A stretch of 64,000 bases of DNA from an uncultured Coriobacteriaceae bacterium (GTDB taxonomy: Bacteria > Actinomycetota > Coriobacteriia > Coriobacteriales > Coriobacteriaceae), in contig CALUIM010000001.1 in the NCBI GenBank assembly GCA_944320725.1, forward strand, positions 62,001 to 126,000. The letters are read 5' to 3'. Shown piece by piece: positions 1-64,000 of the stretch. A program made the position numbers and the translations under genes. Under the pieces are notes generated by a model, which ran no database searches, was not told the DNA's origin, and saw nothing but the letters and a program-made list of their open reading frames with translations. Each line of letters begins with the position of its first letter. The first letter of the stretch is position 1.

Positions 1-126
1 GCTGCCCCTGTTCTCGCCAGCGATCACATGCCTGAGAGCCCAGGCAAGCGGCGCAAACGCGAACACGCCCGCAACGATTCCCAACGCGACGGGCACCACA
101 TGGAGTGACAGGTCAAATCCGTGCAA
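1..126 (-). CDS. N-terminus of a membrane protein, cut by the window edge
   Basis: A reading frame enters from the left edge. It opens with a TTG at 124-126, about 8 bases after a GGGAGGA ribosome binding site. The 42 visible residues start LHGFDLSLHVVPVALG and contain one strongly hydrophobic stretch (about residues 8-32), so the product begins with a membrane segment. Nothing identifies the family. It lies downstream of rpiB on the same strand, separated by a hairpin. The TTG start is inferred from the ribosome binding site; no in-frame ATG is visible nearby. Confidence 0.45.
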   Translation of the reverse strand, partial: MHGFDLSLHVVPVALGIVAGVFAFAPLAWALRHVIAGENRGS

Positions 127-192
127 TCGTTCCTCCCTGTGCCATGCGATGCGCGGCGCCCAAGACCGTACGAGCGTTGCAACATATCGTAG

Positions 193-243
193 CCCGAGAG
201 GGTGCAAAGTCAAGAACGTACACGTTCCGTGCACCCTCTCGGG
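193..243 (-). terminator. Hairpin downstream of rpiB
   Basis: Perfect 14-bp inverted repeat (193-206 with 230-243, arm CCCGAGAGGGTGCA). The loop holds a smaller repeat (AACG TACA CGTT). It lies just after the rpiB stop codon on that strand but has no T-run, so it may be a weak terminator or an mRNA-stabilising hairpin. Confidence 0.5.
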
Positions 244-255
244 TGATAGATATCC

Positions 256-720
256 TTAGGCTACGGCGCCGGGACGACCGGTCTCGTCGAGCTTGGCAAT
301 CTTGGCAACACGCTGAGCGTGGCGACCGCCCTCGAACTCGGTGGTCAAGAAGACCTTCACGATCTCCTCGTTCTCCTCGAGCGTGATGAAGCGGCCGGAA
401 AGGCAGATCACGTTGCCGTTGTTGTGCTGGCGGAACAGCTGGGCGAAATCGGGGCGCGTGATGCTCGACGCGCGCACGCCAGCCACCTTGTCGGCAGCAA
501 GCGCCATGCCGATACCGGTGCCGCACACCAAGATGCCGCGATCAGCCTCGCCAGAGGCAACGGCGCGAGCAACGGGCTCGGCATAATCGGGATAGTCGAC
601 GCTTTCCTCGCTTGTGGTGCCAAAATCGGTCACCTCGCAGCCAAGCTCATCTTTGAGATAGGAGATGAGCTGCTCTTTCTGCTCGAATCCGCCGTGATCG
701 GAAGCGATGGCAACACGCAT
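256..720 (-). CDS. rpiB: Ribose-5-phosphate isomerase B
   Basis: Interconverts ribose 5-phosphate and ribulose 5-phosphate in the non-oxidative pentose phosphate pathway (RpiB/LacA family, cytoplasmic). The 154-residue protein starts MRVAIASDHGGFE, the family's substrate-binding N-terminus, and carries LVCGTGIGMALAADKVAGVRA, with the catalytic-region Cys in the CGTG motif and the Arg that binds phosphate. Length is normal for the family. The ATG at 718-720 follows AAGGAGCACCAC. The open frame extends far upstream, but that part lies antisense within glpK and is not coding. Downstream neighbour of glpK on the same strand, with a 65-base gap. Confidence 0.95.
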   Translation of the reverse strand: MRVAIASDHGGFEQKEQLISYLKDELGCEVTDFGTTSEESVDYPDYAEPVARAVASGEADRGILVCGTGIGMALAADKVAGVRASSITRPDFAQLFRQHNNGNVICLSGRFITLEENEEIVKVFLTTEFEGGRHAQRVAKIAKLDETGRPGAVA

Positions 721-785
721 GTGGTGCTCCTTTCGTGCGTTGGTAACGGAGCGGGTGAGGGGCCCCGCACCCCGTATTATATCCA

Positions 786-2315
786 TCAACGCACGCGCGA
801 TACGGCCTGGTGCCAACCGTCGAGATTTCGTGCACGCACCTCGGGTGCCATCTGGGGATCGAATCGCTGGCCATGGGCGAGGTTGTGCTTGATCTCCTCG
901 CGATCCTCCCAATACCCCACCGAAAGTCCCGCGAGAAATGCCACGCCGATGGCCGTGGTCTCTTGGGTCTCCGATTGAATGACCGGTATGCCCAGCAAAT
1001 CCGCTTGGAACTGCATGATGAACTCGTTGCGCGAGGCGCCGCCATCGACATAGAGCGCATCGAGGGTAATCTGCGCATCCGCCTCCATGGCACGCAGCAC
1101 ATCGTAGGATTGGTACGCAAGCGACTCGCAAGCAGCGCGCACAATCTGAGCGCGCCCGGTGGCGAGCGTGAGCCCCGAGAGCGCACCGCGTGCCTCGGGC
1201 TCCCACCACGGAGCGCCCAGGCCGCTGAACGCCGGAACCAGATAGCAGCCGCCGTTATCGGGAAGGCTCGCGGCGATCTGGGCGGTGTCGCGGACATCCG
1301 AGATGATACCGAGCCCATCGCGCAACCACTGCATGGTCGAGCCGGCATGGAAGATCGAGCCCTCGAGCGCATAGCTCACCGTGCCGCCCTCGGCGATACC
1401 GATTGTGGCAACGAGCCCCTGCTGCGATGTAACCGCGCGCTCGCCCGTGTTGATCAGCATGAAGCAGCCCGTGCCGTAGGTGTTCTTGGCCTGCCCGGGT
1501 TCGAAGCAGCAATGTCCAAAAAACGATGCCTGCTGATCGCCCGCCACGCCAGTGATGGGCGGGGTGTGCGTCATGATCTCGCTCGACACGCGCCCGTAAT
1601 CACCCGAGCTCCACGTCACGCGCGGCAACAGGGAACGCGGAATATCGAGCAGCTCGAGCAGCTCATCGTCCCAATCGAGCGTGTGGATATTAAAGAGCAT
1701 CGTGCGACTGGCATTGGTGTAATCGGTGACATGCACGAGCCCGCCGGTGAGGTTGTAGGTGAGCCAGGTGTCGATCGTGCCAAACATGAGCCGGCCCGCA
1801 TCGGCCATCTCGCGCGCACCGCTCACGTTGTCGAGAATCCAGGCGATCTTCGTCGCGGAGAAATACGCGTCGGGCATAAGCCCGGTCTTGGCACGAATGG
1901 CCTCGGCGTGCCCCGCCGCCACGAGCGCCTCGGCGCGGTCGGCCGTGCGACGACACTGCCAGCCAATGGCGTTGTAGATGGGCTGGCCGCTGTCGCGATC
2001 CCACACCACACAGGTTTCACGCTGGTTCGAGATGCCAATCGCCGCGATGCGATCTGAGTGGATGCCGCTTTTAAACTGGACTTCCATCATGACGGCAATC
2101 TGCGAGGCGAGGATCTCGGTTGGATCTTGCTCAACCCATCCTGAATGCGGATAGATCGATCTGATGGGGCGCGACGCCTGCGCCACGATGCCGCCAAACT
2201 CGTCGACAATCACGACGCGCGCCGATGTGGTGCCGCTGTCGAGCGCCATGATGTACGAGCCGCCAAACGAGAACCCGGTATCGGCTAGACCCAGATCATG
2301 CAACGATAGCGGCAT
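786..2315 (-). CDS. glpK: Glycerol kinase (FGGY family)
   Basis: Phosphorylates glycerol to glycerol 3-phosphate with ATP. The 509-residue length is typical. The N-terminal phosphate-binding motif ALDSGTTSARVVIVD begins near residue 24. QASRPIRSIYPHSGWVEQDP, GISNQRET and the NAIGWQCRRTAD segment are hallmark FGGY glycerol kinase stretches, and the C-terminal FGGY signature region includes YVDGGASRNEFIMQFQADLL. The N-terminus is about 15-20 residues longer than in E. coli GlpK; the ATG at 2313-2315 is preceded by a GGGAAGGGTGG stretch. Other FGGY sugar kinases are possible, but the glycerol-site motifs make glycerol the best substrate call. No glycerol facilitator or glycerol-3-phosphate dehydrogenase is adjacent. 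Confidence 0.93.
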   Translation of the reverse strand: MPLSLHDLGLADTGFSFGGSYIMALDSGTTSARVVIVDEFGGIVAQASRPIRSIYPHSGWVEQDPTEILASQIAVMMEVQFKSGIHSDRIAAIGISNQRETCVVWDRDSGQPIYNAIGWQCRRTADRAEALVAAGHAEAIRAKTGLMPDAYFSATKIAWILDNVSGAREMADAGRLMFGTIDTWLTYNLTGGLVHVTDYTNASRTMLFNIHTLDWDDELLELLDIPRSLLPRVTWSSGDYGRVSSEIMTHTPPITGVAGDQQASFFGHCCFEPGQAKNTYGTGCFMLINTGERAVTSQQGLVATIGIAEGGTVSYALEGSIFHAGSTMQWLRDGLGIISDVRDTAQIAASLPDNGGCYLVPAFSGLGAPWWEPEARGALSGLTLATGRAQIVRAACESLAYQSYDVLRAMEADAQITLDALYVDGGASRNEFIMQFQADLLGIPVIQSETQETTAIGVAFLAGLSVGYWEDREEIKHNLAHGQRFDPQMAPEVRARNLDGWHQAVSRVR

Positions 2316-2344
2316 CTTATTCCACCCTTCCCGCGTGAGCGCTC

Positions 2345-3064
2345 TTATACGCTCTGCACCACGCGATATATCTCCTCATCAGAAATGGCACCATGACGCA
2401 CAATCTCAACCGAGCCGCCGCGCGCCAAGACGATGGTCGACGCGTCCTGGCAAGGCGTTTCTTGAGCATCTATGGCAACATCGACGCCCGCGAGAATACG
2501 CGGCTCCGCTGCCGAGAACGATGCTGGCGCAGGGGCACCGTGCGTGTTCGCGCTCGTTGTGGCCAGCGGACATGAACAGGCGCGCACGAGCGCCTGGATA
2601 ACCGGCGATGCCGAGGCGCGCAGCGCCACCGTGCCGTCGGATGCCTGCATGAACCGCGGCACGCACTCGTTGGCGTCGACGATAAGCGTGAGCGCTCCTG
2701 GCCAACATGCCTGCGCTAATGCACGCGTCACATCGTTGACAGCGCGTCCGTAGCGGTCGAGATCCTCGATGCCGCCCACAAGCCACGGCACCGTTTGCGC
2801 AAGGTCGCGCTGTTTGAGATCGAAGATGCGGCGGTAACCGGACGCCGGCGGCGGCAGCGGGCATCCGAGCGCCGTGCCCGGCGCGTCCGTCTCGGCAGCC
2901 GCAATCGCGGCGCGTGCCGCCGCGTCCACCGCAACGCTCAGCCCGTAGACCGTCTCGGTGGGCACAAGCGCAAGGCCGCCCGCAAGCAGCGTGTGCGCCA
3001 CATCGCGTATAGCGAGGCCGTGCGGACAACGCGCCGCGCCGTCTATGCGATACACCCGTACCAT
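2345..3064 (-). CDS. tsaC: L-threonylcarbamoyladenylate synthase (Sua5/YrdC/TsaC)
   Basis: Makes threonylcarbamoyl-AMP from threonine, bicarbonate and ATP, the first step of the universal t6A37 tRNA modification. The YrdC-domain hallmarks are visible: VPTETVYGLSVAVD near the N-terminus, KQRD in the following loop, WPGALTLIVDAN, and the C-terminal TTSANTHGAPAP motif. The 239 residues fit a stand-alone YrdC domain with a short C-terminal extension and no full Sua5 domain. The ATG at 3062-3064 is preferred over a TTG at 3074-3076, because the TTG directly abuts the GGAGGG. Follows prmC on the same strand after a 200-base gap, a common tRNA/translation-factor neighbourhood. Confidence 0.9.
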   Translation of the reverse strand: MVRVYRIDGAARCPHGLAIRDVAHTLLAGGLALVPTETVYGLSVAVDAAARAAIAAAETDAPGTALGCPLPPPASGYRRIFDLKQRDLAQTVPWLVGGIEDLDRYGRAVNDVTRALAQACWPGALTLIVDANECVPRFMQASDGTVALRASASPVIQALVRACSCPLATTSANTHGAPAPASFSAAEPRILAGVDVAIDAQETPCQDASTIVLARGGSVEIVRHGAISDEEIYRVVQSV

Positions 3065-3264
3065 ATGTGCCGGCAACCCTCCGCGTACCTCTCGGGGAAC
3101 TTACGATTTTTTACAATGCGTCAATTACAGAGGGTATTGTCTCACGCAAACTGCCGAAGCGCATGCGCGAAGGCCAACAACGACGTAAACGGAGCAAACT
3201 TTACGGCGAAGGGCTTATACCAAGGTGTATCTATGGCGAGCGCGTGATGGCACGCGGCCATCGT

Positions 3265-4350
3265 TTAAGCACTCAGGCGCGCAAGCACGAAGCGGGGACG
3301 GTGCGTAAGATCGGCCATGATGTGAATATCGGTCATGCCATAGGTGCGACAGAGCTCGGCCGCCGCATCGAGTGACTCCTCGAAGAGCTCACACACAAAA
3401 AGACCGCCCGGACGCAGCACGCGCGGCGCCGCCGCGAGCAGGCGACGAAACACATCGAGCCCATCGGCACCGCCGTCGAGCGCCAGCGCCGGCTCATAAT
3501 CTGCCACTTCGCTGGGCAGCGTCGCCAAGGTCTCGGTGGGGATATACGGTGGGTTGGACACGAAGACATCGAAGGTGCCGAGTTCATCGGGAAGAACGGG
3601 CTCGATGAGGTCGCCCAAACGGAACGAGACGCGCTCGGGCGCAACATGCGTCGCTTCGCGGTTGCGCGTTGCCAACGCCACGGCACGGGGCTCGATATCG
3701 GTGGCAACGCAGCGCACCAAGCCCGGCCGCTCTGCCGCAAGCGATAGCGAGACGCAGCCCGTGCCGCACCCCACCTCGAGCACGCGTGCCAGGGCGCGAT
3801 CGGCATGTGCCGGCTCCGGCGTTACCTCGGCATCTGAGGCGGACTCGCCCACCTCGCCCTCCCCGGTCATATCATCGCCATCAACCGCGACATCTGCTGC
3901 AGCAGCCTCGCGCTCCGCCGCACGGGCCTGCTCCACCTCGTCATTCCACGGCAGCTCAACACGCTCGCGACCCATGGTGCCAATGCCATCGTGCCCCAGC
4001 ACCTCTTCGTCGAGAAAGGAGAGCACCGCCTCGACCAGCATCTCGGTCTCAGGACGGGGGATGAGCACGCCCGGCTCACACGCGATATCAAGAAAGCGGA
4101 AGGTGGTGGATCCCGTGATGTACTGCAGTGGCTCGCCCTTGGCCCTTCTGACCACGTTGTTGTGCATCACCTCAAGTTCAGACGCGCTCATCGGTCGCTT
4201 GAAATTAACGTAGAGCTCGATACGCTTGAGGCCGGTCGCTGCCGCCAGCAGCCACTCCGCCGACAGACGCGCGCGCTCCTCTCCCCTGCTCTCAAGGTAG
4301 CCGATCGTCCAATCAAGACAGCGCTCCACCGTCCATGTCTCGTTCGACAT
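3265..4350 (-). CDS. prmC: Release factor glutamine methyltransferase with an acidic insertion
   Basis: N5-methylates the Gln of the GGQ motif in release factors RF1 and RF2. The N-terminal helical domain (about residues 1-95), the RPETE motif (99-103), the SAM-binding motif I LEVGCGTGCVSL (about 191-202) and the catalytic NPPYIP (266-271) are intact. About 60-65 extra residues lie between RPETE and motif I (roughly 118-184). They are rich in Glu, Asp and Ala and have no counterpart in the compact E. coli enzyme. The ATG at 4348-4350 follows GAGGGGGCGG; the TTG seven codons upstream is less likely. Overall 361 residues, against about 280 for the family. The 247 bases upstream to murE hold no gene that I can see. 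Confidence 0.93.
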   Translation of the reverse strand: MSNETWTVERCLDWTIGYLESRGEERARLSAEWLLAAATGLKRIELYVNFKRPMSASELEVMHNNVVRRAKGEPLQYITGSTTFRFLDIACEPGVLIPRPETEMLVEAVLSFLDEEVLGHDGIGTMGRERVELPWNDEVEQARAAEREAAAADVAVDGDDMTGEGEVGESASDAEVTPEPAHADRALARVLEVGCGTGCVSLSLAAERPGLVRCVATDIEPRAVALATRNREATHVAPERVSFRLGDLIEPVLPDELGTFDVFVSNPPYIPTETLATLPSEVADYEPALALDGGADGLDVFRRLLAAAPRVLRPGGLFVCELFEESLDAAAELCRTYGMTDIHIMADLTHRPRFVLARLSA

Positions 4351-4597
4351 CGCTTCCGCCCCCTCTTTCAAGCCCTTGTTTGTCTATCGTAGCGCGACGG
4401 GCCCTGAACGCCCGTGTGCTGGGCGATACGATACGCCACCGGTCTTACCGGCTTGCCAGGTTTTCCAAACAATATCTAACAGCGATGCCTCATATTGCAC
4501 GCACTATCTAACACAGCAGGTCAGAGCCTCGTTTGAGCGCGCTGCATGCACATATTGCACACAGCTCGACGCACGGCACCATGAAATCAGCACAGCG

Positions 4598-6124
4598 CTA
4601 CGCAAAGAACTCGTCGAGCGCACGGCGCAGCACAACCCCATCGGCCTCGCACGGCACGGCGCCCTCGCGGCGCAGCATCCGCGTCTCCTGGCCCTTGCCG
4701 GTCACCACCACCACCGCAGGCCCGCAGGTCTCGCGCACGCACGTACGAATTGCCTCGCTGCGATCGAGCACAATCTGCCAGGCGTGGTTGCCCTGCGCCT
4801 CGATTGCCTCGGCAATAGCGCAGCAAATGTCGACAGGATCTTCGGGGCCGGGATCGTCTTCGGTAATCACGATGCGATCTGCATACGTACCCGCCGCAGC
4901 ACCCATGGTCTGGCGGCGATCGACGCCCTTGCCGCCCGTTGCGCCAAACACCACGGCAAGCTCGCGGTCGGGGTAGTTCTCGCGCAAATCGCATAGCAGC
5001 GTCTGCAGGCTCATGCCGTTATGGGCATAGTCCACCACGCCCACGACCTCGCCCGATGCCGCGGGATAGAGTTCCATGCGCCCGGGAATGCGCACATCGC
5101 GCAGGCCCGTCACGATGGCACGCTCGGTGACGCCGAGCGCCTCGGCCACCGCGATGGCGCCCACGGCGTTCGCCACGTTAAACCGCACCGGCGTTGGGAT
5201 GAGCACCTCGCAGGTAAATCGCGGTGTGCGCACCACGGTCGCGATGCCTTCTGAGGTATGCTTCAGCTCGCTCGCATACACGTCGGCCGCCGCGTCTTCA
5301 AGCGAATACGTCATAGTGCGCTCGCATGCGCGCGCCGCCTCGAGTACCTCGTCCACATGATCCATGTCGAGATTGACCACCGCGCAGGTGCTCTGCGCAA
5401 AGATTTTGAGCTTGCTCGCAAAATAATCCTCGAACGTGGGGTGCTCGATGGGCGAGATGTGATCCTCGCCGATATTGGTAAACGCACCCACCGCGAACTG
5501 CATGCCATCGCATCGTCCGTATTTGAGCGCCTGACTCGAGGCTTCCATCACCATGCTTTGCGCACCCGAGGCAACGGCGTTGGCCACGCGCTGCTCGAGC
5601 TCGAATGGCTCGGGCGTGGTGAGCTTCGATGTACCCGCCTCGATACCATCAAAATAGCCCACACTCGAGAGATACGGCACCGGCGATGCACCGTCGAGCG
5701 CGGCCTGCGCATCAAGTATGCCCCTAAGATAGTAGGCACTCGTGGTCTTGCCCTTCGTGCCCGTGAACGCGCACAGGGTGAGCTTGCCGGAAGGATGATC
5801 GTAGGCAGCATCGGCAATACGCGCCATGGCATGGCGGATGTCGGTCACCTCGATGTGCGGCACCGCCACCTCGAAATCAACCTTCGATACATAGGCCACC
5901 GCCCCCGCCTCGATTGCCTGGAGCAGGTACTCGCGCTTAAATGCCGCGCCCTTGCAGATAAACAGCGTATCGGGCCGCACGAGGCGCGAGTCATCGGTTG
6001 CATACGCGATGCGCAGCGAACGCGCATCGCCCGGTACGCCCGCGAGTACGCCCGCCTGCTCGAGAAGGTCGATATACATCCCCAGCTCACATACGCGCTG
6101 GTGAGCGACGCCTGCCTGTGCCAT
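4598..6124 (-). CDS. murE: UDP-N-acetylmuramyl tripeptide synthase (MurE)
   Basis: Adds the third amino acid, normally a diamino acid, to UDP-MurNAc-L-Ala-D-Glu in peptidoglycan synthesis. The 508-residue Mur ligase has the ATP loop AFTGTKGKTTSAYYL (119-133), the SSQALKYGR block, the NIGEDHI block (218-224) and the C-terminal domain with DYAHNG (365-370). The position corresponding to the diaminopimelate-recognition motif DNPR reads DDPG (423-426), so the recognising Arg is absent and lysine or ornithine is more likely than meso-DAP (inference). The start is the ATG at 6122-6124 behind GAAAGGGTGCAT. The open frame continues 18 codons upstream without a better signal. It stands apart from any division/cell-wall cluster in this window. 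Confidence 0.93.
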   Translation of the reverse strand: MAQAGVAHQRVCELGMYIDLLEQAGVLAGVPGDARSLRIAYATDDSRLVRPDTLFICKGAAFKREYLLQAIEAGAVAYVSKVDFEVAVPHIEVTDIRHAMARIADAAYDHPSGKLTLCAFTGTKGKTTSAYYLRGILDAQAALDGASPVPYLSSVGYFDGIEAGTSKLTTPEPFELEQRVANAVASGAQSMVMEASSQALKYGRCDGMQFAVGAFTNIGEDHISPIEHPTFEDYFASKLKIFAQSTCAVVNLDMDHVDEVLEAARACERTMTYSLEDAAADVYASELKHTSEGIATVVRTPRFTCEVLIPTPVRFNVANAVGAIAVAEALGVTERAIVTGLRDVRIPGRMELYPAASGEVVGVVDYAHNGMSLQTLLCDLRENYPDRELAVVFGATGGKGVDRRQTMGAAAGTYADRIVITEDDPGPEDPVDICCAIAEAIEAQGNHAWQIVLDRSEAIRTCVRETCGPAVVVVTGKGQETRMLRREGAVPCEADGVVLRRALDEFFA

Positions 6125-6293
6125 ATGCACCCTTTCGTTTGGCGAGGCCCCAGCAACGCACCTCGCCATCGTTGCCATCTTGTGCCCGCAATCGCGAGCC
6201 TGAAGCTCTCATTGTATGCGCAATGGACGGGCGCGGCGATGCCCCCGCCCCCATCTTCCATGCTTCGTTGACATCGCATGTGCCCTTGTGTGC

Positions 6294-6331
6294 AAAAATG
6301 CCGGCCGAACCGCATGCGGTCCAGCCGGCAT
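6294..6331 (-). terminator. Rho-independent terminator of the hydrogenase operon
   Basis: On the minus strand, stem ATGCCGGC with an inner GACCGCATGCGGTTC-like palindrome, followed by TTTTT (A-run at 6294-6298 on the plus strand). It lies just after echF and fits termination of the ech transcript. Confidence 0.75.
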
Positions 6332-6367
6332 CGTAGCTATCGTGCGAAGTTGCGCTCTGCGAACCCG

Positions 6368-7021
6368 TTACTCGGCAGCTTCCTTCTTTGCGCGCGCCGC
6401 AAGCGCTGCGCGCACCTTCGCTGCCTTCTCGGGATCCATCGCAGCAAGCTTAGCCTCCATCTTGGCATCGCGCTCGGCCTGAGCGGCATCTGCCGCCGGC
6501 TGAGCGGGCGCATCTGCCGTACCGTCCTCAGCGGCCTTCGCGGCCTTCTTGGCGGCAGCGGCCTTGCGCGCCGCCTCGACGCGTGCCTGCTGCTCGGGCG
6601 TAAGCTCCTTCTTGGGACCCGCGGCTTTCGCGGCAGCCGCCTTGCCCGCAGCGGGACGAGCCGGCTTCGCGGGCATGTCCTTATGGAGCGTGATGACCTT
6701 GAGTTCCTCGGTGGGCTCGGTGGGCAGCACGCCCATCGAGAGGCAGTTCTTAGGGCAGTCGTAGGTGCAGCTCGCGCAGGAAATGCACATGTACGGCTCG
6801 AGCTTCCAGTCGCCCGCCTTGCGATCCACCGTGATGGCGCCCACCGGGCACACGCGCTGGCACATGCCGCACAGGATGCACGCATCGATGTCGTTCACCA
6901 AATGGCCGCGCATGTGCGGGAAGAGATGCTCCAGGTCGCGCTTCTCGTACGGATAGCGCACCGTTGCCGGCTTGCTGAACAGCGAGCGCAGCGTCATCTT
7001 GGCAAGTTTAAACATTCCCAT
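6368..7021 (-). CDS. echF: Ech-type hydrogenase ferredoxin subunit (EchF/NuoI-like) with Ala/Lys-rich tail
   Basis: Electron-transfer subunit of a membrane-bound [NiFe] hydrogenase. Two [4Fe-4S] motifs are present: Cys 48-51-54-58 (CILCGMCQRVCP) and Cys 79-82-85-89 (CISCASCTYDCP). The N-terminal domain, about 115 residues, matches the EchF/HycF/NuoI fold. A further 100 residues (about 117-217) are almost entirely Ala, Lys, Pro and Glu. The tail ends in a block, KLAAMDPEKAAKVRAALAA, that also ends EchD. Last gene of the operon; the ATG at 7019-7021 lies 6 bases after the echE stop codon region, with AGGTAGG as ribosome binding site. The tail is probably helical and cytoplasmic; its function is unknown. 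Confidence 0.9.
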   Translation of the reverse strand: MGMFKLAKMTLRSLFSKPATVRYPYEKRDLEHLFPHMRGHLVNDIDACILCGMCQRVCPVGAITVDRKAGDWKLEPYMCISCASCTYDCPKNCLSMGVLPTEPTEELKVITLHKDMPAKPARPAAGKAAAAKAAGPKKELTPEQQARVEAARKAAAAKKAAKAAEDGTADAPAQPAADAAQAERDAKMEAKLAAMDPEKAAKVRAALAARAKKEAAE

Positions 7022-7027
7022 GCTGGC

Positions 7028-8116
7028 CTACCTTTCCGTGCAGCTGATGCACGGGTCGATCGTGAGGATGATCATCGGGACATCGGCCAGATCGACGCCC
7101 TGCAGCGCCTTGACCAGACCGCCCAGGTTCTGCGACGTGGGCGTGCGCAGGCGGAAACGATCGAGATACTTGGTACCGTTGCCGCGCACATAGTAGAACG
7201 CCTCGCCGCGGGGCTGCTCGATGAGCACGTGGCTCTGACCCTCGGGAACAACCTTCGCTTTCGACTTGCCGCCAACGCCATCATGCGGAATCTTGGCGAT
7301 GAGCTCCTTGATGATATCGATGGACTGCACGACCTCCTGCGCACGAACCTTGCAGCGCGCGTAGCAGTCGCACTCATTGGAAATGATGGGCTCGAAGTGC
7401 TCGAGATCGGCATAGGCGCCGTAGCCGGTGGAACGCATATCGTGCTCGATGCCGGAGCCCTTGGCGAACGGGCCCACCATGGAAAGCTCCATGGCGTCCT
7501 CGAAGGAGATGACGCCCACGCCGCACAGACGGCTTTTAACCGAGGTGTCGTTGAGCATGGTGTCCATGATCTCGAGGTAATCGCGCTTGATGCCGTCGAG
7601 CTTGTCGCAGATACCCTTGAGGTCGGCGTCATCGATGTCGTGCGCCAGACCGCCCACCACGAGCACGGACAGGATGATGCGACCGCCGCAAGTGCGCTGG
7701 AAGATGTCGAGAATCGTCTCGCGCAGGCGCCAGCAGTGGTTGAAGAGCGCTTCGAAGCCAAAGGCGTCGGCCAGCAGACCGAGCCACAGCAGGTGCGAAT
7801 GGATGCGAGAGAGCTCCTCGAGAATGTCGCGCAGATACTGAGCACGACGCGGCACCTCGATGCCGAGCAGCTTCTCGGTGGCGCTCACGTAGCCGTACGC
7901 ATGGCCGTGGCTGCAGATACCGCAGGTGCGCTCGGCGATGTAGACGAACTGGTTATAGTCGCGCTTCTGCGTGAGCTTCTCGAGGCCACGGTGCACGAAG
8001 CCAATCTGCGGAATGGCCTCCAGGACCTTCTCGTCCTCAACCACCAGATCGAGGTGGATGGGCTCGGGCAGCACGGGGTGCTGCGGGCCAAACGGAATAA
8101 TGGAACGGGTTGCCAT
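7028..8116 (-). CDS. echE: Group 4 [NiFe] hydrogenase large subunit (EchE-like)
   Basis: Holds the NiFe active site that reduces protons or oxidises H2. Both metal-binding pairs are present: TCGIC (Cys65, Cys68) in ERTCGICSHGHAYGY, and DPCISCTER (Cys356, Cys359). All four Ni ligands are therefore kept, which separates it from the NuoD subunit of complex I. The protein ends at that Arg, so there is no C-terminal peptide for a maturation protease to remove. At 362 residues it is compact, like EchE. The start ATG (8114-8116) sits 3 bases after the echD stop codon. Translationally coupled within the operon echAB-C-D-E-F. Confidence 0.94.
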   Translation of the reverse strand: MATRSIIPFGPQHPVLPEPIHLDLVVEDEKVLEAIPQIGFVHRGLEKLTQKRDYNQFVYIAERTCGICSHGHAYGYVSATEKLLGIEVPRRAQYLRDILEELSRIHSHLLWLGLLADAFGFEALFNHCWRLRETILDIFQRTCGGRIILSVLVVGGLAHDIDDADLKGICDKLDGIKRDYLEIMDTMLNDTSVKSRLCGVGVISFEDAMELSMVGPFAKGSGIEHDMRSTGYGAYADLEHFEPIISNECDCYARCKVRAQEVVQSIDIIKELIAKIPHDGVGGKSKAKVVPEGQSHVLIEQPRGEAFYYVRGNGTKYLDRFRLRTPTSQNLGGLVKALQGVDLADVPMIILTIDPCISCTER

Positions 8117-8118
8117 GC

Positions 8119-8799
8119 TTACTCACCATCCTTCTGCGCAGACTTGGCAGCCTTGGCGGCAAGCGCAGCGCGAACCTTCGCGGCCTTCTCGGGATCCATG
8201 GCAGCGAGTTTCTCCTCCATCTTGGCGGCGCGTTCGGCCTCCTTAGCAGCCGCATCGGCCGCCGCAGCAGCGGGATCGGCCTTATCGGCCACCGTGCCAG
8301 CGCTCTTGCCGGCAGCCACCGCGGCCTCCTTGGCATCGGCCGCAGCCTCAGCCTCGGCGGCCTGCTTGGCCTCGGCCGCCTTGCGCGCCTTGGCGGCGGC
8401 AGCGGCCTTCTGCTTGGCAAGCTTCTCGCGCTCGGCCTTCATCTCGGGCGTGATGATCGTCATGGGCGATTCCTCGGCCAAGTTGAAGAAGTGCCCGCCA
8501 AAATCGAGCTGCATGTTGGTGAAATGCACGCCAAACAGATCATGCGTCTCGTTCTCATAGCTGAACGCCGCAAAGTAGAGGCCCTGGATCGAGGGCACTT
8601 CGCTCTTATCGTCAATGCCGTAGACGCACAGGTTGTACGCGTTGTCGACGGTCTCGTCGTAGAAGGTGTACAGCAAATCGATGCCCGCCTCGGTGGTCTC
8701 GGCGCACATCTGGATAAAGCGGAATCCCTGGTGCTTGAGCGACTGCACGCGGTAGAGCAGCTCGTTCAGCGGGATGTCAACGAACTCGGTGGTATACAT
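8119..8799 (-). CDS. echD: Ech-type hydrogenase 30-kDa subunit (EchD/NuoC-like) with Ala/Lys-rich tail
   Basis: Peripheral-arm subunit of the hydrogenase. The NuoC/HycE-N-type signature ENETHDLFGVHF lies at residues 82-93, with GHFFNLAEESPM after it. The conserved domain stops near residue 118. The last 108 residues are a low-complexity Ala/Lys/Glu tail ending with KLAAMDPEKAAKVRAALAA, the same block as in EchF. The 80 bases at 8161-8240 match 6401-6480 in echF at 69 of 80 positions. ATG at 8797-8799 behind AGGAGGGCTGGG. In the usual Ech complex this subunit is much shorter; the tail is the unusual part. Confidence 0.9.
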   Translation of the reverse strand: MYTTEFVDIPLNELLYRVQSLKHQGFRFIQMCAETTEAGIDLLYTFYDETVDNAYNLCVYGIDDKSEVPSIQGLYFAAFSYENETHDLFGVHFTNMQLDFGGHFFNLAEESPMTIITPEMKAEREKLAKQKAAAAAKARKAAEAKQAAEAEAAADAKEAAVAAGKSAGTVADKADPAAAAADAAAKEAERAAKMEEKLAAMDPEKAAKVRAALAAKAAKSAQKDGE

Positions 8800-8809
8800 C
8801 CCAGCCCTC

Positions 8810-9253
8810 CTAGCGATGCTTCTCGGAGGCGTCCATCTTGGCCGCCTTCTCGTCGAGGATCTTCACGGCCTTGAGCACCGCGTCGATGATGGTCTCGGGG
8901 CGCACAGCACAACCCGGCGCGTACACATCGACCGGGATCGCCTTGTCGGCGCCACCGATCACGTTGTAGGCGTCCTTGAAGACGCCGCCGGTGCAGGCGC
9001 AGATGCCGCAAGCCACAACAACCTTGGGCTCGAGCATCTGGTCGTAGATGTGCTTCACCACGTTCACGTTCTGGTGGTTGATGGCACCGGTAATAAGGAA
9101 GATGTCGGCGTGCTTGGGGTTGCCCGTGTTGATGATGCCAAAGCGCTCAACATCGTAGAGCGGCATCATCGAGTCGAGAACCTCGATATCGCAGCCGTTG
9201 CAGCTCGACCCGTCGTAATGGATGAGCCACGGTGATTTAGAAGAATAGCTCAT
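8810..9253 (-). CDS. echC: Group 4 [NiFe] hydrogenase small subunit (EchC-like)
   Basis: Carries the proximal [4Fe-4S] cluster next to the NiFe site. Cys residues lie at SSCNGCDIE (18, 21), CGICACTGG (82-87) and APGCAVRPE (114), the pattern of the NuoB/HycG/EchC family. Its 147 residues are a typical EchC length. ATG at 9251-9253 follows AAGGGAGCGTAC. Second gene of the operon, 10 bases after echAB, and 10 bases before echD. The presence of this and the Ni-binding EchE establishes a hydrogenase, not a quinone-reducing complex I. Confidence 0.93.
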   Translation of the reverse strand: MSYSSKSPWLIHYDGSSCNGCDIEVLDSMMPLYDVERFGIINTGNPKHADIFLITGAINHQNVNVVKHIYDQMLEPKVVVACGICACTGGVFKDAYNVIGGADKAIPVDVYAPGCAVRPETIIDAVLKAVKILDEKAAKMDASEKHR

Positions 9254-9263
9254 GTACGCTCCC

Positions 9264-12128
9264 TTAGATGAACGGGGTGATGAGGACGTAGAACAGGTTC
9301 ACGACGCCCACCACGAGCGCCACGAGCCACGCGCCGCCGAGGCAGTTCTGCCACTTCATACGCGCGAAGTTATTATCGATGGTCACCTCGAAGAACCACG
9401 CGGCAAGCGCGGCGACGATGGCTACCACGATCGAGATGGGGTTGTCCCAGATGAAGAACATGCCCACCCACATGAGGAAGAGCACGCTCTCGCACCAGTG
9501 CATGATCTCGACGAGCGCCAGCGTGCGGCCCGAGAACTCGGTGGTGATGCCCTTCACGATCTCCTGATGCGCATGGTGGCTGTAGGAAAGATCGAACGGC
9601 GACTTGCGCAGCTTGATGGTGAGCACGAACATGAGGCCCAAGAAGATGGGCAAAAGCGACGTCACGATAGGCATGTCAAGCTGGAAGAGACGGGCGATGT
9701 CGAACGACTGCGTGGCCGTGAAGAAGCCCACCGTCATGATCATGAGCATGGGCTCGTACGACATAACCTGCAGGCACTCGCGGTCGGCGCCGGTGTCGGC
9801 ATAGGGGCTCCGGCAGGAGTACGCAGCGATCACCATGAAAAGGGTTGCCAACGTGACCAAGAAGACGCACATCAGCAGGTTGGAGCCAGAAACGAACAGG
9901 CCGCCCGCGATGATGGCGAAGATGAGCGCGCAGGTGACATACGCCTCGTCGACGGCGTTTACACTCGCCGCCTCCTTGGTGAAGAGCTTGCGCACGTCAT
10001 AGTAGGGCTGCAAGATCTTGGGGCCCACGCGGCCCTGCATGTGGGCGCTCACCTTGCGATCGAGGCCGTCGAGCAGCGATCCTGCCACGGGAGCCGCGAT
10101 GGCAAAGCACACGGTGCCAATGAGGATGCCCAGAAGATCGGGGCCCACCAGCAGCACCTGGCGATCGACCATGAACGAACCGCCGGCCAAGAAGCCGAAG
10201 TCGAAGATGAAGCACGCGGCGAACGCCATGAGCAGCACCGACGTGCAGATGATGAGGCCCACACGGGTGAGCGTGGTCTCGGGGAAGACGTCCTCCATGT
10301 ACCAGTTGCGCTTGGTGGAGGTCATGGTACGGCCCATGGAGCCATGGAAGCGACGGCTATCGGGCTCGGTGCACTGGCCACCCAGATATACCTCGACGCG
10401 GCGCTTCTTGGTGGCGCGACCCCACGGGGTGAGCAGCACGATGGCGATGAAGACAACGATGGCAACCATGATGAGCATGTTGTCGACGCCGATGAGCTGC
10501 GGGGTCTCGCCATACACGCCGCCCAGATACGGGCCAACAACAGTCTGCGAGATCACCGGCAGCAGCACGCAGCAGCCAATGAGCAAGCAGGAGATGAAGC
10601 CGATGGAGAACCACTCGGAGCGATGCACGCCGCTCTCGACGTTCTCGGCCTTCTGCGCCACGCCGGCGAGCTTACCGAGCCACTTGGCCCAGAAGAAGAA
10701 GGTCGCCGCCGAGCCAAAGGCGAGCAGGATCAGGAAAATCACGTTGCCGGTCTCGGCAAACGAAACCAGCGTCGCCCACTTGGAGACGAGCATGCCGAAG
10801 GGCGCCACGAACATACCCATGATGCCGAGCATCATGAAGCGCGTGAGGTGCGGCAGGCGGCTGAAGAGGCCGTCCATGTCCTCGATGTTGCGGCTCCCGA
10901 TACGATGCTCAACCGTGCCCACGCACAGGAACAGCACCGACTTGGATACGGTGTGGAAGATGATCAGGAAGATTGCGGCCCACACGGCCTCGGAGGTGCC
11001 CACGCCCGAGCACGCGGCGATAAGGCCAAGGTTGGCGATCGTGGAGTACGCAAGCACGCGCTTGGCGTTGCTCTGGGTGATGGCCATGAACGAGCACAGC
11101 ACGAAGGTGAGGCCGCCGATGGCAACAACCATCGCAGAGGCCACCGGATACACCTGATAGGCGGGCGCGAGCTTCACGAGCAAAAAGACGCCGGCCTTCA
11201 CCATGGTCGAGGAGTGCAGCAAGGCCGAGGTGGGCGTAGGCGCCACCATGGCACCCAGCAGCCAGCTGTGGAACGGCATCTGCGCGGCCTTCGTGAGGCC
11301 TGCGACCGAAAGCAGCATGACCGGCAGGATGAAGATGGGCGCTGCGATGGAGTGGCTCACCGCGATAAGCGAGGAGAGCGACAGCGGCAGCGTGGTGAGA
11401 TGCACGATGATGAGCGCGCCCAAAAAGGCGAGGCCGCCGATCATGTTGAGGTTGATCTGACGGAAGGAGTTCCGAATCGCCTCAGGCGTGCGGGTGTAGC
11501 CAATCATGAGGAACGAGCAGACCGTGGTGATCTCCCAGCCGGTGAACATCCACTCAAGGTTGTCGGAAAGCACGATGAGGAACATGGCCGAAAGGAACAA
11601 GAACATGAGCGCCGAGAAGAAGTGACGGCGATCGGGCGCACCTTCGGGCTCATGATGCTGGAAGTCCTTCATGTAGCCAAGTGCGTACACGCAGATAGCG
11701 CTGCCAACCAGGCCCACGATGAGCACCATGATCACCGAGAGCTGGTCGAGGTAGACCGGATTCTCGAGCATGTGCTCGGCGCCCTCGGGCAGCGTCATGT
11801 TGGCAAACCAAACAACGCCCAGCGTCTGGATGATGCCCAGCACCAGCGCCGTGCGGTTGCCGTAGCGCACCGCCGACCACAGGATCACGGCGCACAGCAC
11901 GATGTCGATGGCCGTGAGAATCCAGGTGGTGATGTAGCTCACCTCCTGCGGCAAGGCGAACACGGTGTACCCGGCGAACAGGTACTGAACCGCAAACACC
12001 ACGGATGCCAGGCCCGTGGCGCCGGCCGCCGCGATGGTGATGACGCTGCGCTGCTGATCCGTACGGAACAGCATGAGCAACGCCGCCGCTATCAGCGGTA
12101 CGGCAACGAGAAACGCAATGATTCCCAT
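9264..12128 (-). CDS. echAB: Fused EchA-EchB: proton-pump and NuoH-like membrane subunits in one protein
   Basis: A 954-residue membrane protein. Residues 1 to about 620 form the NuoL/HyfB/EchA-like antiporter module, with many transmembrane helices, SDNLEWMFTGWEITTVCSFLMIG and a Lys/His-bearing LTKAAQMPFHSWLLGAMVAPTPTSALLH-type segment. A cytoplasmic linker (about 590-650, EVYLGGQCTEPDSRRFHGSM) follows. From about 659 to the end is a NuoH/HycD/EchB-like module with LDRKVSAHMQGRVGPKILQPYYD and the acidic KSPFDLSYSHHAHQE loop that contacts the peripheral arm. In known Ech and formate hydrogenlyase operons these are separate genes. No stop or frameshift interrupts the frame. ATG at 12126-12128 follows GAGGGGAAAGCAC. 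First gene of the operon; it couples H2 evolution to ion translocation (inference from the family). Confidence 0.9.
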   Translation of the reverse strand: MGIIAFLVAVPLIAAALLMLFRTDQQRSVITIAAAGATGLASVVFAVQYLFAGYTVFALPQEVSYITTWILTAIDIVLCAVILWSAVRYGNRTALVLGIIQTLGVVWFANMTLPEGAEHMLENPVYLDQLSVIMVLIVGLVGSAICVYALGYMKDFQHHEPEGAPDRRHFFSALMFLFLSAMFLIVLSDNLEWMFTGWEITTVCSFLMIGYTRTPEAIRNSFRQINLNMIGGLAFLGALIIVHLTTLPLSLSSLIAVSHSIAAPIFILPVMLLSVAGLTKAAQMPFHSWLLGAMVAPTPTSALLHSSTMVKAGVFLLVKLAPAYQVYPVASAMVVAIGGLTFVLCSFMAITQSNAKRVLAYSTIANLGLIAACSGVGTSEAVWAAIFLIIFHTVSKSVLFLCVGTVEHRIGSRNIEDMDGLFSRLPHLTRFMMLGIMGMFVAPFGMLVSKWATLVSFAETGNVIFLILLAFGSAATFFFWAKWLGKLAGVAQKAENVESGVHRSEWFSIGFISCLLIGCCVLLPVISQTVVGPYLGGVYGETPQLIGVDNMLIMVAIVVFIAIVLLTPWGRATKKRRVEVYLGGQCTEPDSRRFHGSMGRTMTSTKRNWYMEDVFPETTLTRVGLIICTSVLLMAFAACFIFDFGFLAGGSFMVDRQVLLVGPDLLGILIGTVCFAIAAPVAGSLLDGLDRKVSAHMQGRVGPKILQPYYDVRKLFTKEAASVNAVDEAYVTCALIFAIIAGGLFVSGSNLLMCVFLVTLATLFMVIAAYSCRSPYADTGADRECLQVMSYEPMLMIMTVGFFTATQSFDIARLFQLDMPIVTSLLPIFLGLMFVLTIKLRKSPFDLSYSHHAHQEIVKGITTEFSGRTLALVEIMHWCESVLFLMWVGMFFIWDNPISIVVAIVAALAAWFFEVTIDNNFARMKWQNCLGGAWLVALVVGVVNLFYVLITPFI

Positions 12129-12279
12129 GTGCTTTCCCCTCTATTTCCCGTCCAACATGCCGCATAGGCACAATGCGACATTATTTCGCAACATTGTAGC
12201 TCACCCGCGCACACAACGTATCCACAATCGCCGCAAGCCTCACATGCCGCGGCGGCAACGATACGGGTGAACATGAAAC

Positions 12280-12310
12280 GCCCGGCAGCTCGTCGCACGA
12301 GCCACCGGGC
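12280..12310 (-). terminator. Hairpin terminator after the flavodiiron gene
   Basis: Stem GCCCGG-AGCTCGT with ACGAGC-CCGGGC (one mismatched base on each side), followed on the minus strand by GTTTCATGTT. Lies between the flavodiiron protein gene and the ech operon. Confidence 0.6.
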
Positions 12311-12356
12311 ATCATCGTGCATGCGCATCACGCCGCATGCCTGGCGCAGCAAGGCG

Positions 12357-13541
12357 CTAGGCGCGCGCGTCCTCAACGATCTTCGCAACCGTCTTCTGGA
12401 GCGTGGCGAGGTTCTCGGCCGAGGGGATCCACTGCTGCGCCACCACCGGCGCAGCCATATTGAACTTCATGTTCTCCATCTCGGCATACACCTGCTTGGG
12501 GCCAAGCGGCGCCCAGCCGTAGGAGCCGAACGCGATGCCAATGCGCTGGTCATTCTTGGGCGAGAGGCCGCGCATGTAGGTGAGGAAGCTCGCCATGGTG
12601 GGCATCATGTTGGAGTTGAGCGTCGGCGAGCCGCATGCCACATAGCGCGCGTCGCACAGATACAGCATGATGTCCGAGATGTGCGTGTGCTTAACATCGA
12701 TGAGCTGCGCGGAGACGCCCTCCTTGATGAAGGCGTCGCAGATCTCGCGGGCCATGGCCTCGGTTGAGTGCCACATGGAGTCAAAGACCACCACGGCCTT
12801 CTCCTCGGTTTGATACGTGCTCCATGCCTGATACTTCTCGAGAATCTCGGGGATATGGCTGCGCCACATCACGCCGTGGGAAGGAGCGATGAGCTTGATG
12901 TCGAGGCCGGCAAGCGCGCCCATGGCCTTCTGGACCTGAGCGCCATAGGGCCACACGATGTTGGCGTAATACTTCTTGGCCTGCTTCATGACCTCGCAAA
13001 GATCGTTTTCGTCGTCGAAGCGCTTGGTGGTGGCAAAGTGCTGGCCGAAGGCATCATTGGAGAAGAGGATGCCGTCCTCGGGACACCACGTGACCATGTT
13101 GTCGGGCCAGTGGACCATCGGCGTCTGCACGAAGTGGAGCGTGCGCTCGCCGATCGAGATGCTATCTCCGGTCTTGACGCCCTCGACCTCGATGCCGTAG
13201 TGCGCGCGGATCTCGTTCACGCCGGCCGGAGCGCTCGCCACGATGCGCGCGTTCGGCGCGAGCTCGTGGATTTTGGGCAGGCTACCCGAGTGGTCCATCT
13301 CGACATGGTTGGTTACCACGAGCTCGATCTTCGATGGATCGACCACCTGGCTGATGCGCTGAATGAACTCATCGGTAAACGTTGCTTTTGCGGTGTCGAT
13401 GAGCGTCACCGTCTCGTCCATGATGAGATAGGCGTTGTAGGTAATGCCGCGCTCGGTGGTGTAGCCGTGGAACGAGCGCTCGTTCCAGTCGATGCCGCCG
13501 ACCCACCAAACCTTGGGAGAAACCTCAATCGCGTTGAGCAT
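12357..13541 (-). CDS. Flavodiiron protein (A-type flavoprotein, FprA-like)
   Basis: Reduces O2 to water (some members reduce NO) in anaerobes. The 394-residue protein has an N-terminal metallo-beta-lactamase-like diiron domain with ligands His79-x-Glu81-x-Asp83-His84 (NHVEMDH), His144 (MVHWPDN), Asp163 (SNDAFGQH) and His222 (APSHGVMW). A flavodoxin domain follows from about residue 245 (KAVVVFDSMWHSTEAMA) with the FMN loops GSPTLNSNMMP and GSYGWAPLG. No C-terminal rubredoxin extension is present, so electrons must come from a separate partner, perhaps rubredoxin or the nearby rubrerythrin system. The Trp/His near the active site fits the FprA class. ATG 13539-13541 with GAAAGGAAGCC. Confidence 0.95.
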   Translation of the reverse strand: MLNAIEVSPKVWWVGGIDWNERSFHGYTTERGITYNAYLIMDETVTLIDTAKATFTDEFIQRISQVVDPSKIELVVTNHVEMDHSGSLPKIHELAPNARIVASAPAGVNEIRAHYGIEVEGVKTGDSISIGERTLHFVQTPMVHWPDNMVTWCPEDGILFSNDAFGQHFATTKRFDDENDLCEVMKQAKKYYANIVWPYGAQVQKAMGALAGLDIKLIAPSHGVMWRSHIPEILEKYQAWSTYQTEEKAVVVFDSMWHSTEAMAREICDAFIKEGVSAQLIDVKHTHISDIMLYLCDARYVACGSPTLNSNMMPTMASFLTYMRGLSPKNDQRIGIAFGSYGWAPLGPKQVYAEMENMKFNMAAPVVAQQWIPSAENLATLQKTVAKIVEDARA

Positions 13542-13588
13542 ATGGCTTCCTTTCTCGTTGCCGCACGGGGCGGCAGATTGCTGCGCCC

Positions 13589-13594
13589 ATCATA
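13589..13594 (-). promoter_or_regulatory. Possible extended -10 promoter of the flavodiiron gene
   Basis: The minus strand reads TGC-TATGAT about 48 bases before the start codon, an extended -10 element. No good -35 is visible. Confidence 0.35.
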
Positions 13595-13711
13595 GCACGC
13601 AGCGGCCGCTACCTTGTGATATTCAGCCGCTATCTTAATTGCTACAAAATTTATAACATTTTATGAAGCGCTTTCGCCTCGCCCTACCACCGGCGCAGGC
13701 CATACCCGTTC

Positions 13712-14107
13712 TTATGCGGAGCGTGTGCCGCCAGACGGCTTGCGCCCACGCGGCTTATCAACCAAGCCCGCCGCGCCCTTCGCACGATAGATGCGGCACC
13801 ACGACTTCACCGACGACTCGCTGGGCACGCCGTACTCCACCATGACTTGTCGCACGGTCTTCCCGCGCTCGAGGTGATCTTTCACCGCAGCAAGCTTGAG
13901 GTCGTAGTCATAGGTGCGGTGCCGAGAACCACCATTGAGGATGGCGTCCTCGCCGCCCACGGCAAATGCGCGCGCCCACTGGCGCGCCGTGGCCTCGGGA
14001 ATAGCCAGCTGTGCCGCAAGTGCGCGGTGCCCAACGCCTTTCGCCAGGATAGCCGCCGCCTGCCTCCGTATTTGCTCACTATAGGAACGATGATGCATGC
14101 GTGCCAT
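13712..14107 (-). CDS. Orphan helix-turn-helix protein, IS3-type transposase OrfA-like
   Basis: A 131-residue protein with two consecutive helix-turn-helix units (about 8-50 and 70-110: ALAAQLAIPEATARQWARAF and VRQVMVEYGVPSESSVKSWCRIY). This arrangement is seen in OrfA of IS3/IS150-family elements such as InsJ. The C-terminal leucine-zipper region of a full OrfA is missing and no OrfB integrase frame follows; the next gene is the flavodiiron protein. I see no terminal inverted repeats around it. It is either an insertion sequence remnant or a domesticated DNA-binding protein. The start may be the ATG at 14105-14107 or the one at 14096-14098; neither has a strong ribosome binding site. Confidence 0.7.
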   Translation of the reverse strand: MARMHHRSYSEQIRRQAAAILAKGVGHRALAAQLAIPEATARQWARAFAVGGEDAILNGGSRHRTYDYDLKLAAVKDHLERGKTVRQVMVEYGVPSESSVKSWCRIYRAKGAAGLVDKPRGRKPSGGTRSA

Positions 14108-14275
14108 ACGGGATCATCCCCATACCATTCAAAGCGAATCTATGAGAGGGGGCATACACGATTCTTGCAGGAAAACGGGAACGCCCCACCCTGTGAGCGC
14201 CTACGATAACAAATTCATGCCGCACTGTCGACCACAACGGCGCACGCATCGGCCAGCTGGGCCTTTCCAGCCAAA

Positions 14276-14309
14276 ATGCGGGCGCGCCCCAAAAGGAACG
14301 CGCCCGCAT
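14276..14309 (-). terminator. Rho-independent terminator after rubrerythrin
   Basis: Perfect 11-bp stem (ATGCGGGCGCG at 14276-14286 with 14299-14309). On the minus strand it is followed by TTTT. It fits termination of the rubrerythrin transcript 44 bases after its stop codon. Confidence 0.8.
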
Positions 14310-14352
14310 GGGCCATCACATATGACAGCTTCGCGCTCGATGCGCTTTGTGT

Positions 14353-14910
14353 TTAGCCGAAGTAGCGCTTCAGCAAACCAGCGAAGGCCTTGCCGTGGCG
14401 AGCCTCGTCGCGAGCCATCTCGTGCACGGTGTCGTGGATGGCATCCAGGCCAGCGGCCTTGGCGCGCTTGGCAAGATCGGTCTTGCCGGCGGTGGCACCG
14501 TTCTCGGCCTCGACGCGCATCTCGAGGTTCTTCTTGGTGGAGTCGGTCACAACCTCACCGAGGAGCTCGGCGAACTTGGCGGCATGCTCGGCCTCCTCAT
14601 AGGCGGCCTTCTCCCAATACAGACCAATCTCGGGATAGCCCTCGCGATGGGCCACGCGAGCCATAGCGAGATACATGCCCACCTCGGAGCACTCGCCCTC
14701 GAAGTTGGCGCGCAGGTCGGCCACGATGTCCTCGGAGACCTCGGGGAGCTTGCCCACGCCCACAACGTGCTCGGCTGCCCAGCTCATCTCGCCGTCCATC
14801 TTGGTGAAGCGGGAGCCGTCAACGCCGCACTGGGGGCACTTGAAGCCCTCGGGAAGCTGGTCGCCGTCGAACTCCTCAACATAACCGCACACAGGGCAAA
14901 CGAACTTCAT
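14353..14910 (-). CDS. Reverse rubrerythrin (rubredoxin domain at the N-terminus)
   Basis: Peroxide- and oxygen-scavenging diiron protein of anaerobes. The rubredoxin-type iron site is N-terminal ([11 protein letters not shown] at 3-13 and FKCPQCG at 23-29). The four-helix diiron domain follows, with Glu-rich motifs [29 protein letters not shown] and [14 protein letters not shown]. In classical rubrerythrin the order is the other way round, so this is the reversed form. At 185 residues the length is normal. ATG 14908-14910 follows AAGGAG-TTCACC. Transcribed alone, with its own terminator. Works alongside the flavodiiron protein as the oxidative defence of this region. Confidence 0.95.
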
Positions 14911-15160
14911 GGTGAACTCCTTAATCTAGGCGATATGCGCACCCCGCCCTATCTCTCAGGATGCTCATCAGAGCATACCACTATTGTGACTCTGTCCTAA
15001 TAAGAATCGGAAAAATCATGACCCGCACGCACAAGAACGTGGTTTGAACCGCGGCGGCGGGCTTGCCGACCGAACGTGCCACATTATGGGAGGCGCTGCA
15101 AAGACGCGAGCGTATCATTATGGTGCACGCGTATGCACGCTTTCGTGGGAGGGGAGCCCT

Positions 15161-16291
15161 ATGGAACAGTATCTTGGCCAGAACACGCCCAAACTCGGCT
15201 TCGGCCTGATGCGCCTACCCAAGCTCGACGACGGATCGACCGATATCGAGCAGGTCAAGGAGATGGTCGACCGGTTCCTAGCGGCGGGCTTCACCTATTT
15301 TGATACCGCCTATGTCTATGACGGCGGCATGAACGAGCGTGTGGCAAAAGAGGCGTTGGTGGACCGGCATCCGCGTGACAGCTATACGCTCGCCACCAAG
15401 CTCTGCGCGTGGGCGGAAGCACCTGATGCCGATGCGGCGCGACAGCAGTTCTACACGAGCCTGGAGCGCACGGGCGCCGGCTATTTTGATTACTACCTGC
15501 TGCATTCGATTCAGACGGGTAACTACAAGCTCTACGACGAGTACGGTATCTGGGACTTTGTCGCGGGCCTGAAAGAGCAGGGGCTCGTGCGGCACTGGGG
15601 GTTCTCGTTCCACGCCACGCCCGAGCTCCTCGACGAGCTGCTGACAAAGCACCCCGAGGTCGACTTCGTGCAGCTGCAGCTCAACTACGCCGACTGGGAG
15701 AATCCCGATGTCACCTCGCGCGCCAACTACGAAGTTGCCCGCGCGCACAACAAGCCGATTGTCATCATGGAGCCGGTCAAGGGCGGGCGTCTTGCCACGC
15801 CACCTGCTGCGGCCCAGGATATCTTGCGCGCGGCACATCCAGATGCCTCGTTCGCTTCGTGGGCAATTCGCTACGCCGCCTCCCTCGACGGCATCATCAC
15901 CGTCCTGTCTGGCATGTCCAATCTCGAACAGCTTGAGGACAACATGTCGTTCATGCGCTCCTTCAGGCCACTCGAAGCCTGGGAGTATGACGCCATCGAG
16001 CAGGCGCGCCGTGCAATTGAGCAGGTTGAGTCGATCCCCTGTACGGCCTGCCGGTACTGCACCGCGGGATGCCCGCAGCACATCCCCATCCCCGCGATTT
16101 TCGCGGCACGCAACGAGCAGCTCATCTGGGGCGCCGACGAGCGCGGCAAGCGCGACTACGAGCGCGCCGTCTCGGCCGAGGGGGCAGGTCGCGCCTCGGC
16201 GTGCATTGCCTGCGGCCAGTGCGAAGGGGCCTGTCCGCAAAACCTTCCCATCATCGACCTGCTCGCATCGTGTGCCGAGGCGCTTGAATAA
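15161..16291 (+). CDS. Aldo/keto reductase with C-terminal iron-sulfur clusters
   Basis: A 376-residue protein. Residues 1 to about 280 are an aldo/keto reductase barrel with GFGLMRLP, FDTAYVYDGGMNE (Asp and Tyr of the catalytic tetrad), LATKLCAWAEA (Lys) and YYLLHSIQ. The C-terminal quarter has two ferredoxin-like motifs: CTACRYCTAGCPQHIPIP and CIACGQCEGACPQNLPI. This is the family often annotated as ferredoxin-type oxidoreductase of the AKR superfamily and common in anaerobes; the substrate is unknown. The ATG follows GGAGGGGAGCCCT. The open frame begins upstream, but that ATG has the only good ribosome binding site. Confidence 0.9.
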   Translation: MEQYLGQNTPKLGFGLMRLPKLDDGSTDIEQVKEMVDRFLAAGFTYFDTAYVYDGGMNERVAKEALVDRHPRDSYTLATKLCAWAEAPDADAARQQFYTSLERTGAGYFDYYLLHSIQTGNYKLYDEYGIWDFVAGLKEQGLVRHWGFSFHATPELLDELLTKHPEVDFVQLQLNYADWENPDVTSRANYEVARAHNKPIVIMEPVKGGRLATPPAAAQDILRAAHPDASFASWAIRYAASLDGIITVLSGMSNLEQLEDNMSFMRSFRPLEAWEYDAIEQARRAIEQVESIPCTACRYCTAGCPQHIPIPAIFAARNEQLIWGADERGKRDYERAVSAEGAGRASACIACGQCEGACPQNLPIIDLLASCAEALE

Positions 16292-16330
16292 CACCGCCGG
16301 CATGCACAGCACACGCTACGTGACACATGG

Positions 16331-16353
16331 TGCCCCGGGTGCGCCCCGGGGCA
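16331..16353. terminator. Hairpin between convergent genes
   Basis: Perfect 9-bp stem TGCCCCGGG / CCCGGGGCA with a 5-base loop, lying between the stop codons of the aldo/keto reductase (plus) and the orphan gene at 16355 (minus). No T-run, so bidirectional termination is tentative. Confidence 0.5.
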
Positions 16354-16354
16354 T

Positions 16355-16804
16355 CTAACTGCAGCGCCGCATGCCGCCCAATGCGCGCTCGACCTCTTGC
16401 TCTGTTGGGATAACGCGAAGATAGCTCGGTGAAAAAGGCGTGGCGGGCGGCGGCACGACACGGCATATCGCGCCGGATTCTCCACGATAGATGAGCATGC
16501 CTGCCGTGGGTCCATCGTCTGGAGCCGCATAGCGCGCGTCAAACCGAGCGACCGCATCTCGAAGCTCCACGATGTCCCCACGGCGCTCGGGATGCGCGGC
16601 GATGCGCACCAGCACGTAAAAGCGATACCGCACATGGTAGAACACCACATCGCACTCGCAGGGCCCGCTCTCGCTTGCATGCCCTGCGTCTACGAGCGCA
16701 AATCCGCGGCGCAACCCCTGCATAAGGCCCTGAACGCGTGTTACAACCGTACCCGCACCCTCATATACCAATACCTCACCTAACGTCTCGGCCACTGCAA
16801 CCAC
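16355..16804 (-). CDS. Hypothetical protein of about 149 residues behind a possible SOS box
   Basis: I do not recognise this protein. It has no membrane segment or signal peptide. It contains an aromatic beta-like stretch (DVVFYHVRYRFYVLVRIAAH, about residues 52-71) and an Arg/Glu-rich C-terminus. The frame is consistent with the high-GC codon use of the neighbours. The start is uncertain: a GTG at 16802-16804 sits very close to an AGGGGCG, and a second GTG at 16793-16795 is better spaced. A LexA-type palindrome lies 55 bases upstream (16859-16872) next to a possible -10 (TATAGT, 16845-16850). DNA-damage control is therefore possible but unproven. Confidence 0.6.
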   Translation of the reverse strand: MVAVAETLGEVLVYEGAGTVVTRVQGLMQGLRRGFALVDAGHASESGPCECDVVFYHVRYRFYVLVRIAAHPERRGDIVELRDAVARFDARYAAPDDGPTAGMLIYRGESGAICRVVPPPATPFSPSYLRVIPTEQEVERALGGMRRCS

Positions 16805-16858
16805 CGCCCCTGCCGCATGCGCGTGCCCTCAAATGCATGGTTTAACTATACCAAAAAA

Positions 16859-16872
16859 CGAACAAGTGTTCT
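16859..16872 (-). promoter_or_regulatory. Candidate LexA (SOS) box
   Basis: CGAACAAGTGTTCT matches the Gram-positive DinR/LexA consensus CGAACRNRYGTTYC at 13 of 14 positions. It overlaps the expected -35 region of a minus-strand promoter whose -10 would be TATAGT at 16845-16850. Only downstream gene in that direction is the orphan gene at 16355. Confidence 0.45.
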
Positions 16873-17012
16873 ATATCTTTTACGCGCGCCAAGCGATTCG
16901 TAAGGAAGGGATAAGTCTCACGTCAGATTTGGCGGATGGCACGCGGGTATGAGAGGAGCATCTATCACCCACCTGCCGTGCGCGATGCGCACGCAAGAAA
17001 GGGGGCGGGCCC

Positions 17013-17981
17013 ATGTGCACGGGCATCCGCTTTACCAGCACCGAAAACACGATGTATTTCGGACGTAATCTCGATTGGACTCAGGGCTATGGCGAGCGCG
17101 TTGTGGTGACGCCGCCCGCGGCGCAGATTCCCGCAGCGTTTGATCGCCCCGACGATCCGGCTGAGGGGCACGCCGTTATTGGCATGGGCATCATCGTGAA
17201 CGATGTGCCACTCTACTTTGATTGCGGCAACGACGCCGGCCTTGCCGTTGCCGGGCTCAACTTTCCGCAAAGCGCCCATTACGCTGCACATGAGGTGCTC
17301 GGCAGCATCAATGTTGCTGCCTATGAGTTTCCTCTATGGGTTGCACGAAACTTCTCAAGCGTCGACGAGGTGCGCGGGGCGCTGCGAACCACCACGATTG
17401 TGGCCAAAGCCATCAACGACGAGCTGCCGGTAGCGAAGCTCCATTGGCTTATTGGCGACGCCACCTCGTCTATCGTGGTAGAACGCATGGATGACGGCCT
17501 GCGTGTATGGGATAACGACGTCGACGTGCTTACCAACGAGCCCGATTTTGGCTGGCACCGGCAAAACATTCGCAACTATCTGTGCCTCAGCGAGCGCGAG
17601 CCTGCAAAGGCGGTGTGGGACAAAGCCGAGCTCACGCCGTTTGGCTCGGGCATGGGCCTGCAGGGCATTCCCGGTGACTACAGCGGGCCGGCGCGCTTTG
17701 TGAAGGCGGCCTTCGTGAACAGCCACTATCCGCGCCAGGCGTCTGAGCAAGACAACGTGACGCGCATGTTCCGCACGCTCGGCGCGGCGGCGGTGCCGGA
17801 TGGCTGCGCCGAGATGGCCGACGGTTCGTTTGAGAAGACCCTGTATACCAGCTGCTTCTCGTCACACACGCGCACATACTACCACGCCACGTACAACGAT
17901 CCCGCCATCCGCTCCTACCCGCTCGCGGCGTGCGATCTGAGCGGAGCCAAGCCCTTCGTCTTCCCCGCAACCGCAGCGTAG
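17013..17981 (+). CDS. bsh: Bile salt hydrolase (choloylglycine hydrolase family)
   Basis: Hydrolyses the amide bond of glycine- or taurine-conjugated bile salts in the gut. It belongs to the Ntn-hydrolase family: after removal of Met1, Cys2 is the nucleophile (MCTGIRF). The other active-site residues are in their known places: Arg18 and Asp21 (FGRNLDW), Asn83 (GLNFP), Asn175 (LTNEPDF) and Arg228 (GPARFV). The length of 322 residues is standard, and no signal peptide is present, so it is cytoplasmic. Penicillin V acylases share the fold, but the full residue set favours a bile salt hydrolase. The start follows GGGGGCGGGCCC. The MFS gene 31 bases downstream may form an operon with it. Confidence 0.93.
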   Translation: MCTGIRFTSTENTMYFGRNLDWTQGYGERVVVTPPAAQIPAAFDRPDDPAEGHAVIGMGIIVNDVPLYFDCGNDAGLAVAGLNFPQSAHYAAHEVLGSINVAAYEFPLWVARNFSSVDEVRGALRTTTIVAKAINDELPVAKLHWLIGDATSSIVVERMDDGLRVWDNDVDVLTNEPDFGWHRQNIRNYLCLSEREPAKAVWDKAELTPFGSGMGLQGIPGDYSGPARFVKAAFVNSHYPRQASEQDNVTRMFRTLGAAAVPDGCAEMADGSFEKTLYTSCFSSHTRTYYHATYNDPAIRSYPLAACDLSGAKPFVFPATAA

Positions 17982-18012
17982 CGCTGTCCATCTCAACCGA
18001 ATAGGAACTCCC

Positions 18013-19659
18013 ATGAACGCTACTGCAAGCGCGACGGGTACGGCCAGGCAGAAATTCCTGGTCGTGCCCATCGTCATACTCATCCTTGCCCAAATGGGCA
18101 CCACCGGCGACAACGGCGCCCTCTCGCTTGCCGCCTCGGCACTCACCCATGATCTTGGTGCCACCACGTCCGAAATTCAGCTCGCCAACATGGTCTTTCC
18201 CCTCGTGGGAGCCTCGTTCATGATTGCCGGCGGACTCGTGGGCACCATCGTTGGCTGGAAGCGAACCTTCCGCGCGGGTGCGGTGCTCTGCGCACTTGGC
18301 GAGGTGGTGCTTGCCTTTGCGCCCAACATGTTCGTCTTCATCTGGTGCGGCCGCGTCGTGGTTGGCCTCGGTGCAAGCCTGCTCATCCCGTCGGTTCTCG
18401 GCATCATCCCGCTTATGTATCGCGGCGCCAATCGCATGGTCGCGTTCGGATGCATCGGTGCCGCGTCGGGCCTTTCCGCCGTGTTGCCGCTGCTGTTGGG
18501 CATCGTTATGGAGGCCGCGGGGATGCGCGCCACGTTTCTCACACTGAGCGCGTATTTCATCATGGTCGCCCTGCTCTCGCTCAGCCTGCCGGCCATCCAG
18601 CAACCCGAGGAGCATCTCCCCTTCGACGGCGCCGGCGTTGCGCTCGCCGCCACAGGACTGTTTTTGCTACTCATTGGTCTTTCGGGCATCTCCTCGTGGG
18701 GGCTTGTCCAGCCGCTCGATGGCTGCCCGTTCACCATCCTCGGCATCTCACCCGCACTGCCGATCGCCGCGCTTGGTGCAGGTGTGCTTGGCATACTCAT
18801 CAAGGTAGAGGCCCGTGTTGAGGCCAAGCACGGCATCGCGCTGCTGCCGCGCTCATTTCTCACCACGCCGCAGGTGCGGGCCGGTCTCGTAGCCAACGCG
18901 CTCACGTTCTTCTTTATGGGCGCGCAATCCATCCTCATGGCTCCGTACCTGCAGCTTGTTGCCAACTGGTCGCCCATTCAGGTGGGCTCGATCTCGCTGG
19001 TAACCGGCCTTCCCACGTTCGCGCTCGCGCTCGGTATCCCCAAGCTGCTGCCCCGCGCCAATCCGCGCCATATCATCCAGCTGGGCTATGCCTTCATGGC
19101 CATTGCGCTGGGCATCATGGCGCTTTCCGTCACCGTCGATGGAGCCAACACTGCCGGCGTCTACCTTGGTGCCTTCATGTCTGGCGTAGGCGCCGGCACG
19201 GTTTCGTCGCATGCGAGCAGTATCGTGGCGCTGGCGGTTAACGAGCGCGACGCCTCGCAATCTGGCGGCATTCAGAGCACCATGCGCAATGTGGGCCAGG
19301 GCGTTGGCGTGGCGCTCTTAGGCGCAATCCTGCTCTTTGGCATCACGAACACCGTGCGCACCGAGGCGTCCTCGAACGTAGTACTCTCGCCCGAGGCAAC
19401 GGAAGAGCTCTCAACCATGAGCATCGACCTTGGTAGCAACCAAGAATTCGAGGACCAGATCGCCGACATCAAGATGTCGCCTGCCGCCCGACGTGACTTG
19501 GTGGGCATCCAGGCGCAAGCACGTTTTGAATCGACGCGCGTCGCCTATGCGGTTGGCGCTGTCATCGTGTTGCTCGGCCTCGCCACAACCCCGGCCATCA
19601 CGGTGTTTACGAAAGATGACCGCGCTGCGCACGACGCACAGCAACTCCGGCAATCGTAA
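18013..19659 (+). CDS. MFS transporter, 14-helix type, paired with bile salt hydrolase
   Basis: A 548-residue membrane protein of the major facilitator superfamily with about 14 predicted helices (DHA2-like layout). It has the loop GTIVGWKRTFRAG after helix 2-3 and a WxxxFxI-like AGMRATFLTLSAYF segment. Between the last two helices is a large, mainly extracytoplasmic loop of about 70 residues (EASSNVVLSPEATEELSTMS onward). Starting 31 bases after the bile salt hydrolase gene on the same strand, it could import conjugated bile salts or export the products, but nothing in the sequence fixes the substrate. Its 3' end overlaps the next, convergent MFS gene by 53 bases. Confidence 0.85.
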   Translation: MNATASATGTARQKFLVVPIVILILAQMGTTGDNGALSLAASALTHDLGATTSEIQLANMVFPLVGASFMIAGGLVGTIVGWKRTFRAGAVLCALGEVVLAFAPNMFVFIWCGRVVVGLGASLLIPSVLGIIPLMYRGANRMVAFGCIGAASGLSAVLPLLLGIVMEAAGMRATFLTLSAYFIMVALLSLSLPAIQQPEEHLPFDGAGVALAATGLFLLLIGLSGISSWGLVQPLDGCPFTILGISPALPIAALGAGVLGILIKVEARVEAKHGIALLPRSFLTTPQVRAGLVANALTFFFMGAQSILMAPYLQLVANWSPIQVGSISLVTGLPTFALALGIPKLLPRANPRHIIQLGYAFMAIALGIMALSVTVDGANTAGVYLGAFMSGVGAGTVSSHASSIVALAVNERDASQSGGIQSTMRNVGQGVGVALLGAILLFGITNTVRTEASSNVVLSPEATEELSTMSIDLGSNQEFEDQIADIKMSPAARRDLVGIQAQARFESTRVAYAVGAVIVLLGLATTPAITVFTKDDRAAHDAQQLRQS

Positions 19660-20911
19660 GCACCGCACCAACGGCGACCAGCGCTGCAATCACAAAGAAC
19701 GTGAACGAGAAGCCGCCCATGAAGAGCTCGACCTCACCTGGCACAAACGAGGTCACACTGCGGCCCGCGAGCTCACTCATGCGGCCATACAGCAGCGCGG
19801 TGCCGCCGGTGGTACCCACCGCCATGCCCAGATAGCGCACGAGGGCAACCATGCTACCGGCGAAGCCCAGGTTCTCCTGCCCGGCCGAGCCCATGACGAG
19901 TGAGTTGTTCGGCGCCTGGAACATGCCCGTGCCAAGCGACATCACAACCACGGTGATGTAGATGCGCACGGCCGTGGCGTCGGCGGAAAGCATGCCCACG
20001 AACGCGATGCCCACGGCGTAGATAACCAACCCCACCAGACAGGGCCCGGTGCTCCCCACTCGATCGGAAACAGCACCCGCCACCGGGCCCACCACCGCCA
20101 TCGCCAGCGGGATCGACGTGAGCAGCACGCCGGCGACATCGGGGGTGTAGCCGCACGCATCTTGCAGGTAGAACGGCAGGATGAGCTCGGTGGAACCCAC
20201 GGCGAAAAAGCAGATGAACATAGTCACGAGATTGAGCACGAAGGCAGGATTGCGCAGAAGGTTCACGATACCGCGCAGGTTGCTTGTCCCGCTCGACGCC
20301 GCTGCGCTTGCCGGAGCGTCGGCTGGCAGGAACTTCATGCCGGCGAGCAGCGCCGCCACGCCCACGGGCACGTTGATGAGAAAAATCGACTCCCACGGGA
20401 ATGCGGCCACCAGAATGCCGCCCAGCACCGGGCCGCACATGAGGCCGAGCGAGACGAACGTGCTCACGATGCCCAGCGCGCGACCGCGCTCGGAGGCGGG
20501 AAAGACCTCCGTTACGATGCCCATGTTGTTTGCCATGGCACTCGCCGCACCGGTGCCCTGCAGCGCGCGGGCCGCAATGAGCGCGGGCAGCGATGTGGCC
20601 ATGCCGCACAGAAGCGACCCCACCGTAAACAGCGCGACACCCAGCTGGAAGAATTTCACCTTGCCAAGCCGGTCGCCCAGCTGGCCGAATACGAGCACCG
20701 TCGCGCAGCACACCAGCAGATAGACGCTTGAGACCCACTGGATATCCGCCGCCGTAACGGCAAGCTCCCGCTGCATGGCGGGCAGCGCGACGTTCACCAC
20801 GCTGCCGTCGAGCGTGGACATGAACGACATGATGACGATGGTGAACAGGACCGCCCATTTGCTGGGCGCGGTTTTGTTGGAGCGACCCTCCATGCGAGCA
20901 ACAGTGCGCAT
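19607..20911 (-). CDS. MFS drug/solute efflux transporter
   Basis: A 434-residue MFS protein with the drug:H+ antiporter N-terminus FMSTLDGSVVNVALPAMQREL (helix 1, motif D1), GQLGDRLGKVKFF (motif A) and ARALQGTGAASAMANNMGIV (motif B), plus LGLMCGPVLGGILV (motif C). These motifs make multidrug or metabolite export likely. About 12 helices are predicted. The ATG at 20909-20911 follows CGGGAGGTTGTT. Transcribed convergently with the preceding MFS gene, with 53 bases of coding overlap. Upstream, 192 bases to the C39-like peptidase gene hold no feature that I can identify. Confidence 0.87.
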   Translation of the reverse strand: MRTVARMEGRSNKTAPSKWAVLFTIVIMSFMSTLDGSVVNVALPAMQRELAVTAADIQWVSSVYLLVCCATVLVFGQLGDRLGKVKFFQLGVALFTVGSLLCGMATSLPALIAARALQGTGAASAMANNMGIVTEVFPASERGRALGIVSTFVSLGLMCGPVLGGILVAAFPWESIFLINVPVGVAALLAGMKFLPADAPASAAASSGTSNLRGIVNLLRNPAFVLNLVTMFICFFAVGSTELILPFYLQDACGYTPDVAGVLLTSIPLAMAVVGPVAGAVSDRVGSTGPCLVGLVIYAVGIAFVGMLSADATAVRIYITVVVMSLGTGMFQAPNNSLVMGSAGQENLGFAGSMVALVRYLGMAVGTTGGTALLYGRMSELAGRSVTSFVPGEVELFMGGFSFTFFVIAALVAVGAVLTIAGVAVRRAQRGHLS

Positions 20912-21103
20912 AACAACCTCCCGATCGCGCGCTCACAGTACCGACATGCGCCTGGCACGCCTCGCAGGCGATGCCGGGCGCTATACCGTGGGCAAACGCG
21001 GGACACCGGGTGCATACGCGACCAAGGGCCGACCCGAACGTTTTGCCTCAATTGGCATGCCGATAATACCAGACCGCACGCACGGTGCAAGTGGCAAGCG
21101 CTC

Positions 21104-21922
21104 CTATGCGCTCAGTTCCCACAGGTTCTTGCACTGACCAAGCACTCGATCCATATCCCACGCGTCGGCGGAGCGCGATGGGCTGTTGGGATCGCGCAGC
21201 AACAGCTCGCCTGCGTCGTTCATGCCCACCAACACGATGAAATGTCCTGTCGAGGTGAAGTCGCCTGGGCCCATATTGCAGATGACGGGATGCCCCGCCT
21301 CGAGTGCTGCGCGCACCTTGCCCGCGCTGGGCGCAAGCTCATGACTCTCGAGCCCGAGTTCGCGGGCGCCATCGCTCATAAGCGCCCACGCGGTCATCCC
21401 GTCCATCACGTACCCCTCGCGTTCGCTGAACGACGCCATCTCCTGCGGACCCATCGAGGTATCGCCGGTAAGGCAGATGTATGCCATGGCGAGCGCTGTG
21501 GGCCCGCAGCCGTTCTCGGCGATGGTGCCGCCAGCGTACGAGCTCGCTGCCCATGCGCGATCGCGCTGGTAGAGATACGGCACTTCGCCGCGACGCCAAT
21601 CATTTTGGGGTGTGGAAGCGGGGGCATCGAGCAGCCCCAGCGGCGTTGCCGCGATGAAGCGCTCAACGCCGCGCAGGCCGCCGGCGCCCATGAAGCCGAG
21701 CACGACAACGATGGCGACCAACACCACGACACGCACCCGGCTGCGGCGCGCACGCCTGCGCCGAGGCGCCTGCCAGCTCGCCGTGGCACCCGCCGGGATG
21801 GGCGACGCACCTCGGGCCGCCGCCCCGCGACCGCGGGCCGCACGCCTTGCCGCACGTCGTTGCGACCCCGCATATTCCTTGGCCGCCCTATACCGCTGTG
21901 GAGCGATTCTCGTCATCGACAT
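21104..21922 (-). CDS. Membrane-anchored C39-like cysteine peptidase
   Basis: A 272-residue protein with an Arg-rich cytoplasmic N-terminus (1-61), one transmembrane helix (about 62-80) and an extracellular peptidase C39-like domain. The catalytic Cys139 lies in AENGCGPTALAMAY, His227 in STGHFIVLVG and the third residue probably Asp244 or Asn246 in RDPNS. Proteins of this family act as autolysin-like or processing peptidases; the substrate is unknown. No ABC transporter domain or bacteriocin gene is nearby, so a bacteriocin-exporter role is unlikely. The ATG at 21920-21922 is 6 bases after GGGAG. It lies next to the sensor kinase gene, 78 bases upstream of its end. Confidence 0.85.
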   Translation of the reverse strand: MSMTRIAPQRYRAAKEYAGSQRRAARRAARGRGAAARGASPIPAGATASWQAPRRRRARRSRVRVVVLVAIVVVLGFMGAGGLRGVERFIAATPLGLLDAPASTPQNDWRRGEVPYLYQRDRAWAASSYAGGTIAENGCGPTALAMAYICLTGDTSMGPQEMASFSEREGYVMDGMTAWALMSDGARELGLESHELAPSAGKVRAALEAGHPVICNMGPGDFTSTGHFIVLVGMNDAGELLLRDPNSPSRSADAWDMDRVLGQCKNLWELSA

Positions 21923-22000
21923 CTCGCGCTCCCTTCATCGTCTTGCAATGTGCAAGACAACCGTACGAGAGCGCTCCTTAACGAGACTGCGCGCAGGTGG

Positions 22001-23224
22001 TTAAGCTTTTCCTAACATCGGCAGTTCGATGGTGAACGTCGTGACACCCGCCTCGCTTGCCGCGGTGATAGTGCCGCCGTGAAGCTCGACGATCTCGCGC
22101 GCAATCGCCAGGCCAAGGCCGGCGCCACCCGTCGAGGTTGCCCGCGCCTCATCGAGCCGGAAGAACTTGTCGAAGATTGCCTCGAGCTTGTGCGGCGGAA
22201 TCGTCACACCGGTGTCGGTTACCAAGATTTGGGCGCGCCGCTGCTCCCCCTCACCTGTCACCTGGGCCGAAACGCCAATGGCCGAGCCAGCGCTGCTGTA
22301 GGCGACGGCGTTTTTGAGCACGTTGTTAAGCACGCGCGCCAACCGGTCGGGATCGGCCATGAGCGTGAGTTCCGGGGCATCCGCCTCAGATGCAACGTGC
22401 ACGCCGCAGATCTCGAGCTCAATCGTGTTGCCGTGCGCATCGAGCATGGGACGGAACTCCTCCGCCATCTGCACGAGCATGAAGGAAAGGTCAACCGATT
22501 CGAGCTCGAGCTCGATATGCTGCAAGTTGTAGCGCGTGATGTCGAAGAACTCGTTGATGAGGCGCTCGAGGCGCTTGGCCTTGTCGAGCGTGATACCCAC
22601 ATAGCGGCAGCGCTGTTCCTGCGGCATCTCGGGAATCTCGTCTAACAGCGAAAGATAGCCAATGACCGAGGTCAACGGCGTTTTAAGATCGTGCGCAAGA
22701 TAGGTGATGAGGTCGTTTTTGCGCGCCGCCTCGTCGGCAAGCTGTCGCTCCTTCACCGCAGCCGCCTGTTTGGCATCAGAGGCAACGAGCGCGAGCTCTT
22801 CCCAGCCAGGCGGGAACGCTTCATGCGCCTCAAGATCGTGCCCGAGATACAGGCGCAGCAGCTCCGCCGCCTGGGCGCGCTCCTCCCGGCGGGCACGCTT
22901 GCCAGCGAGTACGGAAGCGACAACAGCCACGACGGCGATGGCTGCCGCGGCGCAAATCCCCAGCTGGAAGAAGAAGTAGCGCGTACCCACGATATCGAGT
23001 GCGACGCCAGCCGGGATGCCGAACTCGTTAAGGTTGTGCATGTTCAAAAACGCGTTTGCCACCCAGTCGATAAAGACGCCGTTGAGCACGTTGTCGACGA
23101 ATATGGCGAGGATGTTGTAGAGCATGACCGCCCCGAGGACAGAAAGCGCCCCGATGCCAGCGGCGCGCGCGATGCCTCGCCAATCCAGGCGCTCCCCGCC
23201 CCCGCTTATTTTGTTAGCGCTCAA
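22001..23224 (-). CDS. Sensor histidine kinase (VanS-like)
   Basis: Membrane-bound kinase of a two-component system. Two transmembrane helices lie at about 25-60 and 85-107 with a short extracellular loop. The DHp domain has the phosphorylated His178 (LAHDLKTPLTSVIGYLSLL). The ATPase domain has the N box NNVLKNAVAYS, DTGVTIPP (G1) and GGAGLGLAIAREIVELHGG (G2). The only plausible start is a TTG at 23222-23224 that overlaps the stop codon of the response regulator by 11 bases. An in-frame ATG exists only at codon 34, inside the first helix. The short loop suggests sensing within or at the membrane, as in VanS or other cell-envelope sensors. No resistance genes are adjacent. Confidence 0.88.
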   Translation of the reverse strand: MSANKISGGGERLDWRGIARAAGIGALSVLGAVMLYNILAIFVDNVLNGVFIDWVANAFLNMHNLNEFGIPAGVALDIVGTRYFFFQLGICAAAAIAVVAVVASVLAGKRARREERAQAAELLRLYLGHDLEAHEAFPPGWEELALVASDAKQAAAVKERQLADEAARKNDLITYLAHDLKTPLTSVIGYLSLLDEIPEMPQEQRCRYVGITLDKAKRLERLINEFFDITRYNLQHIELELESVDLSFMLVQMAEEFRPMLDAHGNTIELEICGVHVASEADAPELTLMADPDRLARVLNNVLKNAVAYSSAGSAIGVSAQVTGEGEQRRAQILVTDTGVTIPPHKLEAIFDKFFRLDEARATSTGGAGLGLAIAREIVELHGGTITAASEAGVTTFTIELPMLGKA

Positions 23225-23933
23225 TCTTGTATCCGCACCCCCATACGGTCTTGATGTATTTCGGCTCTTCGAATGAATCGCCCAGCTTCTCGCGCAGATG
23301 ACGAATGTGCACGGTGATGGAGCCCGATCCCTTGTCGTAGTAGGCGTCGCCGAAAATCTTGAAGTAAAGCTCGCGGGCAGAAACCACCGCGCCGTTGGCC
23401 TCGAGCAAGATTTGCAGAATGGAAAACTCGGTGGGCGTGAGCGAAAGCGGGCGCTCGTTGAGCGTGCAGGTATGCGCCGGCACGTCGAGCACGAGGCCGG
23501 CGTGACAGAGCAGCTCGCCCTCCTCGGGCGCATCACGCGACTCGGGTGCGGCGCCGTAGCGCATATAGCGCCGCATCTGGGCCTTCACCCGCGCAACCAG
23601 CTCAAGCGGCAAAAACGGCTTGACCACGTAGTCATCTGCGCCAAGCGCAAGGCCGCGTACGCGATCGGCCTCTTCGCCTTTTGCCGTGAGCATGATGATG
23701 GGATACGTATGTTGCTCGCGAATCTTGCGGCACAGGGTAAGCCCGTCGACACCAGGCATCATGATGTCCAAAACGGCAAGGTCGATGGCGGGTGCATGCG
23801 CGTCCTCAACGCGCGCCAGCGCCGAGGCGCCGTCGTAGAACGTTTCGACAACAAGCCCCTCGTTTTGCAAATAGACCTCGACGAGCTCGCAGATTTCGCG
23901 CTCATCGTCGGCCACAAGGACCCGGCCCTCCAC
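23214..23933 (-). CDS. Response regulator, OmpR/VanR-like
   Basis: DNA-binding partner of the kinase just downstream. The receiver domain has acidic residues at 9-10 (VADDE), the phosphorylated Asp56 (DLAVLDIMMPGVDGL), Thr in MLTAK and Lys in VVKPF. The winged-helix domain from about residue 140 ends with SITVHIRHLREKLGDSFEEPKYIKTVWGCGYKIE, typical of the OmpR family. Starts with GTG (23931-23933) after GGGGGTGCGCA. It is translationally coupled to the kinase through the 11-base overlap. The inverted-repeat element at 24058-24225 occupies its upstream region. Confidence 0.93.
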   Translation of the reverse strand: MEGRVLVADDEREICELVEVYLQNEGLVVETFYDGASALARVEDAHAPAIDLAVLDIMMPGVDGLTLCRKIREQHTYPIIMLTAKGEEADRVRGLALGADDYVVKPFLPLELVARVKAQMRRYMRYGAAPESRDAPEEGELLCHAGLVLDVPAHTCTLNERPLSLTPTEFSILQILLEANGAVVSARELYFKIFGDAYYDKGSGSITVHIRHLREKLGDSFEEPKYIKTVWGCGYKIER

Positions 23934-24057
23934 TGCGCACCCCCATCACCTCGATAATTCCTACGTTGGTAGCATAGCGGTTCACGCAAACGCAAAGATT
24001 AAGACTCCCCTAAGAGCATCCATAAGCGCTTGGCGAGCCCCGTGATATGTCACTCAA

Positions 24058-24225
24058 CAAGTATCATATGGGGTTAGGCAATTTTAATTGAACTTTATGG
24101 CGCAAGCACCAGATAAGCAACTTGCTCGTATTTGCCATAAGTGCTGTACCTGCGGAAATAAGAACGGGAGAAAACGGCATCTCGCAACTCCCGAAGGAAA
24201 ATTGCCTAACCCCATATGATACTTG
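24058..24225. repeat. 168-bp element with perfect 28-bp terminal inverted repeats
   Basis: The ends 24058-24085 and 24198-24225 (starting CAAGTATCATATGGGG) are perfect reverse complements over 28 bases, with 112 bases between. The interior has no open frame and no similarity that I can see to the elements at 33950 and 46046. No clear target-site duplication flanks it. The spacing is too long for a normal terminator, so a MITE-like element or a structured RNA is more likely. It lies in the 364-base gap between the response regulator (upstream side) and the initiator tRNA; the rest of that gap shows nothing. Confidence 0.75.
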
Positions 24226-24256
24226 CTAGGTAGCATTTGAAGCCGGTGCAAGATAG

Positions 24257-24288
24257 AAAAAAGCCCGGAGGTATGGGACCTCCAGGCT
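24257..24288 (-). terminator. Terminator after the initiator tRNA gene
   Basis: On the minus strand, stem AGCCTGGAGGT / ACCTCCGGGCT with a 5-base loop, followed by TTTTTT (24257-24262). It ends the tRNA transcript, and possibly the ccm transcript upstream. Confidence 0.85.
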
Positions 24289-24297
24289 GTATGTTCT

Positions 24298-24374
24298 TGG
24301 TCGCGGGGGCAGGATTTGAACCTACGACCTCCGGGTTATGAGCCCGGCGAGCTACCAGACTGCTCCACCCCGCA
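24298..24374 (-). tRNA. Initiator tRNA-fMet (CAT)
   Basis: A 77-base cloverleaf with encoded CCA (24298-24300), anticodon CAT in the loop CTCATAA, and T-loop TTCAAAT. The anticodon stem has three consecutive G:C pairs (CGGG/CCCG), and the acceptor begins with U1 opposite G72 instead of a Watson-Crick pair. Both are initiator features; E. coli tRNA-fMet has C1 and A72 at those positions. Very similar to E. coli tRNA-fMet along its length. A 32-base part of it recurs inside ccmC. Confidence 0.95.
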
Positions 24375-24486
24375 CTATCTGGTGCGCCTTTGCGCAAGAG
24401 AGTATATTACGCGCCACATCCAACGAACGCAAGCACCAATTGCTGAATATGGAGCGCTCTCCATATTAGCCTGCGCTCGTGGAACT

Positions 24487-24687
24487 TCACCGTTCCTGCT
24501 CGAGCTTTTCCTCGCGGCTGGCAAGCGCCTGTCGAAGCGCATCGAGATCGCGCTCGGTGCGCTTGGAGCGGCGAACCAGCACGAAGACGTACACAGCAAG
24601 CGCAACCCAGATGCCCACGTACGCGCCAATCACAAACGGCGCCGCGGGGAGCACGGTCGAGTAGACTTCAGCGAGAATGGGATCCAT
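24487..24687 (-). CDS. ccmD: CcmD-like small membrane protein
   Basis: A 66-residue protein with one transmembrane helix (about 16-40) and a charged, coiled-coil-like C-terminus (RRSKRTERDLDALRQALASR). In System I cytochrome c maturation, CcmD holds together the CcmABC complex that loads heme onto CcmE. The call rests on size, topology and position: last gene of the ccm operon, 3 bases after ccmC. CcmD sequences are too variable for a motif. Confidence 0.75.
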   Translation of the reverse strand: MDPILAEVYSTVLPAAPFVIGAYVGIWVALAVYVFVLVRRSKRTERDLDALRQALASREEKLEQER

Positions 24688-24690
24688 GGG

Positions 24691-25632
24691 TTAGACCTCC
24701 TTGGAGGATGAATCGGACGAAGCGACAGCGTCTTTGGAATCTGGATTTGAACCTACGCCCTCCGGGGTATGAGCGGAAGACGATGACACAGGAACGGTTG
24801 TGGAAACCCGCGCCCCAGCAGCCCGCAGGCGATCAAGCGCCTCTTGGGCCGAGGCGCGCTGCGCCTGCGCATCCTGTTCCTCTAAGCGCGCCTTGAGCTC
24901 TTCGACCTCGGCCGCACGCGCATTGATGGCAAGCGCGATGCGCGTGAGCGCGAACGCCAGCAGCAGCATGCCAAAAAGCCCCAGCAAAAACGGGATGAGC
25001 ATCATGGGCGGCAGGCCGCTATCGGTTCGAAAGACCACCGGGTGGATGGAGCTCGGCACGAGGCGCGTGATAAGAAACGAGATGGGCGCATCCACAAAAG
25101 CCACGATGCAGAACACGGCCGAGAAACGCGCGCGGCGCTCGGGGTCCTCGATGGCATTGCGCAAAATGAAGTAGCCAATCACGAGCAGCGTGAGAATGAA
25201 ATACGTGGTGAGTCGCGGCTCCCACACCCACCAGACGCCCCACTCGAAGCACGTCCACAAATCGCCCGAGATCATCGTGGCGGCTACGAAGACCAGCGTG
25301 ACTTCCATGGCGGTCTTCGCGCGCACATCGAACATGCGCTTGCCCGTCATAAGCAACCGAATCGACCAGAACGCCGCAAACGCCATCACCGCAAATGATG
25401 ACACGGCCACCGGAACGTGCAGGTAGAAAATTTTCTGGCTGAGCAGCAGCTTGGTGGTTACCTGCTGGCCCGCGATCACAACCGGCTCGGAGAGCTCGGC
25501 TCCCTGCACGAGCGGCGCGAGCGTGAAGGTCCACACCACGCCAGCAATCACGAGCGCCACGCCCAGCACAAGCGCCACGGGCACCAGCGCGTCAAGCGCG
25601 CATCGGTTCGCCTTGTACGTCACGTGCGTCAC
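24691..25632 (-). CDS. ccmC: Heme exporter subunit CcmC with a tRNA-derived C-terminal segment
   Basis: Presents heme to CcmE during cytochrome c maturation. The tryptophan-rich heme-handling motif WGVWWVWEPRLTT is present, with flanking His residues in FYLHVPVA and SSIHPVVF. Six helices fill residues 1 to about 235. The remaining 80 residues form a cytoplasmic tail: a Glu/Ala/Arg helix and then a Ser-rich end. Within the tail, bases 24743-24774 (about residues 287-296, reading AHTPEGVGSNP) match 24312-24343 of the initiator tRNA gene at 30 of 32 positions in the same orientation. Start codon at 25630-25632 after AAAGGCAAGGTGAC. Confidence 0.92.
   Translation of the reverse strand: MTHVTYKANRCALDALVPVALVLGVALVIAGVVWTFTLAPLVQGAELSEPVVIAGQQVTTKLLLSQKIFYLHVPVAVSSFAVMAFAAFWSIRLLMTGKRMFDVRAKTAMEVTLVFVAATMISGDLWTCFEWGVWWVWEPRLTTYFILTLLVIGYFILRNAIEDPERRARFSAVFCIVAFVDAPISFLITRLVPSSIHPVVFRTDSGLPPMMLIPFLLGLFGMLLLAFALTRIALAINARAAEVEELKARLEEQDAQAQRASAQEALDRLRAAGARVSTTVPVSSSSAHTPEGVGSNPDSKDAVASSDSSSKEV
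24743..24774 (-). repeat. 32-base tRNA-fMet fragment inside ccmC
   Basis: Matches the anticodon-loop to T-loop portion of the initiator tRNA (24312-24343) with two mismatches and the same orientation, 430 bases upstream of the tRNA gene. It includes GGTTCAAATCC. It lies in frame within the variable C-terminal tail of CcmC. Confidence 0.85.
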
Positions 25633-25717
25633 CTTGCCTTTTCAAAGATATCTCAACGCAACAAGGGTAAGTGTATACGAACGCGCGCATCATGGTGCGG
25701 CGCATTTAGACGGTCCG

Positions 25718-26446
25718 CTACCCTTCAACGGCAAACTCGTAGAGGCCCCATGCCGCCGCAATCATGATGACGTCGTATGCCACAGCAACCGCGAGCGAGG
25801 TCCAAAACGTCCCAAACGTCCCTTCAACGCCCATAAACGCCACGCTACACGCAGAAACGCAGGCATAGAGCAGCGGGAAGATCACCGGGATAAGCAAAAT
25901 GGCCAGCAGCACGTCGCGACCACGCGTGTCGATGGTCATGGTAGAAAGCAGCGTACCCACGCCCGCCACACCCACCGTGCCCATCACAAGCGGCAGCACG
26001 ATCATGGGCGTCGTGGACGCCAGCTCGGCACCCGAGAGGAAGAACACGAAAAACAGCGGCACGCAGATGAGCTCGACTACGGTGAGAAAGATGAGATTCG
26101 AGGTTGCCTTGGCCAAAAAGATCACAGCGCGATCGACGGGTGCGAGCAAGATGCCCTCAAGGCAGCCCGATTCCGTTTCGTGCGCGAAGCTGCGGTTGAG
26201 GCCGAGCAGGCTGGTAAACACGATGAGCGCCCAGAGCATGCCGCCGGCAAATGCCACCACCTGAACGCGGTCCCCCACCTGAGAGAGCGCGGCGCCGTAC
26301 ACGGTAAGCACGAGCAGTGCATACACCACCATGGAGGTGAGCATCTCGCGCGTGCGAAGCTCTTGGCGGAGATCCTTGGTAAGCAGCGCACGATACTGCG
26401 CAAACTTCGAGGGGCGCTTACCAGCGTTGCTAGAACGGGCAGCCAT
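25718..26446 (-). CDS. ccmB: Heme exporter subunit CcmB
   Basis: Membrane partner of the CcmA ATPase. 242 residues with six helices; TKDLRQELRTREMLTSMVVYALLVLTV and FAHETESGCLEGILLAPVDRA are the CcmB hallmarks (the family usually reads KDLxxExRxRE and ExExGTLExLLxxPxxR). Start ATG at 26444-26446, one base after the ccmA stop codon. The open frame extends upstream within ccmA, but that part is the overlap frame. An 85-base gap separates it from ccmC. Confidence 0.93.
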   Translation of the reverse strand: MAARSSNAGKRPSKFAQYRALLTKDLRQELRTREMLTSMVVYALLVLTVYGAALSQVGDRVQVVAFAGGMLWALIVFTSLLGLNRSFAHETESGCLEGILLAPVDRAVIFLAKATSNLIFLTVVELICVPLFFVFFLSGAELASTTPMIVLPLVMGTVGVAGVGTLLSTMTIDTRGRDVLLAILLIPVIFPLLYACVSACSVAFMGVEGTFGTFWTSLAVAVAYDVIMIAAAWGLYEFAVEG

Positions 26447-26447
26447 G

Positions 26448-27188
26448 CTACGCCACCCCCAATCCCACGGTTGCGAGATAGAGCTCGCGGAAGGCCTCGC
26501 GGTCGATACCGGCCTTCTCGCCGGCAAACACCGCCTGCCCGCGCGCCATGATGAGCGCATGCGTCATCCAGGAAAAACCCTTGTCAAGATCGTGGCTCAC
26601 CATGATGAACGTGCGCTGGGGATTCTGCTCGCGCACCCGCCCCAGCAGCTCGTCGGTCAAATCGACCGCATGCGGATCCAAGCCGGAATACGGTTCGTCG
26701 AGCAAGATGAGGTCGGGATCGCTCACGAGCGATCGAGCAATGGAAAGGCGCTGCTGCATGCCGCGCGAATAGGTGCGCACCGCATCGTTGCGGCGATGGT
26801 CGAGCTCAACCAGGCGCAGCAGCTCGTCGATGCGCGCGCGATTGGGTTCTCCCTCATACAGCGACGAGAAGAACTCGAGGTTCTCCTGGGCAGAAAGGTC
26901 ACCATAGAGCATCGAGCGGTGACTGATAAGCCCGATGCGCGGACGCAGTCGCTCGGGCTCCTCGAGGGCGTTCACGCCCAGGATGCTGAGTGAGCCGCGC
27001 GTTGGCCGTGAGAGCAATGCCAGCGCGCGCAGTAGCGTGGTCTTACCGGCGCCGTTGGGCCCGAAAATCGACAGGAAGGCTCCGCGCGGCACCGTGAGCT
27101 CGAGATTGTCGAGTGCGCGGCGCAGCCCGAACTGCTTGATGAGGCCATGTGCCTCGACAGCATATCCTCCCTGCTCGGACGGCATCAT
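26448..27188 (-). CDS. ccmA: Heme exporter ATP-binding protein CcmA
   Basis: ABC ATPase that releases holo-CcmE from CcmC. Walker A GPNGAGKTTLLR near residue 40, the signature YSRGMQQRLSIARSL, Walker B LILLDEPYSGLD and the switch His in MVSHDLDKG are intact. 246 residues. The ATG (27186-27188) overlaps the ccmF stop codon in ATGA, so translation is coupled. Assigned to CcmA rather than another ABC ATPase by its position between ccmF and ccmB. Confidence 0.93.
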   Translation of the reverse strand: MMPSEQGGYAVEAHGLIKQFGLRRALDNLELTVPRGAFLSIFGPNGAGKTTLLRALALLSRPTRGSLSILGVNALEEPERLRPRIGLISHRSMLYGDLSAQENLEFFSSLYEGEPNRARIDELLRLVELDHRRNDAVRTYSRGMQQRLSIARSLVSDPDLILLDEPYSGLDPHAVDLTDELLGRVREQNPQRTFIMVSHDLDKGFSWMTHALIMARGQAVFAGEKAGIDREAFRELYLATVGLGVA

Positions 27189-29314
27189 CGCACCTCGCCC
27201 CTTGCGTCGGCAGCCAGCAGCGGTGTGGCACGGCGCGGGGCGAACGCCAGCACGATGCCCACCACGGTGATGACGCCGCCGACCCACAACACCGAGATGA
27301 GCGGGTTGATTTTCACACTCAGCGAGAGCGAACCATCGGCATTGAGCCCCTGGAACGCCACGAACAGGTCTTCCGAGGGGAAGCTCAGCACGCTTGCATG
27401 CAATGTCTGCTGCTGCGTGGACGCCGAAACCTCGACCGACGGACTCAACGCGCCCAACCATTCATCATCCGAGGAGCCCGCGCGCGCGATCTCGAGATCG
27501 ACCGTCATGATGCGATCGTCCTGCTCGTCGAAGGTGTCCTCCGCGCCGGCGAAGGTGATGCTGTAGCCGGCCACCTGCGCCGACGAACCCGCCTCGTTGG
27601 TCAGCGAGACCGTCTCTTCATGCACGAACATGCCCGAGCCAACCAGGCCCACAAGCACCACCGCGCACCCCAGATGCGTGAGATAGCCACCCGCCTGGGC
27701 CGGCGAGTGCCGGAACAGATTGAATGCAGCAACCAGCGGATTTTCACCGCGGTTCTTCATGCGGCCGCGCACCCCGCGCGCCAGCAGGTACGCCGACGTG
27801 GCCAGCAGCAGCGACGCCGCCAAGAACGACACGACAGCGACACCGAAGTAGTACCAGCTGGGACCCTGCTCGGCAAGCGCCGCGGCAGCATCTCCGCCGG
27901 CGGCCATCACGCCCTCGTAATCGGGCACGAGGCGCAGCACGAAAAACACCATGAGCGCCGCGAACATCATGGCGCCCAAGATGGCCGGCACGCGGAAGTT
28001 GCGCGCGAAGGCCTCGCCCTCGGTTTTGCGCCATCCAAGCAGCGGGCAGACCGCCATGAGCAGGCCAAACAGCGCCGTCGCAGGACGGGCTACGGCGTTG
28101 TACACACCCGCCGAGACCGCCTGGCCGCCCAGCGGCATCCATGTGGGCAGCGCACTCGATACCGTGAGGTACGCCACGAGCACCGCACCCACGATGCACA
28201 CGAGGTTGGTGAGGTAATACGATCCGCTCTTCGACGCGAGCGACTCGATCTCGTCCGCATCGTCGAGCGCGCCGTGACGATAGATGAGCAAGATGAGAAA
28301 GGCCAGCGCTGCCGCGACCATAATGCCTAAGAAGAAGTAGGTGGACACGGGATCCTCGGCAAACGCATGCACCGACTGCACCAAGCCGGAACGCGTGATA
28401 AACGTTCCCAGCACCACGAAGATAAACGTGATGGTGGCGGCGAACATGCTCCAGCGCTTGAAGCAGCCGCGCTTGCGGTACATCGTGAAGCTGTGGATCA
28501 TGGCAACCGCGGTAAGCCAGCTCATGAGGCTCGCGTTCTCCACGGCGTCCCAAGCCCAGAAGCCGCCCCAGCCCAGCACCACATAGGCCCACACGGCACC
28601 AAGCCCCATGCCAATGGTGAGGAAAATGAAGCTGAACACCGCGATGCGATCGACAAGCTCGATCCAACGCGCGGAGAAATCGCCCACCACGAGCGACGCG
28701 ATGGCGTAGGCAAACGGGATGGTGCACCCCGCATAGCCAATGAAGGTCGCCGGCGGATGAAGCACCATGGCCCAATGCAGCAACAGCGGGTTCATGCCGG
28801 CCGAAAGCCCTTCGACAAGCGTGCCGTCGGCGTTGAGATACTCGGCGGCAGTGGGCAGGAAGGGATTGTTTGAATCGGACAGGACGAGCGTCGCAGCGAA
28901 GAGCGCCACAACGATCTGCGCCACCGCCAAGGCGACGCTTGAAAGGTCATCGGTTACGCGCAGACGGCGCCACGCGACCACGCCGGAGAACAGCGCGATA
29001 AGCCATGTCCAGAACAGCAGTGACCCCTGGCGGCCGGCCCAAACGCCTGCAACCTGATAGAGCACCTTAAGCGGGCTCGACGTTTGCGGGAAATTGGACA
29101 CCACATAGGCGAGCGTGTAGTTCTCCGTGAGAAAGCACACGAGAATGATGACGATACCTGCAGTGAGTGCGATAAGGCAGGCGAAGGTGCCCAGATAACC
29201 CGCATTTACCAAACCCTCGCGGCGCACTTTAACACCTACGAGCAAACATGCCGCCGACGCAAGCGCCACCACCAGCGCGATCACCGTTAGCGCGTTTCCC
29301 AACATGGACATCAT
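27185..29314 (-). CDS. ccmF: Cytochrome c heme lyase subunit CcmF
   Basis: Ligates heme from holo-CcmE to apocytochrome c. A 709-residue membrane protein with the WWD-type heme motif WGGFWAWDAVENASLMSW and flanking His residues (LHWAMVLHPPATFIGY). The N-terminal part has many helices; the C-terminal part, about residues 560-660, is an extracytoplasmic domain before a last helix. No separate ccmH or ccmG gene is in the cluster, so the apocytochrome-reducing partners are elsewhere or absent. Start ATG at 29312-29314 behind AAGGA; the second Met at 29309-29311 is equally possible. Confidence 0.95.
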   Translation of the reverse strand: MMSMLGNALTVIALVVALASAACLLVGVKVRREGLVNAGYLGTFACLIALTAGIVIILVCFLTENYTLAYVVSNFPQTSSPLKVLYQVAGVWAGRQGSLLFWTWLIALFSGVVAWRRLRVTDDLSSVALAVAQIVVALFAATLVLSDSNNPFLPTAAEYLNADGTLVEGLSAGMNPLLLHWAMVLHPPATFIGYAGCTIPFAYAIASLVVGDFSARWIELVDRIAVFSFIFLTIGMGLGAVWAYVVLGWGGFWAWDAVENASLMSWLTAVAMIHSFTMYRKRGCFKRWSMFAATITFIFVVLGTFITRSGLVQSVHAFAEDPVSTYFFLGIMVAAALAFLILLIYRHGALDDADEIESLASKSGSYYLTNLVCIVGAVLVAYLTVSSALPTWMPLGGQAVSAGVYNAVARPATALFGLLMAVCPLLGWRKTEGEAFARNFRVPAILGAMMFAALMVFFVLRLVPDYEGVMAAGGDAAAALAEQGPSWYYFGVAVVSFLAASLLLATSAYLLARGVRGRMKNRGENPLVAAFNLFRHSPAQAGGYLTHLGCAVVLVGLVGSGMFVHEETVSLTNEAGSSAQVAGYSITFAGAEDTFDEQDDRIMTVDLEIARAGSSDDEWLGALSPSVEVSASTQQQTLHASVLSFPSEDLFVAFQGLNADGSLSLSVKINPLISVLWVGGVITVVGIVLAFAPRRATPLLAADARGEVR

Positions 29315-29329
29315 ATGAGCGTTTCCTTG

Positions 29330-29998
29330 CTACTCGCTTACGTTCTCATCGATTGCGGGCTGCTCGGTGGCCACGAAGGTGCCGCTCTCGTCGAGGTGGC
29401 CCGAGATCACCACGGCACACCCATCGACAACCGCCTCGTCCATGCCGCCGTCCCACACGACGTTCACGCTCGCGCCCTGCGACTCGATGGTGAAGCGGTA
29501 ATCGGCGTCGGCGGTATTGATGTCACCGCGCACGTATCCGCACACCTTGGTATCGGTTCCCACCATGGAATCCGCCTGGTCGAGCAGGCCCTGCACCGTG
29601 AGCGACCCTTCGGCGCTCTCGTACTTCGAGGGGCACTTGGTCACGAGCTCGGTTGCGGCAAGCTCGCCGTCATCCATCGTGCCGGTGCAGATGGCAACCA
29701 CGCCGGTGCCGAAGGTGGCCGGCAGCGCACCATCGTAAGAAACCGCAAGCGTCTGCGAACCGTCGCCGTCTTCCGGCTGGATCTCGAACAGCGCGGTCGA
29801 GCCGTCGCTCGAAAGCGAATCGGCAACCACCGAACCGGACACCTGCACCTTTTTGCCTTGATAGTCACCACTCAGCACGTCGGCAATTGAGAGCGAGGAC
29901 GCCGCCCCGCCTGAGCCGGCAATGGCCACGATCACAAGCATCGCGATCACCACGATGCCACCTACAACCACCAAGCGGCGTTTTGCAGCCTTATTCAT
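29330..29998 (-). CDS. ccmE: Heme chaperone CcmE, Cys type (CxxxY), with a second domain
   Basis: Carries heme from CcmC to CcmF on the outer face of the membrane. One N-terminal anchor helix (about 9-28) precedes an OB-fold domain. The heme-attachment site reads KCPSKYE (Cys122, Tyr126), the CxxxY form known from archaea and Desulfovibrio (System I*), in place of the HxxxY form of E. coli. About 95 residues follow (130-222) that look like a second OB-like domain (LTVQGLLDQADSMVGTDTKVCGYVRGD); classical CcmE ends soon after the heme site. The ATG at 29996-29998 has GGAG 7 bases upstream; the ATG two codons earlier is too close to it. First gene of the ccm operon. Confidence 0.9.
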   Translation of the reverse strand: MNKAAKRRLVVVGGIVVIAMLVIVAIAGSGGAASSLSIADVLSGDYQGKKVQVSGSVVADSLSSDGSTALFEIQPEDGDGSQTLAVSYDGALPATFGTGVVAICTGTMDDGELAATELVTKCPSKYESAEGSLTVQGLLDQADSMVGTDTKVCGYVRGDINTADADYRFTIESQGASVNVVWDGGMDEAVVDGCAVVISGHLDESGTFVATEQPAIDENVSE

Positions 29999-30123
29999 GC
30001 GCATACTCCAGACGCGTCATCGGCAAAGAACACGAGTAAGTATACAATGAGCGCACAGAACGGGTTCCGGACACACAAATTGCGAACTCGCCACCGCCGC
30101 ACGGTACAAGGGAGGGCCACGAT

Positions 30124-30897
30124 ATGCTGCTCGCCGTAGACATGGGCAATACGCAGACCGCACTCGGCCTGTTTGACGAGGGGACGCTCGTCCACTCGTG
30201 GCGCATGCCAACCGATCGTTCGTTTACCGCCGACGAGCTGCATGTTCGCCTGCACGGATACTTCCGCATGTACGATATGCAGCTTGATTGCGTGGATGCG
30301 ATCGCGTTCGCGGGCGTGGTGCCGCAGCTCAGCCGCGAGTGGCGCGCCGTTGCCAAGCGCTTGGGCGCACACGCCGTGGTGATTGGCGAGGCAACCTTCG
30401 CGGTTACCAAGATCGACGCGCCCAACCCTGCCGAAGTGGGTGCAGACCGCATTGCGAACGCGGTGGCGGCGGAAACGTTCTACGGCACGCCGTCAATCGT
30501 TGTTGATTTTGGCACCGCGACCAACATCGATGTCATCAACGAGCGTGGCGCCTATATCGGCGGCGCCATCGCGCCGGGCATCCGCATCTCCATGGACGCG
30601 CTCACTGCGCGCGCCGCCAAGCTCTCGAGCGTTCCACTCGAAGCGCCCGCGCACGACATCGGCCGCACGACGGTCGAGGCGGTCCAGGTGGGTGCGGTGG
30701 TTGGTGCCGCCGCGATGGCCGAAGGGCTCGTTGCGCGCATCAAGGCCGAGCTTGGCGCCGCTGATGCCCGCGTCATCGCCACAGGCGGCCTTGCATCGGT
30801 GGTTGCCGATGCAACCGATGCATTCGATGTTGTCGACAAGCAGCTCACGCTCAAGGGCATCTGCGAGATCTATCGCCGCATGACTGCCGGCGCGTAG
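30124..30897 (+). CDS. coaX: Type III pantothenate kinase
   Basis: First step of coenzyme A synthesis. The 257-residue CoaX has the ATP-binding MLLAVDMGNTQTALGLFD at the start, the catalytic-region PNPAEVGADRIANAVAA (GADR), and DFGTATNIDVIN plus GGAIAPGIRISMDAL. All are diagnostic for type III, which differs from CoaA. ATG after AAGGGAGGGCCACGAT. It ends 6 bases before the convergent birA gene, an arrangement often seen with birA in other bacteria. Confidence 0.96.
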   Translation: MLLAVDMGNTQTALGLFDEGTLVHSWRMPTDRSFTADELHVRLHGYFRMYDMQLDCVDAIAFAGVVPQLSREWRAVAKRLGAHAVVIGEATFAVTKIDAPNPAEVGADRIANAVAAETFYGTPSIVVDFGTATNIDVINERGAYIGGAIAPGIRISMDALTARAAKLSSVPLEAPAHDIGRTTVEAVQVGAVVGAAAMAEGLVARIKAELGAADARVIATGGLASVVADATDAFDVVDKQLTLKGICEIYRRMTAGA

Positions 30898-30903
30898 CGC
30901 CTC

Positions 30904-31875
30904 TTATACCTCGCGCAGGCTCACTGCCTCGGCGGCAAACGTTTGCTCCTCGCCTGAGCCGAGCTTCACCGTGGCGCGACCCCAGGCATCGACGCCTGTG
31001 AAGTAGCCAGCCGCAGCAGGCGTGCCGTTGGGCCACAGCACCATGACCGGATGGCCCAACATCGGCAGGTTATCGGCATATGAGGAAAGGATGGGCGCCA
31101 GAGGACCGGCCGTGCCCAGCCCCATCGCGATGGCGCGCTGCCAGCGGTTGACGCGCGCGAGCACCGCCGTGCGCAGGCGCTCGGCAATCTCGGCAGACGA
31201 CGGTATGGTGGCACCTTCGGGCAGGGCCTCGACAAGCGAAATGGGATCGAGCGACGGGATACCCGGACCGCTCGAATCACGCTGCGCGCGGCGGACAGAC
31301 TCCACCGCCTCGATGGCCGCCTGGATCTCGGGCGGAATCGACGTGCTCCCCGCCGGCGCGATATTGAGACCGATACCGGCAACAGCAAAGGCGCCCTCAG
31401 ACGACGAGCGGGCTTCGACCAAAATGCCCACGAGCTTGCGGTTGAAATGCGAGCTGTTGGGCGTGGCGATGGAGCGCGGCATCGAGACGATGTCGTTGGG
31501 CCATTTCACACCCACGCGGCCCGAAAGCCCCAAGTCCTCAAGGGCGTCGAGCACGCCCAGGCTCGTTACCGCCGGAAGCCCCATGAGCATCTGCATGGGA
31601 ACCTTGGGACGCAGCACAATCGAAAGATACAAACCGCCCTTGGGCGAATGCCACGAATGACCGCGGCGGCCACGACCTGCGGTCTGGATGTCGGCGCGTA
31701 CGGTCCATCCATGCTCGGCACCCGCACGCGCCGCCTCGACAGCCAGATCGTTGGTCGAGGGCGCCACGTCGAGTGCGATCATGGCAGAGCCGGACAGATC
31801 GGTGGTTTCGAAGTCGAGCATGTGGGTCACCTCGCCTAACAACCGCGCAAGCCGGCGCGGCGGAGAAAGCTGCAT
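30904..31875 (-). CDS. birA: Biotin-protein ligase, without DNA-binding domain
   Basis: Attaches biotin to carrier proteins. Motifs GRGRRGHSWHSPKGGLYLS (biotinyl-AMP loop) and VKWPNDIV are present, with the Lys in RKLVGILVEA. The N-terminal winged helix of E. coli BirA is missing, so this is a group I enzyme that does not repress transcription itself. About 70 residues between roughly 175 and 245 are more than usual, Ser/Pro/Glu rich. The ATG at 31873-31875 has a GGAGG 11 bases upstream. The open frame extends upstream by a few codons without a better start. Confidence 0.9.
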   Translation of the reverse strand: MQLSPPRRLARLLGEVTHMLDFETTDLSGSAMIALDVAPSTNDLAVEAARAGAEHGWTVRADIQTAGRGRRGHSWHSPKGGLYLSIVLRPKVPMQMLMGLPAVTSLGVLDALEDLGLSGRVGVKWPNDIVSMPRSIATPNSSHFNRKLVGILVEARSSSEGAFAVAGIGLNIAPAGSTSIPPEIQAAIEAVESVRRAQRDSSGPGIPSLDPISLVEALPEGATIPSSAEIAERLRTAVLARVNRWQRAIAMGLGTAGPLAPILSSYADNLPMLGHPVMVLWPNGTPAAAGYFTGVDAWGRATVKLGSGEEQTFAAEAVSLREV

Positions 31876-31993
31876 GCATCCAGTTTCCTCCGGCGGACGC
31901 ACTGTGCAGGCGCGCTTCGGTAAAGGGCGCGAGCTTCTCGGTGACCGTGGGCGGTTGCAGCGTGCGCGCTCGCACGCCGCGCCGTCATGCGAG

Positions 31994-33709
31994 TTACAGC
32001 GAGCCCAGCTCTCCCACGATATGGCCCACGCGATCCTCTGGCTCGAGCACGTTCAGGCCTTCATAGCGGAAGAAGCGTGCCGGGTCGTGCATGAGGTCTT
32101 CAAGCGGCACGAGCACAAAGTCGCGTTCACCGAGCTTGGGATGCGGCAGACGCAGCTTGTTGCCACCATGGATCTCGCCATCCATCCACAACAGGTCGCA
32201 GTCGATCACGCGCGGCCCGTTGGCCTTGGCGCTCTTGGTGCGGTTGCGGCCCAGGCGGTTTTCGACGGCGAGCAGCTCGTCGAGCAACACAAGCGGAGCC
32301 AGCTCGGTTTTAATTTCGATCACAGCGTTGGCGAAGGCGTCCTGCCGCAGCTCGTAGGCGGGCTCGCTCTCGTAGATGCGTGAGCAGGACGACACGCAGG
32401 TAAGCGGAATCTCGGCAATGAGGTCGCGCGCAGCGCGGATGTTGTCCAGACGCTTGCCCATATTCGAGCCGAGTGCCACGAACGCGCGGCGCGGCTGCGG
32501 GCGCGCAACGGCCCAGTAGCCATTCAGGAACTGCGCGAACCCGGCGACATCGTGCACGCGCACGATGTTCGCGCCGTGCTCGATGGCCCCTAGGCACACG
32601 CCGAAGGTCGCGGCATCGCGCGCCGCGGGATCCTCGACACCCGAAACCGTGCCCACGAAGCGCTTACGCGACACGGCGCACACGAGCGGATAGCCCAGCG
32701 ACGCCATCTTGGCGGTCTCGCGCTGGATAATAACGTCCTCATTGGCCGACTTGCCAAAACCCGCGCCCGGATCGATGCAGATGCGATCGCGCTCGACGCC
32801 TGCGTGAATGAGCGAGCGAGCCTGATCGGAGAGGAAGCCCATGACGCGCCGCATGATAGGCGCAGAATCGGGCAAGGTGAAACGACGAAGCTGCGAGGTG
32901 CTCACATACGCACCCTCGCGCTTGTTCGCGCGGCGCATGATGGCAGCGAGCTCGTCGTTGGTGGGGATGGTGTCGGCGCTCGTTGCCTGGGACTCGTCGG
33001 GCGCTGGGGTCGCGACGGCGTTCTTGGCCTCTTGCTCGGCCTTCTCTGCCTCTGCCTCCGGCGCATCGGAGCCATTCGGGACATCGGCAAAAGGCAAGGC
33101 AGGCTGCACCACGCCGCCGGCGAGCTTGCGCTCTCCCAACAAGTTGCTGCGACCAAGCCGGCCGCTGCGCGCCTTGCCTGCCGCCTCCTCGCGCGCACGC
33201 TCCGCCACGAACGCCGCAGCAGAAGTATCGAGCTGCACCGCGGTGTGCGCACGCGCGGGCTCGGTCAGCTCGCCCGCGTGCATGATGATTACGCCGCAGT
33301 TGTTACTCTTCACGAACTCCACCATCTTGGGATCGGTGAAGCCGGTGACATCGTTCACAATCGAGGCGCCCACGCGAACCGCCGCTTTTGCCACCTCGAC
33401 ATGGCGCGTGTCGATCGAGACCACCGCGCCGTGCTGCGCGAGCGCGCGCACCACAGGCAGCACGCGCTTGGCTTCTTCGTCGGCAGAAACCGGCGTGAAC
33501 CCGGGGCGCGTGGACTCGCCACCCACGTCGATGATATCGGCGCCGGCATCGAGCATGGCAAGACCGTGCTCGATCGCGTCATCCGGATCGAAGTTCTTGC
33601 CGCCGTCGCTAAACGAGTCGGGCGTGATGTTGAGCACGCCCATGATGCGCGGACGATCGAACGTGAGCGTATGCTTTCCGCAGCGCCAAGTCTTGGTATC
33701 GTGAGCCAT
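31994..33709 (-). CDS. folP-folK: Fused dihydropteroate synthase and HPPK, FolP-FolK, with a long loop insertion
   Basis: Two steps of folate synthesis in one 571-residue chain. Residues 20-400 are dihydropteroate synthase: IMGVLNITPDSFSDGG, GGESTRPGF, DTRHVEVAKAA, VNDVTG, DPGAGFGKS and SRKRFVG. Between IIMHAGE (142-148) and MGFLSDQARSLIHAG (290-304) lie about 135 residues, mostly low-complexity Ala/Glu/Ser, where usual enzymes have about 20. Residues 408-571 are the pyrophosphokinase with VALGSNMGKR, YESEP and RTKSAKANGPRVIDCDLL. Start at the ATG 33707-33709; an ATG two codons upstream directly abuts its AGG. In many bacteria folK follows folP as a separate gene. Confidence 0.93.
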   Translation of the reverse strand: MAHDTKTWRCGKHTLTFDRPRIMGVLNITPDSFSDGGKNFDPDDAIEHGLAMLDAGADIIDVGGESTRPGFTPVSADEEAKRVLPVVRALAQHGAVVSIDTRHVEVAKAAVRVGASIVNDVTGFTDPKMVEFVKSNNCGVIIMHAGELTEPARAHTAVQLDTSAAAFVAERAREEAAGKARSGRLGRSNLLGERKLAGGVVQPALPFADVPNGSDAPEAEAEKAEQEAKNAVATPAPDESQATSADTIPTNDELAAIMRRANKREGAYVSTSQLRRFTLPDSAPIMRRVMGFLSDQARSLIHAGVERDRICIDPGAGFGKSANEDVIIQRETAKMASLGYPLVCAVSRKRFVGTVSGVEDPAARDAATFGVCLGAIEHGANIVRVHDVAGFAQFLNGYWAVARPQPRRAFVALGSNMGKRLDNIRAARDLIAEIPLTCVSSCSRIYESEPAYELRQDAFANAVIEIKTELAPLVLLDELLAVENRLGRNRTKSAKANGPRVIDCDLLWMDGEIHGGNKLRLPHPKLGERDFVLVPLEDLMHDPARFFRYEGLNVLEPEDRVGHIVGELGSL

Positions 33710-33949
33710 GTGCATCCTATCCTTATGTCAGACGACGATTACGTGCGAGCGCACGCGCCCGCACGGTGAGCACCGCGTTGCGGTGCTCGCGCAATCGCCA
33801 GCCTCAAGCATTCGTTCTCTTATTGTATCCAGATACCCCGTGCACGCGCTCGCGCCCGCGCGACATCGCAGGAAATCAAGAGCCGCAGCCAAGCGAACGC
33901 TTCTCGCAGCACTTCACCTCAACTTTTTTCTCCCAAGCGAGGTCATTTA

Positions 33950-34151
33950 TGTCATTTAGTTCAGATTCCGGAGTAAATGAAGGGGTTTGAGCAAACAAAA
34001 ACGGTCATGGGCTCCCAGCTAATGAGATGCGCTCTCAATAAACAACGTATGTGCCCATATTTTATAGTCACATACGTTGTTTATTGTGCTCCAACCCATT
34101 TGAAGCCGCACCGCTTCCGGCTCATTCCTCCGGAATCTGAACTAAATGACA
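33950..34151. repeat. 202-bp element with perfect 24-bp terminal inverted repeats (copy 1)
   Basis: Ends 33950-33973 and 34128-34151 (TGTCATTTAGTTCAG...) are perfect reverse complements, identical to the ends of the element at 46046. The interior contains a second perfect 18-bp inverted repeat, 34036-34053 with 34069-34086, around an AT-rich loop. No open frame and no transposase. No target-site duplication is evident. It lies in the 484-base gap between the sirtuin gene (3' side) and folP-folK (5' side); the remaining 240 bases before folP hold nothing I can identify. Confidence 0.85.
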
Positions 34152-34193
34152 CCGACGGGCCGGTTTTCAAGAAAAAGTACGTAACGCCGCTCG

Positions 34194-34949
34194 CTAGAAC
34201 GAAAACGCTTGGGCGATATCGCAAGAAATCAGGAGATCGGCGCGCGTATCCTGCGGCGTGGGGTCGCGATTGATGATGACAAGCCGATCGCCTTGGAAAT
34301 ACTGGGTGAGCCCCGCCGCCGGATACACCACGAGTGACGTGCCGCCAATAATGAGCGCGTCCGCCTGGGCAATGGCTTCAACCGCGCCCATGAGAACCTC
34401 CTCGTTGAGCGGCTCCTCGTAGAGCACCACATCGGGTTTGACGGTGCCGCCGCATGCCGGGCATGCGGGCACGCCGCGACCGTTTTCGTGCTCGCGGGCA
34501 AGAATCCAGCTCGCATCGTAGGTCGCACCGCAGCGCTGGCAGATATTGCGGTGCACCGAACCATGGAGCTCGAAGACTCGCTTGCTTCCCGCCATCTGAT
34601 GCAGCCCGTCGATATTCTGCGTAACAACTGCGTCCAGCTTGCCGGCATGTTCAAGCTCGGCGAGCTTCTTATGGCACTGATTGGGCTGCGCGTTGGGCGC
34701 TATCATGCGCTCACGGTAAAATGCGTAGAACTCAGCCGGATGGGCCTCATAGAACGAATGGGAGAGCATCACCTCGGGCGGATAGTCGAAATGCTGATGG
34801 TACAAGCCATCGACGCTCCGAAAATCAGGGATGCCGCTTGCTGTAGAAACACCCGCGCCACCGAAAAACACGACACGATCATGCGAGTCGAACAATTGGG
34901 CAAGCTCGTTTGCCGCCTCACGCGGATTGCTGATTCCCTGTCCCGCCAT
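34194..34949 (-). CDS. NAD-dependent protein deacylase, Sir2 family (CobB-like)
   Basis: Removes acyl groups from lysines, using NAD. The 251-residue protein has GAGVSTASGIPDFRS, TQNIDGLH, the catalytic His in LHGSVH and the zinc site CQRCG...CPACGG. GTSLVVYPAAGL closes the NAD site. At the acyl pocket the Tyr/Arg pair of desuccinylase sirtuins is not obvious to me, so deacetylase is the default. The ATG at 34947-34949 sits behind GAGGGGGCTAGT; the upstream extension of the frame is not needed. Monocistronic between thiE and the inverted-repeat element. Confidence 0.93.
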   Translation of the reverse strand: MAGQGISNPREAANELAQLFDSHDRVVFFGGAGVSTASGIPDFRSVDGLYHQHFDYPPEVMLSHSFYEAHPAEFYAFYRERMIAPNAQPNQCHKKLAELEHAGKLDAVVTQNIDGLHQMAGSKRVFELHGSVHRNICQRCGATYDASWILAREHENGRGVPACPACGGTVKPDVVLYEEPLNEEVLMGAVEAIAQADALIIGGTSLVVYPAAGLTQYFQGDRLVIINRDPTPQDTRADLLISCDIAQAFSF

Positions 34950-35067
34950 ACTAGCCCCCTCAGTCACACAGTAGCCCTTGTGGCAATAATGCCCGCCGCC
35001 ATGCCCCAGACCCAAGGTGCGCCCATACAGAACCAGCCCTTAAAGGAATGAGGCACGGCGGCGTGCG

Positions 35068-35757
35068 TTACTTCCACGCAGCGACAAGCTCGGCCGCGGC
35101 AGCATGCGGATCGTCGGCGGCGCACACCGCGGAGACCACGAAGAAGCCCTCGACGCCCGTCTTGGCAAGACCAGGCAGGTCGGCTGCCTTCACGCCGCCG
35201 CCTACCACGATGGGCTTGGGGCTCACGCGATGCAGATCGGCCAGTTCCTCGAGACTGCGGGTGATGATCTTGCCGTCATCGTCCAAGCCGCAATCGGGCT
35301 TGGTCGCAGTCTCGTGCAGCGGGCCCACACCCAGGTAGTCAACCTGGCTCATGTCGGCCGTCTCGATGTAGCGGCGCATCTCATGCGCGGCGGCAGAGAG
35401 GCCCACGATGGCATCCTCGCCAAGGTACTTGCGGCAGGTCTCGACAGGCACGTCGCTCTGGCCAACGTGTACGCCATCGACCTTGATGCCGGCGTCGCGG
35501 CACGCAAGTGCCACATCGAGGCGGTCGTCAATGAGCAACGGCACGCGGTCCTGCGCGCCAGCAGCCTCGATGGCACGAGCCGCCTCAGCGGCACACGCCA
35601 TGAGATCGCGCGCGCCGAGCACTTTCGAACGAACCTGCACGATGGTGAACCCGGCATCAATCGCCGCTGCCACCACATCGCCCACCGGGCGCCCCAGCGT
35701 ATTCTCGGGACCAAGTACCAGATAAGCGGAAATATCCAGCGTATCGCGCATACTCAT
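35068..35757 (-). CDS. thiE: Thiamine phosphate synthase
   Basis: Joins hydroxymethylpyrimidine diphosphate and hydroxyethylthiazole phosphate to thiamine phosphate. The TIM barrel shows VQVRSKV, LLIDDRLDVALACRDAGIKVDGVHVGQSD (the DD-HVGQ region), the phosphate loop VGPLHETATKPD and VVGGGVK. 229 residues. ATG 35755-35757 follows GGAG with 8 bases. It closes the operon thiM, thiamine-binding protein, thiE. In this order the operon recycles thiazole through ThiM; no thiC, thiD or thiG is in the window. Confidence 0.94.
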   Translation of the reverse strand: MSMRDTLDISAYLVLGPENTLGRPVGDVVAAAIDAGFTIVQVRSKVLGARDLMACAAEAARAIEAAGAQDRVPLLIDDRLDVALACRDAGIKVDGVHVGQSDVPVETCRKYLGEDAIVGLSAAAHEMRRYIETADMSQVDYLGVGPLHETATKPDCGLDDDGKIITRSLEELADLHRVSPKPIVVGGGVKAADLPGLAKTGVEGFFVVSAVCAADDPHAAAAELVAAWK

Positions 35758-35773
35758 ATGATCGCTCCATTCC

Positions 35774-36109
35774 CTATGCCGATGCGCCAGCAGCCGGCGC
35801 CACGGCGACATCCTCGCCGAGCGTCTCGTTCACCACGCGCACCTTGCGCTCCATCATGCCCTCATATCCCGGGCGAATGTCGGCCTTAAGCACCACCTCG
35901 GTGCGGATGCCGCGGTCTGCGAGTACCGCAGTGGCTTCCTTCACCACCGCCATGACCTCGTCCCACTCGCCCTCGATCTCGGTGAACATCGAGTTGGTGC
36001 GCGATGGCAAACCAGAAGCGCGAATAACGCGGATGATCTCCGACACGTATTCCACCAGCTCATCGCCCACGCCAACGGGGGCAATCGCAACCGCGACCAG
36101 CGTGTTCAT
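35774..36109 (-). CDS. Thiamine-binding protein, MTH1187/YkoF family
   Basis: A 111-residue protein of the MTH1187/YkoF-like family: VAIAPVGVGDELVEYVSEIIRVI at the start and MFTEIEGEWDEVMAVVKEATAVLADRGIRTEVVLKADIRPGYEGMMERKV. Family members bind hydroxymethylpyrimidine or thiamine and are common in thiamine operons. Gene lies 3 bases after thiM and 16 bases before thiE, so it shares the TPP control. Exact ligand is not visible in the sequence. Confidence 0.85.
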   Translation of the reverse strand: MNTLVAVAIAPVGVGDELVEYVSEIIRVIRASGLPSRTNSMFTEIEGEWDEVMAVVKEATAVLADRGIRTEVVLKADIRPGYEGMMERKVRVVNETLGEDVAVAPAAGASA

Positions 36110-36112
36110 GGC

Positions 36113-36952
36113 CTACGCCTCCTCAAGGTCGAACGGATTCGTGGCAATATCTTCGGGCGTGGCGAGGTAGAGCTCGTCGATGAACGCCGTCTGGAAGCTG
36201 CCGGTAGCCTGAACGCGCGCGCCGGCACGCGCACCAGCGAGGTTATACACGTTCACGCCGGCAAGCGCCGCCGCAAGCGGGGTCTCCGCACACGCGGTAA
36301 AGACCGCGCACACGCCACCCAAGCTGCAACCCGAACCGGTGATCTGCGCCATGAACGGAGAGCCGCCATGGCTGATTGCCACCGTCTCACCATCGGTTAC
36401 CAGGTCATCCTCGCCCGAAACCGCCACGGCGCCGCCGGTGTAGCGCGCCAGCGCCACCGCGGCCTCGCGCGCCTCGTCGACCGCCTCGGTGGAATCGACG
36501 CCGCGCACCTTGGACGCGCCGCCGTCGCCGGCAAGCCCCCAGAGGTTTGCCAGCGCGATCACCTCGGACGCGTTACCGCGAATGACGGTGGGCTTATACG
36601 CCTTGAAGCACGAAAGCAGCTGCGTGCGCAGCTCACCAATGCCAATGGCAACCGGATCGAGCACCCAAGGCTTGCCCAGCTCGGCAAGCTTTTTTGCCGT
36701 GCGCGGCAGCGTCTCTTCATAGATGGGGAAGAGCGTGCCCACGTTGATATAGGTGGCACCGCCGGCCGCTGCCAAAAACTCGCCCTCGTCGGGCAGATAC
36801 ACCATGGCGGCAGATCCGCCGACGGCGATCTGCGCATTGGCAACGAAGTTGATGGTGACGGTGTTGGTGATCGATCCCGCCATGGGATTCGTCTCGCGCA
36901 CCGCGCGCGCCGCTCGCTCGATCTGGCCTTGCAATTCCTCTTTTGCGATCAT
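36113..36952 (-). CDS. thiM: Hydroxyethylthiazole kinase
   Basis: Phosphorylates hydroxyethylthiazole in thiamine salvage. The 279-residue protein has NTVTINFVANAQIAVGGSAAMVY (substrate site), VLDPVAIG, RGNASEVIALA and the ribokinase-type anion hole ITGSGCSLG near the C-terminus (catalytic Cys in GSGCS as in B. subtilis ThiK). ATG 36950-36952 follows AAGGAAGACC. First gene behind the TPP riboswitch. Confidence 0.95.
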   Translation of the reverse strand: MIAKEELQGQIERAARAVRETNPMAGSITNTVTINFVANAQIAVGGSAAMVYLPDEGEFLAAAGGATYINVGTLFPIYEETLPRTAKKLAELGKPWVLDPVAIGIGELRTQLLSCFKAYKPTVIRGNASEVIALANLWGLAGDGGASKVRGVDSTEAVDEAREAAVALARYTGGAVAVSGEDDLVTDGETVAISHGGSPFMAQITGSGCSLGGVCAVFTACAETPLAAALAGVNVYNLAGARAGARVQATGSFQTAFIDELYLATPEDIATNPFDLEEA

Positions 36953-36978
36953 GGTCTTCCTTTCCGGAAGCTGCACGC

Positions 36979-37132
36979 AAAACGGCGCCGCCTACCGCGG
37001 GTACATCCCGCGTCTGTCAGCAGCGCCGGTATCGTGCGAGCATGCTCCCTACGACAGTGTTAACTGACAGGTTCGAAGGGTTGGGCACATGCCCTCTCAA
37101 CCACGCGCCGGTCGGCGCGCAGTACCCCTGCA
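36979..37132 (-). promoter_or_regulatory. TPP riboswitch with terminator, upstream of thiM
   Basis: On the minus strand the aptamer runs from about 37132 to 37042: GGGGTAC, then TGGTTGAGAGG, AACCCTTCGAACCTG, and GTCGTAGGGAGC. These are the conserved TPP (thi-box) elements in the usual order. Downstream, 37029-36979 forms a long stem (CGCGGG/CCCGCG inside GGCGC/GGCGCC) ending in GTTTTG, a terminator that would form when thiamine pyrophosphate is bound. It therefore switches off thiM, the binding protein and thiE when TPP is plentiful. Confidence 0.93.
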
Positions 37133-37263
37133 TCGCGTGTCATTGTAGCACGCGGTGCGGCGTGCAGCTTGTGGTGGGCACACCGTGTTGCCAAACGGTT
37201 CCAAAGAATCGAGTAGGATAGACAGCAGCGGCCTATACCGCACCCGTCGACCAAGGAGCCGAG

Positions 37264-38118
37264 ATGACCAACGCCCGCGCCGAGCGCGCCTATACCTTCG
37301 CATCGTGGAACGTGAACGGCCTGCGCGCCGTCCTCAAGAAGAATCCGAGTTTCACCCAAATTGCCACCGAGCTCGATGCCGATATCCTCGCTGTGCAGGA
37401 AACCAAGCTGCAGGAAGGCCAGGTGGCGCTCGAGCTTCCCGGATACACCCAAACCTGGAGCCACGCCGAGCGCAAGGGCTACTCGGGCACCGCGGTGTTC
37501 AGCCGCGAGGAGCCGCTTTCGGTGCGCCGGGCGGACGAGCTGCTCACGCCCGCCGTGCTTGGACGTGCCGGCATCGCTGAAGATGACGACCGAGCAGCAC
37601 TCGTTGCCGCCGCAGCTACCGAAGGGCGCATCTGCGCGCTTGAGTTCGAGCGCTTCTGGTTTGTTGACGTCTACACGCCCAACGCGCAAAACGAGCTCGC
37701 GCGCATCGACGTGCGCATGGCCTGGGACGACGCCTACCGTGCGTTTCTCAAATCGCTCGAGGCAGAGGGCAAGCCCGTCGTTACCTGCGGCGACTTCAAT
37801 GTGGCGCATGAGGAGATTGACCTGAAGAACCCCAAGAGCAACCGCGGCAACGCTGGCTTTTCAGACGAGGAGCGGGCTAAGTTTGGCGAGCTTTTGGATG
37901 CCGGCTTCACCGATACATTCCGCCTGCTGCATCCCGAGGAAACCGGCGCATACAGCTGGTGGAGCTACCGCTTTAACGCACGCAAGAACAATGCGGGGTG
38001 GCGTATCGACTACTTCCTGGTGAGCGATGCGATTGCTGGCGGCGTGCGCGAGGCAGGTATCCGCAACGACATCTTTGGCAGCGACCACTGCCCCGTCACG
38101 CTTACGATCGAGCTGTAG
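37264..38118 (+). CDS. xth: Exodeoxyribonuclease III
   Basis: AP endonuclease and 3'-5' exonuclease for base-excision repair (EEP superfamily). The 284-residue enzyme has SWNVNGLRAVL, LAVQETKLQE (metal-binding Glu), YTPNAQNELARIDVR, GDFNVAHEEIDLKNPKSNRGNAGF and the catalytic SDHCP at the end. WWSYRFNARKNNAGWRIDY is the DNA-binding signature. ATG after CAAGGAGCCGAG. It is divergent from the thiamine operon, and its 3' end overlaps that of the antiporter gene by 17 bases. Confidence 0.96.
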   Translation: MTNARAERAYTFASWNVNGLRAVLKKNPSFTQIATELDADILAVQETKLQEGQVALELPGYTQTWSHAERKGYSGTAVFSREEPLSVRRADELLTPAVLGRAGIAEDDDRAALVAAAATEGRICALEFERFWFVDVYTPNAQNELARIDVRMAWDDAYRAFLKSLEAEGKPVVTCGDFNVAHEEIDLKNPKSNRGNAGFSDEERAKFGELLDAGFTDTFRLLHPEETGAYSWWSYRFNARKNNAGWRIDYFLVSDAIAGGVREAGIRNDIFGSDHCPVTLTIEL

Positions 38119-40123
38119 CGGGGCCCAGCAGCGCGCGAGCGGCATCGATCTCGTCGGCGGTACCCATGAGGCCAAGCTCGTCACCGGGTTCGATGGGTGT
38201 GGTGGCATCGACAAACAGCACGAGGTCGCCGGCGCGGCGCACGGCAACGGCGTTGGCGCCGGTAGCGGCCCGCAGGTCGAGCGCACCCAGCGTGCATCCG
38301 GCGGCCGAGCACCCCTCGCCCACCGTAACCCACGACAAATCGATTTCCGAGAGCGACGCGAGCAGGTGCTCCGCCGCCCGGCGGCGCTCCAGGCGCGCGT
38401 CGTCTTCCAGCGCCTCGTAGCCACTCGCACGCAGCTCGTTGGCCCACTCGGTAATCTGGCGCGGACGGTAACCCAGGTCGAGCAGCGTGTGGCGCATGAG
38501 CTCGATGCCACCTTCGAGCTCGGGGCGCACCAGGTCGTCCACGCCCGCCTCCACCAGCGCGCGCACGCCATCTTCGGTATCGGCGCGCGCCACGATGCGC
38601 AACCCCGGCGAGGCCGCACGGGCCTCGCGCGCAATGAGTTCGGCCGAACCCTCGGCAGAAATGGCAATCACGAGCACGCGCGCCGTCTCGAGGTGAGCAT
38701 GCTTCAAGATCTCGGAGTTGGCAGCATCGCCCAGCAGTACGTTGCGACCGGATGCCTCGGCATCTTCTGCCTGCGCCAGGTCACGCTCCACCACCAAGCA
38801 CGGCACGCCCACGTTCTCGAGCACCTCGACCACCGAAGCGCCCGCGTGCCCGTAGCCCACAACCACCACGTGATCCTCGATATGCGCGGGGGCCTCGCCC
38901 ACCTGCCGCGCGCCGCGCTCATACAGACGAACCAGCGCAGGATGCCCGCGAAGCGCCTCGGCCAGCGGATCGACCAGCTTGAAGGCAAACGAGTTGAGCG
39001 CGATCGACACCACGGCCGCGCCCAGAATGAGGCTGTACTGATCTGCCGTGAGCACACCGAGCGCCATGCCGGTCTGTCCGATGATGAAGCTGAACTCACC
39101 GAGCTGCGAGAGGCCCGCGGCCACCACGAGCGAGGTGCGCACGCCGGCGGCAAACAGCGCGCCCAACACCATGTTGATGGCCGCCTTGCCCACCATGACC
39201 AGCGCAACAATCGCCACGAGCTCGGGCAGGTGCGCGGCAAGCGTGGCAGGATTCACCATCATGCCTACGCTGGCGAAAAAGATGATCGAGAACAGGTCCT
39301 GGAAGGGAATGGCCTCGGCCGCCACGCGATGCGAAAGCTTGGAGGTGCCCACCACCACGCCGGCCAGAAACGCGCCGAGCGCCACCGAGAGATCAAACAC
39401 GAGCGATGCGGCAAGCGCCGTGCCCAACGCGCACACCACCACGGCAAGCTGGAACAGCTCGCGCGAGCAGCCGCGCGCGATGCGGGCAAGCAGCCAGGGC
39501 ACCACGCGCGACCCTACAGCGAGCATGAGCACCACAAACGCGACCGTTTTCACAAGCGCCTCGGCAAGGCCTGCCGCCAGCGCGCCGGCCGTGGTCTCGC
39601 CCGGGCCAAAGACCACCGGCAGCACCACGAGGATAACCACCGTTGCCAGGTCTTCCACGATAAGCCAGCCCGTTGCCACGCGGCCACCCTGGCTTTGGTA
39701 GAGCCCGGCGTCCGTGAGGTTTTTGATGAGGACCACCGTGGAGGCGATGCTCACCGAAAGCCCCAGCATAACGCCCGCCTCGACCGACCAGCCAAACGCC
39801 TGCGACAGCGCGAATCCCGCCAGCGTGCCCGCGCAGATTTGCAACACCGCGCCGGGCACAGCGATCCCCTTGACCTCCATGAGGTCCTTGAGCGAGAAAT
39901 GCAGCCCGGTGCTGAACATCATGAACATCACGCCCACCTCGGCCAGCTGGTTCATGGCCTCGGAATCGCCGATGAAGCCGGGCGTGAACGGACTCACCAC
40001 CATGCCGCCCACCAGATAGCCCACAATGGGCGGCAGGCGCAGGGCGCGCGCAACAAGACCGCCGGCAAACGCGGCCACGAGGGCGAATACAAATGTCATG
40101 AGCAGGATGGTGTCTCCGTGCAT
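38102..40123 (-). CDS. Cation/proton antiporter, KefB-like (CPA2), with RCK domains
   Basis: A 673-residue transporter: residues 1 to about 390 have 12-13 helices of the CPA2 family, with VGYLVGGMVVSPFTPGFIG and the antiporter region STVVLIKNLTD. Then a TrkA-N (RCK) domain, about 405-530, with VVVGYGHAGASVVEVLE (NAD-binding) and a TrkA-C domain near 585-670. K+ or Na+ against H+ exchange gated by nucleotide is the family role; no glutathione-linked KefF partner is seen. ATG 40121-40123 follows TCGGAGGTTTC. Starts 14 bases after the ECF S-component stop codon, so it may be the last gene of that operon. Confidence 0.87.
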   Translation of the reverse strand: MHGDTILLMTFVFALVAAFAGGLVARALRLPPIVGYLVGGMVVSPFTPGFIGDSEAMNQLAEVGVMFMMFSTGLHFSLKDLMEVKGIAVPGAVLQICAGTLAGFALSQAFGWSVEAGVMLGLSVSIASTVVLIKNLTDAGLYQSQGGRVATGWLIVEDLATVVILVVLPVVFGPGETTAGALAAGLAEALVKTVAFVVLMLAVGSRVVPWLLARIARGCSRELFQLAVVVCALGTALAASLVFDLSVALGAFLAGVVVGTSKLSHRVAAEAIPFQDLFSIIFFASVGMMVNPATLAAHLPELVAIVALVMVGKAAINMVLGALFAAGVRTSLVVAAGLSQLGEFSFIIGQTGMALGVLTADQYSLILGAAVVSIALNSFAFKLVDPLAEALRGHPALVRLYERGARQVGEAPAHIEDHVVVVGYGHAGASVVEVLENVGVPCLVVERDLAQAEDAEASGRNVLLGDAANSEILKHAHLETARVLVIAISAEGSAELIAREARAASPGLRIVARADTEDGVRALVEAGVDDLVRPELEGGIELMRHTLLDLGYRPRQITEWANELRASGYEALEDDARLERRRAAEHLLASLSEIDLSWVTVGEGCSAAGCTLGALDLRAATGANAVAVRRAGDLVLFVDATTPIEPGDELGLMGTADEIDAARALLGPATARS

Positions 40124-40137
40124 GAAACCTCCGAGTG

Positions 40138-40839
40138 TTATCGTGTCTCGCCGAGTTCGTAGCGGCGCACCACGCGCTCGATGCGGCGCGTCCACGGCGT
40201 AAACAGCGCTGCCAAAAATACCACGGTCGCCACGGCGTGCACCGCATCGAACGGCGCGGCGGCAACGATGCGAACAAGCGCGCCCTCCCAGGTGAGCGGA
40301 CGAATGAAGCCGATGATGTCGTACGCGTTGATGATACCGCCGTATATGAATGCCGAGAGCGCACCATAGGCGAGCAGCGATGCCATGCGGACCTCACCGT
40401 CGTGCCGGCGAAATGCGCCGCGGGCCGCCAGCGCACCGCCCAGATAGCCCACGAGACCCCACGCATACATCTGCCACGGCGTCCACATGCCCTGACCAAA
40501 AAAGAAGTTGCTCGAAAGCGCGGCGATGGCACCCACCATAAACCCGGCGCGTGGCCCTAAAACCGCACCCGCGATGATAGCGATGGCAGAGGTTGGCTTG
40601 AAATCGGGCACGGGCGCGAACAGGATGCGACCCGCCGCCGCGAGCGCGGCAAGCACCAATGTGGGCATGATTTGGCGAAGTCCGGGGCGCGACGCCTCGA
40701 ACCCTGCAAAAAACAACACGAGCACAAGGGCCACCACACCCAGCATAACAAACGCCGTCTGGGCGATACCGGCGGCCACCAGCACAAGCATGCAGAGGGG
40801 CACCGCGATAAGCAGCGGCACCTCGAGCAGCTCGAGCAT
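40138..40839 (-). CDS. ECF transporter S component (substrate specificity unknown)
   Basis: A 233-residue membrane protein with about six helices and the S-component feel of ECF transporters: LVLAALAAAGRILFAPVPDFKPTSAIAIIAGAVLGPRAGFMVGAIAALSSNFFFGQGMWTPWQ. Located 31 bases after the fused ATPase gene and following EcfT. The ligand cannot be read from the sequence. No riboswitch upstream gives a clue. The ATG at 40837-40839 lacks a strong ribosome binding site; translation may be coupled to the gene before it. Confidence 0.8.
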   Translation of the reverse strand: MLELLEVPLLIAVPLCMLVLVAAGIAQTAFVMLGVVALVLVLFFAGFEASRPGLRQIMPTLVLAALAAAGRILFAPVPDFKPTSAIAIIAGAVLGPRAGFMVGAIAALSSNFFFGQGMWTPWQMYAWGLVGYLGGALAARGAFRRHDGEVRMASLLAYGALSAFIYGGIINAYDIIGFIRPLTWEGALVRIVAAAPFDAVHAVATVVFLAALFTPWTRRIERVVRRYELGETR

Positions 40840-40870
40840 GTGGGCACCACGGCGCGCGGTGCGCCGTGTG

Positions 40871-42325
40871 TTAGGGCCGGTAGTACACATTCCCCTGGAA
40901 GAACTCCTCACGCGGGGCGGTGCACGCCACCTCGCCATCGAATACCATCGAGATCTCGTCTGCCACCTGCTGCACGAAGTCCAGGTCGTGCGATGCCATA
41001 ATCACCGTCACGCCATCCGCACGCACGGTGCGCAGCACCGACGCAACGCGCCGACGTGCATCGATATCCAACCCTTTCGTAGGCTCGTCGAGCAACAGCA
41101 AGCGGGGCTTGAGCAGCAGTAACTTCGCCAGCGCGAGCAGCTGCTGCTGGCCACCGGAAAGGTCATACGGGTGCAACGCCTCGCTATCGGAAAGGCCAAC
41201 GCGCGCGAGCGCACGGGACGCGTCCGCCTCGTCATAGGCCCCGCGATCCGCCCACTCCATGAGCTCGTCGCGCACCGTGTCGGCCATGAAAAGTGCCCGC
41301 GGGTCCTGGGGCAGCAATGCCCGCGCCTTGCTTGTCACGCGGAGCGTTCCGCGCTGCAGCCGCTGCACGCCGGCCATAAGCGCCAGCAGCGTCGATTTAC
41401 CACAGCCGTTGCCACCCACCAGGGCATGGATGCAGCCTTCGCGCACGGCAAGATCCATGTTCCGCACGATCCACGGCTCGCGTCGCCCATAGCGAAACCA
41501 TGCGCGGCAAAGCTCGACCGCGTGGCCCAGCTTCTCGCTGGCGGGCGAGCTGGCCCGCTCGCCGCACGCCGCATCGCCCGCGACGTCGATGCGCGGCTGC
41601 TCGCGCAGTGCGGCAAGGTTAGCGACACGCGACACGCGACCATCCGCAAGCTCAAAGGCGCAGGTGGCGTAGTCGACCATGGGCTGTGGGCGATGCGTAG
41701 CCACAATCACCGTGCACCCCAGCTCGCGGTGCACGCGAAAGAGCGCGTGCAAGAAGTTCTTCTCGGCTATAGGATCAAGCTGCGCGGTGGGCTCGTCGAG
41801 CAGCAGCACGCGCGGCTGCATCACAAGCGTTGATGCCAACGCCAGCAGCTGTTTGCGCCCGCCCGAAAGCGTGGCCGTGTCGCTGCGAAACCAGTCATCG
41901 ATACCAAAGAAATAGCTGGTCTCGGCAATGAGCCGGCGCATCTCGCCCTGCGGCGTGCCCAGGTTCTCCAGCCCAAACGCGAGCTCGTGCCACACGCTCT
42001 CGCACACAATCTGGTTCTCCGGATTTTGAAACACATACCCCACCGAGCGGGCCGACGCGGCGGTGTCGAGCGCCTCGACAGGCGCGCCCAGCACCTCGAC
42101 CGAACCCGTGCGCGTGCCCGCCGGGGTAATCCCGGGTTTGCACAGCGACAGCAAGGTCGACTTGCCCGAGCCGGTGCCGCCCACCAACAGGGCAAACGCA
42201 CCCTGCTCGACACGCCACGATAGGTCACGCAGCACAGGCTTCTTGGCCCCTGCATAGCTAAACGAAAGATCGCGCATCTCGATAGCGGGCACCGCCGTCG
42301 CCGCGGCGCACACGTCGCTCTTCAT
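40871..42325 (-). CDS. ECF transporter ATPase, two ABC domains fused (EcfA-EcfA')
   Basis: A 484-residue energising protein with two full ABC domains. First: GGTGSGKSTLL (Walker A), LSGGRKQLLALASTL, VLLLDEPTAQLDP, THRPQ. Second from about residue 270: GGNGCGKSTLL, LSGGQQQLLALAKLL, LLLLDEPTKGLD, ASHDLDF. In many Firmicutes the two are separate genes ecfA1 and ecfA2. ATG at 42323-42325, overlapping the EcfT stop codon in ATGA. About 35 residues between the halves form a linker with AACGERASSPASEK. Confidence 0.93.
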   Translation of the reverse strand: MKSDVCAAATAVPAIEMRDLSFSYAGAKKPVLRDLSWRVEQGAFALLVGGTGSGKSTLLSLCKPGITPAGTRTGSVEVLGAPVEALDTAASARSVGYVFQNPENQIVCESVWHELAFGLENLGTPQGEMRRLIAETSYFFGIDDWFRSDTATLSGGRKQLLALASTLVMQPRVLLLDEPTAQLDPIAEKNFLHALFRVHRELGCTVIVATHRPQPMVDYATCAFELADGRVSRVANLAALREQPRIDVAGDAACGERASSPASEKLGHAVELCRAWFRYGRREPWIVRNMDLAVREGCIHALVGGNGCGKSTLLALMAGVQRLQRGTLRVTSKARALLPQDPRALFMADTVRDELMEWADRGAYDEADASRALARVGLSDSEALHPYDLSGGQQQLLALAKLLLLKPRLLLLDEPTKGLDIDARRRVASVLRTVRADGVTVIMASHDLDFVQQVADEISMVFDGEVACTAPREEFFQGNVYYRP

Positions 42326-43209
42326 TGGCACCTCGCCTCCTCGCGCACGTGCAATACACCTGGCACGAGCATCCAGGCGGCGTAGGGCACGTAGCCCCAC
42401 CAAAGCACCAGCTCGCTCATGCGCGGATAGAACGCATATTGGCCCGTTGCCGCCGCAGCGATCGCCCCGCAGAGGCACCCCGCGAGCACCAGCACGACGA
42501 TACGCAGCGCATCGAGCAGCGTGAAACGGAACCTCGAGTAGGTGGTGCGGCGAATATCCGCGCGCCACCCGCGGGCGCGCATGGCGTCCGCCGTCTCGAG
42601 GGAGTCTTCCATAGTCCAGCCCATGAGCACCGTCGAGAGCCGCAGGCGCGACGCCACGGCATCGCGCGCGCCCGTGTTCACCGAGCGCTCATGCCCTGCG
42701 CACGCAGCGGCGACGTCTTGCACCGCCGCGACGAGCTTGCCCTGCCGCACGAAGCGCGGAATGAGCCGCATGCTCATGGAAATCATGAGGGCGATGGTGG
42801 GCGCGGCGTTGCCCAAAAGCGTCATGACGCGGTCGAAAGGCACAAGATGCGCCGCCCCGCGAAACCACAGCACGCTTGCCACGAACAGACCGCCCATGGC
42901 GCAGCCGTAGCACAGGCTCTCGAGATAGACCGCACGCGGACCCAGCCGGAAGAGTTCCGTAGAGCCGGATGCCGAGAAGAGCGGGTTCACCAGCGCCACG
43001 ATGAGTATGAACGGCAGCTGCCAGCGCAAGCTCATCACAGTCGCGCGCGGCCCGTCGTAGACGCACTCGTACAGCAAGCCGCCTGCCAGGGAGATAACAA
43101 TGAGCACCGGCTGGAAGGCGAACATGGTGAGACCGATGGTAATCGTTGCGTACACCGCGGGGACCAGCGGATGTGCTGTGTCGAATGCTGTATGCCGCTC
43201 TGCGTACAC
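42322..43209 (-). CDS. ECF transporter transmembrane coupling protein EcfT
   Basis: A 295-residue protein with about five helices. Its cytoplasmic coupling motifs are ADAMRARGWRAD (the AxxARG motif of EcfT) and a second related element earlier (ALMISMSMRLIPRFVRQG). Begins with GTG at 43207-43209 behind GGGAGGAAGG; the open frame continues upstream to another GTG without a ribosome binding site. First gene of the module T, AA', S, then the antiporter gene. Divergent from glmU, with 285 bases between in which I see no regulatory element. Confidence 0.88.
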   Translation of the reverse strand: MYAERHTAFDTAHPLVPAVYATITIGLTMFAFQPVLIVISLAGGLLYECVYDGPRATVMSLRWQLPFILIVALVNPLFSASGSTELFRLGPRAVYLESLCYGCAMGGLFVASVLWFRGAAHLVPFDRVMTLLGNAAPTIALMISMSMRLIPRFVRQGKLVAAVQDVAAACAGHERSVNTGARDAVASRLRLSTVLMGWTMEDSLETADAMRARGWRADIRRTTYSRFRFTLLDALRIVVLVLAGCLCGAIAAAATGQYAFYPRMSELVLWWGYVPYAAWMLVPGVLHVREEARCQ

Positions 43210-43494
43210 GCGCCCTTCCTCCCTCGCAATGCTTGCTGCCGGCGCACGTCCACGCACCGCTTTGCGTGTCCGCGGCCGCGCGCGTGCGTCATGGTTCGTC
43301 TAGTCTAGCGCACCCCGACGCGCCACCACATGCAACGCGCCAGATGAACCCCTTGCGAAGGCGCGCATCTCGCCTATGTTTCGCGCGGCGGTGCGGTATC
43401 ATCATGAACGTAGCGTGGCGGGCGGACAGGATGGGTGCATAGGACGATGCATTGTCGCTGCCTGCGCCGCCAGAAGATGCAATGGGGAGAATGA

Positions 43495-44889
43495 ATGGAC
43501 GCAACCGCTATCATCCTCGCCGCTGGCGAGGGTACCCGTATGAAGTCCAACCATGCCAAAGTCTCACACAAGATACTCGGAAAGCCCATGATCGAATGGG
43601 TGGTCGACGCTGCCGTCGCTGGCGGATGCAACCGGATCATCGTGGTGGTGGGCAGCCATGCCGATGAGGTTCGCGCTATCGTGGAGGGCTCCCGCAGCGC
43701 GAGCGTGGCGCGCGTTGAGTGCGTCGAACAGACCGAGCGCCTGGGGACCGGCCATGCGGTGAAAGTCGCCCTCGAGGCGTGCGCCATCACCGAGGGACCG
43801 GTCGTGGTGCTGAACGGCGATTTGCCGCTCATCCAAGGCGAGACCATCCGTCTGTTTGCCGAATCGGTCGCAGACGGCGCTTACGCTGCCACGATTTTTA
43901 CCACCACGCCGCCCGATCCGTTCGGGTATGGCCGCGTGCAGCTTGGTGCAGACGGCACGGTTGAACGCGTTATCGAGCAGAAGGATTGCACCGCAGAACA
44001 GGCCGCAACCCTGCTGGAGTGCAACGCGGGCTGCTACGCCTTCGACGGCGCGGCGCTGGCCGAGCACATCGACGAGATTGGCTGCGACAACGCGCAGCAC
44101 GAGTACTACCTGCCCGACATGGTTGAGATCTTGAAGCGTGCCGGCAAGGGCGTCTCGATCTTCCACTGTGACGATTACACCGAGGGCCTCGGCATCAACA
44201 GCCGCGCCCAGCTCGCACAACTCACCGCCGTCGCACGTGACCGCATTAACGAGCGCTTCATGGCGGAAGGCGTAACGTTCATCGAGCCGACGCTCGCGTG
44301 GATCTCGCCTGACGCCCAGATTGGCCGCGACACCGTGATCTGGCCGCTCACCATCATGGAAGGCGCCTGCGTCATTGGCGAGGGATGCTCGGTTGGCCCC
44401 AACACGCGCCTTACGCACGTGCGCTGCGGCAACGGATGCTCTCTCGATGAGACCGTCGCCATCGATGCGGTGCTCGAAAACGACATCTCATGCGGCCCGC
44501 GCGCCTACCTGCGTCCCGGCACGCACGTGCTCGACGGCGCCCACGTGGGCACCCATGTCGAGATCAAGAAATCGACCATCGGCGAAGGGTCGAAGGTCCC
44601 GCACCTCTCGTACATCGGCGACACCACCATGGGCGCCGGCGTGAACATTGGAGCAGGGTCTATCACCTGCAACTACGATGGTGTGAATAAGAATCCCACC
44701 ACCATTGGCGACAACACGTTCATCGGCTCCGACACCATGATGGTCGCGCCGGTGAATATTGGCTCGAATGCGGTCACTGGTGCATCGAGCTGCATTACGA
44801 AGGATGTTCCCGACGGGGCACTCGCCATCGAGCGCTCTGAACAGCGCATCATAGCAGGCTATTCCGAGCGTAAGCGCGCTCGCAAGTAG
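43495..44889 (+). CDS. glmU: Bifunctional GlcNAc-1-P uridyltransferase / GlcN-1-P acetyltransferase
   Basis: Makes UDP-GlcNAc for cell-wall synthesis. The N-terminal pyrophosphorylase has LAAGEGTRMKS, QTERLGTGHAV, LNGDLPLI and EYYLPD. The C-terminal half is a left-handed beta-helix with hexapeptide repeats, ending in GAGSITCNYDGVNKNPTTIGDN (acetyl-CoA/acetyltransferase site). 464 residues, normal. The ATG follows GGGGAGA. Neighbour of prs as in many bacteria. Confidence 0.97.
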   Translation: MDATAIILAAGEGTRMKSNHAKVSHKILGKPMIEWVVDAAVAGGCNRIIVVVGSHADEVRAIVEGSRSASVARVECVEQTERLGTGHAVKVALEACAITEGPVVVLNGDLPLIQGETIRLFAESVADGAYAATIFTTTPPDPFGYGRVQLGADGTVERVIEQKDCTAEQAATLLECNAGCYAFDGAALAEHIDEIGCDNAQHEYYLPDMVEILKRAGKGVSIFHCDDYTEGLGINSRAQLAQLTAVARDRINERFMAEGVTFIEPTLAWISPDAQIGRDTVIWPLTIMEGACVIGEGCSVGPNTRLTHVRCGNGCSLDETVAIDAVLENDISCGPRAYLRPGTHVLDGAHVGTHVEIKKSTIGEGSKVPHLSYIGDTTMGAGVNIGAGSITCNYDGVNKNPTTIGDNTFIGSDTMMVAPVNIGSNAVTGASSCITKDVPDGALAIERSEQRIIAGYSERKRARK

Positions 44890-44933
44890 TGGAGACACGG
44901 GTACGGCAGTCCAAGACTAAGGAGTATCGGCAA

Positions 44934-45920
44934 ATGCCCACACAGGACAACAAACGAACCCAGCAGATGTACAAGACGCTGCGCCTGTATTCAGGCTCAT
45001 GCAACAGGCCCCTCGCGCAGAAGATCGCAGACATCCTGGGAGTTGAACTCTCGGGCCTTGCCTTAGAGAAGTTTGCGAACGGCGAAATTTACGCGCGCTT
45101 CGATGAATCGGTGCGCGGCGCCGACGTCTTCCTCGTCCAGTCCGTTGCCGGCCCCAGCGTCAACGACATGCTCATGGAGATGCTCGTTGCCACCGACGCC
45201 GCCAAGCGCGCGTCCGCTCGCACCATCACCGCGGTCATCACGCACTACGCTTATGCTCGCCAGGATCGCAAAGCAGCACCGCGCGAGCCCATCACCGCGC
45301 GCCTTGTTGCCAACCTGCTCGAGCGCGCCGGCGTCGATCGCGTCATTACCCTCGATTTGCACCAGGGTCAGATCCAGGGCTTCTTCGACATTCCGGTGAA
45401 CCACCTCTCTGCACTGCCGCTCTTCGGTGAGTACTACAAGCAGAAGGGCTTTGATCCCGCCAACCTCGTGGTTGTCTCCCCCGATGTGGGACGTGCCAAG
45501 GCCGCCAAGCTGCTCTCCGATATGCTTGGTTGCGACCTCGCCATCGCCCACAAGGGCCGTCCGCGCCACAACGCCGCCGAGGTCATGGGCATCATCGGTG
45601 ATATCAAGGGCAAGACCTGCATCATCAATGACGACATGATCGATACCGCCGGAACGCTGTGCGCCGGCGTGCGCGAGCTCAAGAAGCTGGGTGCCGGAGA
45701 TATCTACGTGTGCGCCACGCACGGCATCTTCTCTGGTCCCGCACTCGAGCGCCTGAACAACGCGCCGATTGTTGAGTGCGTGGTCACCGACTCGATCCCC
45801 GTTGTCCCCGAGGGCAAGATCAAGACCATCACCGTGGCAGACGAGTTTGCCAGCGCCATTGAGGCCGTGTACGCAGAGCAGTCCGTTTCCAAGCTCGTAG
45901 GCGGCGATTTTGCACTCTAA
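44934..45920 (+). CDS. prs: Ribose-phosphate pyrophosphokinase
   Basis: Makes PRPP from ribose 5-phosphate and ATP. The 328-residue protein has YSGSCNRPLAQKIAD, FANGEIYARFDESVRG, DLHQGQIQGFFDIPVNHL (the signature), and the PRPP loop NDDMIDTAGTL. ATG 44934 follows TAAGGAGTATCGGCAA; the frame extends 15 codons upstream into the glmU end but that has no ribosome binding site. In many bacteria pth follows; here an orphan gene and an inverted-repeat element intervene. Confidence 0.96.
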   Translation: MPTQDNKRTQQMYKTLRLYSGSCNRPLAQKIADILGVELSGLALEKFANGEIYARFDESVRGADVFLVQSVAGPSVNDMLMEMLVATDAAKRASARTITAVITHYAYARQDRKAAPREPITARLVANLLERAGVDRVITLDLHQGQIQGFFDIPVNHLSALPLFGEYYKQKGFDPANLVVVSPDVGRAKAAKLLSDMLGCDLAIAHKGRPRHNAAEVMGIIGDIKGKTCIINDDMIDTAGTLCAGVRELKKLGAGDIYVCATHGIFSGPALERLNNAPIVECVVTDSIPVVPEGKIKTITVADEFASAIEAVYAEQSVSKLVGGDFAL

Positions 45921-45993
45921 TCGCTAAAGAGGCTATTTGTAGGCACGGGCAGGCGCTATTCGTCTCGATTGCTCACGCGCTCAGAGCAGAATG

Positions 45994-46027
45994 AACCTGC
46001 CGGCGCTTCGCGCCGGCAGGTTTTTTT
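45994..46027 (+). terminator. Strong rho-independent terminator after prs
   Basis: Stem CCTGCCGGCGC / GCGCCGGCAGG with loop TTC, followed by seven Ts. Ends the glmU-prs transcript 74 bases after the prs stop codon. Confidence 0.95.
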
Positions 46028-46045
46028 GAAAATCGGTCCCCTGAT

Positions 46046-46226
46046 TGTCATTTAGTTCAGATTCCGGAGAGATCGGCACGCCCTGCAGGCAAATATCATC
46101 TTCAGTAAGTCGCATTTAAATATATTTTATATATTTAAGCTGCCTTAAATCTCGCCGCGAGCGCGAATGAGCTCGTAATCACCTTTCGCGAGCACGCTAT
46201 TGCTCCGGAATCTGAACTAAATGACA
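46046..46226. repeat. 181-bp element with perfect 24-bp terminal inverted repeats (copy 2)
   Basis: Ends 46046-46069 and 46203-46226 are perfect reverse complements and identical to those of the element at 33950, although the interiors share no visible similarity. Here too the middle contains an AT-rich hairpin (about 46115-46139, TTTAAATATA/TATATTTAAG). No open frame. It lies in the 441-base gap between the prs terminator and the orphan gene at 46362; the 135 bases after it are T-rich and hold no feature I can name. Confidence 0.85.
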
Positions 46227-46361
46227 CTTTTCGCGTCATTTTTCGCATTTTTCTAGTAGCCCGCCTCGCGCCCGCCCCTATTGCCGACCAAATCTTGCCG
46301 CTCCCCTCTTCTTTTTTTGATTCCTTCACCTCGTCTCACAGCGACGTGATAGCGTTACTGC

Positions 46362-47483
46362 ATGGAAGCGCTGATTGTTTCACATACCACCTCACTTCGC
46401 GGTATTCGCGCCGCACGACGGATGTACGCCGCCGTTCCATGGACCCTGCTTTCTAAAGTCCAACAGAATCGCATCCTAAAATCGTGTCTCATGCCTGCTA
46501 CGACCATTGATTTTGATTTCGTGGAACGCATGGGGTTTTGGGAGAACAGCAGCTTTGAACAGCTCGACATGCTTATTGGCATGGAGTCGCAGCGCCGTCG
46601 CGATTCACGAATTTGCTCTCACCTCATCTCCTCGTTGCCGCCCGGCGCCATCATGCACGTAGCTCACGATCTATATAGCTGTTCCCCTGCGTTTACAGCG
46701 CTCTTATGCTCAAAAGGCAAATCAGTTGGCGAAATCATCCCCTTGTTGATGGAGCTTCTGGGAACCTATACGCTTCCAGAAGAGGCAACGCTTCCCATCT
46801 CCCGAGGAGATGCGTGGCGACGCCATGGCCTTGTTGCTGATCAGCAACCAGACGATCCAACAATGAACAGCGCCGCAGGATCAATGGCGTTACCCGTTCA
46901 GCAAGCTCACTACCATTGCAATCCCGCTGTCACGGTGGAAGAGCTAAAGGCTGTGGCGGCATGGGCGACCAGCTCTCGCTATGCAGCCTTCAGAACGGCT
47001 GTGAAGTATGTCGTCTCAGGCTCAGCATCCCCCGCAGAATCAATCATGTTCGGCATGTTTGCCCTGCCGCAGCGCTACGGCGGCTTTAACATGCTGTCCC
47101 TTCCGAAAGGCGGCATCCTGCTTAACCATCGCGTCGATTTTGATGAACAGGCGCTTCACATGTCCTCGGGCATCCCGTACGCAATTCTTGATGCCTACAT
47201 CCCAGCAGCGAATATGGAGCTCGAGTACAACGGGATTGGCCATGAAGAGGAGGCGGCGCGTATACACGACGGACAGCGCAACAATGGTGTTCGCGGCATG
47301 GGTATAGCAATCATCGTCATTAATCGGGATCAGATGCGCGATGTTGTCGCCCTTGAGGCAATCGCTCGAACAATTTATCGAAGTGCCGGAAAATGCCTTC
47401 GTTATCGGACGGACGGATATAGGAAGCAGCAGCACGCCCTGCTGAATACCCTGCGCAAAGCCATCGGCCTGCCCCCTTGCTAG
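46362..47483 (+). CDS. Orphan protein with a possible endonuclease-like (DUF559/AbiEi-type) C-terminal domain
   Basis: A 373-residue cytoplasmic protein. Near the start, ALIVSHTTSLRGIRAARRMY resembles the N-terminal part of AbiEi-type antitoxin-like proteins of actinobacteria. The C-terminal NMELEYNGIGHEEEAARIHDGQRNNGVRGMGIAIIVINRDQ resembles the PD-(D/E)xK-like DUF559 core (E-x-D/E-Y-x-G-x-x-H...D-x-x-R). Both are pattern impressions, not matches I could compute. The codon use looks less GC-rich than neighbours, suggesting transfer. It interrupts the usual prs-pth order and lies beside a TIR element. The ribosome binding site is weak. No partner toxin gene is adjacent. Confidence 0.7.
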   Translation: MEALIVSHTTSLRGIRAARRMYAAVPWTLLSKVQQNRILKSCLMPATTIDFDFVERMGFWENSSFEQLDMLIGMESQRRRDSRICSHLISSLPPGAIMHVAHDLYSCSPAFTALLCSKGKSVGEIIPLLMELLGTYTLPEEATLPISRGDAWRRHGLVADQQPDDPTMNSAAGSMALPVQQAHYHCNPAVTVEELKAVAAWATSSRYAAFRTAVKYVVSGSASPAESIMFGMFALPQRYGGFNMLSLPKGGILLNHRVDFDEQALHMSSGIPYAILDAYIPAANMELEYNGIGHEEEAARIHDGQRNNGVRGMGIAIIVINRDQMRDVVALEAIARTIYRSAGKCLRYRTDGYRKQQHALLNTLRKAIGLPPC

Positions 47484-47567
47484 CTACACGCCCACAACGT
47501 CCCTTCGTTTGACACGGACAGCCAATACCGTCACCATGCTGCAAGAACGCAAACCAAAGGAGCATAT

Positions 47568-48197
47568 ATGGCGCAGCCACAGCCCGAAAAGATACGCATG
47601 ATTGCCGGCTTGGGAAACCCCGGTGCGGAATATGCCGAAACCCGGCACAACGCCGGTTTCCAGACCGTCGATGAGCTCGCGCGGCGAGCAGGCGTCTCCT
47701 ACTGGAAAAACCAGCTCGGTGCCGAGGTGGCGACCGTTCGGGTAAGCGACCCCGAGGCGGAGGGCGGAGCTCGCGACGTTGTGCTCGTAAAACCGCAGAG
47801 CTTCATGAATACGAGCGGCGGCCCCATCTCCAAACTGTGCCGTGAATATAACATCAAGCCCGAGGAACTCCTCGTTGTGCACGATGAGCTCGATATTCCC
47901 GCCGAGGACGTGCGCGTCAAAGTTGGCGGTGGCCATGCCGGCCACAACGGCCTGCGCTCCATTATCGACAAACTAGGCAGCCGCGACTTCTCGCGCATTC
48001 GCTTTGGCATCGGCGAGCCCCCCGGGCGCATGTCCGGCGCCGACTTCGTACTCAAGCAGCTACGCGGCAAAGAGGCGGAGGCGTTCGCCGACACCGTGAT
48101 GCGCGCAGCCGATGCCTGCGAGCTCGCGCTCTCCCGCGGCGTCATCTTCGCCCGCGACCACGTGAACGGCGCCACCGCAAACAACGGAAAGCATTAG
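47568..48197 (+). CDS. pth: Peptidyl-tRNA hydrolase
   Basis: Recycles peptidyl-tRNA dropped from ribosomes. The 209-residue protein has AGLGNPGAEYAETRHNAGF (catalytic His), LVKPQSFMNTSGG (Asn), HDELDIP and GGGHAGHNGLRSI. The start follows CAAAGGAGCATAT. Ends with a short Ala/Asn tail. Part of the ancestral glmU-prs-pth neighbourhood. Confidence 0.96.
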   Translation: MAQPQPEKIRMIAGLGNPGAEYAETRHNAGFQTVDELARRAGVSYWKNQLGAEVATVRVSDPEAEGGARDVVLVKPQSFMNTSGGPISKLCREYNIKPEELLVVHDELDIPAEDVRVKVGGGHAGHNGLRSIIDKLGSRDFSRIRFGIGEPPGRMSGADFVLKQLRGKEAEAFADTVMRAADACELALSRGVIFARDHVNGATANNGKH

Positions 48198-48249
48198 CCA
48201 CCCCTGCAACCGCAAAGCGAAAACAATCTACCTCCTGCTTGCACAGCGC

Positions 48250-48277
48250 TATGACACAAGCTATCCGCGGGTATAAT
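48250..48277 (+). promoter_or_regulatory. Possible nfnAB promoter with a palindrome around the -10
   Basis: TATGAC and TATAAT are separated by 16 bases. The -10 lies between two CCGCGG hexamers (CCGCGG-gTATAAT-CCGCGG), which could be an operator. It is 112 bases upstream of nfnA; the leader contains repeated GTGT/ACAC blocks that could fold. Confidence 0.45.
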
Positions 48278-48388
48278 CCGCGGTGTATGTGCATGTGTCG
48301 CGTTTCGCCTACACGCACACCAAGCCTGCAACCCAGGTGCATCTGAGGCGCCAACACGCGTCGGCGTCTCATGACAGAGAGGGGTTCT

Positions 48389-49225
48389 ATGTTCAAGATC
48401 CTGAAAAAGACGCAGTTCTCGGAGAAGGTCTTCGAGTTCCGCGTCGAAGCCCCGAGGATGGCCAAGAAGGCGCACGCCGGCCAATTCCTCATGGTTCGTG
48501 CCGACGAGACGGGTGAGCGCGTACCGTTCACCTTCGCTAACTGGAATCCCGAGGAGGGCTGGATCGAGTTCATCTTCATGGTGGTGGGCAAAACCACCCA
48601 GTGCCTCTCCCAGTTGAACGAAGGCGACTATATCCGCGACATCACCGGCCCCTTGGGCAAGCCGACCGAGATCGAGGGCGACCGCGTCGCCGTCATCGGC
48701 GGCGGTGTGGGCCTCGCCATCGCCTACCCCGTGGCGCGCATGCTCTGCGAGCAGGGCAAGAAGGTCTACGTCATCATGGGTGCGCGCAACAAGGACCTGC
48801 TCATCCTCTTCGAGCAGTTCGCTGCGCTGCCGCTTGAGGAGCTGTTCGTCACCACCGACGACGGCTCTATGGGCGAGAAGGGCGTTGTGACCTTGCCGCT
48901 CGCGCGCTTGTGCGAAAACGATCAGATTGATTCCGCCTTCGCCGTGGGCCCCGTGCCGATGATGAAATTCTCCGCGCGCACCTGCCGCGAGCATAAGATT
49001 CCCATCGTGGCGAGCTTGAACCCCATCATGGTCGACGGCACGGGCATGTGCGGCTGCTGCCGCGTCGAGGTGGGCGGCGAGACCCAGTTTGCCTGCGTCG
49101 ACGGTCCCGACTTCAACGCCGACCTGGTTGACTGGGACGATCTGGCGCATCGTCAGGCAAGCTACAAAGCCGAAGAGGCCCTGTCCATCAAGCATCACGA
49201 GGAGGCCTGCGCATGCCAGAAGTAA
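48389..49225 (+). CDS. nfnA: NfnA-type FAD/NAD-binding subunit
   Basis: Small subunit of the electron-bifurcating NADH-dependent ferredoxin:NADP+ oxidoreductase. 278 residues: FAD-binding domain with a VPFTFANWN loop, an NAD domain with VIGGGVGLAIAYPVARML, and the [2Fe-2S] Cys motif GTGMCGCCRVEVGGETQFACVDGP near the end. ATG 48389 after GAGAGGGGTTCT. Overlaps nfnB by 13 bases. Sequence alone cannot exclude a sulfide dehydrogenase or a dihydroorotate dehydrogenase electron-transfer subunit, but pairing with the next gene supports NfnAB. Confidence 0.88.
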   Translation: MFKILKKTQFSEKVFEFRVEAPRMAKKAHAGQFLMVRADETGERVPFTFANWNPEEGWIEFIFMVVGKTTQCLSQLNEGDYIRDITGPLGKPTEIEGDRVAVIGGGVGLAIAYPVARMLCEQGKKVYVIMGARNKDLLILFEQFAALPLEELFVTTDDGSMGEKGVVTLPLARLCENDQIDSAFAVGPVPMMKFSARTCREHKIPIVASLNPIMVDGTGMCGCCRVEVGGETQFACVDGPDFNADLVDWDDLAHRQASYKAEEALSIKHHEEACACQK

Positions 49226-50619
49226 AGAAATACCGCCCCAATATTGGGGCTCCGCGCACGCCGGCAAATGAGGAGCCGGCCGCCGAGCGCGCCCGCGACT
49301 TCCGCCCTGTTGACACCGGCTACACCAAGGCCGATGCCATCGCCGAGGCCAATCGCTGCCTCGACTGCAAGAAGCCACTGTGCATGGAGGGCTGCCCGGT
49401 AGGCGTCCACATCCCACAGTTCATCGAGAAGATTCGCGAGGAAGATTGGGGCGGCGCACTTGAGACCATCAAGGCCGACAACCTTCTGCCCTCGGTTTGC
49501 GGTCGCGTGTGCCCGCAGGAAAACCAGTGCGAAGGGAAGTGCATCCTGGGCAAGAAGGGCGATCCGGTAGCCATTGGCCAGCTCGAGCGCATGCTCGGCG
49601 ATATGGCCGATGAGGTTGGCTCCGCGCCTGAGTGCGCACCCGCGAATGGCAAGAAGGTCGCTGTCGTGGGCTCCGGCCCGTCGGGCATCGCCTGCGCCGG
49701 CGAGCTGGCACGCATGGGCTTTGACGTCACCGTCTTCGAGGCGTTCTTCACCGGCGGCGGCGTGCTCACCTACGGTATCCCCGAGTTCCGTCTGCCCAAG
49801 GCGATCGTCAAGCGCGAGATCGACGGCCTCGAGCAGCTGGGCGTGCATTTCGAGTACAACTCGGTGGCAGGCCGCCTGTTCGATGCCGACGAGCTCTTTG
49901 AAGACGAGGGCTTCGACGCGCTGTACCTCGCGGTGGGCGCCGGCCTACCGCGCTTCTTGCACGTACCGGGCGAGAACCTGCCCGGCGTCTACTGCGCCAA
50001 CGAGTATCTCACCCGTACAAACCTCATGAAGGCGTACGAATTCCCCGTCTACGACACGCCCATTCGCCACGGCCGCGATGTGGTGGTCTTCGGCGGTGGT
50101 AACGTTGCCATGGACGCTGCACGCACCGCGCTGCGTCTTGGCGCCGAGAAGGTCACACTTGCGTATCGCCGCACCGAGGCCGAGATGCCCGCGCGCCGCG
50201 CCGAGATTCACCACGCCAAGGAAGAGGGCGTCCAGATTCTCGAGCTCGCAAACCCGCTACGCTTCCTGCCCGGCCCAGACGGCTTCGTCTCGACCATCGA
50301 GCTGCAGCGCATGGAGCTCGGCGAGCCCGATGCCTCCGGACGTCGTCGTCCCATTCCTGTTGAGGGGTCTGAATTCGCCATCCCGTGCGATGTGGCCATC
50401 ACCGCTATTGGCACGCGCGCCAACCCGTTCGCAAAGCTCTGCGCCGATGTCGAGCTCAACCGCTGGGGTCTCATCGAGACCGATGAGCACGGTCGCACCT
50501 CAAACCCGAAGGTCTGGGCTGGCGGCGACATCGTCACCGGTGCTGCTACGGTCATTCTCGCCATGGGTGCCGGCAAGACCGCCGCGCACTCCATTGCCGA
50601 GACGCTCCTGGCCGAGTAA
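49213..50619 (+). CDS. nfnB: NfnB-type large subunit (glutamate synthase beta-like oxidoreductase)
   Basis: A 468-residue flavoprotein: N-terminal [4Fe-4S] domain with CLDCKKPLCMEGCP and CGRVCPQENQCEGKC, then two Rossmann domains with VVGSGPSGIACAGELARMG (FAD) and VVFGGGNVAMDAARTALRLG (NADPH), and GGDIVTGAATVILAMGAGKTAA at the end. With NfnA it balances NADH, NADPH and reduced ferredoxin. The 13-base overlap suggests equal expression. Reduced ferredoxin is also the electron source for the Ech hydrogenase in this window, so the two systems could share a ferredoxin pool (inference). Confidence 0.9.
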   Translation: MPEVKKYRPNIGAPRTPANEEPAAERARDFRPVDTGYTKADAIAEANRCLDCKKPLCMEGCPVGVHIPQFIEKIREEDWGGALETIKADNLLPSVCGRVCPQENQCEGKCILGKKGDPVAIGQLERMLGDMADEVGSAPECAPANGKKVAVVGSGPSGIACAGELARMGFDVTVFEAFFTGGGVLTYGIPEFRLPKAIVKREIDGLEQLGVHFEYNSVAGRLFDADELFEDEGFDALYLAVGAGLPRFLHVPGENLPGVYCANEYLTRTNLMKAYEFPVYDTPIRHGRDVVVFGGGNVAMDAARTALRLGAEKVTLAYRRTEAEMPARRAEIHHAKEEGVQILELANPLRFLPGPDGFVSTIELQRMELGEPDASGRRRPIPVEGSEFAIPCDVAITAIGTRANPFAKLCADVELNRWGLIETDEHGRTSNPKVWAGGDIVTGAATVILAMGAGKTAAHSIAETLLAE

Positions 50620-50644
50620 CCAACCGCGCCAATATGTGTCCGCA

Positions 50645-50680
50645 GGCGGCGGCTCCGAGGATTCGGGGCCGCCGCTTTGT
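50645..50680 (+). terminator. Terminator after nfnB
   Basis: Stem GCGGCGGC / GCCGCCGC with a loop of about 15 bases, followed by TTTGT. Lies between the convergent nfnB and the orphan gene at 50690. Confidence 0.75.
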
Positions 50681-50689
50681 ATGCACCAG

Positions 50690-51190
50690 CTAGCGCAGCC
50701 CCTGCAACTGCGCGACAACCCACGCCTGTGCAATATCCATCGCAACGCCCGCCACAAGTAGCACAAGCGCCCCGCCCGCAACCATGAGCAGAAGATGCGT
50801 GACGCCCGCCTTTACAAAGCCGCTGCGCGTTGCATCCCGCAGCTCGTTGATGTTGAGCACCTGCGCATATGTCGTGCGACCGCAATGCGGGCATGGCAAC
50901 TTCTTGGAATAACGCAGGTAGTGGGGCTCATCAACGAGCGCTGCGCCCTCGCGCCGCGTTTTGGTAACGCTCACCGACTTGCTGAGGCCCACACGCATGA
51001 GCTCGCTGGCACCCACCTCGTATTCGGCGCCGCAATGCTCGCAGCGCATGCGGCCCACACAGCCCGATGTCGCCATCGAGCGACGCGCCGCACGCACGAA
51101 CAGCACGGCGCACACAATCACCCACGCAAGCAGCGCCACTGCCATAACGATGGTGATAATGGGTCTCGGATCGAACGGCAGTAGGCTCAT
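50690..51190 (-). CDS. Hypothetical membrane protein with zinc ribbon
   Basis: A 166-residue protein with a transmembrane helix at each end (about 10-34 and 130-155) and a central cytoplasmic or external loop containing two CxxC pairs (MRCEHCGAEY and LPCPHCGRTT) that likely bind zinc. I do not recognise the family. Last gene of the amino-acid ABC operon, 21 bases after the lipase gene. The ATG follows AGGAGGGCTGCC. Its function in the operon is unknown. Confidence 0.75.
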   Translation of the reverse strand: MSLLPFDPRPIITIVMAVALLAWVIVCAVLFVRAARRSMATSGCVGRMRCEHCGAEYEVGASELMRVGLSKSVSVTKTRREGAALVDEPHYLRYSKKLPCPHCGRTTYAQVLNINELRDATRSGFVKAGVTHLLLMVAGGALVLLVAGVAMDIAQAWVVAQLQGLR

Positions 51191-51211
51191 GGCAGCCCTC
51201 CTTGCGTATGG

Positions 51212-52579
51212 TTAGACACGCAGCCCGTCTGCATCAATCGCCTGCATCCAGGCGATGTACACGTTGGGGTAGTGGCCGTAGAGCACCTGCATGGGATTCA
51301 CGTCGGCAAGCAAATCGTGCACGAGCGCCGCGATGCCACCCGCACTGGCAAGGTCATCTACGTCAGGAATCTCGCGTCCCAGGTCGTCGACGAGCTTGTC
51401 CACGCGCTCACGGTCCTGGGGCACATACGGACTTTCGGCACCGGTGTTCTCTTTAAACGCCGCACGCATCTCGTCATAATGCGCATCGAACGCCTCGTCA
51501 CCCACGCCGGGAAGCCACAAATCGCGCCCATAGCGCGCATACCCCCAGCTTGCCAGCGGCAGACGCGGCACCAAATCGCTGGGATTCATGATGTTGAAGA
51601 TGTTGTTGTAGAGCTCGTCGCCCACATTGGGCATCGTGGTCACCTCGGGCGTGGCGAATGTGTAGCAGTAGATGCTCTCGCGTGGCGCCAGCACACGCAA
51701 GCCCTGCGTCATGTCATCGGCGTAGGAGGCAGCGAGGTTCGCCGTAGCGGCACCGCGCGAATGACCGCAAAAGAGCAGCGCGATGTCATCGGTTCCCTTG
51801 TCGCCAGCCTCTTCGGTAACGCGCTCCTCGAGGTCCTCGATAATCTCGTTGGCCGAGCGCATGAAGCCCTCGTGATCGATGTCGTCCATCTGGTACGCCG
51901 CGGCATCGCCCATGTTCACGTCGCTCAGCCATTCCGAGCCGTAGCTGCCGCGAATAGAGATGAGGTAGAGCGTCTTGTGCTCCCCCTGCGAGCTGGTGAT
52001 ATGCTTGAGCGCCACCGAATACGCCACCACGTCGTCGGCGCCCGCGAAGAAGTCGACAATCTCGTCCCACACCTCGCTACGGTACTGATACGACGCGGTG
52101 GAAACCTCTTCGAAGCCCAGCGCTGCGAGCGCGTTTTCCATATACGCGGGCGCGGTCGAGCCAGCCTGGAAGTACGCCGACTCCGAATTCGCTACGGCAG
52201 AAAGTACCGAGCAGGTTGTTGCCAGCTCATGGTTGTACACGGTTGAATCCTGGAAGAACCAGTCGTCGTCCCAAGCAACCTCGGTTGCCACGCGATGGCC
52301 TGCGTTATCGGCCATGGTGGTGAACTCGATCTCGGTGGTAAACGCACCGGTTTTACCGTCGGAGGTGGCAAGCTCTTTTGGTATGCCCGGCTCTGCCACG
52401 GCACCCAAACCCAGCTGTTCTTGCTCCTGGCGCTCGTGCACGGCAACCGAAAGCGCTATGGCTCCCACGCCCGCCACAACAGCAAGCACCGCGAGCACCG
52501 TGAGCGCCACCTTGTGTCGACGCACAAACGAGGGGCGCGCCTCAGCGGAGCTGGGCTCGACGTCGTGTCGCTTGTCCAT
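51212..52579 (-). CDS. Membrane-anchored alpha/beta-hydrolase, lipase class 3-like
   Basis: A 455-residue protein with one transmembrane helix near the N-terminus (about 23-46) and an external alpha/beta-hydrolase domain. The nucleophile elbow is LLFCGHSRGAATANLAASYA (Ser in GHSRG), followed by TFATPEVTT and a later FNIMNPSDLVPRLP with the Asp. Similar to lipase class 3 or lecithinase-like hydrolases. The substrate is unknown. ATG follows AGGGGGAACGT. Sixth gene of the ABC operon, 19 bases after the kinase gene. Confidence 0.82.
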   Translation of the reverse strand: MDKRHDVEPSSAEARPSFVRRHKVALTVLAVLAVVAGVGAIALSVAVHERQEQEQLGLGAVAEPGIPKELATSDGKTGAFTTEIEFTTMADNAGHRVATEVAWDDDWFFQDSTVYNHELATTCSVLSAVANSESAYFQAGSTAPAYMENALAALGFEEVSTASYQYRSEVWDEIVDFFAGADDVVAYSVALKHITSSQGEHKTLYLISIRGSYGSEWLSDVNMGDAAAYQMDDIDHEGFMRSANEIIEDLEERVTEEAGDKGTDDIALLFCGHSRGAATANLAASYADDMTQGLRVLAPRESIYCYTFATPEVTTMPNVGDELYNNIFNIMNPSDLVPRLPLASWGYARYGRDLWLPGVGDEAFDAHYDEMRAAFKENTGAESPYVPQDRERVDKLVDDLGREIPDVDDLASAGGIAALVHDLLADVNPMQVLYGHYPNVYIAWMQAIDADGLRV

Positions 52580-52598
52580 ACGTTCCCCCTGCGTGCTG

Positions 52599-53351
52599 CT
52601 ACTCGATTACGGTCGCCGGCACGTGCAGCGTCTCGGCAGCGGCCTCCTCGGTTGCGATGGCAGCGGCCTCTTCGTACACCCCGAGCTCGCGCAGCTTGGC
52701 GCGATACGCTGCGGCAATCACATCGACACATCCCTGGCGGCCCAGCTTGGCACGGTTCACCACGATATCCTTGCCCATGTCCATGCGCCACTTGCCCGCG
52801 GAATAGCGCTTGTAGAAGCTCTCGCGAGCGCGCTGCATGCGCTTAACGAGCTTGGCACCCTGTGCCCTGTTGAGCCCGCGCTTGTTGCGCACAATCTCAA
52901 CGCGCTCGTCAAACGGCGCCGTAACCAGCACGGCGATGTGGTTGGGGTTCGAGCGCAGCAGGTAATCGGAGAGACGTCCCTCGATGATGCAGCTCTCGGT
53001 AGAGCCCAAGTCGACGATGACGCGTGCCATGGACTCCCACAGCTTGTCGGAGAGGGTGCGCGCATCCACGCGGTCGGGCAGAAACGCCATGAACTCGGCG
53101 GCAAGCTGCTCGTCGTAGGCGGCGATGAGATCCATCGACTCACCGGCACGCATCGAGGAGCGCACGAGGATCTCGTTGTCGTACAGCGGAATCCCCAGCT
53201 CGCTCGAGAGCATCTTGCCAATCTCGTGGCCCTCGGCACCAAAGTCGCGAGCGATGGTGATCACCACCGGCTGCCCGGCGCGATCAACATCGCTGGCGGC
53301 AACCGGCTTCTCAAGACGATTCCTGAGCTTGGGCATGGTGATGATGCGCAT
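52599..53351 (-). CDS. Cytidylate kinase-like P-loop protein
   Basis: A 250-residue protein of the cytidylate kinase-like family (AAK6). The N-terminal ITIARDFGAEGHEIGKMLSSELGIPLYD replaces the classic P-loop with the Arg/Gly-rich variant of the family, and there are RGLNRAQGAKLVKRMQRARESFYKRYSAGKWRMDMGKD in the lid region and EGRLSDYLLRS. True CMP kinase (Cmk) motifs are not matched, so the phosphate acceptor is unknown. ATG follows AAGGAGGCATC. Lies 21 bases after a permease gene; the association with a transporter is repeated in the operon and may be functional. Confidence 0.8.
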   Translation of the reverse strand: MRIITMPKLRNRLEKPVAASDVDRAGQPVVITIARDFGAEGHEIGKMLSSELGIPLYDNEILVRSSMRAGESMDLIAAYDEQLAAEFMAFLPDRVDARTLSDKLWESMARVIVDLGSTESCIIEGRLSDYLLRSNPNHIAVLVTAPFDERVEIVRNKRGLNRAQGAKLVKRMQRARESFYKRYSAGKWRMDMGKDIVVNRAKLGRQGCVDVIAAAYRAKLRELGVYEEAAAIATEEAAAETLHVPATVIE

Positions 53352-53372
53352 GATGCCTCCTTACCTGCGCCG

Positions 53373-54020
53373 CTACGCGGCAACCACGCGACGCTGGTAC
53401 GCGCGGACAATGAGCGAGATGCCAAAGTTAAGCACGAAGTACAGCAGGAACACGAATCCGTAGAGCAGCAGCACCTGCGAAAGATCGGACGTGTACCCCA
53501 TGACCACCTTCGCCGAGAACATGAACTCGGCAACGTTGATGCCGGCGAGGTACGAAGAGTCCTTAATCACCGTGGTGCACTGGCTGAAGAGCGCGGGGAT
53601 GATCGTCTTGAACGTCTGCGGCAAGATGATGAGGCGCATCGAGGCGAAGAATCCAAAGCCTTGGCTCTTGGCAGCTTCAAACTGGCTCTTGGGGATGGAG
53701 TTGAGACCGCCGCGCACAATCTCGGCGATAACGGCCGAGGTGAAGATCGTAAACGCCAGCACCGAGATGAACACATCGTTGCCCTTCACCGTGAAGTAGA
53801 TGAAGAGGATCCACAGAAGGTTCGGCGTGCAGCGGAACAGCTCGATATAGGCGCTCACCAGCCAGCGGAACACCGAGAGCTTGCCGGTGCAGTACTGCTT
53901 CACGAGCGCGAGGATCGTACCCAGGATCACCGAGAACACGATGGCCAGAGCCGAAATCTCGATGGTTTTGAGAAAGCCCTGCATGATGTAGGAGACATTT
54001 GCCGGAGTAAAGATTTCCAT
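53373..54020 (-). CDS. Amino-acid ABC transporter permease (HisM/GlnP type)
   Basis: A 215-residue permease with five helices and the EAA motif FEAAKSQGFGFFASMRLIILPQ. Belongs to the polar amino acid uptake family. It pairs with the permease just upstream (3-base gap). ATG after AGGAGGCATAAGCG. Substrate specificity sits in the binding protein, for which I can only say polar amino acid. Confidence 0.9.
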   Translation of the reverse strand: MEIFTPANVSYIMQGFLKTIEISALAIVFSVILGTILALVKQYCTGKLSVFRWLVSAYIELFRCTPNLLWILFIYFTVKGNDVFISVLAFTIFTSAVIAEIVRGGLNSIPKSQFEAAKSQGFGFFASMRLIILPQTFKTIIPALFSQCTTVIKDSSYLAGINVAEFMFSAKVVMGYTSDLSQVLLLYGFVFLLYFVLNFGISLIVRAYQRRVVAA

Positions 54021-54023
54021 CGC

Positions 54024-54770
54024 TTATGCCTCCTTTGCGGGCGCGTTCGTGATGCCGGGGATATTCTTGGCGCGCGGACGCTCCTTCGAGCGCTTCTCGA
54101 GCCACTGCACGAGCAGCGCGAGCGGGAAGCAAATCACGAAGTACAGCACGCAGGCCATGATGTAGCCCTGCAGGTAACCGTAGGTCGACACGAAGTTGTC
54201 GGCGTTGTACATGAGGTCGCCGCCCGCGATGAGCGCGAGCACCGACGTGTTCTTCACCAGGTTGAGCGCCTGGTTGCACAAGGGCGGCAAGATGACCTTG
54301 AAGGTCTGCGGCAAGATTACGTACGCATAGGACTGCGCACGCGTGAAGCCCTGGCTCTGCGCCGCTTCCATCTGGCCGCGCGGCACGCTCTCGATACCGG
54401 TGCGGATAACCTCCGAGATGTAGGCAGCATGGTACAGGCCAACACCGAGCGCACCGATGGCAAACGCCGAGAGGCGTACCGGGGACGCCGCCCCCAGAAT
54501 AGCCTGCAGCACACGTGGACCGGCCATGTAGTAGAAGAACACCTGAACCGGCAGGGGCGTGTTCTGGAAGAACTCAACGTACACGCGGCTGATAGCGCGA
54601 AGTACGCGCGAACGCGTTGTCGAGAAGACGCCCAGGATCGTTCCGAGCACCAACGACAGCGCAAGACCGGCGATTACCACCTGCAGCGTGAAGGCAAAAC
54701 CGCTCCAAAAGCCATCCATGCTGCTCAAGGTAATCTCCCAGCGCCTGGGATCAAATAGACCTTCGAGCAT
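54024..54770 (-). CDS. Amino-acid ABC transporter permease (HisQ/GlnP type)
   Basis: A 248-residue permease, with EAAQSQGFTRAQSYAYVILPQ as the EAA loop and PLPVQVFFYYMAGP in the helix 2-3 region. The charged C-terminal tail (KRSKERPRAKN) is cytoplasmic. ATG 54768-54770 behind AAGGAGCGGT. 111 bases separate it from the binding-protein gene upstream. Confidence 0.9.
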   Translation of the reverse strand: MLEGLFDPRRWEITLSSMDGFWSGFAFTLQVVIAGLALSLVLGTILGVFSTTRSRVLRAISRVYVEFFQNTPLPVQVFFYYMAGPRVLQAILGAASPVRLSAFAIGALGVGLYHAAYISEVIRTGIESVPRGQMEAAQSQGFTRAQSYAYVILPQTFKVILPPLCNQALNLVKNTSVLALIAGGDLMYNADNFVSTYGYLQGYIMACVLYFVICFPLALLVQWLEKRSKERPRAKNIPGITNAPAKEA

Positions 54771-54881
54771 ACCGCTCCTTCCGTGTGCCACATCGTGCAA
54801 AATCGCCCGAGCGGGTGGCGCCGCCCGGGCGATGAAGCCGCACGCGGCGCCGTACGGCAACCGCTGCGACCTGTACAAACC

Positions 54882-55739
54882 TTAGAGGAGGTTCCAGGTC
54901 TCGGCCTCTTCCTCAAGCCAGCCGTTCGAGAGCAGCTCGTTCACCGTGTCGTTCACAACCTCGGAGAGGTCGGAGCCCTTCTTGGTAGCAATGCCGTACT
55001 CCTGCTCACCGAACTCGACCTCGGGCTCCAGGAGCTCCTTCTGGTCGTTCATGTAGGTGTTGAGCGTGGAGCGGTCCATGGCAAAGGCGTCGATGTTGCC
55101 CGACTCGAGCGCCGAGTTGATGGACGGGTAATCGGGATACTCGTTGAAGTTGGAGTCGCTAAGCGTCACGCCCTCCTCCGCAACGGCATCCGTCACGGCC
55201 TGCTTGGTGGTAGAGCCCTGGCTGACACCGATGAGCTTGCCGTCGAGGTCGGCGAGCTTCTCCATGCCGGAGTCCTTCATGATCATGACGCCCACGTGGT
55301 CGACGCGATACGGATCGGAGAAGTCCCAGTCCTCCACGCGCTCGGGCGTGATGGTGTAGGTGGCGCACACGATATCGAGCGAGTCGTTGTCGATGAGCGG
55401 GCCGCGGGTCTTAGGCGTAACGGTGGTGAACTCGCACAGACCCTGCTCCTTGGCCTCCTCATAGGTGGTGCCGAGCACCGCAGCGGCGATCTGGTAGCAC
55501 AGATCGATCTCGAGGCCCTCATACTCGCCGGTCTCGGTGTTGAGGTAGCCGTAGCCAAGGACGTCGGCCTTGACACCGCAGTTGAGCTTGCCGCGAGCCT
55601 TGATGGCCTCGACCTTGGAGCCGTCCTCGCCGCTGCCCGAAGCAGCCGGATCGGAATTGCAACCTGCGAGCGCGCCGGCGCCCACAACGGCGGCGGTGGC
55701 ACCGAAAGCCTGTACAAACTGGCGACGTGACATAGACAT
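54882..55739 (-). CDS. Amino-acid ABC transporter substrate-binding lipoprotein
   Basis: A 285-residue lipoprotein with a Tat-like signal (SRRQFVQAFG) and lipobox ALAGC (Cys27). The SBP_bac_3 fold shows GKLNCGVKADVLGYGYLN, GLEIDLCYQIA, TYTITPERVEDWDFSDPYR and GVSQGSTTKQAV. It captures an amino acid outside the cell for the two permeases; the acidic/amide type is likely but unproven. Starts at ATG 55737-55739 after AAAGGGGTACCCATC. Confidence 0.92.
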   Translation of the reverse strand: MSMSRRQFVQAFGATAAVVGAGALAGCNSDPAASGSGEDGSKVEAIKARGKLNCGVKADVLGYGYLNTETGEYEGLEIDLCYQIAAAVLGTTYEEAKEQGLCEFTTVTPKTRGPLIDNDSLDIVCATYTITPERVEDWDFSDPYRVDHVGVMIMKDSGMEKLADLDGKLIGVSQGSTTKQAVTDAVAEEGVTLSDSNFNEYPDYPSINSALESGNIDAFAMDRSTLNTYMNDQKELLEPEVEFGEQEYGIATKKGSDLSEVVNDTVNELLSNGWLEEEAETWNLL

Positions 55740-55764
55740 GATGGGTACCCCTTTCGCTGGTACG

Positions 55765-55798
55765 AGCCCCGATGTTGTGCAATTGCAGCCTTGGGGCT
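55765..55798 (-). promoter_or_regulatory. Intercistronic hairpin between the ATPase and the binding-protein genes
   Basis: AGCCCC (55765-55770) pairs with GGGGCT (55793-55798) around a palindrome TGCAATTGCA. Such hairpins commonly tune stoichiometry in ABC operons; no T-run. Confidence 0.4.
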
Positions 55799-55837
55799 AT
55801 CTGTAAGGCATCGCGAGACGCCTAAAGACCAAAGTGA

Positions 55838-56569
55838 TTAGTGCAGAATCTTGTTGAGGAAGTCCTGGCAACGCGGATTCTGCGGGTTGGTGAAGAAATG
55901 CTCGGGCGTGCCCTCTTCCAGAATCTGGCCGTCGTCCATGAAGATCACGCGGTCGGCCACCTGCTTGGCGAAGTTCATCTCGTGCGTCACGCAGATCATG
56001 GTGATGTTCTCCTGCGCGAGCTCGATCATAACGTCGAGCACTTCCTGGATCATCTCGGGGTCGAGCGCCGAGGTGGGCTCGTCGAAGAGGATGATGGGCT
56101 GCTTGGTGCACATGGCGCGCGCGATGGCGACGCGCTGCTGCTGACCGCCGGAGAGGTTCTGCGGATACTCGCCCGCCTTCTGGGCAAGGCCAACGCGCTC
56201 GAGCGCGGCCATGGCGGCCTTGTTGGCCTCCTCCTTGCTCTTCTTCTGCAGCTTGATGGGCGCAAGCGTGAGGTTGCCCAGCACCGTCATGTTGGGATAC
56301 AGGTTGAACTGCTGGAACACCATCGAGGAGTACTTGCGCGCCATCTCGAGGTGATTTTTCTTGGTGAGCGGCGTTCCGTCGATAACAACCTCGCCCGTGG
56401 TGGGCTCCTCAAGGTAGTTGATGCAACGGATGAGCGTCGACTTGCCCGAGCCGGAGGGCCCGATCACAACGAGCTTCTCGCCCTTCTTGACCGTCAGATT
56501 GACATCCTTCAGGACATGCAGGTCGCCGAAGTATTTGTTCAATCCACGGATCTCGATCATATCGGCCAT
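55838..56569 (-). CDS. Amino-acid ABC transporter ATP-binding protein (GlnQ-like)
   Basis: A 243-residue ATPase with [18 protein letters not shown] (Walker A), [30 protein letters not shown] and [20 protein letters not shown]; all match the GlnQ/HisP polar-amino-acid group. First gene of the operon. The ATG at 56567-56569 (MADMIEIRG) has a GGAGG 10 bases upstream; an ATG three codons earlier directly abuts the ribosome binding site. Confidence 0.93.
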
Positions 56570-56789
56570 GGGTGACATTCCTCCCTATCCATAACCGCAC
56601 GGACCATCGTGCGCGAGCACCCGAATCCCGAGCATCTCGGATCTGTGCGATTCGGTGTTCTATTGTACGGGTCGCACCAGCACAAACCTGCGGAGAACAC
56701 ATCTTGCAACGCCCGTGAAATCGAGTTGTCACAAACCGTATGCATATCCGCGCGGCGGCTTATGCGAAAACACGCTCAAAAGTTGTCAT

Positions 56790-56840
56790 ATTATACCCGA
56801 TTGATACCGCAGTATGCGCTTTAGCTAAGTAAAGCGCATA
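56790..56840 (-). promoter_or_regulatory. Possible promoter and operator of the amino-acid ABC operon
   Basis: On the minus strand, a TATAAT (56790-56795) sits 17 bases after CGCATA, which lies within a perfect 11-bp inverted repeat (56813-56823 and 56830-56840, TATGCGCTTTA/TAAAGCGCATA). An operator overlapping the -35 would explain this arrangement. The leader to the glnQ-like start would be about 215 bases. In the rest of the 511-base gap (56570-57080) I see no gene. Confidence 0.45.
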
Positions 56841-57080
56841 TACCCCCATCGCAAAGCGCCATATACCGTCACCGATTTTTGTAACGCTCATGCCATCCCT
56901 GGGCGGAACTTCAGGCGCTCACCCCTCCCGCACCACCGCTAACCGCCTTGTTGTCTCCCGCCGGAAGCGCGGCAAGTACACTTGATGAAGGCTTTGCCTG
57001 TAAGACTAGCCTCAGCAGGACGAGGCGTATCGGGGAAGCTGCATGGCCCCAGGGCGCCGTGCAGGAGAAAGGAGTCCATC

Positions 57081-57944
57081 ATGGAGCATCGCATCACGGT
57101 TTCGCGCCGCGCGTTCATCGGAGCCGCCGGTGTTGGCGCCGCCGCCATCGGCGTGGCCGGCTGCAGTGGCGGAGGCGGCATCGCAGGCCCCACGCCGTCG
57201 GTTGAAATCGTTGAGGTCGAGAAGGTGTTCACCGTAGGTTCCTACGATGGCGCCATGAACTTCGGTCTCGATATCAAGATCAAGAACAACGGTGATACCG
57301 AGGTCACCGGTTCGTATCTCGCCTACGACGGCGAGGCCACGCAGGGCGACGAGAAGCTCTCCGATTCCTATATTTCAACCGATGAAATCGAGGGAATCGC
57401 CGGTGACGACAACGTCAACGGCGGCGAAGAGGGCACGGTCGAGCTGGTCTGGGAGCTCAAGAACACCGACGATCCGGTCACCGTGGTGCTCGAGGTCTAC
57501 GACGTCAACTATGAGAACAAGGTCGAAATCCTGAACGAGACCTACGACCTCGCCGATGCCGAGGCCATCGAATCCGAGGCCCCCTTCGAGGTGACCGTGA
57601 ACAGCGCAACTGTCACCGACGATGGCGAAGGCACCTCGTTGCTGGTGCTCGACCTCACCTATACCAACCTGGGCGACGAGCCCATGAGCTTCAGCTCGGC
57701 CGTCGAGATGAAGCTCTTCCAAAACGGCATCGAGCTTCAGAGCGGCTACCTCCCCTACAACCATCCCGCGTCCGATGACACCAAGGAGCAGAATACCTAT
57801 ACCGAGGTCCAGAAGGACACCTCGGTACCCGTTCTCGAGGTGTACGAGCTTGTCGATGCGGCGGCACCTGTTGAGATGCAGCTCATCGACTGGAACAGCT
57901 ACGACCAGCGCGTCGTGCTCGACACCACCATCGAGCTTTCGTAA
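57081..57944 (+). CDS. Secreted lipoprotein with DUF5067-like domain
   Basis: A 287-residue lipoprotein: twin-Arg signal (TVSRRAFIGAAG), lipobox GVAGC (Cys28). Two beta-rich domains follow, about residues 40-160 and 170-285; the second (VTVNSATVTDDGEGTSLLVLDLTYTNLGDEPMSFSSAVEMKLFQNGIEL) resembles DUF5067. Strongly acidic. Function unknown; such domains are abundant on actinobacterial cell surfaces. ATG after AAAGGAGTCCATC. The following gene encodes another protein with this domain. Confidence 0.82.
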   Translation: MEHRITVSRRAFIGAAGVGAAAIGVAGCSGGGGIAGPTPSVEIVEVEKVFTVGSYDGAMNFGLDIKIKNNGDTEVTGSYLAYDGEATQGDEKLSDSYISTDEIEGIAGDDNVNGGEEGTVELVWELKNTDDPVTVVLEVYDVNYENKVEILNETYDLADAEAIESEAPFEVTVNSATVTDDGEGTSLLVLDLTYTNLGDEPMSFSSAVEMKLFQNGIELQSGYLPYNHPASDDTKEQNTYTEVQKDTSVPVLEVYELVDAAAPVEMQLIDWNSYDQRVVLDTTIELS

Positions 57945-57989
57945 CGCCCCGGCCACAGCGTTCAGCATATCGAACACAAGGAGGCGCAC

Positions 57990-58991
57990 ATGGATGCGCA
58001 GCATGACCCTACTCGCGTAAACGAAGGCGACGCGCCGGCATCGTCGGCACCGCATGCACCAACGGATCTTCCGCCCGTACCCACCGACTTGCCACCCGTG
58101 CCCGAGGCGGCCCCCGCAGCAGCCCCGAGCGAGCCCGAAACAGCCGAACCCGAGCCCGCAAACGCACCCCATGACGCTGCGCCGGCGCCCGCGGAAGCCG
58201 TGCCGCCGCTCGATGCGACGCAGCTCAATCCTGCTGTTCAGGCCGCGCAGACCGAGACGGCGCCTGAGGGCGAGATGCCTCCGGCGCCGGCGGCTGACGC
58301 CGCGTGGCTCAACAACCAGCCCAAGAAGAAGATGAGCCCCGCCGTTATCGGCGGCATTGCCATTGCCATCGTGGCCGTCATCGCCATCGCCGTCTTCGCA
58401 TTTGGCTCGATGGGCTCAAACGGCGGCGCAGAGCCTCCTGCAGCCATCGAGGCAGACGATGAGCGGGACGAGAAGCCGGCAACCAAGGAGGAAGACGCCC
58501 AGGAAGAGGAACCGGCAGCGGAAGAGGATGCCGATGACGCCACCGGCGGCACGATCCACGCCGGCACGATCGACACCTCAAGCAACTACAGCTTCTCAGT
58601 AGAAAGCGCTCTCATTGGCACCGAGGAGTACACCGATGCAGTTTGTGTCCTGCTTGTTGGCACGTTTACCAATGAGTCGGATGAGACGGTATCCTTTGGC
58701 AGCACGCTTGGCACCGTGGCGCAGCAAGGCGGCTACGAGCTCTCGGAGGTGTATCTGAGCGGCGCGAGCCAATTCAACTACAACGAGATCGCGCCCGGGC
58801 AGTCGATACCGGTCTTTATTGCTTGGGAGCTCGTCGACGGCACCTCAGATGTTTCGATCACGGTCACCGACATGTATCACTATGCCGAGGCTGTTGTGTT
58901 CGAACAGAGCTACACCATCGATGAGTTGATTGCCAATAGCAACGCCTACGTCGATTCGCTCGAAGGGTTCGACGAAGGCATGGACGTATAA
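57990..58991 (+). CDS. Membrane-anchored protein with DUF5067-like domain
   Basis: A 333-residue protein: a Pro/Ala-rich cytoplasmic N-terminus (1-110, with a repeat TDLPPVP at 25-38), one helix (about 117-138), an acidic extracellular linker (150-185) and a C-terminal beta domain from about 195 (SFSVESALIGTEEYTDAVCVLLVGTFTNESDETVSFGS). The domain resembles that of the preceding lipoprotein. Start after CAAGGAGGCGCAC, 45 bases after the previous gene; the pair is probably one transcript, ended by the terminator at 59019. Confidence 0.82.
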   Translation: MDAQHDPTRVNEGDAPASSAPHAPTDLPPVPTDLPPVPEAAPAAAPSEPETAEPEPANAPHDAAPAPAEAVPPLDATQLNPAVQAAQTETAPEGEMPPAPAADAAWLNNQPKKKMSPAVIGGIAIAIVAVIAIAVFAFGSMGSNGGAEPPAAIEADDERDEKPATKEEDAQEEEPAAEEDADDATGGTIHAGTIDTSSNYSFSVESALIGTEEYTDAVCVLLVGTFTNESDETVSFGSTLGTVAQQGGYELSEVYLSGASQFNYNEIAPGQSIPVFIAWELVDGTSDVSITVTDMYHYAEAVVFEQSYTIDELIANSNAYVDSLEGFDEGMDV

Positions 58992-59018
58992 CGAACGTCA
59001 CAGACCGTAGCTATGAAA

Positions 59019-59056
59019 GGCGCCGCCGCGTGTCCCTGTTCACGCGGCGGCGCCTT
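59019..59056 (+). terminator. Terminator after the DUF5067 gene pair
   Basis: Perfect 14-bp stem GGCGCCGCCGCGTG (59019-59032) / CACGCGGCGGCGCC (59041-59054), followed by TT-ACTT. Between convergent genes. Confidence 0.7.
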
Positions 59057-59109
59057 ACTTGATGGCAAGGTTCAGGCAATTTCCAAGTTTCGGCCTGATG
59101 CCAAGTTCG

Positions 59110-59553
59110 TTAGGCGAGACGGCTACCAACCTCTTTGGCAGCCGCTGCTTTATCGAAATTGCCGTCAGTCGCCTTGTTGAGCGCGCCCATCACGCGACCC
59201 ATATCCTTGCGGGTAGTTGCGCCAAGCTCGGCGATGGTCTGCTCGATGAGCGCCGTGAGCGCGTCACCGGAGAGCTGCGCGGGCAGCAGGCTCTCCAAGA
59301 TATCCACCTGCTGCTGCAGCGTGTCGGTGCGCTCCTGGTTGTTGCCGGCCTTGATGGACATCTCGAGCGTCTCGGCCGTCTGCTTGATAAGACGCTTGAT
59401 CATCTTGGTAACGTCTTCCTCGGTGGCGTCGCGGCGCTCGTTAACCTCGACGTTTTTCACCTCGCCAATCACCTGTCGAATGATGGAAAGACGCGTCTTG
59501 TCCTTGGCCTTCATGGCCGCGATCATCTCGTTGTGCAGCTCTTCGCTCGTCAT
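59110..59553 (-). CDS. yqeY: GatB/YqeY domain protein
   Basis: A 147-residue stand-alone YqeY domain, similar to the C-terminal tRNA-binding part of GatB: MIAAMKAKDKTRLSIIRQVIGEVKNVEVNE, LLPAQLSGDALTALIEQTIAELGATTRKDMGRVMGALN. Possibly involved in tRNA-dependent amidation; not essential in most bacteria. ATG 59551-59553 with AAGGA 9 bases upstream. Precedes purine genes, following the foldase. Confidence 0.9.
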   Translation of the reverse strand: MTSEELHNEMIAAMKAKDKTRLSIIRQVIGEVKNVEVNERRDATEEDVTKMIKRLIKQTAETLEMSIKAGNNQERTDTLQQQVDILESLLPAQLSGDALTALIEQTIAELGATTRKDMGRVMGALNKATDGNFDKAAAAKEVGSRLA

Positions 59554-59637
59554 GGATATCGTCCTTTCCCTCATGATGCAGCGGGCCCGCATCAACGGGC
59601 CCGCACCGTATCGTAGGTTTGCAGCGGGGCTCGTGCC

Positions 59638-60891
59638 CTACTCGGTTGCCTCGTCTTGAGCCGCCTCGTCGTCCGGCGCGCCCTCCTCGGTCTCGCTCGT
59701 GGGCGTCACGCCCTCCAAGCTCACGTTATACGGCACATCCGCGGGCATCTCGTTGATCTGAATGTCCGCCTCGTCAACATAGCTGTTGAGCCAATCGTTG
59801 TAGGCCGTGCCCTCTTCCTCGGTCTTGATGGTGTCGCTGAACTGGTTGCGCAGGTCCTCGGGGATCTGGTCGATCGAGGTGACACTACCGTCTACGTAGA
59901 AATGACCGGTGCACTTGATGATGTGGAAGCCATAGGAGGACTCCACAATGCCGCTCACCTGGTCGACATCGAGCGCGGAAAGCGCATCCTGGTAATCGGA
60001 GACGAAGGTGGTGAGCTTGTCCCAGCCCACATCGCCACCGTTGTCGGCGGAGCTATCCTCGGAGTACTCCTTAGCGGCATCCTCGAACGAGATCTCGCCG
60101 GCGTTGATCTTGTCGAGCACGCTCTGCGCCTCGGCACGCACCTCTTCTTTAGTGGCATCATCGGCATCGGAGTCGACCTTGAAGAGAATGTGCGACGAAC
60201 GACGCGCGTCGTTGTACTCGTCGAGGTGCTCGTTGGCGTAGGCGATGATCTCGTCGTCGGTGGGGTCGTCGACACCTGCGACCTCCTCGCGCAGCTTCTC
60301 CTGCTCAAGGCTGCTGCGGAGCGACTCCTTATAGGTGTCCTCCGTATACCCCATCACCGAGAGCTGATCGATGAAAGCATCCTCGGAATCGTAGCTGGCA
60401 GCAGCCTCGTTCCACGCCTCATTGACCTCTTCGTCGGAGACGGTCACGTTGTAATCGGAGATGGCCTGCGACAGCAGATACTGGCGCGCGTAGGAATCGA
60501 TGACGCTCTCGCGATACTCCTCGGGCGTGATGCCGTTGTCCACGAGGTACTGCGCCCAGTCCTCATCGCTGTCATAGCCAAGCGCCGAGCGCGTGCTCAT
60601 GATCTGCTTGGTGATGGTGTCCTCCGTGATGTTCACGCCGTTCACGGTTGCCGCAACGCCGCCGGTGAGATGATAGTCCTCACTCGACTGCATCTGGTTC
60701 AAGATGCCGGAGCACGCCATAGCGGTGACCGAGAGCACCATTGCCGCAACACCAATCGCCACGAGCACGTATTTCGCACCCTTGTTGATGAGCTTCTTGT
60801 TTTCGCGCTTCATGTCCGCCTTGCTCGGAGTGCCGGGCACCCGCTTGCGCGAACCCTGTGGGCGCTTGGCGTCGCCGTTCTTCATCGCCAT
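59638..60891 (-). CDS. PrsA/SurA-like foldase (parvulin-type peptidyl-prolyl isomerase)
   Basis: A 417-residue exported protein: basic N-terminus, one hydrophobic segment (about 40-64) that anchors it or acts as signal, a SurA-like N domain (about 75-205) and one parvulin domain (231-330: SSHILFKVDSDAD, FEDAAKEYSEDSSADNGGDVGW, SYGFHIIK). The C-terminus is acidic and disordered. It folds exported proteins, perhaps the surface proteins nearby. The Cys60 context (TAMAC) is not a clear lipobox. Start ATG 60889-60891 after GAGAGGGAACAATAC. Confidence 0.88.
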   Translation of the reverse strand: MAMKNGDAKRPQGSRKRVPGTPSKADMKRENKKLINKGAKYVLVAIGVAAMVLSVTAMACSGILNQMQSSEDYHLTGGVAATVNGVNITEDTITKQIMSTRSALGYDSDEDWAQYLVDNGITPEEYRESVIDSYARQYLLSQAISDYNVTVSDEEVNEAWNEAAASYDSEDAFIDQLSVMGYTEDTYKESLRSSLEQEKLREEVAGVDDPTDDEIIAYANEHLDEYNDARRSSHILFKVDSDADDATKEEVRAEAQSVLDKINAGEISFEDAAKEYSEDSSADNGGDVGWDKLTTFVSDYQDALSALDVDQVSGIVESSYGFHIIKCTGHFYVDGSVTSIDQIPEDLRNQFSDTIKTEEEGTAYNDWLNSYVDEADIQINEMPADVPYNVSLEGVTPTSETEEGAPDDEAAQDEATE

Positions 60892-60940
60892 GTATTGTTC
60901 CCTCTCAAATGGCCAGTTTTTGTGCTATGTCCTGCGAAGG

Positions 60941-61876
60941 TTACTCTTTTGCCGCAGCAATCTCAACAGTGAGGTCCTCGCGCACGTGCACGCGTCCCTC
61001 GGCGAGCAGCTGCACAACGCGCGGGTAGAGCTCGTGCTCCACCGCATGGATGGCCGCCTCGAGGTCGTCGACGCTCCATCCTTCCTCCACGCGCACCGGT
61101 TCCTGCGCGATGATGGGACCCTGATCGTACGCCGCGTTGGCAAAGTGCACCGTGACGCCGGTGATCTTGACACCGCGCTTGTAGGCGTCATCGATACCGT
61201 GCGCGCCCTGGAAGCTGGGCAACAGCGCCGGATGCAAGTTGACCACGCGGTTGGGCCAGAGCGCCAGAAGCGGCGCGTGCACCATGCGCATGTAGCCCGC
61301 CATGATGATGTATTCGGCACCGGCGCGCTTGAGCTCGGTAGCAATGACCTCGTCGGCATCCCACGGGTCTGCATAGAGTTCCTTGGAGAGCGCCAGCGTT
61401 TGAATGCCCGCCGCTGCGGCGCGTTTGAGACCTGCGGCGCTCGGTCGGCTCGAGATCACGAGTACGATCTCGGCGTTGAGCGAGCCCGAGGCGATGCGGT
61501 CGATCAGCGCTTGGAGGTTGGTCCCCGAGCCCGAGATGAGCACGCCGATCTTGAGCGGCTCGGCCTTACCCGCGGCGCACGAGGCGGCGCGGCGTGCCTG
61601 CACGTCGTTGCCGCTTTCTGCATCAAATACCGTCTCAAGACGCTCGAGGCGTCGCTTCGCCTCGGCAACGGCCGCCTGATACGTTGGATCGTCTGCCAGT
61701 GCGGGATCTGCCGCTGCCCCATCGGTTGCGGCGGCGCGTCCGGCGGCTACGGCATCGGCGCGAGCCCGGTCGACCTCGCGCTCCACCTCCTGGCTGTAAA
61801 AGGCGTCGCTCGGCAGCGCCTCAGGTGGCAGCCCGGCAGCCTCGACCGCCTCGCGATATGCACGATCATCGCTCAT
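60941..61876 (-). CDS. purN: Phosphoribosylglycinamide formyltransferase with N-terminal extension
   Basis: Third step of purine synthesis. The PurN domain starts at about residue 108 (LKIGVLISGSGTNLQALIDRI) and has the catalytic NLHPALLPSFQGAHGIDDAY and HFANAAYDQGPIIAQEPV. The first 107 residues are an Ala/Glu/Asp-rich region with no counterpart in E. coli PurN (212 residues). The ATG at 61874-61876 overlaps the end of purM by 11 bases, so translation coupling supports this start, but an internal start cannot be excluded. Confidence 0.92.
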   Translation of the reverse strand: MSDDRAYREAVEAAGLPPEALPSDAFYSQEVEREVDRARADAVAAGRAAATDGAAADPALADDPTYQAAVAEAKRRLERLETVFDAESGNDVQARRAASCAAGKAEPLKIGVLISGSGTNLQALIDRIASGSLNAEIVLVISSRPSAAGLKRAAAAGIQTLALSKELYADPWDADEVIATELKRAGAEYIIMAGYMRMVHAPLLALWPNRVVNLHPALLPSFQGAHGIDDAYKRGVKITGVTVHFANAAYDQGPIIAQEPVRVEEGWSVDDLEAAIHAVEHELYPRVVQLLAEGRVHVREDLTVEIAAAKE

Positions 61877-62978
61877 CGGCGTACACCACCTTGCCGGTGC
61901 CCTCGACGCACGTACCCACATGGAAGGGATGCTCGCCCGCAGCTTCGAGCGCCGCGATGAGCGTTTCCTCGTCCTCGGACGCGCAGATGAGCATGAGGCC
62001 TACACCCATGTTGAAGGTCTTGCACGCTTCGTTGGGCGTGAGACCGGCATGGCGCGAGATATAGGAGATGACCGGCGGCATATCCCAGCCCATCGCCCCC
62101 CCGTTGCGCTCAACCACGGCATCCACGTCAGGCGCGAGCGCACGGTTGAGATTCTCCGTGATGCCGCCGCCGGTGATATGCGCGATAGCGTGCACCTTGC
62201 CCGCGCCGGGGCCGCGCAGCACCTCAAGAACGGGCTTCACATAGATGCGCGTGGGAGCCAACAGCGCGTCCGCCAAGCTATCGCCGCCGAGCTCCTCAAG
62301 CGGCTTCTCGAGCTCGGCGCGCTTTGCCTCAGCCTCGGGCGTGCCCGGAATGAGACCGTCCACGCCAATCACCTTGCGCACAAGCGAATAGCCGTTGGAA
62401 TGAACGCCCGTCGAAGGCAGGCCGATGATCGCATCGCCGGAACGAACGTTTGCCGGGTCGAGCATCTTGGGACGATCGACGACACCCACCGTAAAGCCGG
62501 CGAGATCGTAGTCATCGGGACGCATGACGCCAGGGTGCTCGGCCATCTCGCCGCCCACGAGCGCCGCGCCCGCGAGCTTGCAGCCATCGGCCACGCCCTT
62601 CACGATCTTCGCCATGTGCTCGGCTTCGATATGGCCGATAGCGATGTAGTCGAGGAAGAACAGCGGCTCAGCGCCCGAGGCGAGAATGTCGTTCACGCAC
62701 ATGGCGACGAGGTCCTGGCCCACCGTCTCATGGCGGTCGAGGAGCTGCGCCAGCACGAGCTTGGTGCCCACACCGTCTGTGCCGCTGATGAGAATGGGGT
62801 CCTCCATGTCCTTGAGTGCGGCAGCGGAGAACAGCCCGCCGAACCCGCCAATCCCACCGATGACCTCGGTCCGGTTCGTAGCAGCGACCATCTGCTTGAT
62901 CGCATCGACGGCGCGGCCTCCTTCGGCGGTGTCGACACCGGCATCTTCATAGGTCACATGCTTGGTTTGCTCGCTCAT
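61866..62978 (-). CDS. purM: Phosphoribosylformylglycinamidine cyclo-ligase
   Basis: Forms the imidazole ring of AIR. The 370-residue AIR synthase has GGFGGLFSAAAL, ISGTDGVGTKLVLAQ, DLVAMCVNDILASGAEPLFFLDYIA, LVGGEMAEHPGVM and HITGGGITENLNRALAP. ATG 62976-62978 after GAAAGGAAGCGC. Directly coupled to purN, as in many bacteria. The hairpin at 63038 separates it from the regulator gene. Confidence 0.96.
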   Translation of the reverse strand: MSEQTKHVTYEDAGVDTAEGGRAVDAIKQMVAATNRTEVIGGIGGFGGLFSAAALKDMEDPILISGTDGVGTKLVLAQLLDRHETVGQDLVAMCVNDILASGAEPLFFLDYIAIGHIEAEHMAKIVKGVADGCKLAGAALVGGEMAEHPGVMRPDDYDLAGFTVGVVDRPKMLDPANVRSGDAIIGLPSTGVHSNGYSLVRKVIGVDGLIPGTPEAEAKRAELEKPLEELGGDSLADALLAPTRIYVKPVLEVLRGPGAGKVHAIAHITGGGITENLNRALAPDVDAVVERNGGAMGWDMPPVISYISRHAGLTPNEACKTFNMGVGLMLICASEDEETLIAALEAAGEHPFHVGTCVEGTGKVVYADER

Positions 62979-63037
62979 GCGCTTCCTTTCACGGGCACAA
63001 ACAATCACCTTGTCATCATATCAGGTATAGAGCGCGA

Positions 63038-63071
63038 AAGGGTGCCATGCATCTCTGCATGGCACCCTTTG
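63038..63071 (-). terminator. Hairpin between the regulator gene and purM
   Basis: Perfect 15-bp stem (63038-63052 with 63057-63071, AAAGGGTGCCATGCA), loop of 4. On the minus strand the stem ends in TTT. Likely terminates the pilin-regulator transcript. Confidence 0.75.
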
Positions 63072-63109
63072 TGCTGCCTATCGCGATGAGTGGTCGATGC
63101 AGCGTGAAG

Positions 63110-63463
63110 CTACTTCGCCTCCTCTGAGGCGCGAGCGGGCTTCTTCTCGCGCCGGAACGTCGAGGCGAGATCTATCCCCTTCTGGGTGGCTCGATACACG
63201 TTGCCAAGCTGCGCACCGTGCTCGTTATATACCGCCTCGGACTCAATGAGGCCGTCGCGCCGCAGCTTCTGCACGGCTCGGTCGACCGAGCAGGCGCAGC
63301 AGCCCATACGGCGAGCGAGGTCCTGCTTGCTGAACGTCACCGACTCGCGCAGCTGCGTCTCGCGCACCACGAGTGCAAGCACTCGTTCGTACACAAAGGC
63401 GTGCCTGCCGTTGATGCGAGTCGTGATACCCTTCAGCGAGGACCCCGTTGCCACGTTACTCAC
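63110..63463 (-). CDS. Winged-helix regulator overlapping a pilin gene
   Basis: A 117-residue protein with a winged-helix DNA-binding fold: FVYERVLALVVRETQLRESVTFSKQDLARRMGCCACSVDRAVQKLRRDGLIESEAVYNEHGAQLGNVYRATQKG. The recognition helix contains CCACS. Start with GTG at 63461-63463, whose codons overlap the pilin stop codon (GTGAGTAA) by 8 bases; AAGG lies 5 bases upstream. It is probably translated from the pilin mRNA and may regulate that locus. No DNA target is visible. Family not recognised beyond winged helix. Confidence 0.75.
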   Translation of the reverse strand: MSNVATGSSLKGITTRINGRHAFVYERVLALVVRETQLRESVTFSKQDLARRMGCCACSVDRAVQKLRRDGLIESEAVYNEHGAQLGNVYRATQKGIDLASTFRREKKPARASEEAK

Positions 63464-64000
63464 CGCGCCTTCTGGATACCGCGTAGCCACCGGCCACGAG
63501 CACCACGCCGGCAATAGCCACACCGGCCACGATGCCAAGGGTTGGATCGCTCGTCTCGACGAGCTTGCCGCCGTTGTCACCCGTGTTACCCGAATCACCA
63601 GGTACCGAAGGCTCCTCGGGTTCGCTGTAGGTGTTCTCGAACACCGGCGAGCCCGAACTCCAATCGACCTGCGTGATCTCGAGGCCGCCCTTCCTGTTAT
63701 CCTTAACCGTCACGTTAACCTGGTAACGCGTCTCGTCATAGGTCACGTTCTGGTTCTGGACACCCGCCGTCGCAGGATCGTCGTCCTCGGGCAGGACCTC
63801 AGAGATCCACATGCTGTAGGTTCCAGCCTTCACAAACTGGATCGAGCCGAAGTTGACGGTGCCCGCAGCGTCGTTGGTACCGCGTGTGTATACCTTGTCG
63901 CCCGCCTCGTTCGTCACCTGGAAGGTGAACTCGCCCTCGGTAAGATCTCGGCCAGCGAGCATCTTCGTGGCACCGAAGCTCATGCTCGTGGGATTCGCCT
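63456..64000 (-). CDS. C-terminal part of a sortase-substrate pilin (FctA-type), cut by the window edge
   Basis: The last 181 residues of a surface protein. The domain FTFQVTNEAGDKVYTRGTNDAAGTVNFGSIQFVKAGTYSMWISEVLPEDDD is FctA/Spy0128-like, a pilin fold with internal isopeptide bonds. A Pro/Gly/Asn linker is followed by KLVETSDPT, a hydrophobic helix and RRRGE. The layout is a cell-wall sorting signal, but the motif reads LVETS where LPxTG is usual. The reading frame is open to the window edge, so the gene starts outside. Confidence 0.85.
   Translation of the reverse strand, partial: ANPTSMSFGATKMLAGRDLTEGEFTFQVTNEAGDKVYTRGTNDAAGTVNFGSIQFVKAGTYSMWISEVLPEDDDPATAGVQNQNVTYDETRYQVNVTVKDNRKGGLEITQVDWSSGSPVFENTYSEPEEPSVPGDSGNTGDNGGKLVETSDPTLGIVAGVAIAGVVLVAGGYAVSRRRGE

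Follow-up and report, generated by a model that had tools for sequence, protein, structure and literature searches.

The window analysed here, a stretch of 64,000 nucleotides from an uncultured Coriobacteriaceae bacterium, holds two short intergenic elements, E1 and E2, that both run from TGTCATTTAGTTCAGATTCCGGAG to the exact reverse complement of this sequence (Table 1), and the question is what such identical ends are for when they enclose contents that look unrelated. E1 has a folP/folK-like gene (31994-33715, minus strand) on one side and a Sir2 gene (34194-35015, minus strand) on the other, and E2 is flanked by prs (44889-45920, plus strand) and an unassigned gene at 46362-47483 (plus strand); gene calls beside the elements come from a simple ORF method, and ten proteins were compared with Pfam. 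Elsewhere in the window, a TPP riboswitch (Rfam RF00059) was found at 37029-37139 on the minus strand. When the 24-mer was searched with up to three mismatches, four sites were found in the window, all of them E1 or E2 ends, against 0 expected from 100 dinucleotide shuffles. The first-pass annotation of this DNA had described the perfect 24-bp inverted ends, identical in both elements, as well as an 18-bp hairpin in E1 and an AT-rich dyad in E2, and all of these were found again. It had interpreted them as non-autonomous elements mobilised in trans or as sites for a common recombinase, and this interpretation as a whole was partly supported.

Table 1. Elements of the window and their parts, in window positions.
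Feature	Position	Strand	Remarks
Family-1 element E1	33950-34151	.	202 bp; ortholog L068:4945-5146 in G001, also 202 bp
E1 left arm	33950-33973	+	inner 18 bp = 33956-33973, invariant in 38/38 ends
E1 right arm	34128-34151	-	perfect inverted copy of left arm
E1 left outer T-tract	33924-33930	+	about 20-25 bp outside arm
E1 right outer A-tract	34172-34176	-	mirror image of left T-tract
E1 central dyad	34036-34086	.	18-bp perfect hairpin arms; centre 111.5 / 90.5 bp from outer ends
Family-1 element E2	46046-46226	.	181 bp; ortholog L067:4934-5114 in G001, also 181 bp
E2 left arm	46046-46069	+	
E2 right arm	46203-46226	-	
E2 central dyad TTAAATATATTTTATATATTTAA	46116-46138	.	centre 81.5 / 99.5 bp from outer ends
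Family-2 element	24058-24225	.	168 bp; same architecture, other arms; from de novo inverted-pair scan
Family-2 left arm	24058-24085	+	
Family-2 right arm	24198-24225	-	perfect inverted copy
Family-2 central core GTACCTGCGGAAATAAG	24146-24162	+	89.5 bp from left, 68.5 bp from right ATCATATG end

A genome-wide search, which the annotation had proposed, showed that the 24-mer is not confined to the E1/E2 pair. Nine pairs, designated family 1, are present in the genome of origin (G000; 2.07 Mb, 99.5% complete) and ten in a sister species (G001; uncultured Coriobacteriaceae genome, bin44); the comparisons below are between draft or metagenome assemblies and with one sister species. Family-1 pairs were absent from seven other congeners and from 51 further relatives. 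In a 21-mer scan of a genome collection covering 84,980 species, only the sister genome was retrieved together with one Paenibacillus match, an isolated single site that looks like chance. No matching description was found in the literature on Coriobacteriia repeats.

The arms are the most constant part of family 1. Their inner 18 bp, TTAGTTCAGATTCCGGAG, do not vary across the 38 ends, and the idea that they are sites for a common trans-acting protein holds up on this ground. The outer 6 bp are variable, and a change at one end of an element is often matched at its other end. The perfect 24 bp stand as described, but the conserved end is longer: 20-25 bp further out each arm has a T-tract, or more rarely an A-tract, and AATT near -15 and A/T at -5 to -1 also belong to it. 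Two simple functions were considered for these ends and rejected: the polarity of the flanking tracts is wrong for terminators (T before, A after) and no terminator was called, and the spacings in the outer tract, judged by eye, are unsuitable for outward promoters. Most elements contain a central AT-rich dyad around TCTATWWWATAGA, a clear one being missing in about four of eleven loci. In E2, the dyad core is retained in the ortholog and an outer pair shows a double change from T-A to C-G. Housekeeping genes of mixed kinds flank the loci, and their arrangement is tandem, divergent or convergent. One element lies between carA-like and carB-like genes, named from sequence and not by family search, 16-17 bp before the carB start codon (L059:980-1151; L066:4914-5084); it is without the AT-rich dyad and its G-rich interior blocks are conserved.

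E1 and E2 have no obvious sequence in common between their ends, as first reported, but they do have a hidden structure in common, made of quantised length, a phased central dyad and AT phasing at 10.4 bp. Family-1 lengths cluster at 170-172, 180-181, 192-193 and 202-203 bp. Over 11 independent loci a period of 10.8 bp fits with R 0.93, and none of 20,000 random length sets did as well although any period from 9.5 to 12 was allowed to them. The distances from centre to end fall near 80.5, 91, 101 and 112 bp, in steps of one helical turn (period 10.45 bp, R 0.90; again 0/20,000 random sets as good). In the orthologs L064 and L069, the centre has shifted by one turn, from 90.5/101.5 to 80.5/111.5, with the total length still 192. 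AT content is periodic at 10.25-10.5 bp through the outer tract, the arm and the interior of family-1 elements and rises towards the centre; shuffled interiors never reached the observed amplitude (0/1,000 in each species). As in a looping operator pair of the gal or lac type, both sites are spaced by whole turns.

The elements are conserved in place. For eight of the nine G000 loci of family 1, G001 has an ortholog in synteny, and identity of the flanks is mostly 79-92%. The ninth pair, L063/L073, is inferred to be orthologous from an outer flank in common, lengths of 193/193 and an equal centre position. Beside L063, about 7.7 kb including a 1072-aa gene (L284; G000 C13, about 20-28 kb) are absent at the same place of the sister species. 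Among the 288 aligned arm bases of eight ortholog pairs there are 0 substitutions. Ungapped interior identity over the six pairs of equal length is 0.60-0.68 in four, 0.81 in an inverted pair and 0.43 in L064/L069, the pair where the centre has shifted. The interiors are homologous between orthologs (z 8-21), and paralogues within one genome look unrelated. Judged from these alignments, the sites are fixed and purifying selection has acted on their arms and spacing; this is not recent transposition.

The same architecture recurs with other arms. The window itself holds such an element, which the first-pass annotation overlooked and which adjoins a tRNA-Met gene (24298-24374, minus strand). It belongs to family 2, of which G000 has seven copies and G001 two. 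In a further family, family 3, G001 has ten pairs and G000 four, and the spans again lie around 134, 145 and 155 bp. G001 has family 3 at loci orthologous to family 2 of G000. At these loci, the outer ATCATATG and a flanking AAATGNTA motif are common to the two families, whereas the inner 11 bp of both arms read CGAAGTGTGGA in G001 family 3 and GGGTTAGGCAA in G000 family 2. Around the core of the window element the interior is still homologous to that of G001 (z 8.7), and interior homology is weak at the other four swap loci. In 19 elements of families 2 and 3, the distance from the core (ACCT|GCGG) to the right end is 68.5-69.5 bp in nearly all, and that to the left end is about 69, 79.5 or 89.5 bp; two elements with six core mismatches break the phasing, and their core assignment is doubtful. 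A length phasing test on these families, with the length list compiled by hand, gave P 0.0014. Families 2 and 3 lie side by side in G000 C11 / G001 C4, and all three families are represented by one element each within 4 kb in L287:2743-6463 (G000 contig C15), a trio that adjoins a tyrosine recombinase gene (L287:1018-2016). In the family-2 orthologs L186/L234, a G-to-A arm variant (ATCATATGAGG) is on opposite sides in the two species although neither interior nor flanks are reversed; an exchange between arms or two separate mutations would account for this. An IMG/VR search gave no match for arms of family 1 or family 2; family 3 and the GAAGTGAGTGTCTCGT type each had a single unpaired match that looks like chance.

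The reading that we favour, and to which we give about an even chance, is that these elements are static DNA micro-loops bridged by a putative arm-binding protein and mechanically like the gal repressosome. It is favoured because the whole-turn spacing of three points, the phased AT tracts and the inverted arms are what a small loop needs. Each element would be a fixed, vertically inherited site. The putative protein would bind the two inverted arms and bridge them, and this would close the intervening 120-200 bp into one small loop, round which AT tracts every 10.4 bp would curve the DNA. We infer that the central dyad is the apex of the loop, where it may be bound or bent by a second protein, dimeric or architectural, or may simply be flexible. 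The families would differ in arm-binding specificity while keeping the same layout, and specificity at one locus could change between species. Local insulation, nucleoid anchoring and gene control are candidates for the benefit.

Four points speak against the static loop. Most operators are less strictly conserved than the invariant 18 bp. Moreover, the flanking genes are mixed and therefore no regulated target common to the loci is visible. The family-1 loci that lack a clear central dyad, about four of eleven, also count against it. Finally, a purely static loop does not need the inversion observed at one locus (see below). On the other hand, the gal repressosome of E. coli (GalR-HU) offers a close parallel for the presumed bridging, with two sites bridged over about 11 helical turns, whole-turn dependence and an architectural site at the apex (PMC4693257). 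In that system, repression peaks when the operators are 103, 113, 123 or 133 bp apart and disappears at half-turn distances, and HU occupies the loop apex (PMC4693257). The gal operators, however, flank the promoters of one operon, while the present elements are dispersed and repeated in unrelated intergenic places, and their arms are long, not palindromic and swapped between families.

A recombinase could also make use of such arms. It would be one site-specific enzyme acting on arms common to many loci and flipping the segment between them, and the phasing would follow if a short segment synapses only when both sites face the same way. Mpi of Bacteroides fragilis is such a multi-locus invertase; invertons of this type likewise occupy many loci with common inverted repeats and unrelated interiors of 100-200 bp. 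Most predictions of this reading are the same as those of the static loop. One inversion was observed, in L062/L071, where the interior is inverted relative to flanks that are conserved as far as both arms (identity 0.81; z 21 versus 6.5 in the other orientation). It implies at least one recombination event between the two arms of this element after the species separated, and from the aligned sequences rare recombination between arms thus appears to occur. Read by eye, the cores of L192/L214 and L191/L220 also have opposite orientations relative to the flanks, and a median of 14 invertons per genome in the Actinobacteriota of a defined gut community (PMC11892184) was counted in favour as well. 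Nevertheless, in this comparison of assemblies, seven of the eight family-1 ortholog pairs with clear synteny agree in orientation. With one of eight comparable elements inverted, the common recombinase of the first-pass annotation retains some probability. A dedicated serine invertase was rejected, G001 having no serine recombinase; its only two tyrosine recombinases are both strong Phage_integrase matches, as expected of Xer proteins. No recombinase was seen at the window loci. In consensus promoter scans, E2 had no sigma-70-like promoter and E1 had one 9-of-12 match, and the neighbours are housekeeping genes instead of the usual surface genes. To our knowledge, a conserved interior of whole-turn length with a phased centre is no feature of invertons. 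We therefore regard this reading as unlikely.

More doubtful still is the reading as old miniature transposable elements, of MITE or REPIN type, whose ends were recognised by a lost or distant transposase and whose phasing would arise if short elements transpose only in helical phase. Ends in common with different contents would agree with it, as would the intergenic positions, often just after terminators, the confinement of family 1 to two species and a locus without element in G000. The last of these, L074, is the one G001 element without counterpart, but G000 lacks about 370 bp there, more than the element, and shows no duplication. Another locus, L061, is shorter in congeners, with ends too diverged to place; mapping of element loci into the congener G003 met sequences too diverged and little synteny. 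No direct repeats were found at the arm boundary in nine elements, and scattered short ones appeared only at other assumed boundaries. The insertion sequence with these ends that the annotation had suggested looking for was not found in G000 or G001, nor was any larger or autonomous element, every end pairing within about 200 bp. Despite its ten pairs, G001 has no match to the Y1 transposase (PF01797), of which G000 has one, and it lacks serine recombinases as noted above. Paralogue interiors are unrelated, and the homologous loci of the sister species nearly always hold the same element, which comes close to what the annotation had named as refuting its idea. The arms also stay perfect in place while the interiors decay, an outcome that selection for mobility cannot produce in copies that have stopped moving. 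Mobilisation in trans thus finds no support, and the MITE reading is already weak.

Known repeats of this kind differ in similar ways. REPINs and BIMEs (inverted REP pairs, some with an IHF site) also have two inverted conserved sequences around a diverse spacer, as seen here, and are inherited vertically over long times (PMC8049555). They differ from the present elements, in which a single arm does not fold stably in any of families 1-3 and so is not a REP hairpin, no RAYT-type Y1 transposase is found in G001, copies number about ten instead of many and spacing follows whole turns. Correia/NEMIS and other bacterial MITEs have terminal repeats of about 24 bp, measure less than 200 bp and carry an IHF site in the 155-bp form (PMC2229807), but Correia copies are similar throughout and make target duplications, neither of which is seen here. 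The repeated CIR elements of Caulobacter likewise lie between genes, measure about 110 bp, have inverted-repeat arms and are conserved across species (PMC2229807); unlike the present elements, they are highly conserved in sequence, carry GANTC and have no terminal inverted repeats.

A reading as structured RNA genes, in which a transcript would be closed by a stem of the two arms and carry the centre as a hairpin, is very improbable: the single-strand fold of E1 is very stable (z -11.6) and five pair-keeping double changes occur in central hairpins, but distances quantised by the helical turn and an AT phasing of 10.4 bp belong to duplex DNA, the arms are conserved in sequence beyond pairing alone, 20 central pairs are broken between orthologs while shifted registers yield up to three double changes, and no Rfam match was obtained for the window elements and 15 element loci.

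Returning to the static bridged loop, bacterial DNA loops are known mostly operon by operon, and here one loop geometry would be repeated about ten times per family, in several families, within one genome. Selection can be seen at base-pair resolution in arms and spacing, but not in most of the intervening sequence. We tentatively propose, with more doubt than conviction, that these elements represent an undescribed class of dispersed chromosomal micro-loop sites, tripartite, helically phased and outside operons, whose arm specificity is replaced between species at conserved loci and which may serve nucleoid architecture or local insulation via a rapidly changing family of DNA-bridging proteins. 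If real, they would provide a sequence signature for bridged micro-loops findable in any genome, and arm turnover at fixed loci would be a natural record of genome-wide rewiring of DNA-binding specificity. If the elements are invertible instead, multi-locus inversion control would be extended to an unexpected lineage and unexpected neighbours.

Still other arms exist around a similar core. The core consensus TTTWCCTGCGGAAAYG recurs in pairs with different arms in G000 and in G003, about 57% of the former and under 40% of the latter being covered for other families. Core hits had an inverted pair in 27 cases versus 13 at random positions, in a survey that is biased by the choice of fitting cores and in which only strong pairs (15-16/16 arm bases matching) are countable. 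In G003, the inverted pairs at L144:5307-5481 and 16250-16384 have doubled arms, with two copies of ATTGTGTATACCGAAA on each side, and a mostly single-arm version with a CCGCAGGTAG core was found at L148:12074-12228. The G003 sample also contains many REP-like copies of CATTTGGGGACGGG (for example L151:2195-2345 and L173:7413), which probably form a separate REP/RAYT system, Y1 transposases being present in that genome.
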